From Candidatus Zixiibacteriota bacterium (GTDB taxonomy: Bacteria > Zixibacteria > MSB-5A5 > GN15 > FEB-12), in the NCBI GenBank assembly GCA_017999435.1, contig JAGNLV010000003.1, positions 62,001 to 126,000 on the forward strand: a DNA stretch of 64,000 nt, read 5' to 3'. The notes under the pieces are model-generated. The model saw nothing but the letters and a program-made list of their open reading frames with translations, made no database searches and was not told the DNA's origin. Positions 1 through 64,000 of the stretch are shown here, piece after piece (the stretch's first letter is position 1; every line of letters starts with the position of its first letter). A program made the position numbers and the translations under genes.

Positions 1-1
1 C

Positions 2-337
2 AACTCGGTCGGGCTGGTGCTGCACGATCGGTTTTTTCAGGATCACCGTCTCGACACGGTCCTGACCAACCTCGCCTCCGTTGATCGGCCGATCGGCGGG
101 GTGGGGGGAACCGCGCGCACCCGCTCGGCGGTGGTGCCGGCGTTTCGCATCGGCGGCATGGTGCTGTCCGATGTGCCGGTGGTCATTCCCGAATCGACCC
201 AGGGGTTGGCGGGGAGTACGGAGCTGGCGGGCAATATCGGCAATCTGGTGCTGCAGGAGTTTCGGGTGCTGCTGGACTACCGCGCGAGCCGGGTGTACTT
301 TTACCCGCCCGGCGCGCGGGAAGGAGTCGCACGATGA
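2..337 (+). CDS. Retropepsin-like aspartyl protease, C-terminal part (5' end outside window)
   Basis: The frame is open from the first bases, so only the C-terminal ~111 residues are present. It reads as the second half of a retropepsin-type periplasmic aspartyl protease: an IGNLVLQEFRVLLDYRASRVYF segment resembles the usual 'GxLGxxxLxxFxVxxDYxxxRLYL' end of the family. A full relative lies at 33,561-34,397, which supports the assignment. The catalytic DTG is not in view. The stop overlaps the start of the next gene by four bases (ATGA), so the two are probably co-transcribed. Substrate unknown. Confidence 0.7.
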   Translation, partial: NSVGLVLHDRFFQDHRLDTVLTNLASVDRPIGGVGGTARTRSAVVPAFRIGGMVLSDVPVVIPESTQGLAGSTELAGNIGNLVLQEFRVLLDYRASRVYFYPPGAREGVAR

Positions 338-1083
338 CGGTGCACGGCCGACGGGGGCGCGGCGGGATCGCGGCGCTCGTGTTCGCGGTGCTGGCGGCCG
401 CGGCCTGGGGCGGGGCGCGGGCGGCCGGCGAGGAACCGACCACCTCGCAGCTCTTCCTCCAGTCCCACCAGGCGGGCGTGCGGCTGGGCCCGTGGTTCAA
501 CCTCGGCGACATGCCGCCGGCCCGCGGGGAGACCAGCGGCGGCGAAGAAGTGTTCAAGACCAATTTTCACGACGCCAGTTTCCTTTTCGAGGGGTTTTAC
601 GCCCACCGGCTCACACCCGCGCTCATGGGCGAACTTTCGCTGGCGATCCTCAACCGCGGCTCGGTCACGTTCACCGCCGGCAACCAAACCAACGTGGGCA
701 ACGTGCTGGTGTACGCCGGGCTGCTGCAGGCGAAGGTGTATCCGCTGGCGGGGGGCGGCGCCAGCGTGCAGCCGTATCTGACGGCCGGCGGCGGGCTATA
801 TGTCGGGCGGCGCTCGGTGCAGTTCACCTCGGTCCCCGAGGGCTACTACTACCCGAATATCGACGAGGAGACGGCCGCGAAGATCAGCTATGCGGTCGGC
901 GGCGGCATCGACTGGCCGATCGCCTCGCAGATCGGCCTGGAAATCAACGCCAAGTATTGTCCCATTCCTTTCGGCAAGCCGCTCATGACGATTGAGGACT
1001 ATGACGGCCTTGCCGTTTCCATCGGAATCAAATATCTATATAGACCGGCAAAAGACGAAACGGATAGCAGGAGGAGACCATGA
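334..1083 (+). CDS. Predicted outer-membrane beta-barrel protein
   Basis: This 249-residue protein has an N-terminal signal peptide (Arg-rich start, hydrophobic AALVFAVLAAAAW stretch, cut near GARA-AGEE). The rest is alternating amphipathic strands rich in Gly, Tyr and Phe, ending in an aromatic strand (GIKYLYR), as in small OmpA/OmpW-like barrels. No peptidoglycan-binding domain follows. An AAGGAG ribosome site about eight bases upstream supports this start. Its stop overlaps the gap start codon (ATGA), which ties an envelope protein to the glycolytic operon. Function unknown; a similar barrel is encoded at 31,529-32,245. Confidence 0.7.
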   Translation: MTVHGRRGRGGIAALVFAVLAAAAWGGARAAGEEPTTSQLFLQSHQAGVRLGPWFNLGDMPPARGETSGGEEVFKTNFHDASFLFEGFYAHRLTPALMGELSLAILNRGSVTFTAGNQTNVGNVLVYAGLLQAKVYPLAGGGASVQPYLTAGGGLYVGRRSVQFTSVPEGYYYPNIDEETAAKISYAVGGGIDWPIASQIGLEINAKYCPIPFGKPLMTIEDYDGLAVSIGIKYLYRPAKDETDSRRRP

Positions 1084-2066
1084 GAGTTGCCATCAACGGA
1101 TTCGGACGTATCGGGCGCCTCGTGTTTCGGGCCGCTCAGGACACCAGCATTGAGTTTGTCGCGATTAACGATATCACCGATGCCGCCACACTCGGACACC
1201 TGCTCAAGTACGATTCCGTCCACCGGAGCTACCCCGGCGAGGTGAAGGCCGAGGGGACGAACCTGAAGGTCGACGGGCGGACGATTCCGGTCATGGCGGT
1301 GCTCGACCCGGCCCAGTTGCCGTGGAAGGAGCTCAAAGTCGACGTGGTGCTCGAGTGCACGGGGAAGTTCACGAAGAAGGACGACGCGATGAAGCACGTC
1401 GCGGCGGGCGCCCACAAGGTGCTCATCTCGGCGCCGGCCAAGGGCCACGACGGCACCTTTATCCCGGGGATCAACTCGGACCTCTACGACCGCGACAAGC
1501 ACCACGTCATTTCGATCGGATCGTGCACGACCAACTGCCTGGCCCCGGTGGCGAAGGTTCTGCTGGAGAGTTTCGGGATCGTCAACGGGTTCATGACGAC
1601 GATCCACTCGTACACGGCCGACCAGCGGCTCATGGATGCGCCGCACAAAGATCTGCGGCGGGCGCGCTCGGCGGCCCTGTCGATGGTGCCGACGACCACG
1701 GGCGCGGCCAAGGCGATTGCCGAGGTGATCCCGGCGCTCAAGGGGAAAATGGACGGCTGCGCCATCCGCGTCCCCACCCCGAACGCCTCGCTGGTGGATC
1801 TCGCAGTGACGCTGGAGCGGGAGGCCACGGTGCAGGAGATCAACGCGGCCATGAAGAAGGCGGCGGAATCGCCGGCTCTGCGGCGCGCGCTGCAGTACAT
1901 GGAGGACCCGATCGTGTCGGTCGACGTGATCGGTAACCCGCACGGCTCGGTGTTCGACAGCCAGTTGACGATGGTGCACGGGCGGCTGGCGAAAGTGTTC
2001 AGCTGGTACGACAATGAGTGGGGCTTCTCCAACCGCATGGTCGACATGATGCTCATGATGCTGTGA
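1080..2066 (+). CDS. gap: Type I glyceraldehyde-3-phosphate dehydrogenase
   Basis: NAD(P)-dependent oxidation and phosphorylation of glyceraldehyde 3-phosphate to 1,3-bisphosphoglycerate, in the cytosol. The 328 residues begin with the Rossmann motif INGFGRIGR. The catalytic cysteine is residue 149 in SCTTNCLAP, and the catalytic His lies in the [10 protein letters not shown] region. The C-terminal [13 protein letters not shown] signature is complete. Length is normal for the family. An AGGAGGAG ribosome site precedes the ATG, which overlaps the upstream stop. pgk and tpiA follow at once, a common glycolysis/gluconeogenesis operon order. Confidence 0.97.
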
Positions 2067-2091
2067 TTGGGGAAGACGGAAAGGAGCAGCA

Positions 2092-3309
2092 ATGCGAAAA
2101 GTCACCGTACACGAAGTCAATTTCCGCTCGCAGAAAGTCCTCGTGCGGGTGGATTTCAACGTCCCCCTCGATAACGGCGGGGTCACCGACGACCGGCGGA
2201 TCCGGGAGGCGCTCCCGACGATCCGGAAGATCATCGGCGACGGCGGCCGCGCCATCCTCGCCTCCCACCTCGGCCGTCCCAAAGGGCAGCCGGTGGCCGG
2301 CATGTCGCTTCGGCCGGTCGCCCGGCGGCTGGCCGAACTGCTCGGCCGGGAGGTGACGTTCGCCGAAGACTGCGTCGGACCCGAGGCCGCCAGCGTCGTC
2401 AACAAAATGAAAGACGGCGACGTGGTGCTCCTGGAGAACCTGCGGTTCCACGCCAAGGAGGAGAAGAACGATCCGGAGTTCGCGCAGAAACTCGCTTCGC
2501 TGGCCGACACCTTCGTGAACGATGCGTTCGGCAGCGCCCACCGCGCCCACGCCTCGACCGAGGGCGTCACCCGCTATTTCCGCCAGTCGATCGCCGGCCT
2601 GCTCATGGAGAAAGAACTGCAGTACCTCGGCCAGGCGCTGGAGAACCCTAAACGGCCGTTTGCGGCCATTCTCGGCGGAGCCAAAATCTCCGGCAAGATC
2701 GACGTCATCGAGAACCTCATGGCCAAAGTCGACCTGCTCCTCATCGGCGGCGGCATGACCTTCACCTTCAGCAAGGCGATGGGGTACCCGATCGGCGATT
2801 CGCTCTTGGAGGAGGACAAAGTCGCGCTGGCGAAGGAGATCCTTGGGAAGATCAAGAAGTCGCGGGCCGAGCTCGTCTTCCCGGTTGACGCCGTGGTCGC
2901 GCAGGAGATCTCGGACACGGCCGAGACCAGGACGGTCCCGATCGACCGGATCCCCGACGGCCTGAAGGGGCTGGATATCGGTCCGCAGACGATCAGGCTC
3001 TTCGAGGAGAAGCTCGCGCAGGCGAACACGATCCTGTGGAACGGACCGATGGGCGTGTTCGAACACCGGCCGTTCGCCGAGGGGACATTCGCGGTGGCGC
3101 GGATGCTCGCCCGGCGCACCGGTGAAGGCGCGATCACCGTGGTCGGCGGCGGCGACAGCGCCTCGGCGGTCAAGGAGGCCGGGGTCGAAGACGGCCTCAC
3201 CCACATCTCCACCGGCGGCGGCGCCTCGCTGGAGTTCCTGGAGGGGAAGGAACTGCCGGGGGTGGCGGCGCTCACCAACGCCGGCAAAGCCGAGGCGGTG
3301 CGGCGATGA
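2092..3309 (+). CDS. pgk: Phosphoglycerate kinase
   Basis: Transfers phosphate between 1,3-bisphosphoglycerate and ADP. The 405-residue protein has the N-terminal RVDFNVPL signature, the substrate-binding [14 protein letters not shown] segment, and the C-terminal nucleotide-site motifs WNGPMGVFE and [11 protein letters not shown]. Length is typical (about 390-415). It starts 25 bases after gap with a GGAG ribosome site, and its stop overlaps the tpiA start by four bases, implying translational coupling. No unusual residues seen. Confidence 0.97.
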
Positions 3310-4064
3310 GAAGCCGAAAGCTGCTGGCGGGGAACTGGAAGTGCAACGGCACGATTCCGGAGACGGAGAAACTGCTGGCCGCGTTGTTGACCGGCCGCTG
3401 GGATCCCCAGCGGGCGGAGGCGCTCGTCTGCCCTCCCTACACGTCCCTCCACCTGGCAGCTAAACTGTTACACGGCAGTCCGATAAAGGTGGGCGCCCAA
3501 GACATGTCGGCGCACGAGAACGGCGCTTTCACGGGCGAAATCTCGGCCGACATGCTCTTGACAGTCGGCGCCACCCACGTTATATTGGGCCATTCTGAGC
3601 GGCGGCAGTACCACCGCGAGACCGACCAATCGGTGAATGCCAAACTGAAGTTGGCGCTGCGCAAAGGGTTGATCCCGATCGTATGTGTCGGCGAGGAACT
3701 CGAACAGCGACAGAACGGCAGGACCGAGGAAGTGGTCGGCGCTCAGGTGCGCATCGCCTGCGCGGAGATCGAGTCCGGTTCGCTGGAACGAATCGTGATC
3801 GCGTACGAGCCGGTCTGGGCGATCGGGACCGGAAAAACGGCCACGCCGGCGATGGCTCAGGAGGTGCATGCTTTTATTCGGGATCGTCTCGCGGCGCAGT
3901 ACGGCCAACCGAGCGCCGACCGGATCCCGATTTTGTATGGCGGATCGGTGAAAGCGGACAACGCCGCCGACTTGCTGGCCGAGCCGGATATCGACGGCGC
4001 CCTGGTCGGGGGCGCGTCGCTGAAGGCGGCCGATTTTCTGGCGATCATTAACGCGGCCCGATAA
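3306..4064 (+). CDS. tpiA: Triosephosphate isomerase
   Basis: Interconverts dihydroxyacetone phosphate and glyceraldehyde 3-phosphate. The 252 residues carry all three catalytic elements: Lys12 in GNWKCNG, the catalytic His in VILGHSERR (about residue 95) and the catalytic Glu in the loop-6 region [13 protein letters not shown] (about residue 167). The phosphate-binding ILYGGSVK and LVGGASL motifs are present near the C-terminus. The start overlaps the pgk stop (ATGA). secG follows 14 bases later, a linkage seen in many bacteria. Confidence 0.97.
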
Positions 4065-4078
4065 CGGAGGTAGGTTTC

Positions 4079-4522
4079 TTGTTCTTCATCGCACTGGTAG
4101 TCTTTCACGTCCTGGTCTGCGTGGCGCTGATCATCGTCGTGCTCTTGCAGTCCAGTAAGGGCGAAGGGTTGGCGGGGACGGCGTTCGGCGGCGGGCTGGG
4201 GGGAGCGGTGTTCGGTGGCCGCGGCGCCGGGTCGTTTCTGAGCAAGGCCACGACCGTGCTGGCGATTCTGTTCATGGTGAACAGCATCGGTCTGGCCTTC
4301 ATGTCGTCGAGCCGCACCGGCCTGCGCAGCCAGAGCACGACGGCCGGTCCGACTGAGTCGGTCGTCACCCGCGAGGCGCAGCGCGCGCGCGAACAGGCTG
4401 TGCAGCAACAGCAGCAGACGCAACAACAGCAGCCCTCGGCCGACTCCCTCCTCAACGTCAACCCCAATCCCGGCACGCAGCCGGGCCAGGGGCAGCAGAC
4501 GGCGCCGGGCGACGGGCAGTAG
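4079..4522 (+). CDS. secG: SecG-like preprotein translocase subunit
   Basis: SecG assists SecYEG-dependent export. The 147-residue protein starts at a TTG chosen because a GGAGG ribosome site lies eight bases upstream. Two transmembrane segments (about residues 2-22 and 58-78) flank a glycine-rich loop with the FGGGLGGAVFGGRGAGSFL pattern typical of SecG. The tail from about residue 100 is unusually Gln-rich (QQQQQTQQQQ) and low in complexity, making the protein longer than the usual 70-110 residues. It is the last gene of the gap-pgk-tpiA operon. Confidence 0.85.
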   Translation: MFFIALVVFHVLVCVALIIVVLLQSSKGEGLAGTAFGGGLGGAVFGGRGAGSFLSKATTVLAILFMVNSIGLAFMSSSRTGLRSQSTTAGPTESVVTREAQRAREQAVQQQQQTQQQQPSADSLLNVNPNPGTQPGQGQQTAPGDGQ

Positions 4523-4580
4523 CAGGACGCGCCGGCGCGGGCGTTGGCGCTCCGACCGATCTTTGACATCGCGATCGCTT

Positions 4581-4665
4581 GCGGATGTGGTGAAATTGGT
4601 AGACACGCTATCTTGAGGGGGTAGTGGGGCGACCCGTGCCGGTTCGAGTCCGGCCATCCGCACCA
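4581..4665 (+). tRNA. tRNA-Leu (anticodon GAG)
   Basis: A complete class II tRNA. The acceptor stem pairs GCGGATG (4581-4587) with CATCCGC (4655-4661), followed by discriminator A and encoded CCA (4663-4665). The anticodon stem CTATC/GGTAG (4608-4612, 4620-4624) presents loop TTGAGGG with anticodon GAG at 4615-4617, reading CUU/CUC. A long variable arm follows, and the T-arm GGTTCGAGTCC is intact. It lies 58 bases after secG. Confidence 0.96.
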
Positions 4666-4673
4666 AATAGATG

Positions 4674-4700
4674 CGCCCCTCGGTCACTGACCGAGGGGCG
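4674..4700 (+). terminator. Hairpin terminator after tRNA-Leu
   Basis: CGCCCCTCGGTCA pairs with TGACCGAGGGGCG (up to 13 bp, apex unpaired) just after the tRNA 3' end. The following TCGTCATT is only weakly T-rich. The stem is symmetrical and sits between convergent transcripts, so it may also stop the 4730-6424 gene on the other strand. Confidence 0.7.
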
Positions 4701-4729
4701 TCGTCATTGGGGTCGGGGCGGGAACGCGG

Positions 4730-6424
4730 CTATCGGCCGTTCTCGACCCACCACTCGGGGGCGAGCCGGGCCGTGAGGTCGATAATCTCGCGGTCCTGGT
4801 CGTTGAGGGCGCCGCGGGCGATCAGCCCTTCGAGGGCCTGCCCCAAGAGCGCCACTTTCTCGCGGATCGGCACGAGCGCCGGGTAGTACTCGTTGTTGAA
4901 AAAGATCCGGTAGCGCCGTTCCTCGCGCGGGTCGTCGAGCATCTTGCCGATGGCCGCCTCGAGCGCTTTCCCGCGCAGCCCGGCCAGCCGCTCCTTGGGC
5001 GACGCGATCAAAGCCCTGGTGTGGGCGAGCGAGGTACGGCAGGCGAAGTGCATCTCCCACACTTCCATCAGCCCGAGCGAATTGATCACCAGCGTCCACA
5101 CCGATATCTTCCCCTTGTCCGGATCGAACTGCACCCCCTTCATGAACGGGAGGTAGACGCTGTCGGTGATGGCGCCGAAGGCGCTGATGCCGCCGGCGTG
5201 GGGGTTCTCGATGATGTCCTTCACCGAGAAATACGGCTTCTGCTGGAAGCGGGCATCCTGGATCATGATGAGCTCGTCCTCGGTGTAGTGGAAGCGGCTG
5301 TTCCAGAGATCTTCCGGCGAGAGGTCGCGGCGGGAGAGGGAGGAGTGGCTGGTGAGCATGCCGAGGGCCTGGCCGCCGCGCCAGACGAGCGGCAGCGCGC
5401 CGACCACCCACTCGGCCGACCCGCCGATTTCCCCGATCATCGAATTCATGTGCCGCCCGTTGGGGAAGCGCATCCCCTCCAGTCCGAGCAGCAGGGCCGG
5501 GAACAGGTCGCCGTCGGCGTCGTACGGAATGCCGATCCCGGCCGCGCCGAGGGTATCCCACGCCGGGTAGTGGCGGGAGCGGTCGATGAAGAAGGCGCTG
5601 AGTTCGCTGAGATCGGCAAAGCCGTAGCTGTCGGCAATCACGCGGGCGGCATCCAGGAGCGTCCCCTCGCGCGGGTTGAACTCGTCGAAGTGCGCCCCGC
5701 CCATCCACCGCTGCACGTAGATATCGGGGAGGTGCCGCTTCACCTGCGACTCGATGAGGAACATGCAGGTCATCGACGAATGCAGACCCTTGACCGACTT
5801 GGTGGTCCCGTCGATCACGTCGTTGCCCATGGAGAGCAGCGTCACATCCTTGCCCAGGTCGAGGCCGTAGCGGGCGCGGTGCTCCTTTTTGCCGAAGAGG
5901 GCGCCGACGGCGATGGTCGGGTTGCCGCCGACTTCTTTACCCGGTTTGGCGCGGACACCTTCGGTAATGGTCGACTCGATGAGGACTTCCTCGCCGATCG
6001 AGAGGGTTTCGGTGGTCGTCTGGAGGACCTCGGCCATGACCTGGGCCGAGGTGCGGTCGTTGGCGCGCTTGAGCTCGTTGGCGACCTCTTTGGTCTGCTT
6101 GTCTTTGGGCAGGGCCGCGAGGCTCCCGCGTCCGTGCAGACTGACGGCCACGGCCGAGAGGGCCGCCGAGGCCACGGCCGCTTCGCGCAGTTTGCGATTG
6201 CGCAGCGCCCCGAGATTGGAGCGCTCGTTGAGGCGGTCGGCCAGGCAAATCGCCGTCCCGCCGACCAGCTCGAGATCGTACATCTCCAGAACGTGCTGGT
6301 GGTGCAGGTTGATTTCGACCACCCGGTCGCGACTGAACGGATAGACTTTCTGCATGCCGCAGTAGCGGATCGGATTGGCGCCGACATCAAAGCGCAGTTC
6401 GCTGTTGGTCACCGTCTTAGCCAT
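4730..6424 (-). CDS. GlpX-like (class II fructose-1,6-bisphosphatase family) protein, divergent and long
   Basis: A 564-residue protein aligning by eye along most of E. coli GlpX. VIDGTTKSVKG (about residue 201) matches the DPIEGTRMTAMG metal/phosphate site, IPYDADGDLFPALL (about 300) matches IPDGDVAAS, and GEIGGSAEWVVGA (about 335) matches GIGGAPEGVVSA. The fold is therefore probably a lithium-sensitive sugar phosphatase. It is about 230 residues longer than usual GlpX, and the acidic residue corresponding to Glu88 is Asp, so substrate is uncertain. FBPase activity would suit its position next to gap-pgk-tpiA. I chose the ATG at 6424 because the upstream frame is low-complexity and has no family similarity. 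Confidence 0.65.
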   Translation of the reverse strand: MAKTVTNSELRFDVGANPIRYCGMQKVYPFSRDRVVEINLHHQHVLEMYDLELVGGTAICLADRLNERSNLGALRNRKLREAAVASAALSAVAVSLHGRGSLAALPKDKQTKEVANELKRANDRTSAQVMAEVLQTTTETLSIGEEVLIESTITEGVRAKPGKEVGGNPTIAVGALFGKKEHRARYGLDLGKDVTLLSMGNDVIDGTTKSVKGLHSSMTCMFLIESQVKRHLPDIYVQRWMGGAHFDEFNPREGTLLDAARVIADSYGFADLSELSAFFIDRSRHYPAWDTLGAAGIGIPYDADGDLFPALLLGLEGMRFPNGRHMNSMIGEIGGSAEWVVGALPLVWRGGQALGMLTSHSSLSRRDLSPEDLWNSRFHYTEDELIMIQDARFQQKPYFSVKDIIENPHAGGISAFGAITDSVYLPFMKGVQFDPDKGKISVWTLVINSLGLMEVWEMHFACRTSLAHTRALIASPKERLAGLRGKALEAAIGKMLDDPREERRYRIFFNNEYYPALVPIREKVALLGQALEGLIARGALNDQDREIIDLTARLAPEWWVENGR

Positions 6425-6641
6425 ACTGAACTCGTTTCCCTTACCGGTCCCGTGCCCGGCCGCCCCGCCGCGGCCGACCGGAGACCACAATGCCGGCGCA
6501 ACGCCCGCGAAGGGCCGGGAGAGGCCATTTTTCGCTTCGTGCTTCTCCCCGCCGCCTGATCGCCCGCGCCCGCGATCCGTCGGCGGGCATCCTCCTGCCC
6601 GCTCCCGCGAGGGCGCCGCGCTCACCGCGGCTTCTCTTCGT

Positions 6642-6670
6642 GAGATACACTACCGGAGGAGATATGGCAA
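6642..6670 (-). promoter_or_regulatory. Candidate sigma-70 promoter for the GlpX-like gene
   Basis: On the minus strand TTGCCA (6670-6665) and TATCTC (6647-6642) are separated by 17 bases, pointing at the gene starting at 6424. This would give a leader of roughly 210 bases in which I see no other feature. The match is partial. Confidence 0.35.
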
Positions 6671-6705
6671 GCAATTTCGGCCGCCCCTGCTGCCGTCCGA
6701 CCGGC

Positions 6706-6740
6706 CAAAAAAGAAGCCGCCTCCCCAGGGGGAGGCGGCT
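6706..6740 (-). terminator. Rho-independent terminator of the dockerin-protein gene
   Basis: Read on the minus strand, an 11-bp stem (GCCGCCTCCCC with GGGGAGGCGGC, 6715-6739) is followed by TTCTTTTTTGG. It lies about 40 bases after the stop codon at 6778. Confidence 0.9.
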
Positions 6741-6777
6741 GATCGTATTCGGCAGGTTCGTACCCGCAACGACCGCC

Positions 6778-9066
6778 TTACGGACAGGTCGCGGGCGCCG
6801 GACCGAACCGGAAGAGGAAGGCGACCAGGTAGGTCAGGTCGGCCACCTTCGTATTGCCGTCGCCGTCAATGTCCGCCTCGTTCGGGCAGGGCGGCACCGG
6901 GCCGAAGCGGAAGAGGAACTCAACCAGGTAGGTGAGGTCCCCCACCTTGATGAGATCGTCGGGATCGCCGTCGACGTTGCCGCGGTTGTCGAGGCAGCAG
7001 CAGGCGTCGCCGATACCGTCGCCGTTGGTATCCTGCTGGCCCGGGTTCGCCACGTTCGGGCAGTTATCCAGCGCGCAGGTGTTGGCCGGATAACCGGGGT
7101 TGCCGTAGCCGTCGTTGTCGGTGTCCGTGCAGGCGTCGCACACGTCGCCGATGCCGTCGAGATCGGCGTCCTCCTGGAGCGGGTTGGCGATCGCCGGGCA
7201 GTTGTCGTCTTCATCCGGAACGCCGTCACCGTCGGCATCCTGCACGACGCCGGTCTCGGCCCAGTGCAGCATGATGGTGGTGTCGGCGGGATGGTTCGGC
7301 TGGTACTCCCAGATGATCTTCTTCCCGAAGTCGGCGATGTCGGCCGCGCGGTATTCGTTGACCACGTGGTCGGCGCCGCTGATCACGCTGGGCGTGCTCC
7401 AGGTCGTGCCGCCGTCCTCAGTGACCGTCATGTACAACTGGTTGTTCGCGATGTAGGAGACGATGAAGGTATTGCCGGTCACGTGCTGGATCTCCGGATA
7501 CCGCTCGTCGTCTGCCGTCGCGACCACCACGCCCGAGAGCATGTTGTCGTAGGCGCCGTCGGCCGCCCCGGAATAGAAGAAGATGATGTCATGGTCGGCC
7601 GGGGTGGCTTCGGTGTAGAACTCGCAGGCTACGAGCACCGTGCCGTTGTTGGCCGCGACCGCCGGGTAGCCGATGTGCTCGCCCGGGTCGAGGCTGTACG
7701 TCACGCCGCCGCTGAAGAGGGTGTCGTCGGGGTTGCCGAAAACGTCGCCGCGAATGAACAGCGCCCACTGGTCGGGCGTCTTGCTCGTATCGAGCCAGTC
7801 GTAGACGGCGTAGGAGTACTTGGTCACGCGGTCGATGTCACAGGTGGTCGAACGGCAGCCGTTGAGGTTGTTGTACCAGCTGATCGTCGCGTAGTTGGAG
7901 GAATCGGTCTGGTAGAAGAGGTGCGGAGCATCGGTGCCGACTACAACGCCGCCGCTGGAGTACGTGCTGCTGTGCACCATTGCGATGACGCCGAAGCGGT
8001 GATCGCCGGGGTTCGGGCTGAAAATGAAGCCGTCATCGCAGGCGATGTCGGCCATCCGCATGTTCCGCCAGCCGTACGAAGTCCAGTTCCAGTAGCTCAG
8101 ACTCCACCCGGCCGAATTGGCGATGTTGTAAAAGCGGTGGAGATAAGTCGAACCGCCGTTGTTGTTCAGCGGGCTGGGGACAAACGTCCCGTAGGCGATC
8201 GAATCCTGCCCCCAGTAGTCGACCGAGGCGTACTTCTGCCAGCCGGGGTTGGTCCAATAGCCGGCCGGTTCGAAAGTCAGCCCGTCATCGAGCGACTCCT
8301 GCCAGAACATCTGCGAGTCCACCCCGTTGTTGTTGGAGTAACCGAGCAGGAGCAGGCCGTTGTCGTTGTCGGCCAGGGCGGGCCAGCGGTCGACCGAGTC
8401 GGGGACGAGAGTCGCCGAGCACTCAATGATGTACTGGCCCTCGTTCGGAGTGACCTGGTGGTCGCCGTCGACCACGATGTAGTAAGTGAACCCGGGCAGC
8501 ATCTGGACATCCATGAGCGCCGAGCGCGGGTTGGGAGAGCAAACGGCCGGGGTATTGAACCGGTTGCAGGCGATCATGTTGGTCTCGTCGGTCTGATACA
8601 CCCACAGCCGCGTGTAGTAGTCGGACTTGCACAGCTTGATGTCGACCAGCTGCTTGACCGGCGGGGCGTAGGCGAAGACGACGTCGCCCACGTGGCTGTA
8701 GTTCACGCCGTCGCAGGCCTCGGAGTAGTCATCGGCGTACCCGACGGTGGTCCCGGTGTCGGTGAAGGGCATACCGGGGATGACAAAGGCGGTGGCGATG
8801 TTTTCGCCCCCCTGCCGCTTGTCCGTCAGGGTGTACACAAAATCCGGATCCTGCTCGGGAGCGGGCTCCGGCGCGGTGAAGGTCATTTGCTCGCCCGCGA
8901 TGCTCAGCGTCTGCGGGCCGCCGAAATGGACAGTCCGAACCTGGCCGATTGCCAGGCCCTTGGTGTTGAGCGCAGCTGAGGGCGGGGCCGTTTCGGCCTG
9001 CACCAGCCCGACCAACGCCAGCAGGCAGACGCCCACCGCGAGGCAAAGAACGTTGCGCGCTTTCAT
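6778..9066 (-). CDS. Large secreted protein with thrombospondin type 3 and dockerin-like repeats
   Basis: A 762-residue exported protein. The start at 9066 is favoured because MKARNVLCLAVGVCLLALVGLVQA is a complete signal peptide and GGAGAGAG lies just upstream. The central ~580 residues are rich in Trp, Tyr and Asn and look like a beta-propeller or sialidase-like exo-domain without a recognised active site. From about residue 585 come Ca-binding thrombospondin type 3 repeats (DADGDGVPDEDDNCP, DLDGIGDVCD). Two dockerin-like EF-hand units with (K)VGDLTYLVEFLFRFGP and KVADLTYLVAFLFRFGP form the C-terminus. Related dockerin units occur at 9664-10104. Ligand unknown. Confidence 0.8.
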   Translation of the reverse strand: MKARNVLCLAVGVCLLALVGLVQAETAPPSAALNTKGLAIGQVRTVHFGGPQTLSIAGEQMTFTAPEPAPEQDPDFVYTLTDKRQGGENIATAFVIPGMPFTDTGTTVGYADDYSEACDGVNYSHVGDVVFAYAPPVKQLVDIKLCKSDYYTRLWVYQTDETNMIACNRFNTPAVCSPNPRSALMDVQMLPGFTYYIVVDGDHQVTPNEGQYIIECSATLVPDSVDRWPALADNDNGLLLLGYSNNNGVDSQMFWQESLDDGLTFEPAGYWTNPGWQKYASVDYWGQDSIAYGTFVPSPLNNNGGSTYLHRFYNIANSAGWSLSYWNWTSYGWRNMRMADIACDDGFIFSPNPGDHRFGVIAMVHSSTYSSGGVVVGTDAPHLFYQTDSSNYATISWYNNLNGCRSTTCDIDRVTKYSYAVYDWLDTSKTPDQWALFIRGDVFGNPDDTLFSGGVTYSLDPGEHIGYPAVAANNGTVLVACEFYTEATPADHDIIFFYSGAADGAYDNMLSGVVVATADDERYPEIQHVTGNTFIVSYIANNQLYMTVTEDGGTTWSTPSVISGADHVVNEYRAADIADFGKKIIWEYQPNHPADTTIMLHWAETGVVQDADGDGVPDEDDNCPAIANPLQEDADLDGIGDVCDACTDTDNDGYGNPGYPANTCALDNCPNVANPGQQDTNGDGIGDACCCLDNRGNVDGDPDDLIKVGDLTYLVEFLFRFGPVPPCPNEADIDGDGNTKVADLTYLVAFLFRFGPAPATCP

Positions 9067-9118
9067 GATTTCTCTCTCCGTTAACGGTTGATCATGTATG
9101 GCCACAAGTTTACGTTAG

Positions 9119-9190
9119 CGTGTACAGATACTGCGAGTGGTGAGGAGGTCTTCTCCCGGGGCGTGGGTACACGATGCCCCATTGCCACTC
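9119..9190 (-). ncRNA. Structured leader RNA with three-way junction and pseudoknot (unidentified)
   Basis: Pairings seen directly: closing stem 9135-9140 with 9185-9190 (GAGTGG/CCACTC); one inner hairpin 9144-9147 with 9153-9156; a second inner hairpin 9158-9162 with 9176-9180 (GGGGC/GCCCC). The 13-base loop of the second hairpin contains GTACACG (9167-9173), perfectly complementary to CGTGTAC at 9119-9125, giving a 7-bp pseudoknot. The element lies in the 5' leader of the secreted dockerin protein, downstream of a good promoter. It does not match a riboswitch class I know. Confidence 0.5.
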
Positions 9191-9243
9191 CTTTCCAGCT
9201 AGCACCCCACGGCGGTTCGGCGGATCATCGGGGGTACAGGTTC

Positions 9244-9271
9244 AATATATCATATTCGACACCCAAGTCAA
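9244..9271 (-). promoter_or_regulatory. Sigma-70-type promoter for the dockerin-protein gene
   Basis: Minus strand TTGACT (9271-9266), 16-base spacer, TATATT (9249-9244). Predicted start near 9237 gives a ~170-base leader that contains the pseudoknotted element. Confidence 0.6.
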
Positions 9272-9663
9272 CATCGATTACGGATAGGCCGGCGACCGAC
9301 CGGCCAAAAGCGGGCCGGCGGCGGCAGGATTCTCCGCTGATGCCCCCCGGCCCGCCGGCTGTCCGGGGTGCGCGAAACCGTCCTCCATGACCAGAGACCT
9401 ACCGCTTGAGACGAGGGGCAGGGGCTTTTGTTGCGGGGGGCGGCCCGAACGCAGATTCGGCGTCCCAAAACCCGGGGCGATCCTTCTCCCCCGCCCCCGG
9501 AATGACAGGTTTTGCTTGCTTTTTCGGCGCGATTGCCTTACTTGAGACGAGAGCAGAAAGCGCCCGTCGGCCGCCGCTGCTCGGCAGGGTCGTTCATACC
9601 GGATAGTCGCCGACGTCAAGACGTACGCAAGAAGATACGCACCTCGTCATAAGGGTTACAGGC
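9272..9663. other. Intergenic region between divergent dockerin-protein genes
   Basis: I see no gene here. An 11-base direct repeat (CTTGAGACGAG) occurs at 9405-9415 and 9542-9552. Several GC-rich inverted repeats (for example around 9286-9325) are present. AAGGG about nine bases before 9664 may be the ribosome site of the next gene. Confidence 0.4.
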
Positions 9664-10104
9664 ATGTACAAACGCGTCCTCCTCGCAGCCGTCGGCCTCG
9701 TGCTGATGGGGGCGGTGTCCGCCTCGGCCGCCGGCGAGCGAATCGACTGGCAGGTCATCGCCGCGGGCGGCGGCAACGGCTCGTCGACGAATTACCGGCT
9801 GAGCGGGACGGTCGGCCAGACGGCCGCCGGCGCCGGATCGTCGGCCAATTACCGGGTGAACCAGGGTTTCTGGCAGGACTTCGGGTCGGGCGGCTGCTGC
9901 GTGCTGCGGGGGGATTTCAACGAGGACGGCGCGGTGAAGGTGTCGGATCTCACCGGTCTGATCAACTACCTCTTCCGCGGCGGGGTCGCGCCGATTTGTC
10001 TCCCGCACGGCGACACCAACGCCGACGGCGCCATCAAGGTGTCGGACCTGACCCTGCTGATCAACTACCTCTTCCGCGGCGGGCCGGCTCCGGCGGCCTG
10101 CTGA
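9664..10104 (+). CDS. Small secreted dockerin-like protein
   Basis: A 146-residue exported protein with signal peptide (MYKRVLLAAVGLVLMGAVSASA). Residues about 30-70 hold a short repeated motif (STNYRLSGTVGQTAAG, SANYRVNQGFWQ). The C-terminal half is two dockerin-like Ca-binding repeats, GDFNEDGAVKVSDLTGLINYLFRGG and GDTNADGAIKVSDLTLLINYLFRGGPAP, with the Asp/Asn ligands of an EF-hand loop. In cellulosome bacteria such modules bind cohesins. No cohesin is seen in this window, so a surface-anchoring or secretion role is only inference. Confidence 0.75.
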   Translation: MYKRVLLAAVGLVLMGAVSASAAGERIDWQVIAAGGGNGSSTNYRLSGTVGQTAAGAGSSANYRVNQGFWQDFGSGGCCVLRGDFNEDGAVKVSDLTGLINYLFRGGVAPICLPHGDTNADGAIKVSDLTLLINYLFRGGPAPAAC

Positions 10105-10122
10105 CCGCGCGGCACAAACACG

Positions 10123-10158
10123 AAGCCGGCGGCGGCCTTGCCCGCCACCGGCTTTTTC
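10123..10158 (+). terminator. Rho-independent terminator
   Basis: AAGCCGGCGGCGG (from 10123) folds back on CCCGCCACCGGCTT (from 10141), followed by TTTTTC. It lies 18 bases after the stop of the small dockerin gene. The convergent response-regulator gene ends at 10186, so the stem may serve both. Confidence 0.85.
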
Positions 10159-10185
10159 ATTTCCCGCCGCGCCGTCCCCCCACGA

Positions 10186-11538
10186 TCACGACTCGATGTT
10201 AAGGCGCTTGATCATCTTGCGCAGGTTGGCCGGATCGATCTTGAGCTCCTCACCGGCCGCGATCACGTTCCCGCGCGCCCGGTCGAGCGCCTGCACGATC
10301 TTCATCCGCTTGAATTCCCATACCTGTTCGGCCAGGCCGGAGTTTCCGTTGGGGGCGGCGCTGCTCTCGTACCCGAGGTGGTTGGCCACGTCGTGGTAGG
10401 TGATGTAGTAACCGGGCGAAAGTTGAATGAGCGACTCCACCGTGTCGGAGAGCTGCCGGACATTGCCGGGCCAGTCGAATTCGACGAGGAGGGCGCGGGC
10501 CGACGGCTCGAACACTTTCAGGCCGACCCCGTTGATCCGGCAGGTCCGCTCGATGAAGTAGTCGAGGAGCTCGGGAATGTCCTCCCGGCGTTCCCGGAGC
10601 GCGGGCAGGCGGATCGTCACGCCTTTGAGGCGGTAGTAGAGATCCATCCGGAAAGCGCCGCTGCGCACCTGTTCCTCGAGGTCGAGGTGGGTGGCGCAGA
10701 TGACGCGGACGTCGACACTGCGCTTCACGCAGGTGCCCACCGGGGTGACCTCGCCATACTCGATAGCGCGGAGGATTTTCGCCTGGGTGGCGGGATCGAG
10801 TTCGCCGATCTCATCGAGGAACAGCGTGCTCCCGTCGGCGGCTTCGAAATACCCGACGCGGTTGGCCACCGCCCCGGTGAACGACCCCTCGGTGTGGCCG
10901 AAGAGTTCGGACTCGACCATGGTCGGGTCTTTCTGGCTGCAGTTGACGACCATCATCTCCCGGTCGGCGCGGCGGCTCCGGGCATGGAGGGCGCGGGCGA
11001 CCAGCTCTTTGCCGCTCCCGGTGGGGCCGAGGATCATGACTTTCGACGTGGTCGGGCCGATCTGCTCGATCCGCTGGTAGATCTGGCGCATGTCGCGCGA
11101 CTTCCCCACCATACCGTAGCGCTCTCGCGCCGCATCGATCAAGTCGCTTCCCGTGTTGCCCAGACGGTGGTACTGCACGGCGTTCTTGACCGCCCGCCGG
11201 AGACGCGAGGGTGGTTCGTTCTTGCCGATGAAGTCGAAGGGGTGGTAGTCGCGGTCGATATCCTCCTCCGAGTAATTTCCCGCAAACCCGGTGTGGAAGA
11301 TGATCGGGATTTCGGGGGCGATGTCCTTGATGAGGTTGGCGGCTTTCAGGCCGTCCATGCGGGCCATGCGGATGTCGAGGATGATGGTGTCGATCTCGGG
11401 GTGCTCTTTGATCCGCTCGAGCGCCTCCTGGCCGGAGAGCGCGGTGAGGACAGCGTAATCATCGGTGAACGATTCCAGCATGGCCTCGAGAACCATGCGG
11501 TCGTCGTCGACGATGAGAATCTGTCCGCTCTTAGACAC
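10186..11538 (-). CDS. NtrC-family sigma-54 response regulator
   Basis: A 450-residue transcription activator. The receiver domain (1-120) has Asp55 as predicted phosphorylation site in ILDIRM and Lys in FIGKNEP. An AAA+ sigma-54 interaction domain (about 140-375) has Walker A GPTGSGKE, Walker B TLFLDEIGE and the C-terminal FDWPGNVRQL. The sigma-54-contact loop reads GSFTGA rather than GAFTGA. A Fis-type helix-turn-helix fills residues 405-450. It lies 14 bases after the giant PAS kinase, which is presumably its partner, so the pair would control sigma-54 promoters. Targets are unknown. Confidence 0.93.
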   Translation of the reverse strand: MSKSGQILIVDDDRMVLEAMLESFTDDYAVLTALSGQEALERIKEHPEIDTIILDIRMARMDGLKAANLIKDIAPEIPIIFHTGFAGNYSEEDIDRDYHPFDFIGKNEPPSRLRRAVKNAVQYHRLGNTGSDLIDAARERYGMVGKSRDMRQIYQRIEQIGPTTSKVMILGPTGSGKELVARALHARSRRADREMMVVNCSQKDPTMVESELFGHTEGSFTGAVANRVGYFEAADGSTLFLDEIGELDPATQAKILRAIEYGEVTPVGTCVKRSVDVRVICATHLDLEEQVRSGAFRMDLYYRLKGVTIRLPALRERREDIPELLDYFIERTCRINGVGLKVFEPSARALLVEFDWPGNVRQLSDTVESLIQLSPGYYITYHDVANHLGYESSAAPNGNSGLAEQVWEFKRMKIVQALDRARGNVIAAGEELKIDPANLRKMIKRLNIES

Positions 11539-11552
11539 TGGTAGACAACTGC

Positions 11553-14500
11553 TTACAAGTGACTGCCACCTGGGAGCAATATAATGAATGTGGTTCCTCT
11601 GTCAAGCGCGGATTCAAGACCGATCTGACCATCATACAGCTCCACGATCCGTTTGGCGACCGCCAGCCCCAGGCCGGTCCCACGGTCGAGCTTGGTGGTG
11701 AAGAACGGCTCGAAGGCCCGCTGCTGGATCTCGAACGGAATCCCCGGTCCGGTGTCGCGGACGACAATGCGCACCCGGCCGTCGTCCGGCCGGGCGGCGA
11801 TCGACACCGCCCGTTCCGTTACTTCGGCGACCGCGTCGAGGGCATTGATCACGAGGTTGTTGAACAGGCTGTAGAGGTGCGATTTGCCGACCGTGACAAA
11901 GAGATCGGCGGGGATGTCGGCGGTGATGGTCGCCGCCAGTTCCTCGGCGGCGTGGCGGTTCTGCTCGACGATCTCCTGAATGACGCCGGCGAGCCGGACC
12001 CGCTCCACCCGGCGCTGGGACTCCAGCCGGGCGTACTGGGTGACGGTTTCTGTCAGGGAAATGGCGCGGCGGACGGCGCGATCGGCCAACTGCATGAGAC
12101 GCTCGGTGCGGGCGAGATCGGTCGTGTCGGAAGCGGCCAGCAGCCCCCGCAATTTCTCGAGGGTGGCGATCGCCGGATAGAGAGAGTTGTAGATTTCGTG
12201 GGAGACGCCGCCGGCGATTTCGCGCATCTGCTGGTAGCGGAGAAGGTTCGCCCGCCGGACCTCTTCCTCGGCCCGCTTGCGTTCGGTGATATCGACCACC
12301 ACACCGCGCAGTCCCGCCGGCAGCCCGTCGCGCACGATGCGCGAAGAGTAGATGAGTACGGGAAAAGTGGAACCGTCCTTGCGCAGGTGCGTGTACTCGT
12401 AGCGCTGGGGGTTCTCCCCTGCCAGACGTTTGGCGAAGTTGGCGCGGACTTCGGCGCGGTCGCTTTCAAGGAAGAGCTGGTCGACGGTCAGGCCGGCCTC
12501 CAGGTCGGCCGATGTGTACCCGGTGGACTCAAAGCCGTGGCGGTTGGAGTAGGTCAGGCGGCCGACGACGTCGGTTTCGAAGACGGTCTGCGGCAAGAGA
12601 TCGGCCAGCTCGCGGAAGCGCTCCTCGCTCTCGCGCAGCGCCTCTTCCGCCCGCTTCGCCATCGTGATGTCGTGAGCAATGACCAGGGCGGCCACCGTGC
12701 GCCCCCGGAGGTCGCGGTAGGGCTGCACGTTGTTGTAGAACCACCGCCACTCGCCCCTGAGGTAGACCGGCGCCTCGCTGATGAACTCCTTGTCCTCGGC
12801 GATCACCCGCCGGACGTTGGACATCTGCCGGTCGGCCAGATCTTCGGGGAAGATATCCCACTCGGTCCGGCCGATGAGTTCCTCCGGACGGCGGCCGACT
12901 GCCTGGGCGGCATTCTGGTTGACGAACAGGAAGTAGCCCTCGGCATCGACGAGAATGATCGAGGCCCGGACGTTCTCGACGAGGAGACGGTACTTCTCTT
13001 CCTGCTGCCGCACGGACTCCTCGGCGGCTTTGCGCTCGGAGATATCGCGGGAGACGATGCACAGGACCTTGTGGCCGCCGTAGACGATCTCGTTGACGCC
13101 GACTTCGACCGGGATGCGCCGCCCGTCGCGGGTGCGGTAGTACCGCTCGCGGAGGAAGGGCAGTCCCCCGGCGAGAACCTTCCGGAAGCCTTCCCGAACC
13201 TCGCCGGAATCGTGGTCGACGAAGTCAAAGAGCGAGATTCCGCACATTTCTTCGACTGAATAGCCGAGCATCTCGCGAAGCGAGCGGTTGGCCTCGATGA
13301 TGCGCCCCGAGTCGGCCTGGGCGAGGTAGATGAAGTCGGCGCTCTGCTCCATGACGGCGCGGTATTTTTCCTCGCTCTCGCGCACGGCTGTTTCCATGTG
13401 CTTGCGGTCGGTGATGTCATGGCCGATGGCGATGGCGGTGACCGCGCCGGTGTGCGGGTCCTCGAGCATCGAGTTCGACCACAGGATGATGCGCTCCTCG
13501 CCGGTGCGGGTCAGGAGCGCCCGCTCGTAGCGGTCGGCGGGGTGGTCGCGGACCCACTGGCCGAAACGGACGAGGCCGGGGTGGTGAAAGTGCTCCGGCA
13601 GAAAGAGTTCGTGCCAGGACCGCCCGAGCACCTCCTCGCGCCGGTAGCCCGTGACCCGTTCGAGCTCGTCGTTGAACACCGTGATGCACCCCCGCTCGTC
13701 CAGGCAGCAGATCAGGCTGTTGGCGGTCTGCAGGACCATCCGCGTGAAATCCCGCTCGGCCGCCAGTTCCCGGTTGGCCTCGATCATCTCCAGGTACGAC
13801 CCGACCATCGCGGCCGCCGCCCGCAGCAGCCGGACGTCTTCCTCGCTCCATCGCCGGGCCGAGCGGGTGTCGTCGAAACCGATAAAGCCGTACCACTGGC
13901 CGCGGACAAAGACGGGCAGGGTGAGGACGGAGAGGACGCCGCAGGGGGCGTTGACGGAGCGCACGGGCTCGCTCATCTCGGCCACTACGCCGCCGACCGG
14001 GCGACCGGCAGCCAGCCGGTCCCGCATGGACGCAAACTGCGGCGCGTAGGGGCGGCGCTGAAGCTCCGGCCGGCCGAGCGTCGGTCTCACACCCGGCCGG
14101 CACACTTCGTAGACCTCCCGCGCGCACAGGCCGAGCTCGGGATCCGTGAAGTTCTGGTAGACGTACACGCGGCAGGAGTCGAGCGCCGTCAGCAGGTGGT
14201 AGAGCGCATCGTTCAGCGCCCCCGCCGATACGGGCGTCTGAAGCAGCGTCAGCGAACACCCCACCAGGCCTTCCTCGTAGCGCAGGCGGGTCGCCAGCTG
14301 CTGCCGGGAGCGCACCCGATCGGTGACATCTTCGGTGTGCACCATCACGAGGTCGGGCGGCACGTAGACGTAGTGGACGATGAGCGAAACGGTGCGGTCG
14401 AGGGACTGAAAGGTGTAGTCCATTTCTCGCCGAATGGTCGTCTGTTCGTCGAAGCATCGGGCGATGTCGGCGCGCAGGTCCGGCCGGTCGGCGTACAGCA

Positions 14501-17294
14501 GGGAGAGCCGGATGCCGGCTTTCAAGGCGATCGTGCCGCCCGTGATCGCGACCGCCGCGTCGTTGTAGTCGGCCAGCACGAAGTCGTCGCCCGCCCGCTG
14601 CCAGGTGTACGTGGGCACGGGAATGCCCTTGTACTGCGCCCGCATCTTCTCTTCGCTCTCGTGGAGGGCGTCGATAGCGGCCCGCTGCTCGGTGATGTCG
14701 TAGATCGCGCCGTCGAGAAAGGCGACCGTTCCATCGGGGCCGGCGACGGCCTGGCCCCGCTCGTGGACCCAGCGCACCTCGCCGTCGGCGCGGACAATGC
14801 GGTATTCCGCGGAGAACGGCCGGCGGCCGGCGACCGCGGCGGCGATCACCTCGCTCACGCGCGACCGGTCGTCCCGATGCACGATGCTCGCGTAGGGGGT
14901 GCCGCCGCCCGGCTCAAAAACCGCGCTCTCGTAACCGGTGACGGTGGTGATCTCGTTGCTGACAAATTCCATCAGCCGCGCCTCGCCGGGGAGGCAGCGG
15001 TAGATTGCGGCCGGGATGTTGGCGACGAGCGCCGCCAGGCGGTCTTCGCTGCGGCGAAGGGCCGCCTCAGTCGCCAAGCGCTCGCTGACATCGCGCAACG
15101 TCGTGTGCAGAACCGAGCGGCCGCCGATCTCAATCAGGGTGTGGCTTATTTCGACGGGGCAGCGCCGGCCGTCTTCGCCGCAGACGACTCCGTTGATCCA
15201 CTTGCCGGTGCTCGCGATTTCCAGGTGCCGTTTGTAGCGCTCCCCGAAATTGGCGCGGATATCCGGCGGCGCCATCTCCGAGACATGGCGGCCGATCAGG
15301 CGGTCGCGGGGCCGGCCAATCAGCGCCTCCGCGCGGGCGTTGAGATCGATGACCTTCCCGGTCTCGGCGTCCGCAATGACATAGGCGTCGCGCGATCCGT
15401 GGAACAACATGCGGAAGCGCTCCTCGGATTCGCGCAACTCGTTTTCCGCCCGCGCCCGGTCGGTCCAGTCCCGGATCACAGTGAGCACCTGGCAGTCATC
15501 GACCGGGGCCATGCGCAGTTCCCAGTGCCGGCGCTCGCCGCCCTGGTCCAGGTCGTACTCGAGGCTCTCCATGGCGCCCGTGTCGAGGGCGCGCCCGATC
15601 GCCTCCATGGCCGGACCCGCTACCGCCGGCGGCAGGGATTCGGAGAGCGGGCGGTTGAGGAAAACCTCGGGCGGCAACAGCAGATCGGCGTGCTCGCGGG
15701 CATGAAAATCAGTGATGACGCCGTCCCGATTGATCCGGAACACGAGATCCGGCGACGCCTGGCAGAAAGCGAGAAAGTCGGCCTCGCGCTGGCGCAGCAG
15801 CCGCTGCACCTGGAGTCGCCGCCGATTGACAATCACCAGCGTGACCAGCAGGGCGATGGCGACCGCCGAGAGGTGCAAGTGGTAGCGCCAGAGGAAATTG
15901 CTCGCCACCGACCAGAGCGGGCGATGGTCAAATTCGGCGATCAGGGCGCCGCCCCCGCCGGAGAAGACATAGGATGCGCGCTCGGCCTCCGGATCGAACG
16001 CGATGAGGGCGCGGTACTCGCCGACCGCCGGGAGCACCGCGAGAGGCTTCAGGTCGGCGGTCATGACGACCGCGCCGAGTTCCGACCCGAACAGCCAGGC
16101 CGGTTCGCTCCGCCCCGGCAAGTCGATGGTTCCCTGGAAGGAACGCAGGTGCGAAGGCGCGGAGCGGGCCATCAGGCGGAGGCGGCGATCGAAACGGCTG
16201 ACCGTGCCGTCCTGGGTCAAAACCCACACGCCCGAGTCGCCGGCGCCGGGCGGGACCCACAAAGCCCGCACGGGAGCAGAGAGGGGCGGCGAAGAATCGA
16301 GCACGGCGCCGTCGGTCGAGATGCGCGACACCCGGCGGACCGGCTGCAAGAAGGCGAGCGTATCCGCGGGCTCTGTGAGGGGGGTCGAGTGCCCGAGATA
16401 GTACTCGCCCGGCTGTTCGGCCGGGATAATTGCGATGCCGCCGTGCTCGGCCGCAATCACCCGGTTGAACCGCACGCGGCCGGTCCGATCAACCGCCGTC
16501 ACATAGGCCCAACTGTCGCTGAAGAGGCTGTCGGAAACCCCCTGCTTCGAATTGTAGGAGACGAAAATCAACCCCGGATCGGCGGGGTTCCCCCACAGAT
16601 GGACCTGCCCGGCCATGACTCCGGTCGCCACCGGCAGCGTCCACTCCACCGCGAACGTTTCCACCTCGATGCACACGAGGACACGCGGAACCAGATCGCG
16701 CACAGCGTTGAGGTAGAAGAGGATCTCGTGCCGCGCGTCGTAGTCGTAATCGGCGAGACCGACGCAGGTGATCGACGGCTGCCAGTGGCCGTCGCCCGTA
16801 TGGTCCTCGCCCGCGGCCAGAAACAGCCAGGCCACCGAATCCTCCGCCGGTCCGAATTTCACCGCGAATGCGGAATCGCGGCGGAACCCGGCCCCCACAA
16901 CCACCGTGTCGCCGCGCGCGGCGTCCGGGCAGAGACGGAAGTCGGCGATCGTCAGGCGCACCGGGTTGTCGTTGATGACGTGGCCGGTCGTGAGATCCTG
17001 GTAGGAGAACATGGCGGGATTGTCGGTGGTGACGGAGGGATTGTAGGCAAACACGACCAGGATGCTGTCGCCGGGCCGCGGTCCTCCGCGGTGAATCTGA
17101 AAGGGAGTGACGACCTGCGGCGCCGAGGGATCCGGCGCCATCTTCCGCCTGACCTCCACCTCGTACGGCAGCAGGCTCGAATCGGGCCGCGCGGGAATCT
17201 CCAGACTCGCCGGCGGCACCGGCGATGAGCGCGATTCGCGGCCGGCCGCCAAGGCGAGCACGAGAAGCAGAAGGCATGCGCACGCGCGCTTCAT
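11553..17294 (-). CDS. Giant membrane sensor histidine kinase, eight PAS domains plus GAF
   Basis: A 1,913-residue kinase. It has a signal peptide, a periplasmic beta-rich sensor (about 25-465), one transmembrane helix (about 470-490), four PAS domains, a GAF domain (about 1000-1175), four more PAS domains, then HisKA and HATPase_c. The H-box is GGVSHEIYNSLYP (about residue 1698), with Tyr where Arg/Asn is usual. The ATPase has NLVINALDAV, DTGPGIP and GTGLGLAVAKRI boxes. The PAS modules are joined by the usual SEExFRxLxE coiled segments. The next gene is its likely response regulator. The number of input modules is exceptional. Ligands cannot be told from sequence. Confidence 0.93.
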   Translation of the reverse strand: MKRACACLLLLVLALAAGRESRSSPVPPASLEIPARPDSSLLPYEVEVRRKMAPDPSAPQVVTPFQIHRGGPRPGDSILVVFAYNPSVTTDNPAMFSYQDLTTGHVINDNPVRLTIADFRLCPDAARGDTVVVGAGFRRDSAFAVKFGPAEDSVAWLFLAAGEDHTGDGHWQPSITCVGLADYDYDARHEILFYLNAVRDLVPRVLVCIEVETFAVEWTLPVATGVMAGQVHLWGNPADPGLIFVSYNSKQGVSDSLFSDSWAYVTAVDRTGRVRFNRVIAAEHGGIAIIPAEQPGEYYLGHSTPLTEPADTLAFLQPVRRVSRISTDGAVLDSSPPLSAPVRALWVPPGAGDSGVWVLTQDGTVSRFDRRLRLMARSAPSHLRSFQGTIDLPGRSEPAWLFGSELGAVVMTADLKPLAVLPAVGEYRALIAFDPEAERASYVFSGGGGALIAEFDHRPLWSVASNFLWRYHLHLSAVAIALLVTLVIVNRRRLQVQRLLRQREADFLAFCQASPDLVFRINRDGVITDFHAREHADLLLPPEVFLNRPLSESLPPAVAGPAMEAIGRALDTGAMESLEYDLDQGGERRHWELRMAPVDDCQVLTVIRDWTDRARAENELRESEERFRMLFHGSRDAYVIADAETGKVIDLNARAEALIGRPRDRLIGRHVSEMAPPDIRANFGERYKRHLEIASTGKWINGVVCGEDGRRCPVEISHTLIEIGGRSVLHTTLRDVSERLATEAALRRSEDRLAALVANIPAAIYRCLPGEARLMEFVSNEITTVTGYESAVFEPGGGTPYASIVHRDDRSRVSEVIAAAVAGRRPFSAEYRIVRADGEVRWVHERGQAVAGPDGTVAFLDGAIYDITEQRAAIDALHESEEKMRAQYKGIPVPTYTWQRAGDDFVLADYNDAAVAITGGTIALKAGIRLSLLYADRPDLRADIARCFDEQTTIRREMDYTFQSLDRTVSLIVHYVYVPPDLVMVHTEDVTDRVRSRQQLATRLRYEEGLVGCSLTLLQTPVSAGALNDALYHLLTALDSCRVYVYQNFTDPELGLCAREVYEVCRPGVRPTLGRPELQRRPYAPQFASMRDRLAAGRPVGGVVAEMSEPVRSVNAPCGVLSVLTLPVFVRGQWYGFIGFDDTRSARRWSEEDVRLLRAAAAMVGSYLEMIEANRELAAERDFTRMVLQTANSLICCLDERGCITVFNDELERVTGYRREEVLGRSWHELFLPEHFHHPGLVRFGQWVRDHPADRYERALLTRTGEERIILWSNSMLEDPHTGAVTAIAIGHDITDRKHMETAVRESEEKYRAVMEQSADFIYLAQADSGRIIEANRSLREMLGYSVEEMCGISLFDFVDHDSGEVREGFRKVLAGGLPFLRERYYRTRDGRRIPVEVGVNEIVYGGHKVLCIVSRDISERKAAEESVRQQEEKYRLLVENVRASIILVDAEGYFLFVNQNAAQAVGRRPEELIGRTEWDIFPEDLADRQMSNVRRVIAEDKEFISEAPVYLRGEWRWFYNNVQPYRDLRGRTVAALVIAHDITMAKRAEEALRESEERFRELADLLPQTVFETDVVGRLTYSNRHGFESTGYTSADLEAGLTVDQLFLESDRAEVRANFAKRLAGENPQRYEYTHLRKDGSTFPVLIYSSRIVRDGLPAGLRGVVVDITERKRAEEEVRRANLLRYQQMREIAGGVSHEIYNSLYPAIATLEKLRGLLAASDTTDLARTERLMQLADRAVRRAISLTETVTQYARLESQRRVERVRLAGVIQEIVEQNRHAAEELAATITADIPADLFVTVGKSHLYSLFNNLVINALDAVAEVTERAVSIAARPDDGRVRIVVRDTGPGIPFEIQQRAFEPFFTTKLDRGTGLGLAVAKRIVELYDGQIGLESALDRGTTFIILLPGGSHL

Positions 17295-17364
17295 ACCATC
17301 AAGATATGCAGAACGGTCAAAAAGCCAAATTGAAAGCCGGACCCCCGATCGCGCCGGAAACGGG

Positions 17365-17478
17365 AAGACCCTTCGGATTATCCCGAAGGGTCTTCACATA
17401 AAGGAGGAAACCCTGCCTGTTGGGCTTGAGCACACGGGAGGGGGGACAGGCAGGGTTTCTAGGGGGCTTTTCTATTGC
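17365..17478 (-). ncRNA. Candidate small RNA or structured leader with C-rich, anti-SD-like single strands
   Basis: The predicted transcript starts near 17478. It first folds a perfect 14-bp stem (GAAACCCTGCCTGT at 17446-17459 and 17407-17420 in reverse complement) with a 25-base loop containing CCCCCCUCCC. The linker contains CCUCCUUU, identical to the 3' end of 16S rRNA. A perfect 12-bp stem (17383-17394 with 17365-17376, AAGACCCTTCGG) closes it. No U-run follows, so it may instead be the leader of the kinase gene starting at 17294. Known C-rich sRNAs act by binding ribosome sites; that role here is inference. Confidence 0.5.
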
Positions 17479-17484
17479 CTCTGC

Positions 17485-17512
17485 ATTATAAGCTTTTTCA
17501 CGCCCTTGTCAA
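17485..17512 (-). promoter_or_regulatory. Consensus sigma-70 promoter upstream of the kinase/sRNA
   Basis: Minus strand TTGACA (17512-17507), 16-base spacer, TATAAT (17490-17485): both boxes are perfect. A second possible promoter, TTGACA (17546-17541) with TTAATC (17523-17518) at 17-base spacing, lies just upstream. Confidence 0.8.
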
Positions 17513-17546
17513 CAACTGATTAACAGAAAGTTCATCCCTTTGTCAA

Positions 17547-17937
17547 GAAAAAATCTGCGCTACTTCACTGCTCACCTGCTATAACGGCCGGTCGCAGTCA
17601 AAAGTTCCTCACGCCGTTGTCGGAGTTCTCTTTGACCGAAAAACACTCAGGGCGCGCCGCCTGTCATCGCATGACATGAACGATCGGAATCCCGCACGCC
17701 GCCTTCGAGTTACATCGCACAAGCGGTACATCCGCGCTCGCCGGCCCCGAAGGCCTCTTGGAGAGTCCCTCCCAACCGGCGGGTCCTCGACCCGGTTGCG
17801 TCTTGGGCCTCGGCCGGTGCGCGCCGCTGCGGGGGCGCAGATTTCGCGCCCCCCGCTCGCATTGCTCCCGGTCATGGTTCTTTCCGCCGCACAGGCAGAG
17901 CCCCGGAGTCTCGTTCTCCCCAGGCGCGCGTCTGACG
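17547..17937. other. Intergenic region, no gene recognised
   Basis: About 390 bases. Short open frames exist on both strands, but none has a ribosome site, signal peptide or family similarity. I see no repeat or RNA structure strong enough to report. Confidence 0.4.
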
Positions 17938-18714
17938 TCACTGACCAAGGATCAGGTAGGGGCTGTTTTCTTTGCGGTAGTCCTCGGGGATGTCGTAGAC
18001 CCCGGCCGGGGCCGGCTTGTTTTCCTCGAACGCGAGCAGTCGCTGGACCGACTTCATCTCCATACCCATCATGGCGGTCGAGACGTTCACGAGGACGGCG
18101 ATGCCCTCGATCTTCATGCCTTCTTTGTACATGTCGCCGGCATTGGGGAGGAAGGCCATGGCCTGGAGCATGAGGGCGCGGTACATGCTCCAGTCAATCT
18201 TGGCGTCGGTCGTGGCCCAGGCTTCGCTCGTGACCGTTGCCCCCATCCCGAGGGTCATCGTGATGATGAACTTGCGGGTATTCCACTGGTCGATTTTCCT
18301 GGTCGAATCGGTGCGCTGGACGGTGTAGGTCATGTTGCCCATGAGACCGCCGAGTTTCTGGCGCAGGGAGTCGGCGGCCGGGTCGGCGGCGGCGGCGGCC
18401 GCCGCCGTGCTGTCGAGCATTTTGCCGAGCGCGCCGGCCGGGATTTCCGCATACACCTTCTGGTCGGCGCGGACAAAGCAAAGGGTCTGCTTTTTCGCAT
18501 CGACAATGAACTTCTGGCCGCCCCCCATGACCATGGCGGCCCGGGACGGCGACACCCAGATTTCGGTCGTGTCCGAGGATGCCGGACGGGTCTGCCCGCC
18601 CAGTTGCATGGCCTCGGTTTCGGTGACGTTCTTGATGTACGCGTCGGCCCGCGCCATCCCGCCGGCCAGGCACACGACCGCCCCGGCCACCATCAGCATC
18701 CGCATTGTCCGCAT
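17938..18714 (-). CDS. Exported protein, DUF4412-like
   Basis: A 258-residue protein with signal peptide (MRTMRMLMVAGAVVCLAGGMARA). The start at 18714 is fixed by AGGAG four bases upstream. The body looks like a periplasmic beta-sheet domain of the LolA/DUF4412 sort: threonine-rich strands such as KNVTETEAMQLGG and TEIWVSPSRAAMVMGGGQKF, then a Met-rich helix region (MYRALMLQAMAFLPNAGDMYKEGMKIEG). An Ala run (AAAAAAA) at about residue 105 is low complexity. Binding partner unknown. It is 59 bases after the isochorismatase-like gene and could share its transcript. Confidence 0.55.
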   Translation of the reverse strand: MRTMRMLMVAGAVVCLAGGMARADAYIKNVTETEAMQLGGQTRPASSDTTEIWVSPSRAAMVMGGGQKFIVDAKKQTLCFVRADQKVYAEIPAGALGKMLDSTAAAAAAADPAADSLRQKLGGLMGNMTYTVQRTDSTRKIDQWNTRKFIITMTLGMGATVTSEAWATTDAKIDWSMYRALMLQAMAFLPNAGDMYKEGMKIEGIAVLVNVSTAMMGMEMKSVQRLLAFEENKPAPAGVYDIPEDYRKENSPYLILGQ

Positions 18715-18773
18715 GTTACTCCTTTGCTTGAACCGCCCTTCGGCGTCCTGTCGCAGCCCGCCGGAGGCTCCGA

Positions 18774-19313
18774 TCACTTTACGATTTGTATGACCTGTTT
18801 GAATTGATCCCCCTGCGCGACCACGAGCATTTCGAAGAGGGCCATTTCTACGCTCGTGATGCGCCCGCCGGCCTCCCGGATCGCCTCGATCCCGACGGCC
18901 CGGTTGGCCGCGGTGCGCGAGGAGACCGCGTCGCTCACCAGGTAGACCTCGTAACCGCCCGCCAGCAGATCCATCGCCGTCTGGTACACGCACACGTGCG
19001 TCTCCATACCGGTGAGGAGCACCTGCCGACGGCCGGTCGCTTTGAGGCGGGCCAGGAAGTTCTCGTCGCCGCAGCACGAAAAGGTCCGCTTGACCAGCCG
19101 GGCCTCGCCGGCCAGATGCTCGGCGATCTGCGGGAGAGTGTCGCCGAGTTTGTCGGGGAGCTGCTCGGTCCAGAGGATCGGCAGCCCGAGCACCTTCGCT
19201 CCTTTGATCATTCGCGCGACGTTTTCGTAAAACGTCTCCTTGTCATGCATGAGGGTCGCCAGTCTCCCCTGCACGTCCACCACCGCGAGCACCGCGTCGT
19301 CTCTCCTGAGCAT
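18774..19313 (-). CDS. Isochorismatase-family cysteine hydrolase
   Basis: A ~179-residue cytosolic hydrolase with the family triad visible: Asp in VVDVQGRL, Lys in ARLVKRTFSC and nucleophile Cys in GMETHVCVYQTA, plus the cis-peptide region before it. It resembles YcaC-type enzymes. The substrate (an amide or ester) cannot be told. An in-frame GTG at 19325 would add four residues. I prefer the ATG at 19313 because GAAGAGAAG precedes it. It follows the TonB-like receptor gene by about 140 bases. Confidence 0.85.
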   Translation of the reverse strand: MLRRDDAVLAVVDVQGRLATLMHDKETFYENVARMIKGAKVLGLPILWTEQLPDKLGDTLPQIAEHLAGEARLVKRTFSCCGDENFLARLKATGRRQVLLTGMETHVCVYQTAMDLLAGGYEVYLVSDAVSSRTAANRAVGIEAIREAGGRITSVEMALFEMLVVAQGDQFKQVIQIVK

Positions 19314-19455
19314 ACTTCTCTTCACACACCACCCGTTGATTCAATGGTTCTGCGGCCGCTTTCGGCTGACCGCGACCCCGCAAGATAGGCGCCGCCGGCG
19401 GTCGGGCAAGCACCTTCTGCGCCGAGGTTTCACGCGCCGCCGGCCGGGCGCACGG

Positions 19456-21498
19456 TCAGTCCAAAAAGGACCATTCAAATCCCAAATAGAAGTACCGTCC
19501 CGGAAAAACCAGGTAGTCCCGCTGGCTGTACGCACGCGAGAGGACATTCTCGAAGACAAAATGCATGCGGTAGTCGTCGTTGAGCATGAACGAGAGCTTC
19601 CCGTTGAAAACCGGATCTTCGCCCAGGTTCTGCTCCACGTACCCCTGATAGGGCCCGGTGTAGACGACCTCCCCGTAGGCGTAGAGGTTGAGCCTCCGCT
19701 GCGGCCAAGCCACGTGGAGTTCCAGCCCGGAGAAGGCCTGGTATTCGGGTGCGTACGCCCGGTCCTCGATCTTCTCGTAGTCCAGCCAGTGGTAGGACAC
19801 GCCGCCGCGAAAGGCGGCGAACTCACCCAGGCTGAGGCGCGGGGTGACTGTCGCGGTGACGAAATCGAGGGTCGTGTTGACCGGCCGGAAAACGAGCGCG
19901 GCGGCGGCCGGTTCGGGCGCCCACTCGATGCCGTCGAAGATGCGACCGCCGGTCACCGCGAAATTGACGTTATTGCGGACGGTGCCGAGCTCGAGCACCA
20001 ACGAACCCACGAGCTGCCGCTCCCGCTTCAAACGCTCGTCCCCCTCCTCCGCGTAGAGATCAGACCCGCCGTAGAGGGGCGACTGCCGGGCCGGAAGATG
20101 CAGCTCGTTCAGGCTGGGCGCGCGGCCGGCGAACCCGACCGCCAGCAGCACCATCCCGTGAGGACCGTCCCGGAACACCGTCGCCGTTCCCCCCGGCAGA
20201 AGCGGGTAATTTTCGACGACGCCGATCTCGGCGGTGAGAGCATACCGCCACCCGGGCGAGAGATCGGCCAGGCGGAGAGCGAAGGAACCGCTCAGCCGCT
20301 CGATGTTCTCGCCGCCGGAGTCGTACTCGAGAAAGGAACCATCGAGCGAAACCGAGACGAGATGGCGGCCGGCCAGCCAGTCGCCGTGCAGGAACCCGCC
20401 GTGGCCGGTCCAGTTGAGGCGGTGCTTGAGCGGGGCCGCCGTCCGGCCGGTGTTGGCCAGACCGTGGCGCTCGTGCCGATACCCGAACTCATACCGCCGG
20501 GTACCGGCCTCGTTGTCGTTGGTGAACATCGCCTCCGCGGTCCGGTTGAACCGATCCCGTTCGAGCGATGCTCCGCCGACATCGGGGCGCACCGCCAGCG
20601 GACCCTCGGTGTCGTAGAGCCACCCCCAGGTGCGCAGGCCGGTGCGACCGAGGAGCGGGAAATAGAAATCGCCGTAGTAGCTGTACTGGTCCGATTCGCG
20701 CCCGGGCGACACGCCGTCGGCGTTGCGGTACTCGACCGCCGCATCGACCGTCCGGCCGTCGCTGAACAGCTTGCTCAGGCGTCCGCGCACGTGGGCGTAC
20801 CCGAACCCGCCCTGGTTGACCAGGAAAGCGCTGTGGTACTTCCGGTCCGCCGGCCGGTAGGGCCGGGTGACCAGCGAGGCGATCGCGCCCGCACCGCCGA
20901 ACAGCTTCCCGACCGGTCCGGCCAACAGGAAGATGTCGTTGTCGAGCGCCGTGGGGACGGCGTTCATGTCGACCATGCCGTCCGGCTCGGCAATGTGCTC
21001 ATACGGGCCGAGACGGTGGCCATAGGCGATGAGATTGAGCCGGTCATTCATGAGGCCGAACGGCGCCACGGTCGAGCGCATCGGAACAACCTGGTGGCTG
21101 AGCACGAAGAAGGACGGATCCAGGCGGAAGTAGTCGCCGGCATCATGGTACCAGGAGCGGTCCACCGCCTTGCGCATGTTCATCCGCGGGCTGGTGAAAT
21201 AGTCGACAAGCGAGTCGAAGGGAGAGAAAGACGGCGGGCGCTGCGCCCGCATCGATTCTTCCTGGTGCTGGCGGTAGCGCTCCTCGAACGACTGCCGGGC
21301 CCGCTCGGCGGCGGAGAGGGAATCGGCCGGCGGCGCGAGCGCGGAGTCGGCGGGGCGGGCGGCGGCGGTATCGAGAACCTGGGCGGTGTCACGGGGGGCG
21401 ACCCCGGCGGTATCGCCGGGAGCCTCCTGCCCGACACAGGCGCCGGCGCAGAGCACCAGAATGGCCAGGAGAGCGCGGCGTGTCACTGAACGGCCCAT
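19456..21498 (-). CDS. Divergent TonB-dependent-receptor-like outer membrane protein
   Basis: A 680-residue exported protein. After the signal peptide (residues 1-23) comes a ~70-residue Pro/Asp/Ala-rich spacer, then a degenerate plug: DIFLLAGPVGKLFGGAGAIASLVTRP matches the family pattern 'IEVLRGPxSALYGSGAIGGVINIIT'. The rest is a barrel with GRAPSLNELHLP, close to the receptor motif 'FRAPSLNELY', and a final aromatic strand (YFYLGFEWSF). No clear TonB box is seen. The start overlaps the ECF S-component gene by 16 bases, suggesting that the two move the same cofactor across the outer and inner membranes. Confidence 0.7.
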   Translation of the reverse strand: MGRSVTRRALLAILVLCAGACVGQEAPGDTAGVAPRDTAQVLDTAAARPADSALAPPADSLSAAERARQSFEERYRQHQEESMRAQRPPSFSPFDSLVDYFTSPRMNMRKAVDRSWYHDAGDYFRLDPSFFVLSHQVVPMRSTVAPFGLMNDRLNLIAYGHRLGPYEHIAEPDGMVDMNAVPTALDNDIFLLAGPVGKLFGGAGAIASLVTRPYRPADRKYHSAFLVNQGGFGYAHVRGRLSKLFSDGRTVDAAVEYRNADGVSPGRESDQYSYYGDFYFPLLGRTGLRTWGWLYDTEGPLAVRPDVGGASLERDRFNRTAEAMFTNDNEAGTRRYEFGYRHERHGLANTGRTAAPLKHRLNWTGHGGFLHGDWLAGRHLVSVSLDGSFLEYDSGGENIERLSGSFALRLADLSPGWRYALTAEIGVVENYPLLPGGTATVFRDGPHGMVLLAVGFAGRAPSLNELHLPARQSPLYGGSDLYAEEGDERLKRERQLVGSLVLELGTVRNNVNFAVTGGRIFDGIEWAPEPAAAALVFRPVNTTLDFVTATVTPRLSLGEFAAFRGGVSYHWLDYEKIEDRAYAPEYQAFSGLELHVAWPQRRLNLYAYGEVVYTGPYQGYVEQNLGEDPVFNGKLSFMLNDDYRMHFVFENVLSRAYSQRDYLVFPGRYFYLGFEWSFLD

Positions 21499-22010
21499 CC
21501 TCGGTCATATAAGTAGCGGGCGGCCGGGAAAAGCAACGGGAAAATCACGGCGTTGGCGGCCAGCGAGATGCCCGCCCACAGGGCGCCGCCGACGAAACGC
21601 GGCCAGAAGGGCTGGAAGACCCAGGCGTCGGCGAGGTTGACCGGCAGGTAGAAAAGAACCGTGCAGAGCGCCGACGCGGCCAGCAGCCCGCCGGTCGTCC
21701 GCCACGACGGGCCGCCCCGCCCGACTGACCGCCGGAAGAGCGCTCCCACCACTCCCGAGCCGGCCGCTCCGACCACCTGGGCCACGGCTACCGGCGCCGC
21801 GGCCGGACCGTACGGATTGAACATCGTCCACAAGCCCATGCCCACTGCGCCCACGAGAATTCCCGGAACCGCCCCCCAGAGCAGCCCGGCGGAGAAGACA
21901 ATGAAGAACACGAGGTTGACATTCGGGAGGTAGGAGGTCCCCCACGACAGCACGTACACGAGCGCCGCACTCACGGCCACCCGCGCGATCACCAGCGGCC
22001 GCGAAATCAT
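21483..22010 (-). CDS. ECF-type transporter S component (substrate unknown)
   Basis: A 175-residue membrane protein with five or six hydrophobic segments. SYLPNVNLVFFIVFSAGLLWG and MFNPYGPAAAPVAVAQVVGA are typical of S components that bind vitamins or cofactors for ECF transporters. ATG at 22010 overlaps the upstream stop (ATGA), and its end overlaps the TonB-like receptor start. An EcfT gene lies at 49,143-49,946, but no EcfA ATPase is in the window. The substrate might be a vitamin such as cobalamin; this is inference. Confidence 0.7.
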   Translation of the reverse strand: MISRPLVIARVAVSAALVYVLSWGTSYLPNVNLVFFIVFSAGLLWGAVPGILVGAVGMGLWTMFNPYGPAAAPVAVAQVVGAAGSGVVGALFRRSVGRGGPSWRTTGGLLAASALCTVLFYLPVNLADAWVFQPFWPRFVGGALWAGISLAANAVIFPLLFPAARYLYDRGWAVQ

Positions 22011-24340
22011 CGGATAACGGCAACCTTTGTCGTGCTCTCCGCCAGCACCCTCTTGCGCGCACTCGATTCGTAAAGGCGCGCGACCGCGACGTAGGCGCCG
22101 GAGACGACGTCCCGGCCGGCGTCGTTGCGCAGATCCCAGTGCACCTCGTACATGCCGGCGGTCTCCCCGACCGGCTCCGCTCCCGACAGCGTCCGCACCC
22201 TCTCCCCGGCGACCGTGAACAGGTCCACCACGATTTCGGGGTCGGTCGTCTCCGGTTCGCCGTACTCGCCGAACGGCACGGTGAAGCGGAAGGCGACGTT
22301 GGTGTGATTCGGCAGAGCGGGGTTGACCGGGTTGGGATACGGGTAGAACCACACCGCCGGTTTGACCGGCACCGGCTCCGGCGGGACGAGATTAGCGGCG
22401 GCCAGGTAGCCCACGCGCATGGCGATGCTCGGATAGGTGCGATAGTGCCGTTCGTCCTGCGAGTAGGTCGCCGGCGAGAGGGCGACCAGAATGCGGCTGT
22501 AGCGGTCGGGGTTGGGAAACAACAGGCGCGTCACACTGCCGTCCAGAAGCGTGAACCGATCAATTTCCACTGAATCCGGGTAGTCCACGAAGTAGTACAT
22601 GATGGCGATGCCCCACGGCTGCGGCAGCGGCGGCGACGCCGAACCGAGCGAGAGGTCGAGACGGAGCGTGCTGTCGATCGTGATCCAGTCGTACCCCGAC
22701 TGCCCGTCGACCTGAACCGAATCGTCGCACCGCGTGTCGACCCAGAGCGTGCACTTGTAGTAGCGCGGCAGCAGCTCGACGTAACTGGTGTCGATTCCGT
22801 TCACAATCGTCGAACACTTTACGATCGAGAAGTCCCAATCCTGGGAAACGCTCCGGCGCACGCGCCCGCCGCACACCGAATCGGACCAGGAGTTGCAGAC
22901 CCAGTAGGTCGTGTCGCGGGAGACGCAGCCGATGCGGAAGAAATCCCAGTCGGCCGTCTGCGGCACTTCGGTGGAATCGGTGCAGGCAGAATCGAGCACG
23001 CTGGTGCAGTTCCAGTAGGTCGTATCGGGCGGCACGAACTTGGTGCTGTCAAGGAGAATATACGCCGCGCCGTTGTGCAGCGGGTTGAGCGGGTTGTCAT
23101 TCGCGGGCACCGTGTCCGGATAGGTGGCGGTGCGCATGAGCCTGGCCGGATTCAGCTCGGGGTAGGCCTGCCGTTCCTCGTAGCCGACATACTGGGGAAC
23201 CGGGTCCGCGTGCGTTCCGGTGAACCAGTTCCAGATGCGGAACTCGCGCATCGCCTGCGGCCACTGCTGGGCGCCGGCCGTGAACGTGTCGATCTCGGCG
23301 TTGGCCGCCGTCAGAAAATCTGGGCCCGGCCCCAGCTCCTCGCACCCTTTCCAGATCGCGTAGATCAACGTGTCGTCGTAATACTGCTCGAGGAAAATCG
23401 GGCAGATGCCGTTCGCATACGGCTGCAGATCGTAGTACGAGTTGAACTGCTGCAGCGACAGCCGGGGGTCGGCGAAGAAGTAGGGCAGGTAGTTGTAGTA
23501 GTCGTTGATGTCGTCGTAGAGCTTCTCCTCCATCCACACCGACGACATCTCCATCCAGTACCGCGCCACGACCGTGTCGGTCGGCTGAAGGTAGACAGTC
23601 CCCTCAAAATAATCGAGAGCGAACTGCACGGCGTGGAAATACTCGTGTGCGGCCGTGACCCGGATCGCATCGAGGGGCCGCCCGGCGTAGTCGGGGAGGC
23701 CGTCATAGTTGCGATCCAGCGCCATGAACGAGGTCGCCCACATGGACTCGGGACCGGTCAACTCCTCGGGCTGCGTGTATCCGTAGGCGCCCGCCCCGAT
23801 GTCGAGCAGGTAGACGTCGTAGAGCGAGTCCCCGCCGCCGGCGTAGAAGTCGTCCCGCGGCGGCGCCGGGTAGCCCAGGACGCCGACGATGTTGTGGTGG
23901 ACGCTGTCGAGAATGACGGCCGTGGCCTCGACATAGTCCGGAATGGAGTTGCCGTTGTTGTCGGTCAGGATGACCGCCGAGTCCCCGACCCGGGTGTAGT
24001 GGACTTTGAACCGCTGATCGGGGCTGACGAGCGTCTCCTCGAGCCGGAGGACGGGGCGCAGCGACTGGTCGATGCCGGCCGCCTGCAGGAGTTCCTTGTC
24101 GATCCGGCTGCGGTTGTTGAGCAAATCGGCGGCGACCGCCATCCCGCACTTCACGATCGGCGCGCCGTCCGGGGTCAACTGCACCCCCTCGCCGAGCGCC
24201 TGGGCCGGAGCGGGCGCCCGCCCGGTGATATAGAGGTAGGCGTCGATGATTTCCTCCTGGCGCGCGCGCGACATCGGCTCGGCGGCCGCCAGGCCGGCCA
24301 GGAGGACCGGCGCCAGGACCAGGGCTATGCTGTGTCTCAC
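22007..24340 (-). CDS. Secreted MXAN_6640-like putative metalloprotease
   Basis: A 777-residue exported protein with signal peptide (residues 1-20). A zinc motif HEYFH (HExxH, about residue 231) sits in RVTAAHEYFHAVQFALDY, and WMEEKLYDD downstream may supply the Glu ligand, as in the MXAN_6640 family. A Ca-loop-like NNGNSIPDYVE lies near residue 130. The centre has repeated Thr/Tyr/Trp/Cys units (DTTYWNCTS, DTTYWVCNS). The C-terminus is a FlgD-like beta-sandwich (AVWFYPYPNPVNP...VDLFTVAGERVRTL...HWDLRNDAGRDV), a common surface or sorting tail in FCB bacteria. Overlaps both neighbours by four bases. Confidence 0.75.
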   Translation of the reverse strand: MRHSIALVLAPVLLAGLAAAEPMSRARQEEIIDAYLYITGRAPAPAQALGEGVQLTPDGAPIVKCGMAVAADLLNNRSRIDKELLQAAGIDQSLRPVLRLEETLVSPDQRFKVHYTRVGDSAVILTDNNGNSIPDYVEATAVILDSVHHNIVGVLGYPAPPRDDFYAGGGDSLYDVYLLDIGAGAYGYTQPEELTGPESMWATSFMALDRNYDGLPDYAGRPLDAIRVTAAHEYFHAVQFALDYFEGTVYLQPTDTVVARYWMEMSSVWMEEKLYDDINDYYNYLPYFFADPRLSLQQFNSYYDLQPYANGICPIFLEQYYDDTLIYAIWKGCEELGPGPDFLTAANAEIDTFTAGAQQWPQAMREFRIWNWFTGTHADPVPQYVGYEERQAYPELNPARLMRTATYPDTVPANDNPLNPLHNGAAYILLDSTKFVPPDTTYWNCTSVLDSACTDSTEVPQTADWDFFRIGCVSRDTTYWVCNSWSDSVCGGRVRRSVSQDWDFSIVKCSTIVNGIDTSYVELLPRYYKCTLWVDTRCDDSVQVDGQSGYDWITIDSTLRLDLSLGSASPPLPQPWGIAIMYYFVDYPDSVEIDRFTLLDGSVTRLLFPNPDRYSRILVALSPATYSQDERHYRTYPSIAMRVGYLAAANLVPPEPVPVKPAVWFYPYPNPVNPALPNHTNVAFRFTVPFGEYGEPETTDPEIVVDLFTVAGERVRTLSGAEPVGETAGMYEVHWDLRNDAGRDVVSGAYVAVARLYESSARKRVLAESTTKVAVIR

Positions 24341-25176
24341 AGGGTATCCTTTCGTGCCTGCGCCCGCTGCCGGAGCGCATCGAGATACTCGGCCGGCACG
24401 CGCTGCGATCCGATCGCCCCGTAGCGCCCTTCGCGCCCGTGGAAATCGGAGCCGCCGGTGACGAGCAGACGGTGGCGTTCGGCCAGGTGGCGGAACTGCT
24501 CGGTGTGCCGCTGCTGGTGCGACGGGTGGTGCATTTCGATGCCGTCCAGGCCGAGCCCGGCCAGCAGCTCGAGGTGCCGGTAGGTTTCATCAATTTGCGG
24601 GTGGGCCAGAACGACGACGCCGCCGGCCGCGTGAACGGCGCGGATCGCCTCCGCCGGCGTGAAGTTCTGCTTCGGGACATAAGCGGGTTTGCCGCCGCCG
24701 ATGTACTTGTCGAAAGCGCTCTGGTAGGCCGTCACCAGCCCCCGCTCGTGCATCGTCTGGGCGATATGCGGACGGCCCACTGCCGCCTTTCCGGCCGTTG
24801 CGGCCACTTGCTCGTAGCTCAGGGAGATCCCCAGTTCGTTCAGCCTTTCTACGATCTGCCTCGCCCGCCGGTTCCGGCGCTCGCGGAACGCGGCGAGCGC
24901 CTCGCCGAGCGCGGCGTCCTCCGGGTCGAACAGGTACGCCAGAAGGTGCAACTCCCCCCCCGCGCTCTCGACTGACAGCTCCAGCCCCGGGATCAGTTCC
25001 GGGTCGCCGGGCCGGAGGAGTTTGCGCGCCTCGCGGTACCCCTCCAGGGTGTCGTGGTCGGTGAGGGCGAAGGCCGCGAGCTCGGCCTCTCGCACCATGC
25101 GCACCACCTCGGAGGGCGCGTAGAGGCCGTCCGAGCAGTCGGTGTGCAGGTGGAGGTCGATGAACCGGCGCACCAT
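24337..25176 (-). CDS. PHP-domain phosphoesterase (3',5'-nucleoside bisphosphate phosphatase-like)
   Basis: A 279-residue metal-dependent phosphatase of the PHP family. Metal ligands are visible in IDLHLHTDCSDG near the N-terminus, LTDHDTLEG, the Glu of IPGLELS, VLAHPQ and the C-terminal GGSDFHG. Length and motif order fit the YciV/RnaA-like group that removes the 3' phosphate from pAp-type nucleotides and trims small RNAs. The ATG directly abuts the FTCD stop, and its own stop overlaps the next start, so it sits inside the long operon. Confidence 0.85.
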   Translation of the reverse strand: MVRRFIDLHLHTDCSDGLYAPSEVVRMVREAELAAFALTDHDTLEGYREARKLLRPGDPELIPGLELSVESAGGELHLLAYLFDPEDAALGEALAAFRERRNRRARQIVERLNELGISLSYEQVAATAGKAAVGRPHIAQTMHERGLVTAYQSAFDKYIGGGKPAYVPKQNFTPAEAIRAVHAAGGVVVLAHPQIDETYRHLELLAGLGLDGIEMHHPSHQQRHTEQFRHLAERHRLLVTGGSDFHGREGRYGAIGSQRVPAEYLDALRQRAQARKDTL

Positions 25177-26709
25177 CTACAGCTTCGCCTCGACCAGGTT
25201 CCGGATCTCCCCGGCGATCGCTCTGCCCTCGGCGGCGATGGCGGCCGTTTGTTCGCGCAGGCGGCGGGCAAAATCCTGGTCGCGGAGATTGGTCAGGTTG
25301 ATCCGGACGTTGTACCCGGCCCCTTCGATGGCCGACATCCCCATCAGCCCGGCCACCCCGGCGTCGGTGATCGAATTCTGGTTCCCCTTGGCGGCGACTG
25401 TCCGGGCCAGCCGGAGCACCTCGAGTGATTTCTGCATCACGGTCAGCGGCACCTCGGCGGCATGCTTGGTTGCCGCCTCGACCGCCGCCTCCCGCTGCGC
25501 CTGCTCCTCGTCGGTCCCCTTCGGCAGCTTGAACGCGGCCATCACGGCGCCGAACGCCTGCTCGTCCTCGACTATGAGCTGCTCGAGTTCGGCGCGGAGG
25601 GCGTCGGCCCGGTCGCGCACCCCGGCGAGCTCGTCCTTGACGTCGGCGTAGGCCTTCTTGCCGACCGTGAGGCGGGACACCATGGCCGCCAGCGCGGCCG
25701 CCAGCGCGCCCGCCGCGGCCGAGACCGAACCGCCGCCCGGGGCCGGGGCCGACGAGGCCACCTGGTCGAAGAAGCTCTCCCGGACCTCGGCGGCGTTCCC
25801 GCCGCCGCCCGCCATCTTGAGCTTCTCCTCGAGGATCTGGTTCTTGGAGAAATTCTCCAGGCGGAGGTAGAAGTCGGCGACCGCGAGGATGGCGTCGTTG
25901 GGCACCAGGCCGATGATCTCCGACGACGTGACCGGTACGCCGTAGCGGTCGGCCTCCGACTTGATTGTCTCGAACACCCGGAAAATGGGGGTTTTCGTGT
26001 AGTTCACCAGGTTCATCGAGATCTGGACCTGGTTGCGCGCCTTGATGTCGAAACCGAGGGCTTTGACGAAGCGATAGCCGCCGGTGAGCGAGCGCACGGC
26101 ATCGGCAATCCGGTCGGCCACGGTCTTGTTGTTGGTGCCGAGATAAACGTTGAACGCGACCAGCGGGAAACGGACGCCGATGGCGGTGGCGCCGGCGCGG
26201 AGATTCATCTGCGCCGGGCCGTAGTCGGGCTGCCGTTCCGGGTCGGTGGCGATAGTGTCGCGGATGCCTTCGTATTCCCCCTGGCGGACGTTGGCGAGAT
26301 TCTTGCGGCTCGGCCGGGTGCGGGCGTCCTCGTAGAGGTACACCGGGATCTGCAGTTCCTCGCCGACCCGTTTGCCAAGCTTGTGGGCCAGCTCGACGGC
26401 CTCCTCGATTTCCATCTCGGAGATCGGGATGAAGGGGCAGACGTCGCAGGCGCCCATGCGGGGGTGTTCCCCCTGGTGGGTGCGCATGTCGATCAGCTCG
26501 GCCGCTATCCTGTATCCCTCGAAGGCCGCATCGACCGCCCTGGAGGGGTGGCAGACGAAGGTCACCACGGCACGGTTGTGGTCCTTGTCCATTTCCTTGT
26601 CGAGAAGCACGACCCCGTCAACCGAGGTGATGGCGGCGCAGATCGCATCGATGACTTCGGGCCGCCGCCCTTCGGAGAAATTCGGAACGCATTCCACCAG
26701 CTTGGCCAT
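25177..26709 (-). CDS. Fused glutamate formimidoyltransferase / formimidoyl-THF cyclodeaminase
   Basis: A 510-residue bifunctional folate enzyme of histidine or purine breakdown. The first ~300 residues are the transferase (KLVECVPNFSEGR, FTCHPSR-like FVCHPSRAV, HQGEHPRMGACDVCPF). After a linker, about 330-510 is the cyclodeaminase (FFDQVASSAPAPGGGSVSA, AAKGNQNSITDAGVA). The order matches animal FTCD, where formimino-glutamate yields 5,10-methenyl-THF. No hut genes are nearby. The start at 26709 follows GGAG by six bases; the upstream in-frame extension lacks similarity. Confidence 0.93.
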   Translation of the reverse strand: MAKLVECVPNFSEGRRPEVIDAICAAITSVDGVVLLDKEMDKDHNRAVVTFVCHPSRAVDAAFEGYRIAAELIDMRTHQGEHPRMGACDVCPFIPISEMEIEEAVELAHKLGKRVGEELQIPVYLYEDARTRPSRKNLANVRQGEYEGIRDTIATDPERQPDYGPAQMNLRAGATAIGVRFPLVAFNVYLGTNNKTVADRIADAVRSLTGGYRFVKALGFDIKARNQVQISMNLVNYTKTPIFRVFETIKSEADRYGVPVTSSEIIGLVPNDAILAVADFYLRLENFSKNQILEEKLKMAGGGGNAAEVRESFFDQVASSAPAPGGGSVSAAAGALAAALAAMVSRLTVGKKAYADVKDELAGVRDRADALRAELEQLIVEDEQAFGAVMAAFKLPKGTDEEQAQREAAVEAATKHAAEVPLTVMQKSLEVLRLARTVAAKGNQNSITDAGVAGLMGMSAIEGAGYNVRINLTNLRDQDFARRLREQTAAIAAEGRAIAGEIRNLVEAKL

Positions 26710-26726
26710 TACCAACTCCGTCGTCG

Positions 26727-27686
26727 TTACTGTTCGCAGGCTCGGCGGAGGCCCCACGCCAACAGGGGGATCATCACTTCATGGTGTCCGACGAAGTTGA
26801 ACCCTTTGCCCGCGAGCGCGGTCGGCCGGTTCACCACGTTTACCGCCGGACGGTAGTGCGCGATCATGTCGAAGTTGGCGGTCACGAGCCTCCCGGCGCC
26901 GCCGCGGAGGTTGCGGGCCACGGTCAGCGCCTTGAGAAAAACTTCCGGCAATATAACCGCTGACCCGATATTTGCAATAGCCCCGCCGGAGTCAATTTCG
27001 CCGCAGACAGTGCAGAGGATGCGGAAGTCCAGATGGGAGGCCGCCCCGACCGCCGCGCCGTCGAAATTGGGGTGCTGGGCGACGATGTCGGTGCCGATGC
27101 CGACGTGGACGGTGGCCGGCCGGCCCAGCCGGTAGGCCTCGGCAAACAGAGACAGGGCGCGGTGCGGCGCCTGCCGCTCGGTGATGAACCGCCCCACCGC
27201 GGCGCCCAGCCCGACCCGGTTCGCCGCCGCCAGCGCCACCGCCCCGGCGAAGAGGTCCCCCGTCTCGGCGACCATGCCGAAACTGCCGTCGGCCAGCCCC
27301 GCCTGCACATCCTCGGAGGTCCCGCCGAAGAACGCCAGCTCAAGATCATGGATGACGCCCGCCCCGCTGAACGACAAACCGGTGACGATGTCCCGGCGCA
27401 TCAGGTCGATGAGGATCGGCGAGAGGCCGACTTTGATCAGGTGGGCGCCCAGAAGCAGGTGGAAAGGCCGGCCTTTCCGGCGGGCCTCGGCGACGAGGGC
27501 GATGAATTCTTTGAGATCGGCCGCCTTGAGGAACCCGGGCAGGGACTCGAAGAAATCGGCGCCGTCGGTCTCGGCCATCGGCCGTCCCAGCGCCTCGATG
27601 GTCGTCTTGTTGGCCCGGCGGGCATAGGGAATGCGCGCGACGCGCGTCAGATCGGCCGGGGCGGGCTGTGGCTTCTTGGCGGCCAT
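26727..27686 (-). CDS. Deoxyhypusine-synthase-like protein
   Basis: A 319-residue cytosolic protein. HLIKVGLSPILIDLMRRD...LSFSGAGVIHDLELAF resembles the N-terminal half of deoxyhypusine synthases ('GAMVxAGLRxIIxDLI...TGANLVHDL'). GIGTDIVAQHPNFDGAA, NIGSAVILPEVFLKAL and a C-terminal GKGFNFVGHHEVMIPLL segment look like the bacterial branch of that family. Bacteria lack eIF5A, so the true reaction, perhaps on polyamines or an NAD-linked substrate, is unknown. I chose ATG 27686, two bases after the upstream stop. Moderate confidence. Confidence 0.5.
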   Translation of the reverse strand: MAAKKPQPAPADLTRVARIPYARRANKTTIEALGRPMAETDGADFFESLPGFLKAADLKEFIALVAEARRKGRPFHLLLGAHLIKVGLSPILIDLMRRDIVTGLSFSGAGVIHDLELAFFGGTSEDVQAGLADGSFGMVAETGDLFAGAVALAAANRVGLGAAVGRFITERQAPHRALSLFAEAYRLGRPATVHVGIGTDIVAQHPNFDGAAVGAASHLDFRILCTVCGEIDSGGAIANIGSAVILPEVFLKALTVARNLRGGAGRLVTANFDMIAHYRPAVNVVNRPTALAGKGFNFVGHHEVMIPLLAWGLRRACEQ

Positions 27687-27688
27687 GA

Positions 27689-28528
27689 TCAGAATTCGTC
27701 GATGTCGCCGAGCGCGAAGTCGGTCAGTTCGGCGCTGATGGACCCGACGATCACTTTGGATTTCATGAGCACGGGCATCTTCACGCGGTCGTCGGTCAGC
27801 CACACTTTCAGCCGCCCCTCATGCTTGAACACGCCCGAGGCCTGGAGGATCGGTTCGACGACCACGCAGTCGAAAGTGCCGGCTTTCACCGTGACCCGCT
27901 CCTTCTCCAGAACCCGCACCTCGAGCGGATAGAGCTTCCCATCGGTGAAATTGTCGATATACAGCGACTTGCCCACCTCGAGCGGCTGCGTCCGCACGTA
28001 GTAGAGAACCGACAGCGGATCCTGGCAGAAGCGCGGGACGGCGACGGTGTCTTTGCCGTAGTAGACGGCGCCCTCGCGGTGGTTGAACGTGTACTGGCGG
28101 TTCGCCCGGTAGCTCCCCTCGCGGAGATCCTTCTCGAAGCGCCAGGGGTACAGGCCGATGGCGTCGGTGATCGATTCCACCCGGTCCTCGACGCGGAAGA
28201 AGGTCGAGAAGAAGCTGTTCGACTCCGCCCGCGTCTGGATCTGGTAGCAGGGGCGGCCCTCGTATTCAATGAGGCGGGCCACTTCCATGGAGGCGGATCC
28301 GGCGTTGATGAAACCGTAACCGACATCAAACTGAAGGCGTTCGCCGACGCCGAAAGCGACGTTGTCGATCGGCCGGTCGAGGGAATCGGCGGATTCGGCC
28401 GCGACGTAGGCGGAGTCGCCGGCCGCGGCCCCTTCAATCTGGGCGGCGGTGAAATAGATCAGCGGGGCGAGCCCCGCGAGGATGAGCATTCCCACGACAG
28501 TCACCTGGATTTTAGTCTTTCGCGGCAT
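27689..28528 (-). CDS. DUF3108 exported protein
   Basis: A 279-residue protein with an N-terminal hydrophobic anchor or signal (VTVVGMLILAGLAPLIYFTA). The body matches the DUF3108 pattern: GERLQFDVGYGFINAGSASMEV, a central DPLSVLYYVR, and GTFDCVVVEPIL then GRLKVWLTDDRVKMPVLMKSKV. Such proteins are periplasmic beta-rich domains of unknown function, often linked to envelope genes. The start overlaps the previous gene by 17 bases, and it is followed two bases later by the deoxyhypusine-synthase-like gene. Confidence 0.8.
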   Translation of the reverse strand: MPRKTKIQVTVVGMLILAGLAPLIYFTAAQIEGAAAGDSAYVAAESADSLDRPIDNVAFGVGERLQFDVGYGFINAGSASMEVARLIEYEGRPCYQIQTRAESNSFFSTFFRVEDRVESITDAIGLYPWRFEKDLREGSYRANRQYTFNHREGAVYYGKDTVAVPRFCQDPLSVLYYVRTQPLEVGKSLYIDNFTDGKLYPLEVRVLEKERVTVKAGTFDCVVVEPILQASGVFKHEGRLKVWLTDDRVKMPVLMKSKVIVGSISAELTDFALGDIDEF

Positions 28529-29012
28529 TGGCCTTCTCGTCGATCCTTTTTACTATTTCCGGCAGGTGTTTGCCCAAATACTCGCCGATTTCGAGGAAGG
28601 TTTCATTGTAGCGGTCGAGCGCCTGACCGATGGGATCTTCGACTTCCTCCCCGGTCGGGCCGGGGTCGGGGAAGTTTTTCAGCAGGAAGGTTTTGTCCTT
28701 CGCCGCCGGGCGCATCCGGACCACTTCCTGGACATGGCGGGCGGACATGCCGAAGATGAGGTGTGCGCGGTCGATCAGGTCGGCGGTCAGGGGTCGCGAT
28801 TTGTGTCCGGAGAGGTCGCAGTTCCAGATTTTCGCCGCTTCAATCGCGTACATCGTTGCGGGGTAGCCAGTTGCCGCCGACGCGCCGGCCGAGATCACCT
28901 CAAATGCGCCCGGCCGCTGCTTCTGCAGCAATGTGCGCAACGCCGCTTCCGCCATCGGTGAGCGACAGGTGTTGCCCGTACAGACAAACAGAACGGTAAA
29001 TGGTTCGTGCAT
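28512..29012 (-). CDS. Low-molecular-weight phosphatase, protein-arginine-phosphatase-like (YwlE family)
   Basis: A 166-residue cytosolic phosphatase with the P-loop VCTGNTCRSPMAE: nucleophile Cys11, Cys16, Arg17, and Thr15 at the position that favours phospho-arginine over phospho-tyrosine in Bacillus YwlE. The general-acid loop is in LKNFPDPGPTGEEVEDPIG. I prefer ATG 29012 because AAGGGG lies six bases upstream; ATG 29018 overlaps the tsaC stop and would add two residues. The pairing with tsaC is the same as ywlC-ywlE in Bacillus. No arginine kinase (McsB) gene is seen here. Confidence 0.85.
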   Translation of the reverse strand: MHEPFTVLFVCTGNTCRSPMAEAALRTLLQKQRPGAFEVISAGASAATGYPATMYAIEAAKIWNCDLSGHKSRPLTADLIDRAHLIFGMSARHVQEVVRMRPAAKDKTFLLKNFPDPGPTGEEVEDPIGQALDRYNETFLEIGEYLGKHLPEIVKRIDEKANAAKD

Positions 29013-29014
29013 GC

Positions 29015-29650
29015 TCATCCCCTTACTACGCGGTCGATCTCCGCCGGGTCGATCGCCCCTTCCCGGAGCACTGCCGGCGGCACAATGGTGCAGTCGATTA
29101 CGGTCGAGGGCATCCCGGTCAGCGGACCGCCGTCCAGGTATAAATCGACTTCATCGCCAAAGATTTCCACAATCTGCTCGACCGTCTCGTTCTCTTCGTC
29201 GCCGGAGATGTTGGCCGAGGTCGCCGTGACCGGATACTCGACCCGTTCCATGATCGCCTGGATGACCGGCGAGGCGGAGACGCGCACGCCGATCTTGCCG
29301 ACCGGGGCGATGACGGGGTGCCAGGATCCCACGGCCGGGAGCACGAGGGTGAGCGGACCCGGAAGAAAGATGCGCGCGAGGCGCAGGGCGGTCGGCCGCA
29401 GTTCGGCATAGTGGGTGATCATCTCGATAGTTCCGACAAAGATCGAAATCGGTTTCTCGGAGGCGCGGCGCTTGGCGCGGGCCAGTCGGTCGGCGGGGAT
29501 CTTGCGGTCGGCGCGCGCCAGCAGACCGTAGCGCGTTTCGGTCGGCGCCACCACCAGCCCGCCCCCGTCCAGCACCGTCACCGCCTCGTTGATCAATTCC
29601 CGCGCCGGCGCCTGCGGGTCGATCTCTTCCACCCGCGGCCTAGTCGCCAT
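29015..29650 (-). CDS. tsaC: Threonylcarbamoyl-AMP synthase (TsaC/YrdC/Sua5 family)
   Basis: Makes L-threonylcarbamoyl-AMP for the t6A37 modification of tRNAs reading ANN codons. The 211 residues contain the substrate-binding GLVVAPTETRYGLLARADR, the KxR-type KRRASEKPISIFVG, PGPLTLVLPAV and TATSANISG. It lacks the Sua5 C-terminal domain, so the short TsaC form fits. ATG 29650 overlaps the upstream gene by 11 bases. The usual PTETVYGL reads PTETRYGL here. Confidence 0.9.
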   Translation of the reverse strand: MATRPRVEEIDPQAPARELINEAVTVLDGGGLVVAPTETRYGLLARADRKIPADRLARAKRRASEKPISIFVGTIEMITHYAELRPTALRLARIFLPGPLTLVLPAVGSWHPVIAPVGKIGVRVSASPVIQAIMERVEYPVTATSANISGDEENETVEQIVEIFGDEVDLYLDGGPLTGMPSTVIDCTIVPPAVLREGAIDPAEIDRVVRG

Positions 29651-30284
29651 CCGGCGACCCCCCGCCGGCCGGCAGCGTATCGGCGCCGGTCGAGTCGCCA
29701 AGCGCGGGCAGCCGGCTGGTTTCATCGTAGAGCGGCGCGGCCCGGCGCACCGCCGCGGCCGCCGCCACCACCCAGGCATCCGGGTAACCCGCGGTGCGGG
29801 CGCGCTGGGCGTAGCTCTCCGCCTGGTACCGGTCCGGGAACGCGCCGACCCGCACCTTGAAATACGGCACTTCGTAGTCCATGGTGACGGGGCGGTCGAA
29901 AATTTCCTCGGCCACCCGCCGCGCCTGGCGGGCCTCGGCGAACAGCTTGCTCGTGAACAACTGCACCTTGAACACCTGGCCGCCGAGCGCCGCGGTGCTG
30001 TCGGCGGCGCGAAGGGCGGCGCTGTCGGCGGCGTCGACGGCGCCGGCATCCGGCCCAACCACCACCGTTTCGCTGCGCCGGTTGGCGGCCGCCGGCGGGT
30101 GCGCGGCCGGCACAATCTCCCGGTCCTGCGGAAGGTCAAGCGGGTCGAAACGCAGGGTGTCGCCCGGCGCCGCCGCCTCCGCGGCCCCCGCCCCGAACGT
30201 CCGCTGCTGCCAGCGGCAGCCGGAGCCGAGCAGCAAGGCCAGCGCCAGCAGGCTACAGATACTTCCGGTACTCTTCCGACTCAT
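29640..30284 (-). CDS. SPOR-domain lipoprotein
   Basis: A 214-residue protein with lipoprotein signal (LLALALLLGSGC, lipidated Cys23). A Pro/Ala/Asp-rich spacer to about residue 100 leads to a SPOR domain (VFKVQLFTSKLFAEARQ...YFKVRVGAFPDRYQAESYAQ). SPOR domains bind denuded septal peptidoglycan, so this is probably an outer-membrane lipoprotein involved in division or cell-wall work. Its first 32 bases overlap manC and it overlaps tsaC by 11, within the long operon. Confidence 0.8.
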   Translation of the reverse strand: MSRKSTGSICSLLALALLLGSGCRWQQRTFGAGAAEAAAPGDTLRFDPLDLPQDREIVPAAHPPAAANRRSETVVVGPDAGAVDAADSAALRAADSTAALGGQVFKVQLFTSKLFAEARQARRVAEEIFDRPVTMDYEVPYFKVRVGAFPDRYQAESYAQRARTAGYPDAWVVAAAAAVRRAAPLYDETSRLPALGDSTGADTLPAGGGSPDGD

Positions 30285-31332
30285 TAATCTTCGCCAGCAG
30301 CTGCTTGATGTCCTGCGACCGCGTCCGGTGCGCGACCAGAGTGATGTGGTTCGCCTTCACGATGATGAGGTCGGACACGCCGAGCGTGGCCACGAGACCG
30401 TCACCGTCGTTGTAGATCGTCGTTTCGAAAGACTCGTGGGTGACCGCGTCGCCGACGATGACACAGTTGTCGCGATCTTTCTGTTTGTACCGCTCGAGCG
30501 CCCGCCAGTCGCCGACATCGTCCCAGATAATGTCGGCCTTGATTGTCAGGACGTTGTCGGCTTTCTCGAGCACGGCGAAATCGATCGAGATGCCGTTGGC
30601 CTCGGCGTAGAGCCCGCGGCACGCCTCGGTCTGCCCGGGCGTCCCGATATGGCGGGAGTAGTCGTCGAGGAGCCGGCCGAGATCCGGCTGGCACTTGCGC
30701 ATCGCCTCGAGAATCGCCCGCGCCGACCAAATGAACATGCCGCTATTCCAGAGGTACTTGTTGCTGTAGTAGTAGTCGAGCGCCACGGCCGCCCGCGGCT
30801 TCTCCGTGAAACCGGAGACGTAGTGGACGGGGATGCTGTCCTGGAGCTTGTAGAGGTCGCCGAGTTTGATGTAGCCGTAACCGGTCTCCGGCCGGGTGGG
30901 GACGATGCCGATCGTGATCAGGCTGTCCTCCTGGGCGGCGATGGCGGTTCCGGCCTGGAGGATTTTCAGCAGTTTCTCGGCGGGGCGGATGAGGTGATCG
31001 GCCGACAGCACGACCATGACCGCCTCGGGATCCTCCTTGGCGAGGTGGGCCGCCGCCAGCCCGATCGCGGGCGCCGTGTTGCGTCCGACCGGTTCGGCCA
31101 GAATGTGCTCGTCCGAGATGGCGGCGCAGTTTTGCAGGATGTACGGCCGCATCTCTTCGCCGGTGACGATGCGGATGCGGTCGCGCGGAATAAGCGGGAG
31201 CACCCGGTCAATGGTTTCCTCGAGCATCATCTTATTCGAGGTCAGCCGGAGAAACTGTTTCGGCCGTTCGATGCGCGAGAGCGGCCAGAATCGTTCGCCG
31301 CGGCCGCCCGCGAGAATAACCCCATACACCAC
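30253..31332 (-). CDS. manC: Mannose-1-phosphate guanylyltransferase
   Basis: Makes GDP-mannose from mannose 1-phosphate and GTP for polysaccharide synthesis. The nucleotidyltransferase signature VILAGGRGERFWPLSR with Lys in RPKQFL starts the protein. AEPVGRNTAPAIGLAA, LSADHLI, GYGYIKLG, FTEKP and LWNSGMFIW are all present. It lacks the isomerase half of long ManC proteins. I start it at GTG 31332, with AAAGGG seven bases upstream. A longer frame from TTG 31395 would run through the promoter -35 box. First gene of the 11-gene operon. Confidence 0.92.
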   Translation of the reverse strand: MVYGVILAGGRGERFWPLSRIERPKQFLRLTSNKMMLEETIDRVLPLIPRDRIRIVTGEEMRPYILQNCAAISDEHILAEPVGRNTAPAIGLAAAHLAKEDPEAVMVVLSADHLIRPAEKLLKILQAGTAIAAQEDSLITIGIVPTRPETGYGYIKLGDLYKLQDSIPVHYVSGFTEKPRAAVALDYYYSNKYLWNSGMFIWSARAILEAMRKCQPDLGRLLDDYSRHIGTPGQTEACRGLYAEANGISIDFAVLEKADNVLTIKADIIWDDVGDWRALERYKQKDRDNCVIVGDAVTHESFETTIYNDGDGLVATLGVSDLIIVKANHITLVAHRTRSQDIKQLLAKINESEEYRKYL

Positions 31333-31366
31333 GGTCGGACCCTTTCCCTTTCGAGCTAATTGGTTG

Positions 31367-31395
31367 ATGATATCAGGGTTAAACGGACTAGTCAA
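31367..31395 (-). promoter_or_regulatory. Sigma-70-type promoter of the manC operon
   Basis: Minus strand TTGACT (31395-31390), 17-base spacer, TATCAT (31372-31367), start predicted near 31360. It gives a ~28-base leader before the GTG of manC and heads the overlapping gene chain down to 19,456. Confidence 0.7.
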
Positions 31396-31528
31396 GGAAA
31401 GATTCCGCCGCCGGTCGCCCCCCGTCGCGCGGCCCGACCGCGCCCTGTTTTCTCTTTCCTTGGCCGCCCCTCCGACCTATTCTTGGGCGAAACGTCCGAC
31501 TCACAAACACCTGTTGGAGGAAAACGAT

Positions 31529-32245
31529 ATGCCCGCACGACGGCTGATTGGGATCGGCGCGTGTCTGCTGGTTGCGGGGGCGATGGTCGCTCCCGGCGCC
31601 CCGCCCGCGATGGCCCAGGATCAGAACTTCCAGGCCGGCCTCCATTTCCTGGCCGGGCTGCCGACCGGCCAGTTCGACGACCTCGTCGGCGACAACGCCT
31701 ACGGGATCGGCGGCCACTTCCTCTGGTCGCCGCCGCGGTCCCCCCTCGGTCTCGGGCTGTCGCTGGGATTTCTCAATTTCGGCAGCGAGTCGCGGCGCGA
31801 ACCGTTCTCCCGAACTATCCCCGACGTCAGGGTCAAAGTCACGACGAGCAACAACATGTTCCAGGGGCTCCTGTTCCTGCGCACGCAGTACCGGAAAGGG
31901 GACTTCCGCCCCTACGCCGATGCGCTCGCCGGATTCGATTATTTCTGGATGGAGACCAGCGTCAAGGACGAAGACGAGTCGGAGGATATCGCGAGCTCGA
32001 CCGACCACGATGATGCGGCGTTCACTTACGGCGTCGGCGGGGGCGTTATGATTCGCCTGCATTCGGGCCAGTCCGGCGGCAAGCCGTTCGCCCTCCTGCT
32101 CGACCTCGGCGCGCGCTACCTGCGCGGCGGCGAAGTCGAGTACGCGCGGCACAAGGACATCATCGAAGAACAGGTGACCTACGACATCGTCACCACCGAG
32201 AGCGACCTGGTGGTGATCGCACTCGGGGTCACCGGCACATTCTGA
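31529..32245 (+). CDS. Predicted outer-membrane beta-barrel protein
   Basis: A 238-residue exported protein with signal peptide ending APPAMAQ. Alternating strands rich in Gly, Phe and Tyr (GGHFLWSPPRSPLGLGLSL, PYADALAGFDYFW, LLLDLGARYLRGGEVEY) and a terminal Phe (VTGTF) indicate a small porin-like or OmpA-type barrel. An acidic loop (DEDESEDIASSTDHDD) at about 150-165 may bind cations. GGAGG eight bases before ATG 31529 decides the start over longer open frames. It is followed 35 bases later by the dipeptidase gene. Confidence 0.7.
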   Translation: MPARRLIGIGACLLVAGAMVAPGAPPAMAQDQNFQAGLHFLAGLPTGQFDDLVGDNAYGIGGHFLWSPPRSPLGLGLSLGFLNFGSESRREPFSRTIPDVRVKVTTSNNMFQGLLFLRTQYRKGDFRPYADALAGFDYFWMETSVKDEDESEDIASSTDHDDAAFTYGVGGGVMIRLHSGQSGGKPFALLLDLGARYLRGGEVEYARHKDIIEEQVTYDIVTTESDLVVIALGVTGTF

Positions 32246-32280
32246 CGCGGCCGGCCCGCGCCGACCGGAAAGGACTCACG

Positions 32281-33501
32281 ATGCGCACGGCTGTGATGTG
32301 CGGACTGCTCGGACTCGTCCTCGCGGGGTGCGGCGGCGCGCCGTCGCCCGAGGCCCTCCACCGCCGGGCGCTGGTGGCGGACCTCCATTCCGACACGCCG
32401 CTGCGGATGCGCGACGGATTCGACATCGGCGCGCCCCACGAGCGCGGCGACGGCGACATGGATCTCGCCCGGCTCGCCGAGGGCGGCGTCGACCTCCAGG
32501 TGTTCGCCTGCTGGCTGCCGACCGAACTTCCGACCGACAGTTGCGTCGCCGCGGCCGACCTGCTCATCGACTCGCTCCTGGCCCAGATCGCCCGGCACCG
32601 GGACCGGGTGGGGCTGTGCCGGACCGCCGCCGAGGCCGAGGAGATCATCGCCTCCGGGCGGCTGGCCGCGCTGGTGAGCATCGAGAACGGCGTGGCGATC
32701 GCCAACGACCTGGCCAACCTCGGCCGTTTCGCCGACCGCGGCGTGCGCTGCCTGGCGCTCACGCACACGGCCTCCAACGCCTGGTGCATCTCGTCGGCCG
32801 ACACCGCACCGGCCTTCGTGGGACTGACCGATTTCGGGCGGGAGGTGGTGCGGGAGATGAACCGGCTGGGGATGATCATCGACATCTCCCACGCCCACCC
32901 GGAGGCGGTCGCGGAGGTGCTTCGAATCAGCGCCGATCCGGTGATCGCCTCGCACTCGTGCGTACGGGCGCTGTGCGACCACGACCGCAACCTGACCGAC
33001 GACCAGATCCGCGCCATTGCGGCCGCCGGCGGACTGATCGGCGTCAACTTCTACAACGGCTACCTGTCCGACGAGTGGAACCGAGTCTCCGATTCCCTGT
33101 GGCGGATTTACAGACCGACGCTCGACTCGCTGGCGGCCCTCTCCCGCGCCGAGGGCGCGGACAGCCAGGCCGACAGTCTGCGGCGCGCCGAGCGGCGCCG
33201 CATCTACCGGGAGGTGGCCGCCCGCGTGGACTCCCTGGCGCCGGTTGATGTGGCCGCCGTGTGCGATCACATCGATTACATCGTCAGGCTGGTCGGCGCC
33301 GATTATGCGGGGTTCGGCTCCGATTTCGACGGCGTGCCGTCGATGCCCCGGGGGCTCGAGGACTGCTCCGGGCTTCCGCGCATCACGGCCGAGCTCGCCG
33401 CCCGGGGCTACTCGGAGAGCGACATCAGGAAAATCCTCGGCGGCAATTTCCTGCGCGTCTTCCGGCGCGTGTGCGACCGGTCGCCGGCCGCGTCCGGCTG
33501 A
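32281..33501 (+). CDS. Membrane dipeptidase, peptidase family M19 (lipoprotein)
   Basis: A 406-residue zinc dipeptidase related to renal dipeptidase, removing dipeptides (possibly cell-wall-derived) in the periplasm. The N-terminus is a lipoprotein signal (GLLGLVLAGC). Metal ligands appear as ADLHSDTPL (HxD), Glu in SIENG, His in LTHTASNAW, and IDISHAHPEAV then ASHSCVRAL. Asp in GFGSDFDG completes the site. The family C-terminus, DIRKILGGNFLRVFRRV, is intact. About 60 residues of charged sequence around 270-330 (SRAEGADSQADSLRRAERRR) form a helical insertion. Confidence 0.9.
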   Translation: MRTAVMCGLLGLVLAGCGGAPSPEALHRRALVADLHSDTPLRMRDGFDIGAPHERGDGDMDLARLAEGGVDLQVFACWLPTELPTDSCVAAADLLIDSLLAQIARHRDRVGLCRTAAEAEEIIASGRLAALVSIENGVAIANDLANLGRFADRGVRCLALTHTASNAWCISSADTAPAFVGLTDFGREVVREMNRLGMIIDISHAHPEAVAEVLRISADPVIASHSCVRALCDHDRNLTDDQIRAIAAAGGLIGVNFYNGYLSDEWNRVSDSLWRIYRPTLDSLAALSRAEGADSQADSLRRAERRRIYREVAARVDSLAPVDVAAVCDHIDYIVRLVGADYAGFGSDFDGVPSMPRGLEDCSGLPRITAELAARGYSESDIRKILGGNFLRVFRRVCDRSPAASG

Positions 33502-33560
33502 TCCCCCCTCCCCGGCGTTTTCGCTTGCCCCGGCCCGCCCCGGCCCTGTTTCTTCCGGAT

Positions 33561-34397
33561 ATGAGACGCCTGAGCCTGCTCTTTCTCGCAGCGGCGGTGC
33601 CGGCAGCGGCCGCGGCGGCGAGCGTGGTCCGCTTCGATCCGCTGCAGGGGCTGGTCGAGGTGGAGGCGGTGATCGACGGCCATGCGAAAGGCCGGTTCGG
33701 CATCGATACGGGGGCCGATCATTTCTACATCGACAGCGCCTTCGCCGCCGCGCACGGTCTCAACCTGGCCTCCGGCCGCCCCAGCCGCGCGGTAGTGGGG
33801 ATCGACGGCCACAGCACGGCGATCGCCGGCCAGGTGCGCTCGCTGGAGATCGGCGACGAACGCCTGTACAACCTCGATGCGATCGTGATGGACATCGGGG
33901 CGCTGGTCAAGGATGACCGGGCCGATCCTCCTGACGGCCTCATCGGGTACAGCCTGCTGCGCCGCTTCTACGTCACGGTCGATTACCCGAACCGCCGCCT
34001 CATTCTCCAGCAGACCGAGCCGGATTTTCTCCAGTCCGGCGGACTTCCCTCGGTGCCGTTCGAGACCAAGGGGCACCTCGTGGTGGTCCAGGCGACGTTC
34101 GACGATTCGGCGACGGCGCCGATGGCGCTGGATTACTGCGCCTCGTACGTGGCCGTCTCCCCCGCGCTCGCCGAACGGCTCGGGGTGCCCGCTGCGGCCG
34201 AGCGGACGATTCTCGGCCGCCTGTCGCTCGGCGGCCTCATCACCACCGACAGCGTCGCTGTCGGCATCGCCGATATCTCCCCGATCAAAGCCCGCCTGCG
34301 CGACGCCGCTTTTGAGGGCCTCATCGGGGCGTCCTTTCTCTACCGCCACAAGATCACAATCGATTACCGGCGCGGCCGCATCTACGTGCACCGGTAG
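33561..34397 (+). CDS. Retropepsin-like aspartyl protease with two tandem domains
   Basis: A 278-residue protein with signal peptide (residues 1-19). The first retropepsin fold has an intact active-site loop FGIDTGADHFYID and ends with DGLIGYSLLRRFYVTVDY. The second starts with MALDYCASYVAVSP, where DTG has become DYC, and ends with FEGLIGASFLYRHKITIDYRRGRIY. The second site is therefore probably inactive, or the two halves form one pseudo-dimeric site as in pepsin. No good ribosome site precedes ATG 33561. The truncated gene at the left edge is a relative. Confidence 0.8.
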   Translation: MRRLSLLFLAAAVPAAAAAASVVRFDPLQGLVEVEAVIDGHAKGRFGIDTGADHFYIDSAFAAAHGLNLASGRPSRAVVGIDGHSTAIAGQVRSLEIGDERLYNLDAIVMDIGALVKDDRADPPDGLIGYSLLRRFYVTVDYPNRRLILQQTEPDFLQSGGLPSVPFETKGHLVVVQATFDDSATAPMALDYCASYVAVSPALAERLGVPAAAERTILGRLSLGGLITTDSVAVGIADISPIKARLRDAAFEGLIGASFLYRHKITIDYRRGRIYVHR

Positions 34398-34418
34398 GCC
34401 AACCTCTCCGCTTTCCGC

Positions 34419-34447
34419 TTGACAGCCGCCCCTCCCGTCGCTACGAT
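34419..34447 (+). promoter_or_regulatory. Sigma-70 promoter of the cobalamin riboswitch/btuB transcript
   Basis: TTGACA (34419-34424), 17-base spacer, TACGAT (34442-34447), start predicted about 34454, immediately before the riboswitch. Confidence 0.85.
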
Positions 34448-34456
34448 AGTCGCGTC

Positions 34457-34625
34457 AACGTTGCGGTGCCGTCCAGAGGGACGGGTAATAGGGAAGACGG
34501 TGCGAGTCCGTCGCAGCCCCGCTACTGTAACGGCTACTTCCCGGGCACCAGGCCACTCGCGGATTCGCGGGGAAGGCGCCCGGCGAGGGTTGGATGCCGA
34601 AGCCAGGAAACCTGCCGCGACCACA
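34457..34625 (+). promoter_or_regulatory. Cobalamin riboswitch
   Basis: Hallmarks of the B12 aptamer are in order: GGGAAGACGGTGCGAGTCCG, then CGCAGCCCCGCTACTGTAA, GCCACT, GGGAAGGC, and the B12 box at 34595-34616 (GAAGCCAGGAAACCTGCC core). It precedes a BtuB-type receptor, which it should repress when cobalamin binds. Downstream, CGGTTGC (34633-34639) and GGTTGC (34691-34696) compete for GCAACC (34679-34684), a plausible switch exposing or hiding the ribosome site. Confidence 0.96.
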
Positions 34626-34678
34626 TCTCAGGCGGTTGCTGTCAGCGCGGGCTGACGAGATCGAGGCACTGCGCGGCC

Positions 34679-34696
34679 GCAACCGGTGGAGGTTGC
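34679..34696 (+). promoter_or_regulatory. Ribosome-site-sequestering hairpin of btuB
   Basis: GCAACC (34679-34684), loop GGTGGA, GGTTGC (34691-34696): the GGAGG ribosome site of the gene starting at 34698 is trapped in loop and stem. An antisequestering partner lies at 34633-34639. This is the likely expression platform of the riboswitch. Confidence 0.65.
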
Positions 34697-34697
34697 C

Positions 34698-36710
34698 ATG
34701 CGGCGCAGTTTTTGTTTAGCCTGCGCGTTTCTGGCCGCCGGCGCGATGGGAGCCGGGGCCGACAATTTTCAGGGATCATTCGATTCCCCCTACACCCTGC
34801 CCGATTCGGTGGTCGTGACCGCCAACCGGTTCGGTTCCTCGGACACGCGGTCGGCCTGGCCGACCGAGGTGATCACCGTTGATCCGGCCGCGGCGCCCCT
34901 TTCGCTGGCTTCGGGACTCGACGGCGCCGCCGGGCTGGATGTGCGCACCCAGGGGGGGTTCGGGGCGCTCGCGACCGTCTCCAACTGGGGCGCTTTCAAC
35001 CGCCACCTGCTGCTGCTGTACAACGGCCGGCCGGTCAAAGACTACTCGCTCGGAGGGTTCAACCTCGCCGAGTTCAGCCCGAGCGAGCTCTCCCGCATCG
35101 AAATTGTCAAAGGCCCGCAGTCGGCGTTCTACGGTTCCGATGCCGTCGGCGGCGTGGTCAACCTGATCGCGCCGACCGCGCTCGCCGACCGCCTCGAGGC
35201 GCACACGACCGTCGGGTCGTTCGGCGCCCGCGGCGTTGCGGCCCGTGCCGCGCGGCGGCTGGGCGCGCTCGGGATCGGCGCCTGGACCGACTACACCGCC
35301 GCCGACAACCGCCGCCCCAACTCCGGCGTCGAACGGCTCATCGCCGGTGCGCGCGCCGACTTACTCTCCGGAGCGCACCGCCTGGCCCTCGCGGCACGCT
35401 ACTTCCGCGACTCCCTCGGCGCCCCCGGCCCCGTCCCGGACCCGTCATTCATCCCCGTCTATGGCGATCCCGAATCCTCCAGCCTCACCGACCGGCAGGA
35501 GGACGAGCACTATTCGGTGGATCTGCAGTACAGCCTCGTCGACGAGCGGGCCGGCGAAACGCAGATCGGGCTGTTTTGGGAGAAAAAGAAGCTCACCTAC
35601 CGGTCACTCTACAACTACCTGTTGTTCTCTGCGACCACCGATTCGGTGGACGTGCGGACCGAAACCGTCTACGACAAGCGCTCGGCCGGGGCGAATCTCC
35701 GGCACCGGCACAATTTCGGCCCGCTCGCGGCGGCCGGAGGGGTCGACTGGCTGAGCGGTTCGCTGCAGTACGCCAACGCCGAGCGCAGCGAGGCCGCGGC
35801 TATCGACGGCCCGGGGGCTCCCGCGGTCTCCAGCTACGACACGTTCGCCTCGTACGACGCCGGCCAGGACCAGGTGGATCTGTGGGGGAACGCGCAGATG
35901 GGCCGGGCCGGGCGCGTCCATGTCGACCTCGGCGGCCGGCTCCAATTGGTAGCGGGGCGGCGGCCGCAGCCCTCGTACAACCTCGGGCTGGTGGCCGAGC
36001 CGGGTGACGCGCTGCGGCTCAAGCTCGCTTACGCGTATGCTTTCCGCCTCCCCTCGCTGGCCGAGCAGTTCGCCGATGACCTCTACACGGCCGGGAATGC
36101 CGATCTGAGCCCGGAGACGGCCCGCACGCTGGCCGCGACGATGGCGCTCGAGCCCGCCGCTCTCCCCGTTCGCCTCTCTCTGACCTGGTTTCGCCAGGAG
36201 ATCGACTCCCTCATCCAGTACGTGTGGGATCCGGCGAGCTACCGCTCGGTTCCGCAGAATTTCCTCCGGTTCATATCGCAGGGACTCGATGCGACCTGCA
36301 CGATCGCGCTCCGACGCGGTCTGTCGTGGCGCGGCTCGGCCGTGTACCAGGCGGCCGAGCAGACGGCTGCCGACGGCCGGACCATGCGCGAGGCGCCGTA
36401 TGTCCCCGAATGGAAATGGCGGGTTGGGATGACCTGGCGCAGCGGACGTTTCGACGCGGCGGCGCGCCTCGACGGCACCTCGGAACGGGTGCTGTACCTC
36501 TATGGCGGCGCCCCGAAGACGATTGATCCGGTGGTTGAGGCGGCCGCGGAACTCGGGGTTCGCCTGAGTGCGATGCTGCGGATGCATATCTCCGGAGAGG
36601 ATCTGACCGACCGGCGCCGCCCCGACCAGTTTGGGTTCACCGCGGGGGACGGCGACTACCCCGGACTCGGACGGCGTTTTTTTGTTGAACTGGCGCTGGC
36701 AATGAGGTAA
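34698..36710 (+). CDS. btuB: BtuB-like TonB-dependent cobalamin receptor
   Basis: A 670-residue outer-membrane receptor for cobalamin. It has a signal peptide (RRSFCLACAFLAAGAMGAGA), a TonB-box-like DSVVVTANR near residue 35, and a plug with LSRIEIVKGPQSAFYGSDAVGGVVNLIAP (about 130-155). The barrel includes YAFRLPSLAEQFADD and ends RRFFVELALAMR. The ATG at 34698 follows GGAGG by five bases. An upstream GTG at 34686 would put the ribosome site inside the gene. The preceding B12 riboswitch strongly supports substrate and regulation. It has no btuCDF next to it. Confidence 0.9.
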   Translation: MRRSFCLACAFLAAGAMGAGADNFQGSFDSPYTLPDSVVVTANRFGSSDTRSAWPTEVITVDPAAAPLSLASGLDGAAGLDVRTQGGFGALATVSNWGAFNRHLLLLYNGRPVKDYSLGGFNLAEFSPSELSRIEIVKGPQSAFYGSDAVGGVVNLIAPTALADRLEAHTTVGSFGARGVAARAARRLGALGIGAWTDYTAADNRRPNSGVERLIAGARADLLSGAHRLALAARYFRDSLGAPGPVPDPSFIPVYGDPESSSLTDRQEDEHYSVDLQYSLVDERAGETQIGLFWEKKKLTYRSLYNYLLFSATTDSVDVRTETVYDKRSAGANLRHRHNFGPLAAAGGVDWLSGSLQYANAERSEAAAIDGPGAPAVSSYDTFASYDAGQDQVDLWGNAQMGRAGRVHVDLGGRLQLVAGRRPQPSYNLGLVAEPGDALRLKLAYAYAFRLPSLAEQFADDLYTAGNADLSPETARTLAATMALEPAALPVRLSLTWFRQEIDSLIQYVWDPASYRSVPQNFLRFISQGLDATCTIALRRGLSWRGSAVYQAAEQTAADGRTMREAPYVPEWKWRVGMTWRSGRFDAAARLDGTSERVLYLYGGAPKTIDPVVEAAAELGVRLSAMLRMHISGEDLTDRRRPDQFGFTAGDGDYPGLGRRFFVELALAMR

Positions 36711-36921
36711 ACTGAGACCAACTCGGTTCTCTCAGCAGCACTGATTTGTTGAGAACTTTCAGGGGCCCTTGAGGAGGCGACCAAACGTCGGGCGGAACCC
36801 TATCCGGCGGCGCGGCGTTTAAGATGCGAGCGAGTATCACCCGTCCCGGCTCCGGGCGCGGCACGGCAGTATCCGAAATCGCAGAGAGTGTGGCTCCAAA
36901 AAGGAAGGGATCCGGTTTACC
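36711..36921. other. Intergenic region, weak hairpin only
   Basis: An imperfect inverted repeat (CTGAGACC with GGTTCTCTCAG, 36712-36735) right after btuB could be a weak terminator but has no T-run. AAGGAAGGG about 13 bases before 36922 may be a ribosome site. Nothing else seen. Confidence 0.35.
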
Positions 36922-37344
36922 ATGAGCGGGTGGAGTTTCGAATACGATATCGAGGTCGACGAGGCCAATCGCATCGTCTACGAAAAAATCTTCGGGGTCT
37001 GGCGCATCAAGACCGCCGAATCCTACCGGGCGGATTTTGAGGAAGAAGTCAAACCGATTATTGACCGCCCCTGGGCCAAACTGATCGACCTCTCCAACTG
37101 GAAAACCAGCTACCCCGAGGTGATCGACATTGTCGGCAAACACCTCGCCTGGTGCCGGCGCCACAACATGCAGTGGTCGGTGAACGTCATCAATAACACC
37201 ATCACCTACAACCAGCTCCAGCGCATGTTCGATAAGGGGGCGACCAAGGAAATCTCCCGCACCTTCCGCAACTACGCCGAGGCCGTGCAGTTCCTCCAAG
37301 AGCAGGGGTACACCGTCCGCCCCACCCCGCCGAGCCGCACGTAG
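36922..37344 (+). CDS. Small cytosolic protein, STAS/SpoIIAA-like fold suspected
   Basis: A 140-residue protein without signal or membrane segments. The pattern of one N-terminal strand pair (FEYDIEVDEANRIVYEKIFG), a helix (AESYRADFEEEVKPII), a central strand KLIDLSNWK, a second helix pair and a C-terminal helix (YAEAVQFLQEQGY) recalls STAS or SpoIIAA-like domains, which bind nucleotides, lipids or partner proteins. There is no clear catalytic motif. It lies between btuB and the convergent ccmF gene. Function unknown. Confidence 0.5.
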   Translation: MSGWSFEYDIEVDEANRIVYEKIFGVWRIKTAESYRADFEEEVKPIIDRPWAKLIDLSNWKTSYPEVIDIVGKHLAWCRRHNMQWSVNVINNTITYNQLQRMFDKGATKEISRTFRNYAEAVQFLQEQGYTVRPTPPSRT

Positions 37345-37440
37345 ATCCGCCGGAGAGGCGCGCCGAGAGGGACAGCCCGGCGAACACCGAGAAGCAGCCG
37401 GAGCGAGCGGCGCCTGACTTTCGTCACTCCCCCAGCGGGA

Positions 37441-39870
<2,430 letters not shown>

Positions 39871-39873
39871 CCG

Positions 39874-40314
39874 CTAGACCCCGGAATTCTCGACCGCCTG
39901 GTTGTGCTTCTGAATATCCTGGTACTCGTCGCCCCCTTCCCCCTGGTACTTCGAGGGGCACTTGACCAGCATCTGGTTGGCGACGAAATGGCCGTTCTCG
40001 CTCTTGCCCTTGAGGACGACCTGGGTGGCCTGATCGAAATTCCCCGGCACCACTCCGTAGTACACGACATTCATGCGCGCGGCCGCGTGCGGATCGGCCG
40101 CCTCGGCGTCGTACACGGCGAACTCGAGGCGGGAGTCCGCGGCGTTGTATTTCACGGCCTCGAAATCGATCTTCCCCAGCACCTGGACGGTGCGGTCGGC
40201 CGCCTTGGCCTCCTCGATCGACACGTACTGAATGGTGGTCTTGAAGAAGGCCGAGGCCCCCCAGACCATAAAGATCACGACGATGACTCCGCCGATCAGG
40301 TACTTGGCGTTCAT
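39874..40314 (-). CDS. ccmE: Haem chaperone CcmE, cysteine (CxxxY) variant
   Basis: A 146-residue periplasmic haem chaperone with one N-terminal membrane anchor (KYLIGGVIVVIFMVWGASAFF) and an OB-fold. In most bacteria haem is bound by His in HxxxY. Here the place is taken by Cys119 in LVKCPSKYQ, with Tyr123 kept. This Cys form is known from archaea and Desulfovibrio, where CcmG and CcmH are absent. Its ATG overlaps the stop of the small ccmD gene, and it ends three bases before ccmF. Confidence 0.93.
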   Translation of the reverse strand: MNAKYLIGGVIVVIFMVWGASAFFKTTIQYVSIEEAKAADRTVQVLGKIDFEAVKYNAADSRLEFAVYDAEAADPHAAARMNVVYYGVVPGNFDQATQVVLKGKSENGHFVANQMLVKCPSKYQGEGGDEYQDIQKHNQAVENSGV

Positions 40315-40424
40315 TTCGATTTCTCCTCCAGCTTGCGGACCCTCTTGTCGACCCGCATGAGATAAACGAACAGCCCTACCCAGACCGCCAGGGCCACCGC
40401 GAGCGCAATGTAATTGCCGTCCAT
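40311..40424 (-). CDS. ccmD: CcmD-like small membrane protein
   Basis: A 37-residue gene, easily missed. One transmembrane helix (NYIALAVALAVWVGLFVYLM) is followed by a basic coiled tail (RVDKRVRKLEEK), exactly the CcmD pattern. CcmD helps release holo-CcmE from the CcmABC complex. The stop overlaps the ccmE start (ATGA), and the start lies six bases after the ccmC stop, the position ccmD holds in proteobacterial operons. Confidence 0.85.
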   Translation of the reverse strand: MDGNYIALAVALAVWVGLFVYLMRVDKRVRKLEEKSK

Positions 40425-40430
40425 CAGCGT

Positions 40431-41087
40431 CTAATCCTCGTACTCCAGTTGCCTTCGCCGCAGGTGCGCCACCCGCCGCCCGAGGCTGAACAGCCAGAAA
40501 AACACGGCCGTGAACAACCCGAGCGAGCCGAAGAAGATCATCCGCACCGCCGGCCCCATCGTGAACTTCATGTTCTCATTCACGATCGAGTCGGTCGGAT
40601 GCAGCGAGGGCACCATCCGCGGCACCACGAACACCAGAAACGGAACCGTCAGGAAAGCGAATATGCTGTACACCGCCGCCAGCGCCGCCCGCCGCTCTTC
40701 AATTTCGAGCGCGCCGCGCAGCGCAAAATAGGCTCCGTAGATTAACAGCAGGATGAAGATCGAAGTTTCCCGCGGATCCCAGTTCCAGAACGATCCCCAG
40801 GTGACTTTGGCGAAAATCGACCCGGTCACGGTCGCCAGGATGCAGAAGATGAATCCCAGCCGGGCGGCCTCGAGCGCCCGGTCGTCGTCCTCGAGCCGCC
40901 GCGTCCGGAGATAGCGGATCGAGTAGAGCATCGATACCGCAAACGCCAGCACGCACACCCAGGCCTGGGGGATATGGAAATAGAATATCCGCGAGGACTC
41001 CCCGATCTGCTGCTGGGGGGCGGGGGTGGTGAAAGCGGCGATGATCATCCCCGACATCGCCGCAAATATGACCAGTTTCCACCACAT
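40431..41087 (-). CDS. ccmC: Haem exporter subunit CcmC
   Basis: A 218-residue, six-helix membrane protein that hands haem to CcmE. The tryptophan-rich haem motif is TWGSFWNWDPRETS (about residue 99). The flanking histidines are in IFYFHIPQAW and SLHPTDS. Length is normal. It is followed by ccmD, ccmE and ccmF with almost no spacing. A 149-base gap separates it from ccmB, so a separate promoter is possible. Confidence 0.95.
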   Translation of the reverse strand: MWWKLVIFAAMSGMIIAAFTTPAPQQQIGESSRIFYFHIPQAWVCVLAFAVSMLYSIRYLRTRRLEDDDRALEAARLGFIFCILATVTGSIFAKVTWGSFWNWDPRETSIFILLLIYGAYFALRGALEIEERRAALAAVYSIFAFLTVPFLVFVVPRMVPSLHPTDSIVNENMKFTMGPAVRMIFFGSLGLFTAVFFWLFSLGRRVAHLRRRQLEYED

Positions 41088-41139
41088 GAGGTATCTTCAA
41101 TCCTATCAACCTGTTTGTACGGCCTAAGATACGCGCGGG

Positions 41140-41175
41140 CCGACAATAATCAATAAAATTCAGCCCTTTAGTCAA
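41140..41175 (-). promoter_or_regulatory. Weak candidate promoter before ccmC
   Basis: Minus strand TTGACT (41175-41170) followed after 17 bases by TGATTA, in an AT-rich patch of the ccmB-ccmC gap. The -10 box is poor. A nearby GC hairpin (41179-41207) followed by CTTTTC points the other way. Confidence 0.3.
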
Positions 41176-41236
41176 CGATTGCCCGGCCCGCGCCAGGCCG
41201 GGGGCTTTTCCCGCACGGCGACCGGTCCCCCTCCAT

Positions 41237-41920
41237 TTACTCCTGCCACACGAATTTGAACAGGAGGGCGGATCCGACGATCATCACCACGGCAAACGCC
41301 AGCAAAAACTGCAGTTCGGTCAGAATCTCCGCCGCCGCATAACCGTCGAAAACCTTCTGCGTCGCCCGCACCACCGTGAGCAAGAGCGGCACCAGCACCG
41401 GAAATGACAGCACCGCAAAGAGTGCCCCCTTCACCGCCGCCTTGGCAATGATCGCCGCCACCAGCGTTGTCGCCCCGCACAAACCGAGCACGCCGAGCAC
41501 GAGCACTAAGAGGAACGATGGCAGACCATCGGTCGGGGCATCGGTAAAAATGAAGAACAGGGGGGTGATGATCACCGTCATCACCGCCAGTAACATGAAG
41601 TTGAACAGCAACTTGCCGACAAACACCGGATCGGAGGGAGCAGCCAGTCGCAGCGCCAGGGCGGTCCCCGACTCCTCCTCCCGGATAAAGACCTGCGCCA
41701 GCCCCGACACGGCCGAGAAGAACATCACAATCCAATACAGGGCCGCAAGCAGCTGAGGGGGCAGATTGGACTGCCCCAGCGAGAAAGACACCACCGCCAG
41801 CGTCGTGATCCCGAACATGAGAATCGCGTTGAGCGCGTACCGGCTGCGCAACTCCAGCCGGATGTCTTTGGCAAAGACCGCGAGCGACTTACTAGCCAAC
41901 CCGGCACTGGACCTCGGCAA
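41237..41920 (-). CDS. ccmB: Haem ABC exporter membrane subunit CcmB
   Basis: A 227-residue membrane protein with six helices. AVFAKDIRLELRSRYALN near the N-terminus and VFIREEESGTALALRLAAPSDPVFVGKLLFN are typical CcmB. It forms the ABC complex with CcmA and CcmC that loads haem on CcmE. Its start overlaps the ccmA end by 29 bases. No unusual residues. Confidence 0.93.
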   Translation of the reverse strand: MPRSSAGLASKSLAVFAKDIRLELRSRYALNAILMFGITTLAVVSFSLGQSNLPPQLLAALYWIVMFFSAVSGLAQVFIREEESGTALALRLAAPSDPVFVGKLLFNFMLLAVMTVIITPLFFIFTDAPTDGLPSFLLVLVLGVLGLCGATTLVAAIIAKAAVKGALFAVLSFPVLVPLLLTVVRATQKVFDGYAAAEILTELQFLLAFAVVMIVGSALLFKFVWQE

Positions 41921-42524
41921 GGGCGTACTCCTCCGGTTCGTTGGTGGCGATCACGATAATGGTCTGTGCGCGGCACCCGTCCACGATGTCGGCCACGATC
42001 TGCTTCCCCGCCTCGTCGAGGTTAGAGGTCGGCTCGTCGAGGAAGAGGAAATCCGGCCGGCCGAGGAGAGCCACGGCGTACTTGAGACGCTGGGCCATGC
42101 CCGAGGAGTATTCGGAGAGGAGGTCCTCCCCGCGCCCTTCGAGGCCCACCCGCGCCAGGAGGGCGTTGATCTGCTTGCCGGTGAGCGGGAGCCCGCGCAT
42201 CGCGGCAAAGAACCTGATATTCTCCTCTCCGGACAACTGGCCGTAGAGATTGAGGTAGGGCGACACGAAGGCGGCCCGCGCCCGGAATTCCTCCTCGCCC
42301 AGCCGGCGGCCGGCCCCCTCCCCGTCCCCGGTCTCGTAGTACGCCACCGATCCCTTGCTCGGGCGGTGGAGCCCGAGCAGGCAGCGCACAAGGGTCGATT
42401 TGCCCGAGCCGTTGGGGCCGATCACCGCCAGCGATTGGCCGGTGGCCAGCTCGATCGAGATGTCCTGGAACACCTTTCGGGACCCGAACCGTTTGGCCAG
42501 GTTGTCAATGGACAGCCGGTACAT
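41892..42524 (-). CDS. ccmA: Haem ABC exporter ATPase CcmA
   Basis: A 210-residue ATPase. Walker A GPNGSGKS is at residues 36-43, the Q-loop is in AFVSPYLNLYGQLSG, the signature SSGMAQRLKYA, Walker B FLFLDEPTSNLD and the switch region IIVIATNEPEE (Asn where His is usual). ATP hydrolysis drives release of haem-loaded CcmE. The start at 42524 (MYRLSIDNL) is chosen by family alignment; the upstream frame is not conserved-looking. It is the first gene of the ccm cluster. Confidence 0.93.
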   Translation of the reverse strand: MYRLSIDNLAKRFGSRKVFQDISIELATGQSLAVIGPNGSGKSTLVRCLLGLHRPSKGSVAYYETGDGEGAGRRLGEEEFRARAAFVSPYLNLYGQLSGEENIRFFAAMRGLPLTGKQINALLARVGLEGRGEDLLSEYSSGMAQRLKYAVALLGRPDFLFLDEPTSNLDEAGKQIVADIVDGCRAQTIIVIATNEPEEYALAEVQCRVG

Positions 42525-42635
42525 GGGGGCAATTTGGGGAATCCGATCCGGGATGCAAGCGGAAAGGTGCGGCGGCGGGTGTCCGGCGGCGCGGCGATGG
42601 TCCGGGCGGACCCGCATGAGTCCGCCGCCGCGGCA

Positions 42636-42665
42636 CGAAAAAGCCGAAGCCTCCGGGGCTTCGGC
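42636..42665 (-). terminator. Rho-independent terminator
   Basis: Read on the minus strand, GCCGAAGCC and GGCTTCGGC (42643-42651, 42657-42665) form a 9-bp stem with a 5-base loop, followed by TTTTTCG. It closes the operon that ends at 42691 and separates it from ccmA. Confidence 0.9.
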
Positions 42666-42690
42666 CGGCGCCGATTCTGTCCCGGCCGCC

Positions 42691-43149
42691 TCACCGGTCG
42701 TTCTTCTTGCGCTCCTCGAGAATCTCCTCGGCCAGCGAGAGAGCCACCCCGGAGAGCATCACGGCCACGCCGAGCTGCGTGAAATCGGAGGAAATGAGGT
42801 CGCGGTTGATCGCCGCGTACTGCGAGCAGGCGGCGCCGCGCTCGACGACCAGCCCGGAGAGGCGCTCGGACGTTTCGGCCACGAACGTGACCTCGCCGAG
42901 ATCCTCGGATACCACGTACCCGGTGCAGTTGTGCAACTGCAGGTGGGAGTTGCCGGCGTACACGACCACGAGCATCCCGCGCTGTTTGCCGAGCGACGTT
43001 TCCGGATAGACTTCGAGGACGAGGGAGCGCCGCTCCTCGGGGTTGTCGAGTTTGAAGCGGTAGTGGTCGGTCTCGAATCCGACCGACTTGGCCGCCACCA
43101 CCTTCGCAATCCTCTCGGCATCCGCCTGTGTGAACGATGTCTTGCTCAT
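42691..43149 (-). CDS. Conserved-looking protein of unknown function
   Basis: A 152-residue cytosolic protein. I do not recognise it. Visible: a helical start (TQADAERIAKVVAAKSVGF), a beta-rich middle (YRFKLDNPEERRSLVLEVYPE, MLVVVYAGNSHLQLHNCTGYVV), and a long C-terminal helix (LSLAEEILEERKKN). Two Cys residues (in HNCTG and AACSQY) could pair or bind a ligand. It starts 31 bases after tatA and is the last gene before a terminator. Confidence 0.5.
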   Translation of the reverse strand: MSKTSFTQADAERIAKVVAAKSVGFETDHYRFKLDNPEERRSLVLEVYPETSLGKQRGMLVVVYAGNSHLQLHNCTGYVVSEDLGEVTFVAETSERLSGLVVERGAACSQYAAINRDLISSDFTQLGVAVMLSGVALSLAEEILEERKKNDR

Positions 43150-43180
43150 GGCTGTTACCGCTTTCTCCGCTCGGCCCGGG

Positions 43181-43510
43181 CTAGCGCCGGCGGTCTGGGG
43201 GGTCGTCGGGGCGGTCGTCCCGCTCGCGGTCGCCCTGTTCGCGGGTGTCGCGCGCGCGATCGTCCCGCTCGCGGTCGTCGCGGCGGGCCTCGCGGTCGGC
43301 GCTGCCCGGAATGGCGCGCTTGTAATCCCGCGTACCCTCGGTGTCCAGCGAACCCCTGACCTCGTCGGTCGTGTCTTTCATGGCCCGCTTGAATTCGCGG
43401 ATGCCTTTGCCCAGGCCCTGGGCGATCTCCGGCAACCGCCTCGCCCCGAACAGGAGCAGGACGATCGCGAAGATGACCAGCAGTTCCGCCCAACCGATTC
43501 CAAACGGCAT
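43181..43510 (-). CDS. tatA: Twin-arginine translocase TatA/E-type subunit
   Basis: A 109-residue pore protein of Tat export of folded proteins. One short helix ([25 protein letters not shown]) precedes the amphipathic helix ([15 protein letters not shown]), with the family FG motif at the hinge. The last ~45 residues are an unusual repeat of Arg and Asp ([20 protein letters not shown]), also repetitive at DNA level (43,199-43,300). No tatC is in the window. Confidence 0.9.
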
Positions 43511-43547
43511 GTTAACCGCTCACTTTCCAGAGTTCCGGTGGCCGTGT

Positions 43548-43817
43548 CTAGAGATACCACCACCTAAAGTATATGATGACGAGCAGAAGCACAAGCACGG
43601 ACATGAAATTGACTTTGAGCATCAGGCCGAACGTAAAGGCGATGGCGTAGAAGTCGACCTGGATCGTCTTGACCCCGATCTCGATTGATTTGCCGAATAC
43701 TTTCGCGACTTCCGAGTCCTCCGGCAGGAAACCGGCGACGATGTCGCCGAGGAGGCCGCCGACGACGGCGCCGAGGATGAGCGCCACCAGGATAAAGGTA
43801 ACCTCGCGTTTCTTCAT
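43548..43817 (-). CDS. DUF4321 membrane protein
   Basis: An 89-residue protein with two hydrophobic segments (VALILGAVVGGLLGDIVAGFL and MSVLVLLLVIIYFRWWYL) and a middle segment IEIGVKTIQVDFYAIAFTFGL as in the DUF4321 family, which often lies near purine or cell-division genes in Gram-negatives. Function unknown. Its ATG shares one base with the purQ stop. Confidence 0.75.
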   Translation of the reverse strand: MKKREVTFILVALILGAVVGGLLGDIVAGFLPEDSEVAKVFGKSIEIGVKTIQVDFYAIAFTFGLMLKVNFMSVLVLLLVIIYFRWWYL

Positions 43818-44521
43818 CAGGTCCGCACCGTTGTTCCGATCGTTGCTCGGATCGATTCGAATATTCTCAGTCCGTCGGACGAGCCGAGGATCGGCTCCAC
43901 CGCCCGCTCCGGGTGCGGCATCAGCCCGAGGACGTTCCCTTCCTCGTTGGCGATGCCGGCGATGTTGTTGCGTGAGCCGTTAGGATTGGCCGCCGGCGTC
44001 GTGTTTCCCTCCCGGTCGCAGTAGCGGAACACCACCTGCCCCCGGTCTTCCAGCCGCCCGATCTCGCGGTCGAAATGGTAGTAGTTCCCCTCGCCGTGGG
44101 CGATCGGGATCCTGAGCACCTCGCCGCGCAGGCAGGCGCGCGTGTAGGGGCTGCTGGTGTGCTCGACCCGCAGGTACACGTAGCGGCAGGCGAAGCGGAG
44201 GTGGGCGTTGCGCAAGAGCGCCCCCGGGAGGAGGCCGCTCTCGGTGAGCACCTGGAACCCGTTGCAGATCCCCAGCACCATCCCGCCCGACCGGGCGAAG
44301 GGAATCACCTTCTCCATGATCGGCGAGAACCGGGCGATGGCGCCGGCCCGCAGGTAGTCGCCGTAGGAGAAACCGCCCGGCAGGATGATCACGTCGCTGC
44401 CCATCAGGTCATGCGACCGGTGCCACAGGAAGTTGACCTCCTCGCCGAGCACGTGGCGGACCGCCGCGTAGGCATCGTAGTCGCAGTTGGAGCCGGGGAA
44501 AGTGACGACGCCGAATTTCAT
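43817..44521 (-). CDS. purQ: Phosphoribosylformylglycinamidine synthase subunit PurQ
   Basis: Class I glutamine amidotransferase that supplies ammonia to PurL in purine synthesis. The 234 residues have the nucleophile Cys in [10 protein letters not shown], oxyanion-site [16 protein letters not shown] and the catalytic His/Glu in LMPHPERA. Length is normal. It overlaps purS by four bases. purL is not in the window, so the third subunit must be encoded elsewhere. Confidence 0.96.
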
Positions 44522-44769
44522 CCCGCTTTCTCCACCGTGAAACTCTCAATGACCGGGTTGGCCAGCAGCGTGGTGCACACTTCGTTGATGGTGCGGTCGA
44601 GGTCGGCGGCGTCGGCGCGGAGTTCCAGTTCGAAAAACCGGCCGGTCCGCACCGACAGAACGTCCTGGTACCCCATCTGGTGCAGCGCCTTGTGGATGGT
44701 CGTGCCCTGCGGATCGAGCACGCCTTCTTTCAACCGCACGTACACTGTCGCCTTCTTACTGCTCGCCAT
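44518..44769 (-). CDS. purS: Phosphoribosylformylglycinamidine synthase subunit PurS
   Basis: An 83-residue structural subunit bridging PurQ and the small form of Pur[30 protein letters not shown] and the C-terminal [13 protein letters not shown] are typical. Its presence implies a small-type PurL. The start overlaps the pssA end by 14 bases, so purine and phospholipid genes are interleaved in this operon. Confidence 0.95.
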
Positions 44770-45547
44770 GTTGATCCATCCTGTCCGTCTTTCGCCGTCC
44801 GTACCGGGGCCGCTCGTCGCCCGGCCCGTTCTGCCGGCCGGTCACCCGGCCGACCCCGGCGTGGCCCAAGCGGTAGAGTTCTCGCACCATGCCCTGCAAT
44901 ATATAGAGGGCTAGAAGCGGAAACAACAAGAGTCTCGGGAGGAATATGGTCACCACCGCCGCGGCCACGAGGAGCGCCAGTTTGGCCCGGGCCGCGCGGG
45001 TGTCGAAGCGGTCCGGAAGGGCGTCGTACTGCACCTGCGAGACCATGAGGAAGGCGAACAGGATGATCATCGACACCAGCCACTCGCTGTACTCGAGCTG
45101 GCCCCAGACGCGGTCGCTGAAAATGATGTAGGCGGCCAGGGTCAGGGCCGCCGCCGGCACCGGCAGACCGAGGAAATCCTTCTTCTCCTCCGACTCGGCC
45201 ATGAGATTGTAGCGGGCCAGGCGGTAGGCGGCCGCCATGATATAGACGATCGAGATAATCCATCCCCATCGGCCCAGCGTGTTCAGCTTGACCGCGTGGA
45301 CGAGCACCGCCGGCGCCACCCCGAACGAGAGGAAATCGGCCAGCGAATCGAGCTCGATGCCGAACTGGCTGGTCGTCCCCGAGAGCCGGGCGACCTTGCC
45401 GTCGAGAGCGTCGAGAAACCCGGCCAGCACGATGAACCAGCAGGCCCCGATCAGGTGACCCTCGAACGCCGAGAGAATCGACAGGAACCCGGCCACGACG
45501 TTCCCCATGGTGAACGTGCCGGGGACCAGACCTCTATAGGCTGTCAT
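44756..45547 (-). CDS. pssA: CDP-diacylglycerol-serine O-phosphatidyltransferase
   Basis: Makes phosphatidylserine from CDP-diacylglycerol and serine in the inner membrane. The CDP-alcohol motif is complete: Asp46, Asp49-Gly50, Ala53-Arg54, Gly63, Asp67, Asp71. About seven hydrophobic helices follow. The last ~45 residues are charged and poorly conserved (GRQNGPGDERPRYGRRKTDR). The product is the substrate of the psd gene, whose end overlaps this start by 14 bases. Confidence 0.93.
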   Translation of the reverse strand: MTAYRGLVPGTFTMGNVVAGFLSILSAFEGHLIGACWFIVLAGFLDALDGKVARLSGTTSQFGIELDSLADFLSFGVAPAVLVHAVKLNTLGRWGWIISIVYIMAAAYRLARYNLMAESEEKKDFLGLPVPAAALTLAAYIIFSDRVWGQLEYSEWLVSMIILFAFLMVSQVQYDALPDRFDTRAARAKLALLVAAAVVTIFLPRLLLFPLLALYILQGMVRELYRLGHAGVGRVTGRQNGPGDERPRYGRRKTDRMDQHGEQ

Positions 45548-46241
45548 GCGCCTCCCTTGGGCTGTCGGCGAACCCGTCCGCGGGAGGCCGGGCGGCCGCC
45601 GCGGGCATGAGCGCCATGATCGTCTCCCCGCCCTTCACGTGCTCCCCGCGGCGCACCGTCACCTCCCAGGCGGCGGGAATCGTGAGATCGGTCCGCGACC
45701 CGAAACGGATCATGCCGAACGGCGCGCCGGTGCGCACCGTGTCCCCGGCGCGGAGCCGGCAGACGATGCGGCGGGCGATCAGCCCGGCGATCTGCGCCAC
45801 CGCCAGCCGCGCCCCCCCCGGCGTGGTCAGGCCGACCTCGGTCTGCTCGTTGAGTTCGGATGCTTTGTCGGCAAAGGCCGCGAAAAACCGACCGGGGTTG
45901 TACTTCACGTAGTCGACCGCGCCGGCGGTCGGGATACGGTTGATGTGGACGTCGAACACGCTCAGGAAAATCGAGATGCGCGTGGCCGGGCCGCCGAGGG
46001 CGGGGTGATCCTCCAGGGGAGTGATGAGCACGACTTTGCCGTCGGCGGGGGCGACCACCGCCCGCGGGTCATCGGGAACAACCCGCGGGGGGTTGCGGAA
46101 GAAATAGGCGGTGAACAGGGTAAGCAGAGCGCACAGGCCGGCCGCCGCCAGCAGCCCGAGGCTGCTCCAGCGCACCGCCCCCGCCGCCGTCGCCAGCACG
46201 AGCGCCGCTCCGATCACAAGAAACGGCCAACCGTCGCGCAC
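45534..46241 (-). CDS. psd: Phosphatidylserine decarboxylase (short type)
   Basis: Turns phosphatidylserine into phosphatidylethanolamine. About 235 residues: two N-terminal hydrophobic helices, RNPPR, the ADGKVVLI block, FLSVFDVHINRIP and the self-cleavage site GMIRFGSRTDL, where Gly-Ser yields the pyruvoyl group (the short-type FGSR form rather than the LGST of E. coli). I place the start at GTG 46241, five bases after GGGAAG; GTG 46247, overlapping the purB stop, is an alternative. The upstream frame has no family similarity. Confidence 0.9.
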   Translation of the reverse strand: MRDGWPFLVIGAALVLATAAGAVRWSSLGLLAAAGLCALLTLFTAYFFRNPPRVVPDDPRAVVAPADGKVVLITPLEDHPALGGPATRISIFLSVFDVHINRIPTAGAVDYVKYNPGRFFAAFADKASELNEQTEVGLTTPGGARLAVAQIAGLIARRIVCRLRAGDTVRTGAPFGMIRFGSRTDLTIPAAWEVTVRRGEHVKGGETIMALMPAAAARPPADGFADSPREAHDSL

Positions 46242-46243
46242 AA

Positions 46244-47539
46244 TCACTTCCCAAACACCCGTTCGAATATGCGGTCCACGTTTTTCGTATAGTACTCCAG
46301 GTCGAAACTCCGGTCGATGTCTTTCTCCGAGAGGTACCGGCGGATCTCGATGTCCTGCCTGACCAGGTCTCGGAACGACTCTCCCGTCTCGAGCGCCTTC
46401 ATCGCGTTGCGCTGCACTATCCGGTAGGCGGTGTCGCGCGAGCCGACCGGCCCCGCGAGCTTGAGGAGGAGCTGCTGCGAGAAGACGACGCCGCCGCGGT
46501 AGTAGATGTTCTCGCGCATGCGCCGCGCGTCGATCACGAGACCGTTGAGGATCTCGATGAATTTCTGCAGACCATAGTCGGTGATGATGCAGGCGTCGGG
46601 GAGAATCACGCGTTCGACCGAGGAGTGGGCGATGTCGCGTTCGTGCCAGAGGGGGATGTTCTCCATCGCGCTCAGCGCGTATCCGCGCAACAGGCGGGCG
46701 ATGCCGCAGATGCGCTCGGCCGTGATCGGGTTCTTCTTGTGGGGCATCGCCGATGACCCCTTCTGCTTCCTGCTGAACCCCTCCATCATCTCCCCCGTCT
46801 CGGTGCGCTGGAGGAGACGGATCTCGGTGGCAAACTTCTCCAGCGACGAGGCGAGGAGCGCCAGCGCCGTCACCAGCGCGGCGTGGCGGTCGCGCTGCAC
46901 CACCTGGGTCGAGACCGGCGCCGGTTTCAGGCCGAGCCGCCGGCACACCATCGCTTCGATCTTCGGGTCGAGGTGGGCGAAATTCCCCACCGCCCCGGAG
47001 ATCTTGCCGACCGCCACCCCGTCGGCCGCCGCGCGCACCCGCTGGCGGGCCCGGTCGAGTTCCGTGTACCAGACCGCAAACTTGAGCCCGACCGAGGTCG
47101 GCTCGGCGAATACACCGTGGGTCCGGCCCATGATCGGCGTCGTCTTGTGCTTGAATGCAAGCTTGCGGACCGCCTTGAGCGCCGTATCGATCTTCCGGTC
47201 GATCAGCGCGGCCGCCCGTTTGAGTGTCAGCGACAGCGCCGTGTCGAGCATGTCGGAGGAGGTCATGCCGAAGTGCATGTAGCGGGCGTCCTCGCCGACA
47301 TGCTCGGCCACCGAGGTGAGGAACGCAATCACGTCGTGGTTGACCTCGGCCTCAATTTCGCGGATGCGGGCGGCGTCGAAATTCGCCTTCTCGGCGATCG
47401 TCGCAAATGCCTTCGCCGGGATCACCCGGTAGTGGGCCATGGCCCGCGCCGCCTCCACCTCGACCTCCAGCCAGGTGCGAAACCGGGCCTCGTCGGTCCA
47501 CAGCGCCCCCATCTCCGGAAGAGTGTACCGTTCAATCAT
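46244..47539 (-). CDS. purB: Adenylosuccinate lyase
   Basis: Cleaves SAICAR and adenylosuccinate in purine synthesis. The 431 residues contain the catalytic-His regions (HFGMTSSDMLDTA; GRTHGVFAEPTS) and the fumarase-superfamily signature GSSAMPHKKNPITAE with the catalytic Ser loop. Length is normal. It starts five bases after the transaldolase stop, and psd follows directly. Confidence 0.96.
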   Translation of the reverse strand: MIERYTLPEMGALWTDEARFRTWLEVEVEAARAMAHYRVIPAKAFATIAEKANFDAARIREIEAEVNHDVIAFLTSVAEHVGEDARYMHFGMTSSDMLDTALSLTLKRAAALIDRKIDTALKAVRKLAFKHKTTPIMGRTHGVFAEPTSVGLKFAVWYTELDRARQRVRAAADGVAVGKISGAVGNFAHLDPKIEAMVCRRLGLKPAPVSTQVVQRDRHAALVTALALLASSLEKFATEIRLLQRTETGEMMEGFSRKQKGSSAMPHKKNPITAERICGIARLLRGYALSAMENIPLWHERDIAHSSVERVILPDACIITDYGLQKFIEILNGLVIDARRMRENIYYRGGVVFSQQLLLKLAGPVGSRDTAYRIVQRNAMKALETGESFRDLVRQDIEIRRYLSEKDIDRSFDLEYYTKNVDRIFERVFGK

Positions 47540-47544
47540 GGGCG

Positions 47545-48189
47545 TTACTTGCCGGCTTTCTTGTAGTCGGCGAGAAATTTCGCCAGTCCGAGGTCGGTGA
47601 GCGGGTGGCGGATCAGCTTCTCGATCACGTCGTAGGGCATCGTCACCACCCCGGCCCCGATCAGCGCCGCCTGCACCACGTGCATCGGGTGGCGGACCGA
47701 GGCCACCAGCACCTCGGTCTCGAACAGGTAGTTCGCGTAGATGGCTACGATCTGCTCGATCAGTTCCATCCCGTCCTGCGAGATGTCGTCGAGCCGCCCG
47801 ATGAAGGGCGAGGCGTAGGTCGCCCCCGCCTTGGCCACCAGCAGCGCCTGCGAGGGGGAGAAAATGAGCGTCGCGTTCGTCTTGATCCCCTCCTCCTTCA
47901 GGCTCTTGATCGCGCGGAGACCGTCGAGAATGGTCGGGATTTTCACCACGATGTTGTCGGCGATTTTCGCCAGTTCGCGGGCCTCCGCCATCATGCCGTC
48001 GTAATCCGTGGCGATCACTTCGGCCGACACCGGCCCGGGCACGATCCGGCAGATCTCCGCGAGAAGCTCACGGTAAGGCGCGGCTTCTTTGGCCGCCAGC
48101 GAGGGGTTGGTGGTGACGCCGTCGAGCACGCCCATGGCGTGCGCCTTCTTGATCTGCGCGATATTGGCGGTGTCGATGAAAAACTTCAT
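47545..48189 (-). CDS. Transaldolase, small (TalC/FSA-like) type
   Basis: A 214-residue TIM-barrel aldolase that moves dihydroxyacetone units between sugar phosphates, or acts as fructose-6-phosphate aldolase. [16 protein letters not shown] and [12 protein letters not shown] start the barrel. The Schiff-base Lys is in [12 protein letters not shown], and [32 protein letters not shown] is the family core. The two activities cannot be separated by eye. It follows truA by 12 bases. Confidence 0.93.
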
Positions 48190-48201
48190 CTGATCATCCC
48201 T

Positions 48202-49059
48202 TCAGTAGTGTACCGACACGAGGTACAGCCCCCGGGCCGGCGCCGTGAACACGATGCGCTGCTGGTTCGGAGCTTGTATGATATCGGCAAACCGGGTCAA
48301 AGTCAAGTTGTCCGGGTGGCGGTCGGGGGACTCGGCGGCGAGGTTCACCATGGCCCCCACAAGACTCCGTACCATATTGTGCAGGAACCGGTTCCCGCGA
48401 ATCTCAAACACCCGCAGCGGGCCGACCCGGTACCAGTGCGCCCGGTCGATCCGGCACCGGTTATCCTCCTTGCGGGAGGCGGTCACGCAGAACGGGGCGA
48501 AATCGTGCTCGCCGACAATGAGCGCCGCCGCCTGCTGCAGGAGATCGAAACGCAACGCGGGCGCCGGAGCGGCCGGGCTGTCCCCCGGCCCGGGGCCGGC
48601 AAGACTATCGGCCGGCGGTAAGACGCCCGCCGCTTCAGGAGAGGCCCCGGCCGCCTCTCGCCCCGCGAGTTCCCACCGGTACTCCCGCCACAGCGCCGAG
48701 CGTTCCCCCGCGATCACGTAGCGGTACCGCTTGGCCTTGGCGCTCCGGCGGGCGTGGAACGACAGGGGCGCCTCGGCCGCCTCCCGGATGCGGATATCCG
48801 CGGGGAGGTAGTAATTGAGGGCGTCCCTGTAGCGGTCCGGCGCCAGGCGGTGGTCGATGCGGAAATTGGCGACCTGGCCGAGCGCGTGCACGCCGGCATC
48901 GGTCCGCCCCGCGCCGTGAACGCTCACGTCGCAGCCCGTTGTCTTGCGGATTGCGGCAACTAGTTCCCCCTGCACGGTCGGCTGCCCCGCCTGGATCTGC
49001 CACCCCGCGTACGCGGTCCCCTTGTACTCGAGCGTGAGTCTGATGTTGCGTTCAGCCAT
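48202..49059 (-). CDS. truA: tRNA pseudouridine synthase A with a Pro/Ala-rich insertion
   Basis: Converts U38-40 of tRNA anticodon stems to pseudouridine. The catalytic Asp is in HGAGRTDAGVHALGQV. YKGTAYAGWQIQ, FHARRSAKAKRYRY and NRFLHNMVRSLVGAM are family motifs. Between about residues 133 and 172 sits a ~40-residue low-complexity insertion rich in Ala, Gly and Pro (GASPEAAGVLPPADSLAGPG), absent from usual TruA, making 285 residues. The insertion is in frame and probably a surface loop. Confidence 0.95.
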   Translation of the reverse strand: MAERNIRLTLEYKGTAYAGWQIQAGQPTVQGELVAAIRKTTGCDVSVHGAGRTDAGVHALGQVANFRIDHRLAPDRYRDALNYYLPADIRIREAAEAPLSFHARRSAKAKRYRYVIAGERSALWREYRWELAGREAAGASPEAAGVLPPADSLAGPGPGDSPAAPAPALRFDLLQQAAALIVGEHDFAPFCVTASRKEDNRCRIDRAHWYRVGPLRVFEIRGNRFLHNMVRSLVGAMVNLAAESPDRHPDNLTLTRFADIIQAPNQQRIVFTAPARGLYLVSVHY

Positions 49060-49142
49060 TCGCTATCCGTCGCCGCACAGAACCGGCTCGAGGCGGCGGG
49101 CTCCGGGTCGCGCCCCGCTTCCTGCCGCCCGCCCTCTTGCGC

Positions 49143-49946
49143 TCATCTCGTCAGCGCCCACAAGATCACCACCGCGCCGCTCGCGCCAAGCGCGAACACC
49201 CACTCCGGCGTCTCAAACCGCAACCGTGTATAGATCGTCCTCTTCACTCCGCCCTTGTACCCGCGCGCCTCGATGGCGAGCGCCAGGTCGTCCGCCCGCT
49301 GGAGCGCCGCCACAAAGACCGGGATGATGATGCTGACAGTCTTGCGGATGCGGTTTATCATTGAGCCCGTGAACCGCACGCCCCGGATCATCTGGGCGTA
49401 CTTGATGGCCTGAAATTCGTCATAGAGGACCGGGATGAACCGCATAGCCATGAACAGGATGAGTGCGAGATCCTGCACCGGCACGCGGATCCGTTCGAGA
49501 GGCCGGAGCAGCTGCGCGATAGCGTCGGCGAGTTCGGAGGGGGCGGTCGTGAGCGTCAACAGAAACGCAATCGACACAAAAAGCACCAGCCGCAGCGAGA
49601 AGAATCCCGCCTGGCGCACCGCTTCCTCCCGGATCCGGATCGGCCCGGCCGCCCACCAGATCTCCGACCGGCCGCCGGAGAAGGCCAGGTGGTAGGCCGC
49701 GGTGATCACCACCAGCAGAATGATCGGTTTGAAATTCCGCACCAACTGCCCCGCCCGCACCCCCGAGCCGAGCAGCGCCGCGACCAGCGCCACGAGGATC
49801 ACGGCGTAGAACATGAATGAGTCGGACAGCAGGCCGAATACGAGGACCACGGTGATCGGGAGCATCTTGGCCCGGGCGTCGAGCTTGTGCAGGTAGGAAT
49901 CGACCGGACGGTATTGCCCCAAAAGTATCGGCGCCGCGTGAAACAT
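49143..49946 (-). CDS. ecfT: ECF transporter transmembrane subunit EcfT
   Basis: A 267-residue membrane protein with about six helices, linking ECF ATPases to S components for vitamin or metal uptake. YLHKLDARAKMLPI and the cytosolic coupling motifs (YAQMIRGVRF, LALAIEARGYKGG) define the family. ATG 49946 gives a normal length; the upstream frame to 49982 is not conserved-looking. No EcfA ATPase gene lies here, so the ATPases must be elsewhere. It is first in the truA-tatA gene series. Confidence 0.88.
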   Translation of the reverse strand: MFHAAPILLGQYRPVDSYLHKLDARAKMLPITVVLVFGLLSDSFMFYAVILVALVAALLGSGVRAGQLVRNFKPIILLVVITAAYHLAFSGGRSEIWWAAGPIRIREEAVRQAGFFSLRLVLFVSIAFLLTLTTAPSELADAIAQLLRPLERIRVPVQDLALILFMAMRFIPVLYDEFQAIKYAQMIRGVRFTGSMINRIRKTVSIIIPVFVAALQRADDLALAIEARGYKGGVKRTIYTRLRFETPEWVFALGASGAVVILWALTR

Positions 49947-50215
49947 GGGGGGAATATAGGGGGATCGGAAGAACCAGGTCAATCAGTCATTCGAGCGCCT
50001 TCCGCTCCGATGGCCGGTTGCCCCGCGTTGCTGACAATCCGGTTTGACGGAAGTCCCGGTTGCCGGAGCGCACGGCCGCGAGGTGCAGCACAGCGCGGCG
50101 GCCCTTCACGCTTACCTGGCCCTCGCCCGGAGGGAACACGGGCGCCGGGTCGATTTCCCGCGCCTCCCCGAATCCGTGCGGCGACCGCCCCTCCTGCGCG
50201 CGGCTGCTCCGAGGC
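49947..50215. other. Intergenic region, nothing recognised
   Basis: About 270 bases of GC-rich sequence between ecfT and the FeoB-associated gene. Open frames here lack ribosome sites and family similarity. No strong hairpin seen. Confidence 0.4.
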
Positions 50216-50377
50216 CTACCTGCCCCGCCCCGCCCGCCGCTCCGCCATCTTCATCAAACCGCATGAGTCGCACGGCGACTTCTTCCGGAACGCCCTCCGC
50301 CGGAAATACCACCCGAGGTAGGCCGCCGCCCCCACCAGCGCCGCCCCCACCGCGACATGTTGCCACAGCATATCCAT
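50216..50377 (-). CDS. FeoB-associated Cys-rich membrane protein
   Basis: A 53-residue gene read from the gap after feoB. One N-terminal membrane helix (VAVGAALVGAAAYLGWYF) is followed by a basic patch (RRRAFRKK) and CDSCGLMKMAE, the CxxCG pattern of the FeoB-associated family. Such peptides follow feoB in many bacteria and may assist ferrous iron uptake. The ATG shares one base with the feoB stop (TAATG). Confidence 0.85.
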   Translation of the reverse strand: MDMLWQHVAVGAALVGAAAYLGWYFRRRAFRKKSPCDSCGLMKMAERRAGRGR

Positions 50378-52548
50378 TAGTACCACACCCGGCTAAACAC
50401 CTGATAGGTCGCCAGCGCCGTCACATACGACAGCGCCGTCATGTAGCCGAACACCGCCAGCGGGTACCGCCACGAAGCGGTTTCCTTGCGGATCGTCACG
50501 AGCGTCGCCCCGCACTGGCAGCACAGGGCGAAGAACACCATGATCGACAGCGCCACGGCCGGTGTAAAGAGCGGCCGGCCGGCCTCCGGGCCGTACTCCC
50601 ATGCCGCCTGCCGCATCTTCTCGATGAGCGAGGACGACTCCTCGTCCACCTCCGCCCCGAGATTAAAAATCGTCCCGAGCGTCGCGATGATCACCTCCCG
50701 GGCCGGGAAAGCCGCCAGGGTCGCCATCGTGATCCGCCAATCCCACCCGAGCGGCCGGAACACCGGTTCGACGGCGTGCCCGATGCGGGCGAAGTAGGAA
50801 TTGCGCAGCTGCGCGCCGGCCCGCTCGTTCGCCAGCGTCTGCGCCTCGGCCGCGGTCGCCGCCGTCTCGATCCTCTCCGCGTAGCTCTCGGCGAGGCGGG
50901 AGTCGCGCGGGAAATACGACAGCGCCCAGATCAGGATCGTGATCGCCAGGATCACCGTCCCCGCCCGCACCACGAACGACCTCGCCCGGTGGATTACGCG
51001 GATGCCGAGCGAGCGGAGAGTCGGGACTTTGTACGACGGCATCTCCATGAGGAAGGTCCCGCGCTCGGCCCGGAACACGAGCCGCTGGAGGACGAACGAG
51101 ACCGCGACGGCGACCGCGATCCCGAGCAGGTAGAGCACGGTGAGCACCAGGCCCTGAAGGTTGATCACCCCGAGCCAGGTCTTGTAGGGGATGAAGGCCG
51201 CGATCATCACCGCGTACACGGGCAGGCGGGCCGAGCAGGTCATGAGGGGCGCCACCATCATTGTGATGAAGCGGAGTTTGCGGTCCTCGATCGTGCGGGT
51301 GGCGAGAATACCGGGCACGGCGCAGGCGAACGAGGAGAGCATGGGGATGAACGACTTGCCCGACAGCCCGCACCAGCGGAACATGCGGTCCACCAGGAAG
51401 GCCGCCCGCGCCATGTAGCCGCTGTCCTCAAGCAGAGCGATGAACAGGAAGAGAATGACAATCTGGGGGATGAAAACGAGCACCGAACCGACGCCGCCGA
51501 TCACGCCGTCGGTGAGCAGCGACTGGAGCGGCCCGGCCGGCAGGGCGCTCTCGACGGCCGCGGCCAGCCGTCCGAAAAGCCCGTCGATCAGGTCCATGAA
51601 CGGCTCCGCCCAGGAGAAGATCGACTGGAACACGAACATCATCGCCGTCACCAGCACGATCGGTCCGAGGACGGGGTGGAGGAGAAACCGGTCGATCCGC
51701 CCCGAGCGCGAGGGCCGAGGGCTGGCGGCGGCCCGCACCGCCTGGCGGTAGAGCTCCGCGGCCGCCTCCGTCAGCGGTGCGGTCTCGGCCGCCGCAAGCG
51801 TGCCGGCCCGCTCGCGAATCAGACTGCGCCCGCGCTCGAGCAACGCCCGACCCGCGCCGCCGGCGGCGGCCAGGAATCGCCGCTCCGCCGGTCCGTCGGC
51901 ATCAAACACGATCCGCAAATACTCGGCGCGCGACCGGTGGCCGTTGCCCGGCGTCGCCTGCAGGCGCTCGATCAGATTCTCCACTTCCGCCCGGTAGCGC
52001 CGCCGCGGCGGGAGCGGCGGGGCGTCCGCCGCCTGCGCGGCCAACGCAACCAGCCGCGCGATGCCTTCCCCCCGGCTGCCGACCACCGGCACGACCGGCA
52101 CGCCGGTCAGCCGCTCCAGCGCGGCGTAGTCGATCGTCAGCCCCCGCTTCGCGGCGATATCCACCATGTTGACCGCCGCCACGGTCGGACGGCCGATCTC
52201 CAGCACCTGGAGCAGGAAATAGAGCCCCCGCTCGAGCTGGGTCCCGTCGAGCACGCAGATGATCGCATCGGGCGCCGGCGAGGCATCCAGGCTGCCCGTG
52301 AGTGCGGCGCAGGCGATGTATTCATCGGGAGAAAACGCCGAGAGGGAATAGGTGCCCGGGATGTCGGCCAGCACGTACCGCCGGCCGCCATGGGCGAACT
52401 GCCCGCGGATCCGCTCGACCGTCACGCCAGGGTAGTTGCCCACCTGCTGGGCGAGACCGGTGATGGCGTTGAAGATCGTCGTCTTGCCGCAATTCGGATT
52501 GCCGCAAATGGCGATTTCACGGGTCTTTGTAATCTCGGGCGCCGGCAT
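50377..52548 (-). CDS. feoB: Ferrous iron transporter FeoB
   Basis: A 723-residue inner-membrane Fe(II) transporter. The GTPase domain (1-~165) has G1 GNPNCGKT at 16-23, G3 DIPGTYSL and G4 NMVD. A helical GDI region (about 170-275) follows, then two Gate domains with GSVLVFIPQIVILFLFIALLEDSGYMARAAF and paired Cys in SFACAVPG and MTCSARLPVY. GGAGG five bases before ATG 52548 fixes the start. It is third in fur-feoA-feoB. Confidence 0.96.
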   Translation of the reverse strand: MPAPEITKTREIAICGNPNCGKTTIFNAITGLAQQVGNYPGVTVERIRGQFAHGGRRYVLADIPGTYSLSAFSPDEYIACAALTGSLDASPAPDAIICVLDGTQLERGLYFLLQVLEIGRPTVAAVNMVDIAAKRGLTIDYAALERLTGVPVVPVVGSRGEGIARLVALAAQAADAPPLPPRRRYRAEVENLIERLQATPGNGHRSRAEYLRIVFDADGPAERRFLAAAGGAGRALLERGRSLIRERAGTLAAAETAPLTEAAAELYRQAVRAAASPRPSRSGRIDRFLLHPVLGPIVLVTAMMFVFQSIFSWAEPFMDLIDGLFGRLAAAVESALPAGPLQSLLTDGVIGGVGSVLVFIPQIVILFLFIALLEDSGYMARAAFLVDRMFRWCGLSGKSFIPMLSSFACAVPGILATRTIEDRKLRFITMMVAPLMTCSARLPVYAVMIAAFIPYKTWLGVINLQGLVLTVLYLLGIAVAVAVSFVLQRLVFRAERGTFLMEMPSYKVPTLRSLGIRVIHRARSFVVRAGTVILAITILIWALSYFPRDSRLAESYAERIETAATAAEAQTLANERAGAQLRNSYFARIGHAVEPVFRPLGWDWRITMATLAAFPAREVIIATLGTIFNLGAEVDEESSSLIEKMRQAAWEYGPEAGRPLFTPAVALSIMVFFALCCQCGATLVTIRKETASWRYPLAVFGYMTALSYVTALATYQVFSRVWY

Positions 52549-52592
52549 GCGACCTCCCCGAAGGATGGCCTCTCCCTTGGGAAATGGCGGGG

Positions 52593-52823
52593 TTACTCCT
52601 CCGGCTCCACTGCCACCAGCGAGGCTTCCTGGTGCCGCAGGGTCAGGCAGCTCGAACCGACCTGCACCTGCATGGGATCGGAGAGCGGCGCGTTCCGCAG
52701 GTAGGTGATCAGGCGCCCGGGGATAATCCCCAGCTCCAGCAGGCGGCGCGCCAGTGGGCTGTCGTCGACGAATCCTACGATCCGTCCACGCTGGCCGGGA
52801 CTCATTCTGCTCAAGTACGTCAT
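52593..52823 (-). CDS. feoA: FeoA, SH3-like partner of FeoB
   Basis: A 76-residue cytosolic protein of the FeoA fold: MSPGQRGRIVGF, LARRLLELGIIPG, then VGSSCLTLRHQEASLVAVEP. FeoA binds FeoB and is required for iron uptake in studied systems. A GAGG site eight bases before the ATG supports the start. It lies 44 bases before feoB and 30 after the fur-family gene. Confidence 0.93.
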   Translation of the reverse strand: MTYLSRMSPGQRGRIVGFVDDSPLARRLLELGIIPGRLITYLRNAPLSDPMQVQVGSSCLTLRHQEASLVAVEPEE

Positions 52824-52853
52824 GGCTGCATCCTCATCCCGTCCCCGAACCCG

Positions 52854-53306
52854 TCACTTCGGCGGCGCGGCGCCGCCGCCCGAACCGAGCGCCCGCCGGC
52901 GCCGTTCGCGGCATTCCTCGCAGTACCCGTGGATCTCGATTTTGAAACTATCGGCGCGGAAGTCGTTCTGCTCGGCCACCCCGGCCAGCACCGCCACGAT
53001 TTCCTCCACCGGAAACTCGGTCAGCCTGCGGCACTCCTGGCAGTACAGGTGGCCGTGCGGCACGTGCGTCACCCGGTCGTACCGCGTGACGCCGTCGCCG
53101 ACATTCACTTCCTCCGCCAGCCCCACCCGGCAGATCAGTTTCAGGTTCCGCCAGACGGTGCTGTACCCGATCGAGCGGTCCTGGCGCCTCACTTTCTCGA
53201 ACAGCTCGTCCACCGTCACGTGGTCGCCGAGTTCAAAGAACGCCCGGAAAACCAGCTCCCGCTGGGGCGTCATTTTGAAACCTTTGGTGCGAAGGAACTC
53301 TCGCAT
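52854..53306 (-). CDS. fur: Fur-family metal-dependent regulator
   Basis: A 150-residue repressor. Winged helix: KGFKMTPQRELVFRAFFEL, STVWRNLKLICRVGL. Metal-site motifs VPHGHLYC and two CxxC pairs (YCQECRR, YCEECRE) for structural zinc. First in the operon with feoA and feoB, so it is most likely the iron sensor controlling them; zinc (Zur) or peroxide (PerR) sensing cannot be excluded by eye. An inverted repeat matching a Fur box lies 32 bases upstream, suggesting autoregulation. Confidence 0.9.
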   Translation of the reverse strand: MREFLRTKGFKMTPQRELVFRAFFELGDHVTVDELFEKVRRQDRSIGYSTVWRNLKLICRVGLAEEVNVGDGVTRYDRVTHVPHGHLYCQECRRLTEFPVEEIVAVLAGVAEQNDFRADSFKIEIHGYCEECRERRRRALGSGGGAAPPK

Positions 53307-53338
53307 GGCGCAACCTTGTGCCGATCATTCCACTCAAC

Positions 53339-53353
53339 TGAAAACGATTTTCA
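53339..53353 (-). promoter_or_regulatory. Fur-type operator
   Basis: Perfect inverted repeat TGAAAA-CGA-TTTTCA, close to the half-site pattern of Fur-family boxes. It lies just downstream of the predicted transcription start and 32 bases before the fur start codon, so binding would block transcription. Confidence 0.8.
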
Positions 53354-53366
53354 ATTTCATCAGCAT

Positions 53367-53394
53367 ATATTACTCTCTTTCGGCCTGATGTCAA
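53367..53394 (-). promoter_or_regulatory. Sigma-70 promoter of the fur-feoAB operon
   Basis: Minus strand TTGACA (53394-53389), 16-base spacer, TAATAT (53372-53367). The predicted start near 53360 is directly before the Fur box. Confidence 0.8.
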
Positions 53395-53450
53395 GGAAAA
53401 TCGAGCGGCTAAGTGGCATTTTTCACATGAATATATCCTATTCTACTGCA

Positions 53451-53492
53451 AAAAGATAGCCGCCGGGGTGGGCCGGCGGCTGCTTCTTTTTC
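53451..53492 (-). terminator. Bidirectional terminator after the M6 protease gene
   Basis: GCCGCCGG (53459-53466) pairs with CCGGCGGC (53473-53480). On the minus strand it is followed by TATCTTTTT; on the plus strand by TGCTTCTTTTT. It lies about 30 bases past the stop at 53510. Confidence 0.85.
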
Positions 53493-53509
53493 GGTAGTGC
53501 AACTTTGCT

Positions 53510-56269
53510 CTACTTAAGGAGAACCATTTTCATTGTTTGGGCCTCGTCACCCCGTTCGAGGCGGTAGAAATAGACTCCGGAGGCCGCCCGATGCCCTCTT
53601 CCGTCCGACCCGTCCCAATCGACCGCGTAGGATCCCGGAATCTGGACTTCATCGACCAGCGTTGCCACCCGCTGGCCGAGGGCGTTGTAGACCGCCAGTT
53701 TCGTGCGCGGCGTGGACCGGAAATCCGCTCCGGTGCTCCGCAGCGTGTACCGGATCGTGGTGCTCGGGTTGAATGGATTCGGGTAATTCTGCTCGAGGGT
53801 AAACGAGGACGGCATGACCGGGAACGGGGAACCGTCGTGGATGGACGTGGCCTGGCCGCCGAAGTAGGCGAGGATGCGGCTGATGAGTGTGTCTTTCGGC
53901 ATGGTCGTACCGCCCGCGTTGTCGTTGAGCAGCTCGGGGGCGAAGGTGAGCAACACGGTTTTGTAGGTCGGGCCCGCGTAGGCGATGCCGCGTATCTGTC
54001 CGCTCGGCCCGCCGGTGAATATGCTCTGGCCGCCGCTGAGCACATTCATATAAGCGTTGGCCGCCGCCGCATTCGGCGCGCCGGTGATCGGCCGGTACTC
54101 CGTGCCGTTGCCGATGGCTGTCCCGGGGACGCCGAGATACTGAGGGAAGTAGAGATTGCCGGCATGGCTCGCCTTGAGGTAGTCTGCGACGAAGGCGTTG
54201 TCGAGGGCGGCCAGTTTTACCAGCGCGTAGGTCCCCAGGCACAGATGATGGTCGGGGGCGTTCAGGTACCCTTTCATCGCGGCGACATTAGCCGCGCTGA
54301 AAGCGCCGGTCGAGGTATCGATGCCCGTGTGCCAGAAGACGATCCGATAGCCGCTCAGAGCCAGCGAGTCGGGCGAGCCCTGGGACTGGACATTCCACAC
54401 CCGGCTGGGAATCCCCCGGCCCCGCAGCGCATCCACATACTCCTGCTGGTACTCAGCCCCGTTGTCGTCGTCGACCACCAGCACCTGGGTGGCGCCCACC
54501 TGTTTGGAGAACTGGAACTCCTTGACAAACTCGCTGCCGAATGTCCCGCCGGGGAGCGAGTCGGTCACGATCGTCACCGTGAACGTGTCAATCGCCGCCG
54601 TCAGGCTGTCCTTTACCCGGAAGATGATGGGATCGGTGTTGTACTGGATGTCGACCAGCAGGTTCGTGCCGAAGGAGACGGCCGGGGTCACCCACTCGAT
54701 CCGGGGCGACCCGCTGGCGAGCGCCGCCCGCACATTGTAGGAGTACCGCATGAAATTGCGGATGTAGCAGTAGAAGTGGATCTCTTCGCCGGCTTCGACG
54801 ACGCCGTCGCCGTCCCCGCGCGGCGCGTCATCGTTGAAGACGAACCCGCTCGAGGCTTCGACGATCCAGGGCCGCGAGTACTCGATGTCGAGTTCGGCGT
54901 ACATGACCGAATCGGCGTTGGAGACATCCCACACGCCGATACGCGACACGAGGCCGTAGAGCGGCGAGAGGTCGTCGTTGAGATTCGTGGCCGGCGTGCT
55001 GTAGTCGTGGAAGTTGCGGTTGCCGGTGGCGCCGGGGAACGGATCCCCCGCATCGCCGGAGCTCCCGGCGTACTCAAGCTGGAACTGGCCGTCCGCCTGC
55101 TCCAGCGCGATGCGGTAGGGCGGGTACCGGTTGCTGCCCGTACCGGCGGCCGTGCCGGCGTCGTAGTGCCAGATGCACAGGCCGGATCCCGGGATGTTCG
55201 TGTCAAACCCCGTCTGGCGGCGGTTCTCGATCAGCCAGTATTCCGAACTCCCGGTGGTCGCGTTTCTCAGCCGGTAGACCACCGGGTTGTATTCCACGGC
55301 CGGGATAGCCGCCAGCTTGATGTTCTGCGTCACGTCGATGATCGTCACCAGCCCGGCCTGCGCCTTGCACCACCCGTCGAGGTGCGCCGGCCGCTTGGAC
55401 CCGAACAGGTAGTTCCCGTTCCCCATGAGTGACCAGTGCCCCGCTCCGCTGGAACCCTCGGCGTAGGTGACGTCATAGAGGTCCGGCAGCCCCAGCACGT
55501 GGCCGAACTCGTGGCAGAAGACCCCGATGGCGGAGAGGTGGTCCCCCGCTTCCTCCGGGTTCATCGTGTAGTACTTCACCTGCACGCCGTCGCGCGTGGC
55601 GTTGATGGACGCCTTGTGCGACCAGATGCCGAAGATTCCTTCCTCGGCGCCGCGGCCCGCGTGGATGACGATAACTGCGTCGACGTCGTTGTCGCCGTTG
55701 GTGTACTGGGTGTAATCGATGTCCGGGTCGGCGAGGTTCGTGAGATCATAGACAAGCTCGGCGCTGCGCGAGAGGCCGTCGTCGGAGCCGACGTAGTAGG
55801 CGTAGGTATTCGGCGCCGTGTACGGACCGTAGATGTCCCCGGCGAGGTACAGGCCCCCATAGGTGACTTCGCGGTAGTAGTCGGTCATCGATCCGGTCGG
55901 GTTGATGATTGCGCCGGCGGTGTCGATGGTGCTGTCCGAAAAGAGGATCGAGTCGAACACGGCGTTGGTGCCGTTGGCGTACCCGCCGCTCATGCGGTTG
56001 TCGGTGAATTCCACCAGGAGCACGATCACTTTCACCGTGTCCGGACCGGCCTGGGCGGCCATCGCCCGCGGCTCCTTGCCGGGCTGCCAGATCGGTGTCT
56101 CATTGGGAGCGCAGCCGCCGCGCGCCTTGAACGCCTGCCAAGCGTCGACCTTCTCCTTCCACACTCCCTCGGCTTTCCATTTTTCGATCGCCTCCGGGTG
56201 CGGGGCCACAGCTGCCGCCGAACCGGCCAGGGCGAGCAGCAACAGGGAAATGAACGTCACACGTGTCAT
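53510..56269 (-). CDS. Secreted M6-family metalloprotease with C-terminal sorting domain
   Basis: A 919-residue exported protease of the immune-inhibitor-A/M6 type. After the signal peptide (1-20) and propeptide-like region, the zinc motif is HEFGHVLGLPDLYD (about residue 253) with the Met-turn in HWSLMGNGNY. Middle domains are beta-rich. The C-terminus (FTLEQNYPNPFNPSTTIRY ... VYNALGQRVATL ... SGVYFYRLERG ... KMVLLK) is a type IX secretion-like sorting domain of FCB bacteria. The next gene upstream carries the same tail. Confidence 0.92.
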   Translation of the reverse strand: MTRVTFISLLLLALAGSAAAVAPHPEAIEKWKAEGVWKEKVDAWQAFKARGGCAPNETPIWQPGKEPRAMAAQAGPDTVKVIVLLVEFTDNRMSGGYANGTNAVFDSILFSDSTIDTAGAIINPTGSMTDYYREVTYGGLYLAGDIYGPYTAPNTYAYYVGSDDGLSRSAELVYDLTNLADPDIDYTQYTNGDNDVDAVIVIHAGRGAEEGIFGIWSHKASINATRDGVQVKYYTMNPEEAGDHLSAIGVFCHEFGHVLGLPDLYDVTYAEGSSGAGHWSLMGNGNYLFGSKRPAHLDGWCKAQAGLVTIIDVTQNIKLAAIPAVEYNPVVYRLRNATTGSSEYWLIENRRQTGFDTNIPGSGLCIWHYDAGTAAGTGSNRYPPYRIALEQADGQFQLEYAGSSGDAGDPFPGATGNRNFHDYSTPATNLNDDLSPLYGLVSRIGVWDVSNADSVMYAELDIEYSRPWIVEASSGFVFNDDAPRGDGDGVVEAGEEIHFYCYIRNFMRYSYNVRAALASGSPRIEWVTPAVSFGTNLLVDIQYNTDPIIFRVKDSLTAAIDTFTVTIVTDSLPGGTFGSEFVKEFQFSKQVGATQVLVVDDDNGAEYQQEYVDALRGRGIPSRVWNVQSQGSPDSLALSGYRIVFWHTGIDTSTGAFSAANVAAMKGYLNAPDHHLCLGTYALVKLAALDNAFVADYLKASHAGNLYFPQYLGVPGTAIGNGTEYRPITGAPNAAAANAYMNVLSGGQSIFTGGPSGQIRGIAYAGPTYKTVLLTFAPELLNDNAGGTTMPKDTLISRILAYFGGQATSIHDGSPFPVMPSSFTLEQNYPNPFNPSTTIRYTLRSTGADFRSTPRTKLAVYNALGQRVATLVDEVQIPGSYAVDWDGSDGRGHRAASGVYFYRLERGDEAQTMKMVLLK

Positions 56270-56346
56270 ACGGGGAACCTTCGCTGTCCTTATCGCGGTG
56301 TATGAATTCTACTTACCCTGTAAACTCCGCCGCACGCCGTTCGTTT

Positions 56347-56368
56347 CCCGGAAAATCGATATTCCGGG
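56347..56368 (-). terminator. Weak hairpin after the S8 protease gene
   Basis: CCCGGAA (56347-56353) and TTCCGGG (56362-56368) form a 7-bp stem directly after the stop at 56370. No T-run follows, so termination is uncertain. Confidence 0.4.
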
Positions 56369-56369
56369 A

Positions 56370-59276
56370 CTATTTTAGAAGCACCATCTTCCGCGTCTGC
56401 TGGGTGTCGCCCACGGTCAGGCGGTAGAAGTACACGCCGCTGGCCAGATCCCCCGCCGCTTCCCAGTCGACCGCGTGCCGCCCGGGGGCCAGCGGCCCTT
56501 CGTGCAGCACCGTCACTTCCTGTCCCAGCGTGTTGTAGATCTTCAGCGACACCTCGGCGGCCCTCGGCAGATCGAAACGAATCCGCGTGGTCGGGTTGAA
56601 GGGGTTCGGGTAGTTCTGGTGCAGTTCGAAGGCTGCCGGCAGACCGTCCGGCCGCTCGTCCGCTGCCGCTGTCGCCTCGTCGTACATCCGGCGGGCCGCT
56701 GCCGCCGCGGCTTCGAAATCCGCCTCCGCGAGGCCTGCGACAAAGGCCAGAGCTATGGTGACCGAATCCCTTGGCGGGATCGAAAACGGTCCGGCGCCGA
56801 CGATCACAAAACGATCGTCACCGGACGCCTCGCCGAGATCCACCCCGGACCGGGATAGTATATCATATAACTCCCCGCCCGAAAAGCCCGTTTTTGCGCC
56901 GGCTTGGTTGGCGAAGGCGCTGAACGAAACCGCCCCGTCCAGCCCCATCAGCGCCGCCCGGGAACCATCGGCGCCCGCCGTCACAATCATGTTGAGATTC
57001 GCATCGTAGGCCACCGTCTCCGCGCCGCCCAGGTCGTAGTCGGCCAAGAGGCCGAAGCGGAGGTTGGTGAGCGGTTCGATGCTCGTGTTTTTGAGACGAA
57101 ACTTGACAACCAGCAGGCTGCTGTGGTCCATCCCCGGGTAGCTCACCGTTTCCTGCCGGACCGTGATGGGAATCGAGATCTCCGCCCCGCGGTCGTCGTA
57201 CTCGGCCGTCCGGTGCCGGCCGCCGTCCAGGTCCACCCACTCCTCGCTGAGCGGCGCGACAGGGAGGAAATCGGAGGCGGCGAACCCGCCGTCGGCGCCC
57301 CGCACGCCGGTGGAGAGCTGAAGGGCGTTGCGCCCGATGATCACGCCGGCCTCGTACAGCAGGTTGTCGCTGCCGCCGACTGTGAACCCCTCCCCCCGCA
57401 CATTATATATCGAGCCGGGCGCCAGCCCGAACATGCCGAAATCCGACACCGTCAAGTCCATCTGCGCTGTCCGGTGGGTGGCGAAGCTGCCCGCCGGCGC
57501 CACCCCGACCGGGAGCGTGAAGGTCAGTGTGTCCGTGTGCTCTGCGAGATTGTACTCGTACCGGACGCAGAGAGTGAAGGCCGCCGTCTGGCCATGATAG
57601 AGCGTATCGCTGAAGGTCGCTGTCAACGGCGCCCCGTTGACCGCGCTCAGCAGGTCGCCGCCGAACAGGTAGATCACTTCCCCCGACTCGACTGTGACGC
57701 CCGAGGCCGCCGGGGCCGCGAGAGTGGCCGTCGCCCGGACAATATTGGCCGCCGGGTTGCGCAGCGTGATCGCCAGGTCGAAGCGCTCGCCCGGCACCGC
57801 CAGCCCGTCGCCCGAAACCGCCACCCGGCTGATGGAGAAATCGGGCGCCACCGGATCCGGGATGTACTGGAGCAGCCGCGCGGCATCGACGATCCCGTAG
57901 CCGTAGCTGTTGTCCTCTCCGAGCGGCCCCAGGTCGCGGGCGGCCGCGATAAAGGCGCTCTTGATGTCGGCGGCCGACACGTTGGGATTATACTGGCGGA
58001 CGAGCGCCACCAGTCCGGCCACGAACGGCGCGGCCATCGAGGTGCCCGTGAGCACCTTGTACCCGCCGTCTTTGTACGACGACCGGATACTCACGCCCGG
58101 GGCGACCAGCTCCGGCTTCACCGACACCTGGTCGCACGATGCCGGACCCCGGCTGGAGAAGCTCGCGACCGCGTTGTTGGCATCGACGGCGCCGACCGCG
58201 AAGGCGCTCAGCGGACTGAGCACCATGTCGGCCGGGTTGCGCAGCGTCATGGCGTTCGGCCCTTCGTTGCCGGCCGCAAACACCGTCACCACGCCGGCCG
58301 CCTCCACGTTCTCGATCGCCGCGGCAAACGTCCGGTCGCACGGCGTGAAGAGACCTTTCGGGATCCCCCAGCTGTTCAGGATCACGTCGGGCACATCGTC
58401 GGTCGTCATCGTGTCCCCGTCCGGATTGAGCGCCCACTGGAAAGCTTCGAGAATGTCGGCGATGGTGGTCGAGAGCGGCCGTCCCTGGTCGATCACGCCG
58501 GCCGTGATCCACTCCGCGTCCGGGGCCACGCCGATCGTGTCCGCCCCGTCGGAGCCGACCATGATGCCCATCGTGTGGGTACCGTGGCCGACCGCGTCCG
58601 CCGGCAGACTTGTCGGCGCCACCTTGGAGAACCAGGCCGCGCTCAGCGGAACGTGCGCGCCCCGCCACTTCGGCAGGAGCGCCGCGTGATCGTACTTCAC
58701 TCCCGTATCGAACGAGCAGATGAGCCGCCCGCGCCCCGTCAACCCCTTCTGCCACAGTGCGGGGACTCCGAGCTGCACAAGCGGCTGCGCAACCGTCGCC
58801 GCCAGACCGGCCGTCGGAGCCTTTTCCTCGACCGGCGCAATCAGGCTCACCGGCGCATCTTCGACCACGAGGCTCACGCCGTCGATCGCCGCCAGTTCCG
58901 GGAGGACCGCCGCCGGCACCGCTGCCGCGTAGGCCGGTGCAATCCAGTAACGGGCGACGGTCGAGCGGGCGTGCTGCCGGAGCAGCGCGGCCACCGCCCG
59001 GTCCCCCCGCCCCCGCGCCTGCTTCAGCGCCGATGTGACCTGCCGGATTTGATCTCCCCGGGCAAGCATCGCGGCCGACGCTTTCGACGCGGCGGCGGTG
59101 CGTTCCGTCTCGAGGAAGACGACCACGTGCACGATGCTGTCCGGCGGCGCTCCGCGGTCGATCAGTTCGGCGAGCCCCGGCGCCAGCGACGGCTGGGCGG
59201 CGGCCGCCCCGGTGTTCAGCCCCAGCATGATCAGACCCGCGAACAGCGAGAGCGTGTAGGCTGCAAGTTCCTTCAT
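56370..59276 (-). CDS. Secreted subtilisin-like (S8) serine protease with sorting tail
   Basis: A 968-residue exported protease. Signal peptide (1-27), an inhibitor I9-like propeptide (about 45-145), then the S8 domain: Asp in CSFDTGVKYDH (about 190), His in GHGTHTMGIM (about 232), Asn of the oxyanion region in AAGNEGPN, and Ser in GTSMAAPFVAG (about 412). Two beta-rich regions follow. The tail FELHQNYPNPFNPTTRIRF ... MVLLK is the same sorting signal as in the M6 protease. GGAGGAG precedes the ATG but is folded into a hairpin. Confidence 0.93.
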   Translation of the reverse strand: MKELAAYTLSLFAGLIMLGLNTGAAAAQPSLAPGLAELIDRGAPPDSIVHVVVFLETERTAAASKASAAMLARGDQIRQVTSALKQARGRGDRAVAALLRQHARSTVARYWIAPAYAAAVPAAVLPELAAIDGVSLVVEDAPVSLIAPVEEKAPTAGLAATVAQPLVQLGVPALWQKGLTGRGRLICSFDTGVKYDHAALLPKWRGAHVPLSAAWFSKVAPTSLPADAVGHGTHTMGIMVGSDGADTIGVAPDAEWITAGVIDQGRPLSTTIADILEAFQWALNPDGDTMTTDDVPDVILNSWGIPKGLFTPCDRTFAAAIENVEAAGVVTVFAAGNEGPNAMTLRNPADMVLSPLSAFAVGAVDANNAVASFSSRGPASCDQVSVKPELVAPGVSIRSSYKDGGYKVLTGTSMAAPFVAGLVALVRQYNPNVSAADIKSAFIAAARDLGPLGEDNSYGYGIVDAARLLQYIPDPVAPDFSISRVAVSGDGLAVPGERFDLAITLRNPAANIVRATATLAAPAASGVTVESGEVIYLFGGDLLSAVNGAPLTATFSDTLYHGQTAAFTLCVRYEYNLAEHTDTLTFTLPVGVAPAGSFATHRTAQMDLTVSDFGMFGLAPGSIYNVRGEGFTVGGSDNLLYEAGVIIGRNALQLSTGVRGADGGFAASDFLPVAPLSEEWVDLDGGRHRTAEYDDRGAEISIPITVRQETVSYPGMDHSSLLVVKFRLKNTSIEPLTNLRFGLLADYDLGGAETVAYDANLNMIVTAGADGSRAALMGLDGAVSFSAFANQAGAKTGFSGGELYDILSRSGVDLGEASGDDRFVIVGAGPFSIPPRDSVTIALAFVAGLAEADFEAAAAAARRMYDEATAAADERPDGLPAAFELHQNYPNPFNPTTRIRFDLPRAAEVSLKIYNTLGQEVTVLHEGPLAPGRHAVDWEAAGDLASGVYFYRLTVGDTQQTRKMVLLK

Positions 59277-59400
59277 GGGTTCTCCTCCGGCAAAGTCCGG
59301 GGACCCTTAGAGCAACGGTTATGCCGCCCCCCGGCTTATGAGGGGGCCGCAACCGGCTGCACCGACTCACCCTCAGGGCGAGCTAATCGCTATTACCGCA
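59277..59400 (-). promoter_or_regulatory. Structured leader of the S8 protease gene, ribosome site in a hairpin
   Basis: On the minus strand CCCCGG and CCGG (near 59301-59288) enclose ACTTTG, with GGGT and ACCC able to extend the stem around the GGAGGAG ribosome site. Further upstream are GCCCCC/GGGGGC and CGGTT/AACCG pairs (59314-59356) and a CTCGCCC/GGGTGAG hairpin (59367-59383). I know no riboswitch class that matches. Confidence 0.4.
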
Positions 59401-59541
59401 ACGACTTTCGGGGGAGGCGCTGGGGTCGCGCGAGCGGGGCGAGCGGTTGACCACTTGCACAGGTGAAAGGCCGGTGCAGTCCGATGCACAGGCGGGTGCA
59501 CACTCGGCAACTTTTTACAGGCTGATTCCAGCGGCGGGTTC

Positions 59542-59547
59542 TATATT
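59542..59547 (+). promoter_or_regulatory. Possible -10 box giving a leaderless transcript
   Basis: TATATT ends seven bases before ATG 59554, where no ribosome site is seen. If used, transcription would start at or next to the start codon. The -35 region is poor. Confidence 0.35.
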
Positions 59548-59553
59548 GTCCCG

Positions 59554-61731
59554 ATGGCTCCACACCGGCAACAGGGCGGTTTTCCCGCCTCGCTCGGGCT
59601 GATTCTGCTGGTCGCCGCCGGGCTGCGGGTCTGCTACCTGGCCATGTACGCCGGGCTGCCTGAGTGGACCATGCTCACGGTCGACAACTGCTTCCACCAC
59701 CACTGGGCGCAGGATATCGCGGCCGGGAATATCCTCGGCGCCACCACATACTTCCGCGCCCCGTTCTATGTTTTCGTGTTGGCCGCCCTGTACGCCGTCT
59801 TCGGTGTTTCGCTCTGGACGGCCCGCGTGTTCGGTCTGGCCGTGGGCCTGGCATCGGTGGCGCTGACGTACGTGCTCGGTCGGCGGGCGGTGTCGTCGCG
59901 CGTCGGTCTCTTGGCGGCCGGTCTCCACGCCGTGTGGCCGACCGCGCTCTACTTCGAGTCCGAACTGCTGCTCGACCCGCTGTTTTTGCTGCTACTGCAG
60001 GCTTCGGTATGGCGGCTGCTCGTGTGGCGGGAAACGCACCGGGCGCGGGATGCGTTCTGGCTCGGACTGGCGCTTGGTCTGGCGGCGATCACGCGACCGA
60101 CCGCGCTGTTGCTCCTGGTCGTGGTCGCGGGGGTCGCCCTGTGCGCCCGGCGCGGCCTGGCGCCGCTCCTGCGCACAGCGCTCGCGGTCGGCCTCGGCCT
60201 GGCGATTGCGATCGGACCGATCTTCATCCGCAACCTCGCGGTCGCCGGCGATCCGGTGCTGATCGCCTCGCAGGGAGGCATCAACCTGTACATCGGCAAC
60301 AACCCTGAGGCCGACGGCGTCTCCGCGGTCCTGCCCGAACCGCTGGGTTTCAACTGGCAGATTCGGGATGTCGTGCATATCGCAGAGCAGGCCGCCGGCC
60401 GTCCGCTCGCACCCGGCGAAGTCTCCGACTACTGGGCGCAGCGCGCCCGCACGTGGATCGCCGCCCATCCCCTCTCGTTTCTCCGCCTTTATGCGGAGAA
60501 GCTCTACTGGAACATCTCGCACCGGGAGATTTCCAACAACCGCGCGCTCGGGCCGTTCTTCGCGCTCATCCCGCTGCTGCGCTACAATCCGCTGAGTTTC
60601 GGTCTGCTCTTTGCGTTGGCTCTGGCCGGTCTGGCCGCGGCGCTGCGGACCAACGCCCGTCTTCGCCTGATCGCGCTTATCCTCCTGCTGTATGTCGCCG
60701 CCTCGGCGCTGTTCTTCTTCAACAGCCGCTTCCGCCTGCCGGTGCTGCCGCTGTATTTCATCCTGGCGGCAACCGGTGTGTTCGGGCTGGCCGAGGCTGT
60801 TCGGCGGCGGCGGGGGCTGGTGCTGCCGGCCGCGGCTCTGACAGTTGGCGCCGGGCTGTCGTTCCTGCCACTGGTGTCGCTCCCGTCCGGTGTGTCTCCC
60901 CAAGCGATCATGAGCGCCGCCAATTACGCCTACGGACAGGGGGACTTCCGCCGCGCGCTCGAACTCTCGGCCGAAGCGGCCGCGGTCGACTCCACCTACC
61001 CCGAAGTGAACCTGAATCTGGGCAACGCCTGGCTGCGTTTGGGCGACGCCGCTGCGGCCCGGGCTGCCTGGGAGCGGGAGGCCCGGTTCCACCCTGGCCG
61101 ACCCAAGGCTCTGACCAACCTCGCCTCGCTGGCCCTGCTCGAGGGGCGTTTCGCCGACGCGCAAGCGGAGGGGCAGCGGGCGCTGGCGCTCCGCCCCTAC
61201 GACTACGACGCCAATCTCGTTTGGCTGCGGGCCGTGTTCGCGGCGGATACGACAGCGCCTGAGCAGCTTGTCGCCGAGGTTCAGGCCGCTGCGGCGCGCA
61301 CGGGCGGCGACGTCTACCTGCTCAACGAGGCCGGCATTCTGCTCACGCAGCGCGGGCTGGCCGAGACGGCGCGCGCGACGCTCCTGGCGGCCCTGTCCGC
61401 GCCGCCGCCGCCGATCGAGATGGACGATGCCGCTTTCGCTCCCAATTTCCGTCACAGCCGCGAGCGCATGCGCGAGCAGCACGCCCAGGCGGCCTACCAG
61501 CTCGGCTATCTCGCCGCTCTCGCTAGCCGCTTCGGGGAGGCTGTCGAATTCTCGCGCCGGGCGGTGGAACTCGACCCCGGCCTGGCTGAGGCCTGGGTGA
61601 ACCTAGTCGGCGCCTGCGCCGCAGCGGGGCGCATCGACGAGGCGCGAACCACCCTCCGCGAGGCGCTCGCCCGCTTCCCCAACCGCCCGGAACTCCGGGA
61701 GCTCGACCGCCGCCTGGCGCCCCGGCAATAA
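59554..61731 (+). CDS. GT-C glycosyltransferase (PMT/ArnT-like) with TPR tail
   Basis: A 725-residue membrane protein. The first ~430 residues hold about ten helices with the GT-C pattern: an acidic first loop (TVDNCFHHHWAQDIAAGN), FRAPFYVFVLAALYAVFG and ITRPTALLLL, as in lipid-linked sugar transferases of family 39/83. From about 450 on come tetratricopeptide repeats (ALELSAEAAAVDSTYPEVNLNLGNAWLRLGD ...). Such enzymes glycosylate lipid A or exported proteins; donor and acceptor are unknown. No ribosome site is seen before ATG 59554. Confidence 0.8.
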   Translation: MAPHRQQGGFPASLGLILLVAAGLRVCYLAMYAGLPEWTMLTVDNCFHHHWAQDIAAGNILGATTYFRAPFYVFVLAALYAVFGVSLWTARVFGLAVGLASVALTYVLGRRAVSSRVGLLAAGLHAVWPTALYFESELLLDPLFLLLLQASVWRLLVWRETHRARDAFWLGLALGLAAITRPTALLLLVVVAGVALCARRGLAPLLRTALAVGLGLAIAIGPIFIRNLAVAGDPVLIASQGGINLYIGNNPEADGVSAVLPEPLGFNWQIRDVVHIAEQAAGRPLAPGEVSDYWAQRARTWIAAHPLSFLRLYAEKLYWNISHREISNNRALGPFFALIPLLRYNPLSFGLLFALALAGLAAALRTNARLRLIALILLLYVAASALFFFNSRFRLPVLPLYFILAATGVFGLAEAVRRRRGLVLPAAALTVGAGLSFLPLVSLPSGVSPQAIMSAANYAYGQGDFRRALELSAEAAAVDSTYPEVNLNLGNAWLRLGDAAAARAAWEREARFHPGRPKALTNLASLALLEGRFADAQAEGQRALALRPYDYDANLVWLRAVFAADTTAPEQLVAEVQAAAARTGGDVYLLNEAGILLTQRGLAETARATLLAALSAPPPPIEMDDAAFAPNFRHSRERMREQHAQAAYQLGYLAALASRFGEAVEFSRRAVELDPGLAEAWVNLVGACAAAGRIDEARTTLREALARFPNRPELRELDRRLAPRQ

Positions 61732-61765
61732 ACAAAAAGAGACCGGAGCCGACGGCTCCGGTCTC
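61732..61765 (-). terminator. Strong rho-independent terminator
   Basis: A perfect 12-bp stem (GAGACCGGAGCC/GGCTCCGGTCTC, 61739-61765, loop GAC) is followed on the minus strand by TTTTTGTTT. It ends the transcript of the gene at 61,792. Confidence 0.93.
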
Positions 61766-61791
61766 GGTAACGGTCAAATAACGGCGGCCGG

Positions 61792-63999
61792 TCAGCGCCG
61801 GTGCAGATTGGCCAGCGCGTGGGCGCTGAGATCCAGACCCTTCTCGTACGCTTCCTGGTCGCAGCGCTTCCAGTAGCGATCCCGCTCGACGGAGAGATCC
61901 GCCGCCGCCGTCGGGTCCGCATCATGATACCGCAGCTTCGCGACCGGCTGCTGGATATTCGGATCGTAGAGGTAATCCATGACAGCCCTGAAGAGCTGGG
62001 CGACCGGACCGGAAGTCGGGTTCGGCCCGCGCTTGAGCGCAAACGGCGTCAGGTTCATGTGAACCGTCCGGTAAAGGCCGGTGCTGTAGCGGTGGCCGCA
62101 CGGCGCCCCTTCGAAATCGAAGTTGAAGGAGCCGGAGATGCCCTCATACACACCGAGCGGATGGGCAACGCCCCGCGACCGGTAGTACGACTTGTACAGA
62201 TACATGATCTCCGCCCCGTACCGCGCCTGGCACCAGTTGATCTCCGGCAGATAGGGAAGCTTCTTGTTGTAGTAGTACTGGATCCGGTCCGAGGGATCCG
62301 GCGTGGAGGTATCCGGGACCAGCGACCCCCACTCGTAGAGATCGTGCACAAGCGCGGAGTCATACTCGATATCGGGCCATTGCGCCGGCTGCAGGCTGTA
62401 GGCGCCGATGCAATCCTGAACATCGAATGCGGGCAGAGCCCATGGCGCATTGGGGCGCGGGTCCCGCAGCCGGTTGGCGTGCTGGAACCACCCGGTGTAC
62501 AAGCCGCTGTTCACCGCAAAGTACCGCTTGTATGCCATGGCCCACTTGTTGCTGACCTGGTTGAAGATCAACTGCGGGTCGCCTGGGGGCATGTGGCTCT
62601 TGTTCCCATCGCCGCCCGCGACCGAGCGGCAAATCGACCAGGCATTCACGCCGGCATCCAGACCCGTGATGACCGGCTTCATGTAGCCCTCTTTCGTGAT
62701 CGGCGGCGCCACGATGTGATCGTTGTACAACACCACGACCTTGTACTGCAGCAGCTTCACCAGCGGGATTCCATTGGTGTAGTTGGTGTTGTTGTACGAC
62801 CGGCCCTGATAGATGTAGTCGTACTCGTTGAAATTCAAATCCGGGTTCCAGTTCAGGAGCATGTCGCGCCAGAACAGGTAACTGCGCGGACGGCTCGGGT
62901 CGGTGGTGTTGTCCGGTAGGTATCCGTCGGCCTTGCGGACCGCGATCGGCTGGGCGGAAGCCGCCATGTCAAATACCAGCACGTCCCGCTCGAACTTCGG
63001 TTCGACCACCGGGAACGCCTTCCAGGCCGGCGTCGGGTCGGGCACCTTGGCGTCGTCGCGGGAGCGGATCCAGAAGAGGAATTGCCGCTCCACCGTCGAG
63101 TCGGTCGGAGTGTGGCGGAACACGTTGTAGAGCGTGTCGCGACCCGCCCACTCGCGCGAATTGGACTGGCTGAGTGCGGGCACCCACGTGTCGAGGCACG
63201 GGCAGGCCGTCTCATCCAGCGAATCCGGCAGACTCTTCAGACACTCCGGATCGCGGTAGCACGAGCTGTCCACCACCTTGTAGTAGACCGGGTTGTTCAC
63301 GAAGTCGGCGTCTTCAAAATCGAAGTAATTCTTGAAGGTCCGTCCGAGGCGAACGTCGATCTCATCCGTACCGACCAGGAACGAATCACAATCGATGACC
63401 GGGTCGGGATTGCCGGACACGAAGGTCGTGTCGCAGACTTTGAAATACTCGCCCTGGCGGTACACGAAACCGTCCACGCTCTGGAACACGGTCTGCACGA
63501 ACTGGGCCTCCATCGCGATCATCTCGTCGTTCGTGTACGGTCCGTAGAGGCGCCACTGGAACTCGAAGCGCGGGGGGTCGCTCGGGTAGTCGACGGAGTC
63601 GTTAGCCATCCAGTCCAGCGCAATGCCGGTCACGATGCCGCCCGGGCGCGGGGCGTTGACGAACGGAATCTTGGTGCTGATGTCGTTGATCCCGGTGTTC
63701 GGCGGATTGTCGTTGCGCGCGAAACGGCGGTAGACGATGTCGGAGCCGAGGCCCTCCATGTCGAACGCCTGGAGGAACACGTACTGGACCACGAACGAGC
63801 GCACCGGGTTGGCGCTGTCGGCCGCCAGCGGGATCTGGTGCGTCGTCTGGGGATCCGAGGCCGCCGGGTCGACGTCCACGTGCGTCCACGCGGCATCTGA
63901 GACCCGTTGGATGTAGTTCTCGGGGCTGTCGAAACCGACTTCCGCCTCGGTCGCGACGTGGTAGCGGTAGTAGTCGATGAGCCCGTCGGCGTCCGACCC
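61792..63999 (-). CDS. Large secreted protein, 3' part (start outside window)
   Basis: The frame is open to the window edge, leaving at least 735 C-terminal residues. An apparent GTG start at 63879 is internal, because coding continues upstream (GSDADGLIDYYRYHVATEAE). The sequence is rich in Tyr, Trp, Asp and Asn with few Cys (CPCLDTW, SSCYRDPECLK), like exported beta-rich proteins of this phylum. It has no membrane helix, no recognised catalytic motif and no NPFNP tail. Function unknown. A strong terminator follows. Confidence 0.7.
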   Translation of the reverse strand, partial: GSDADGLIDYYRYHVATEAEVGFDSPENYIQRVSDAAWTHVDVDPAASDPQTTHQIPLAADSANPVRSFVVQYVFLQAFDMEGLGSDIVYRRFARNDNPPNTGINDISTKIPFVNAPRPGGIVTGIALDWMANDSVDYPSDPPRFEFQWRLYGPYTNDEMIAMEAQFVQTVFQSVDGFVYRQGEYFKVCDTTFVSGNPDPVIDCDSFLVGTDEIDVRLGRTFKNYFDFEDADFVNNPVYYKVVDSSCYRDPECLKSLPDSLDETACPCLDTWVPALSQSNSREWAGRDTLYNVFRHTPTDSTVERQFLFWIRSRDDAKVPDPTPAWKAFPVVEPKFERDVLVFDMAASAQPIAVRKADGYLPDNTTDPSRPRSYLFWRDMLLNWNPDLNFNEYDYIYQGRSYNNTNYTNGIPLVKLLQYKVVVLYNDHIVAPPITKEGYMKPVITGLDAGVNAWSICRSVAGGDGNKSHMPPGDPQLIFNQVSNKWAMAYKRYFAVNSGLYTGWFQHANRLRDPRPNAPWALPAFDVQDCIGAYSLQPAQWPDIEYDSALVHDLYEWGSLVPDTSTPDPSDRIQYYYNKKLPYLPEINWCQARYGAEIMYLYKSYYRSRGVAHPLGVYEGISGSFNFDFEGAPCGHRYSTGLYRTVHMNLTPFALKRGPNPTSGPVAQLFRAVMDYLYDPNIQQPVAKLRYHDADPTAAADLSVERDRYWKRCDQEAYEKGLDLSAHALANLHRR

Positions 64000-64000
64000 A

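Follow-up and report, generated by a model that had tools for sequence, protein, structure and literature searches.

The window (the whole stretch of 64,000 nucleotides that was analysed) carries on its minus strand a multi-PAS sensor histidine kinase gene, whose open reading frame starts at 17294 and whose PAS and histidine-kinase ATPase domains were confirmed, followed by a sigma-54 response regulator. Upstream of the kinase, on the same strand, lie a predicted promoter, a perfect hairpin with a C-rich apical loop and a CU-rich tail (Table 1). To judge from its sequence, this stretch is very probably the gene of a genuine small RNA that is conserved among relatives, which we denote the class I RNA. 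The opposite strand was rejected as the RNA strand because its fold is much weaker (z = -1.7) and the promoters sit on the minus strand.

Table 1. Features of the class I locus and the class II copy of the same genome (window positions unless a contig is named).
Feature	Position	Strand	Basis or remark
Sigma-54 response regulator, after the kinase	10186-11538	-	Pfam, NCBIfam
Multi-PAS sensor histidine kinase, 1913 aa, predicted signal peptide (by eye)	11553-17294	-	Pfam, NCBIfam
Kinase promoter-like element TTGGCT-N16-TATCTT, 6 nt short of the ATG	17301-17328	-	Spacing shared by 5 of 6 kinase loci
Hairpin 2, 13 bp (17395-17383 with 17376-17364), loop GAUAAU	17364-17395	-	Genome-specific, without conservation
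Class I small RNA, predicted mature form, ~80 nt	17400-17478	-	Extent of conservation; both ends predicted
3' tail CUCCUUU, CU-rich weak terminator tail, possible second anti-Shine-Dalgarno site	17400-17406	-	Nearly all copies CU-rich
Hairpin 1, perfect 14-bp stem (17459-17446 with 17420-17407), 25-nt loop	17407-17459	-	Sequence, folding, stem changes
C-rich apical loop CCCCCCUCCCGUGUGCUCAAGCCCA, presumed target-pairing site	17421-17445	-	Near-invariant in alignments A1 and A3
5' single-stranded C-rich segment GCCCCCU	17461-17467	-	CCCC/CCCUCC kept in most copies
-10 element TATAAT, 16-nt spacer to -35	17485-17490	-	Sequence; p = 0.012 for the score relative to random windows at this locus
-35 element TTGACA of the small-RNA promoter	17507-17512	-	Sequence; TTGAC(A/T) in 17 of 17 copies
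Class II copy, source genome (L174)	G000:C2:133280-133357 (outside window)	+	R3 match

The perfect TTGACA/TATAAT promoter with a 16-base spacer that had originally been proposed was borne out on the minus strand at 17512-17485. Promoter prediction in the 80 nt upstream of all 17 known copies of the RNA placed TTGAC(A/T) at the -35 of the best sigma-70-type site in every one of them, so that the class I RNA has, by prediction, a promoter of its own as C-rich sRNAs do. The spacer is 16 nt in 13 of the 17 copies, and in 13 of the 17 the promoter lies 7-13 nt ahead of the model start or conserved core; scores range from p 0.010 to 0.047 against random windows of the same locus. The -10 element is variable (TATAAT, TATTTT, TATCTT and others), usually of the form TATNNT. 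We place the start of the RNA about 7 nt past the -10 and its end at the CU-rich tail. A further TTGACA lies upstream of this promoter (17546-17541, minus strand) and is not followed by a good -10.

The region 17483-17360 folds with -54.1 kcal/mol (z = -7.7), a value that none of 200 dinucleotide shuffles matched, and hairpin 1 by itself reaches z = -4.5. Within this stable fold C-rich segments stay unpaired, as in C-rich sRNAs: the 5' segment holds a CCCCC run at 17466-17462 (minus strand), and CCUCCUUU stands at 17407-17400 (minus strand), where its first C closes the stem of hairpin 1 and leaves 7 nt exposed. The original prediction had described a perfect 14-bp hairpin with a C-rich loop, a linker and a perfect 12-bp hairpin in an RNA of about 114 bases. 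The first hairpin is there as described. The second is indeed perfect, but its stem is 13 bp and is not conserved in relatives; it occurs once in the source genome, and the blastn matches of relatives end before it. Being unconserved and free of a U-tract, it was also rejected as a terminator, and it probably lies outside the small RNA. Because hairpin 2 is not conserved, we take the RNA to be about 80 nt long rather than 114. As for the linker, proposed to be an anti-Shine-Dalgarno sequence equal to the 3' end of 16S rRNA, the exact CCUCCUUU is present here but limited to the source genome; relatives keep only a CU-rich tail (UUUCUCC, UUUUCCUUU, UUCUUCC).

Among 98 relatives searched with blastn, ten other genomes, all from other genera of the same family, have the hairpin-1/C-rich part (query 9-85), at E values of 2e-22 to 9e-5; because the matches reach E 2e-22 in other genera, the hairpin is not a product of chance. 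A covariance model (R1) added further members. In total, the class I RNA was found in 17 copies in 16 Candidatus Zixibacteriota genomes, representing nine genera of one family and one outlier. These are 15 of the 54 family genomes, with 16 copies (G038 has two), and G115, of a different family in the same taxonomic class, whose copy is the weakest member (28.7 bits) and has its own TTGACA-N17-TATGCT and a CU-rich tail. Presence in 15 of 54 genomes means that the RNA is not essential family-wide; the figure is also partly due to incomplete metagenome-assembled genomes. When 84,980 species were scanned with a stringent pattern, which would miss diverged forms, ten contigs were returned, all from genomes already known as carriers; their titles read Candidatus Zixiibacteriota, candidate division GN15 or simply 'bacterium'.

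The compensatory stem changes and conserved C-rich single strands that one would look for in relatives were both found. In the alignment of 17 copies, 98.5% of stem cells are paired, and both sides have changed in 4 of the 12 consensus pairs of hairpin 1 (for example C-G to U-A, nine versus seven copies), more than in all shuffles and all slid controls; the covariation count benefits from this alignment having been fitted to the structure, and RNAalifold on an independent MAFFT alignment of 11 gives 2 such pairs. The loop is strongly conserved and unpaired (CCCUCCC-GUGUGCUCAA-CCC), with CUCCC-(0-1 nt)-GUGUGCU-YRA-NCC near-invariant among the family copies. A short conserved peptide was rejected as the source of this conservation, as the indels of 1-2 nt in the loop and tail are not multiples of three.

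Typical terminators elsewhere share the stem of hairpin 1, which is therefore terminator-like. The weak matches of the model elsewhere are such ordinary terminators, with the stem letters AAACCCUGCCUG...CAGGCAGGGUUU and a clean U-run; those from the class-wide search (L058-L062, L064, L065, L067, L128, L129 and others) were not accepted as members, nor was G113 (L084), likewise judged an ordinary terminator. Hairpin 1 itself looks like a terminator whose loop was enlarged by a C-rich segment. In most class I copies the U-tract is broken by CUCC (tail T scores 2.7-5.4, most about 2.7-4.6), and because it is so poor or interrupted, termination efficiency is uncertain and read-through possible. 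One could then ask whether a promoter merely happens to lie near what is otherwise an ordinary intrinsic terminator or an inverted repeat at the DNA level, since the stem is identical to that of common terminators of the phylum. However, the loop and flanks are conserved too, a same-strand promoter stands at a near-constant distance in 17 of 17 copies, the genes upstream are variable and often on the opposite strand, and the RNA is normally single-copy per genome. We give this explanation very little credence and regard it as already largely refuted.

The original prediction had left undecided whether the RNA is free or the leader of the giant kinase gene. Six genomes, from five genera, have a multi-PAS histidine kinase as the next gene after the RNA and a sigma-54 response regulator after that; their upstream genes differ. 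In two other genera (g27 and g29) it is the upstream transporter genes that are conserved next to the RNA; downstream stands a gene for a subtilase with dockerin, for a PEP-CTERM protein or for a BNR/dockerin protein, or a decayed remnant. Kinase relatives (~31% identity) in G019, G026, G038 and G044 stand away from the RNA. The kinase genes also appear to have a start signal of their own: a TTGNNN-N16-TATCTT-like element lies 5-6 nt ahead of the ATG in five of six (the window and L071-L074), sites that are individually weak (p 0.02-0.2) and draw their weight from the repeated spacing. This arrangement suggests that the kinase mRNA is leaderless. G038 holds a second, diverged copy of the RNA (L076:10107, G038:C98:19055-19134, minus strand), which follows one gene, faces a convergent gene, ends in UUUUUU and has no same-strand gene downstream.

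These neighbourhoods bear on a cis-acting role, in which the promoter would drive a 5' UTR, the terminator-like hairpin would partly halt transcription ahead of the next gene, and read-through or translation would change when the C-rich loop is bound by a factor or partner RNA. As such a leader or attenuator predicts, most contexts have a same-strand gene within about 100-290 nt downstream, often encoding a large exported protein; the kinase linkage has been held in five genera, and the weak, interrupted U-tracts would permit read-through. Yet no constant link to one downstream gene family, as expected of a leader, was found across the class I loci: the downstream genes of different genera are unrelated (kinase, subtilase, fn3/dockerin, BNR/dockerin, PEP-CTERM), and the RNA is kept with a decayed downstream gene (G028) and, in the second G038 copy, with none. 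Moreover, the stretch from the RNA to the start codons shows no conservation, an alternative antiterminator pairing is not to be seen, and the kinase genes have the promoter-like element just described. Because the neighbours swap and the kinase has that element, an independent transcript is favoured; of the two options first considered, the kinase leader is disfavoured, and we hold a cis-acting role in general to be unlikely.

We therefore favour, as fairly probable, an independent trans-acting sRNA of about 80 nt, whose C-rich sites would pair with Shine-Dalgarno regions and lower translation without Hfq. Conservation, fold, promoter, neighbour independence and absence of a detectable Hfq were computed; transcription, RNA ends, termination, target pairing and repression are inferred. 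A housekeeping-type promoter would start the RNA about 10 nt ahead of the C-rich 5' segment; a single hairpin would follow, with the stem of the phylum's ordinary intrinsic terminators and the 25-nt C-rich loop, and then the CU-rich tail. The CCCUCCC of the loop would pair with G-rich Shine-Dalgarno regions of several mRNAs, GUGUGCUCAA adding specificity and the 5' CCCCC and 3' CUCC serving as secondary sites, and pairing would reduce translation of the targets with no requirement for Hfq. Hfq was undetected with PF17209 in 12 of 12 genomes that have the class I RNA; the same search was positive in 5 of 14 control genomes. Several neighbouring genes bear GGAGG-type sites, complementary to the unpaired C-runs, and pairing at the ribosome-binding sites of several mRNAs is the likely action by analogy with RepG, LhrC and 6C (see below). 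A search of 14 genomes for a long complementary site at a translation start (pattern GAGCACACN{0,2}GGGAG) gave none besides the RNA gene itself, a result that neither supports nor refutes short-seed pairing; four other matches were discarded as targets, as by inspection they are not at start sites.

The conservation of the loop extends beyond the C-run, which simple anti-Shine-Dalgarno pairing does not need, and this would suit an RNA whose loop (C-run and GUGUGCUCAA) binds the transcription machinery or an RNA-binding protein, titrating it, and pairs with no mRNA. An extended seed would account for the same conservation, however, and the RNA has one hairpin only and lacks a 6S-like bulge, repeats of any known kind of binding motif and a match in Rfam to RNAs of the 6S or CsrB type. 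We consider a protein-binding role quite improbable. On balance, the class I RNA is probably a free-standing, conserved C-rich small RNA of a new family whose functional kind is already known.

A second RNA with a C-rich loop came to light in the same family. An improved model (R2) exposed terminators with loops such as UUUCCCCUCCCCG, some genomes having two or three of them in tandem, and a further model (R3) matched 39 of the 54 family genomes at E <= 0.05, namely the source genome and 38 others (for example L168-L193). In full sequences this class II has two hairpins, a C-rich terminator loop and a clean U-run, and both partners have changed in 13 of its 19 pairs (44 cells versus 15 in shuffles). 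In many copies a GGRAAC motif lies about 97-102 nt before the C-loop (84 in g30, 125 in g20), and overall it precedes 22 of 37 copies against a background of 30%. The motif resembles a sigma-E/ECF -35 and suggests a promoter of the extracytoplasmic-function type, with an undefined -10. Tandem copies stand about 185-270 bp apart in three-copy arrays (L137 in G046, L149 in G008, L178 in G014); two-copy arrays occur at L135 (G041) and L136 (G029). Such arrays resemble those of sibling sRNAs.

To go by its predicted form, class II shows that C-rich loops are recurrent in the family. It is possible, if somewhat doubtful, that Zixibacteriota in which no Hfq is detected use at least two sequence-unrelated families of C-rich-loop terminator sRNAs for chaperone-free translational control: class I, with a housekeeping promoter and beside the giant kinase in several genera, and class II, with a possibly extracytoplasmic-stress-type promoter and tandem in some genera. 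They would form a convergent counterpart of RepG, LhrC and 6C in a phylum for which neither Rfam 15 nor the literature searched yielded a described sRNA family.

That the layout belongs to no described family held for class I: in Rfam 15 cmscan searches of the window stretch, L006, L011 and L047, it matched nothing near gathering thresholds, including 6C and LhrC. In function it would nevertheless be of the kind of the C-rich, Shine-Dalgarno-pairing sRNAs RepG, LhrC, 6C and RsaE. In RepG of Helicobacter pylori, the terminator loop is C/U-rich and pairs with a G-rich repeat of an mRNA leader (PMC8295292). Like class I, RepG is a small RNA with a C-rich terminator-type loop, and it is encoded beside a regulator gene; it differs in phylum and sequence, and the class I loop of 25 nt has the added conserved GUGUGCUCAA. 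LhrC of Listeria monocytogenes pairs with Shine-Dalgarno sequences through three redundant CU-rich (UCCC) sites, which lie in the terminator loop, another loop and a single-stranded stretch, and Hfq is dispensable (PMC4132741). Its tandem sibling copies resemble class II of the Zixibacteriota, whereas class I is one hairpin, normally single-copy, with a sigma-70-type promoter and no Rfam match. The 6C RNA of Actinobacteria also has C-rich loops (PMC9569102). These loops are common to 6C and class I, but the 6C family is confined to Actinobacteria and has a structure of its own, and class I does not match it. ErsA (Pseudomon-1, RF01719), an envelope-stress sRNA, was matched below threshold (28 bits versus a gathering score of 50, E 0.08) by one class II copy (G008) among the loci scanned, and not by class I. 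If our reading is true, one more phylum would have arrived at C-rich-loop sRNAs that work without Hfq, which would make them a recurrent solution, and the RNA, promoter, seed loop and covariance model defined for class I make this directly testable in metatranscriptomes.
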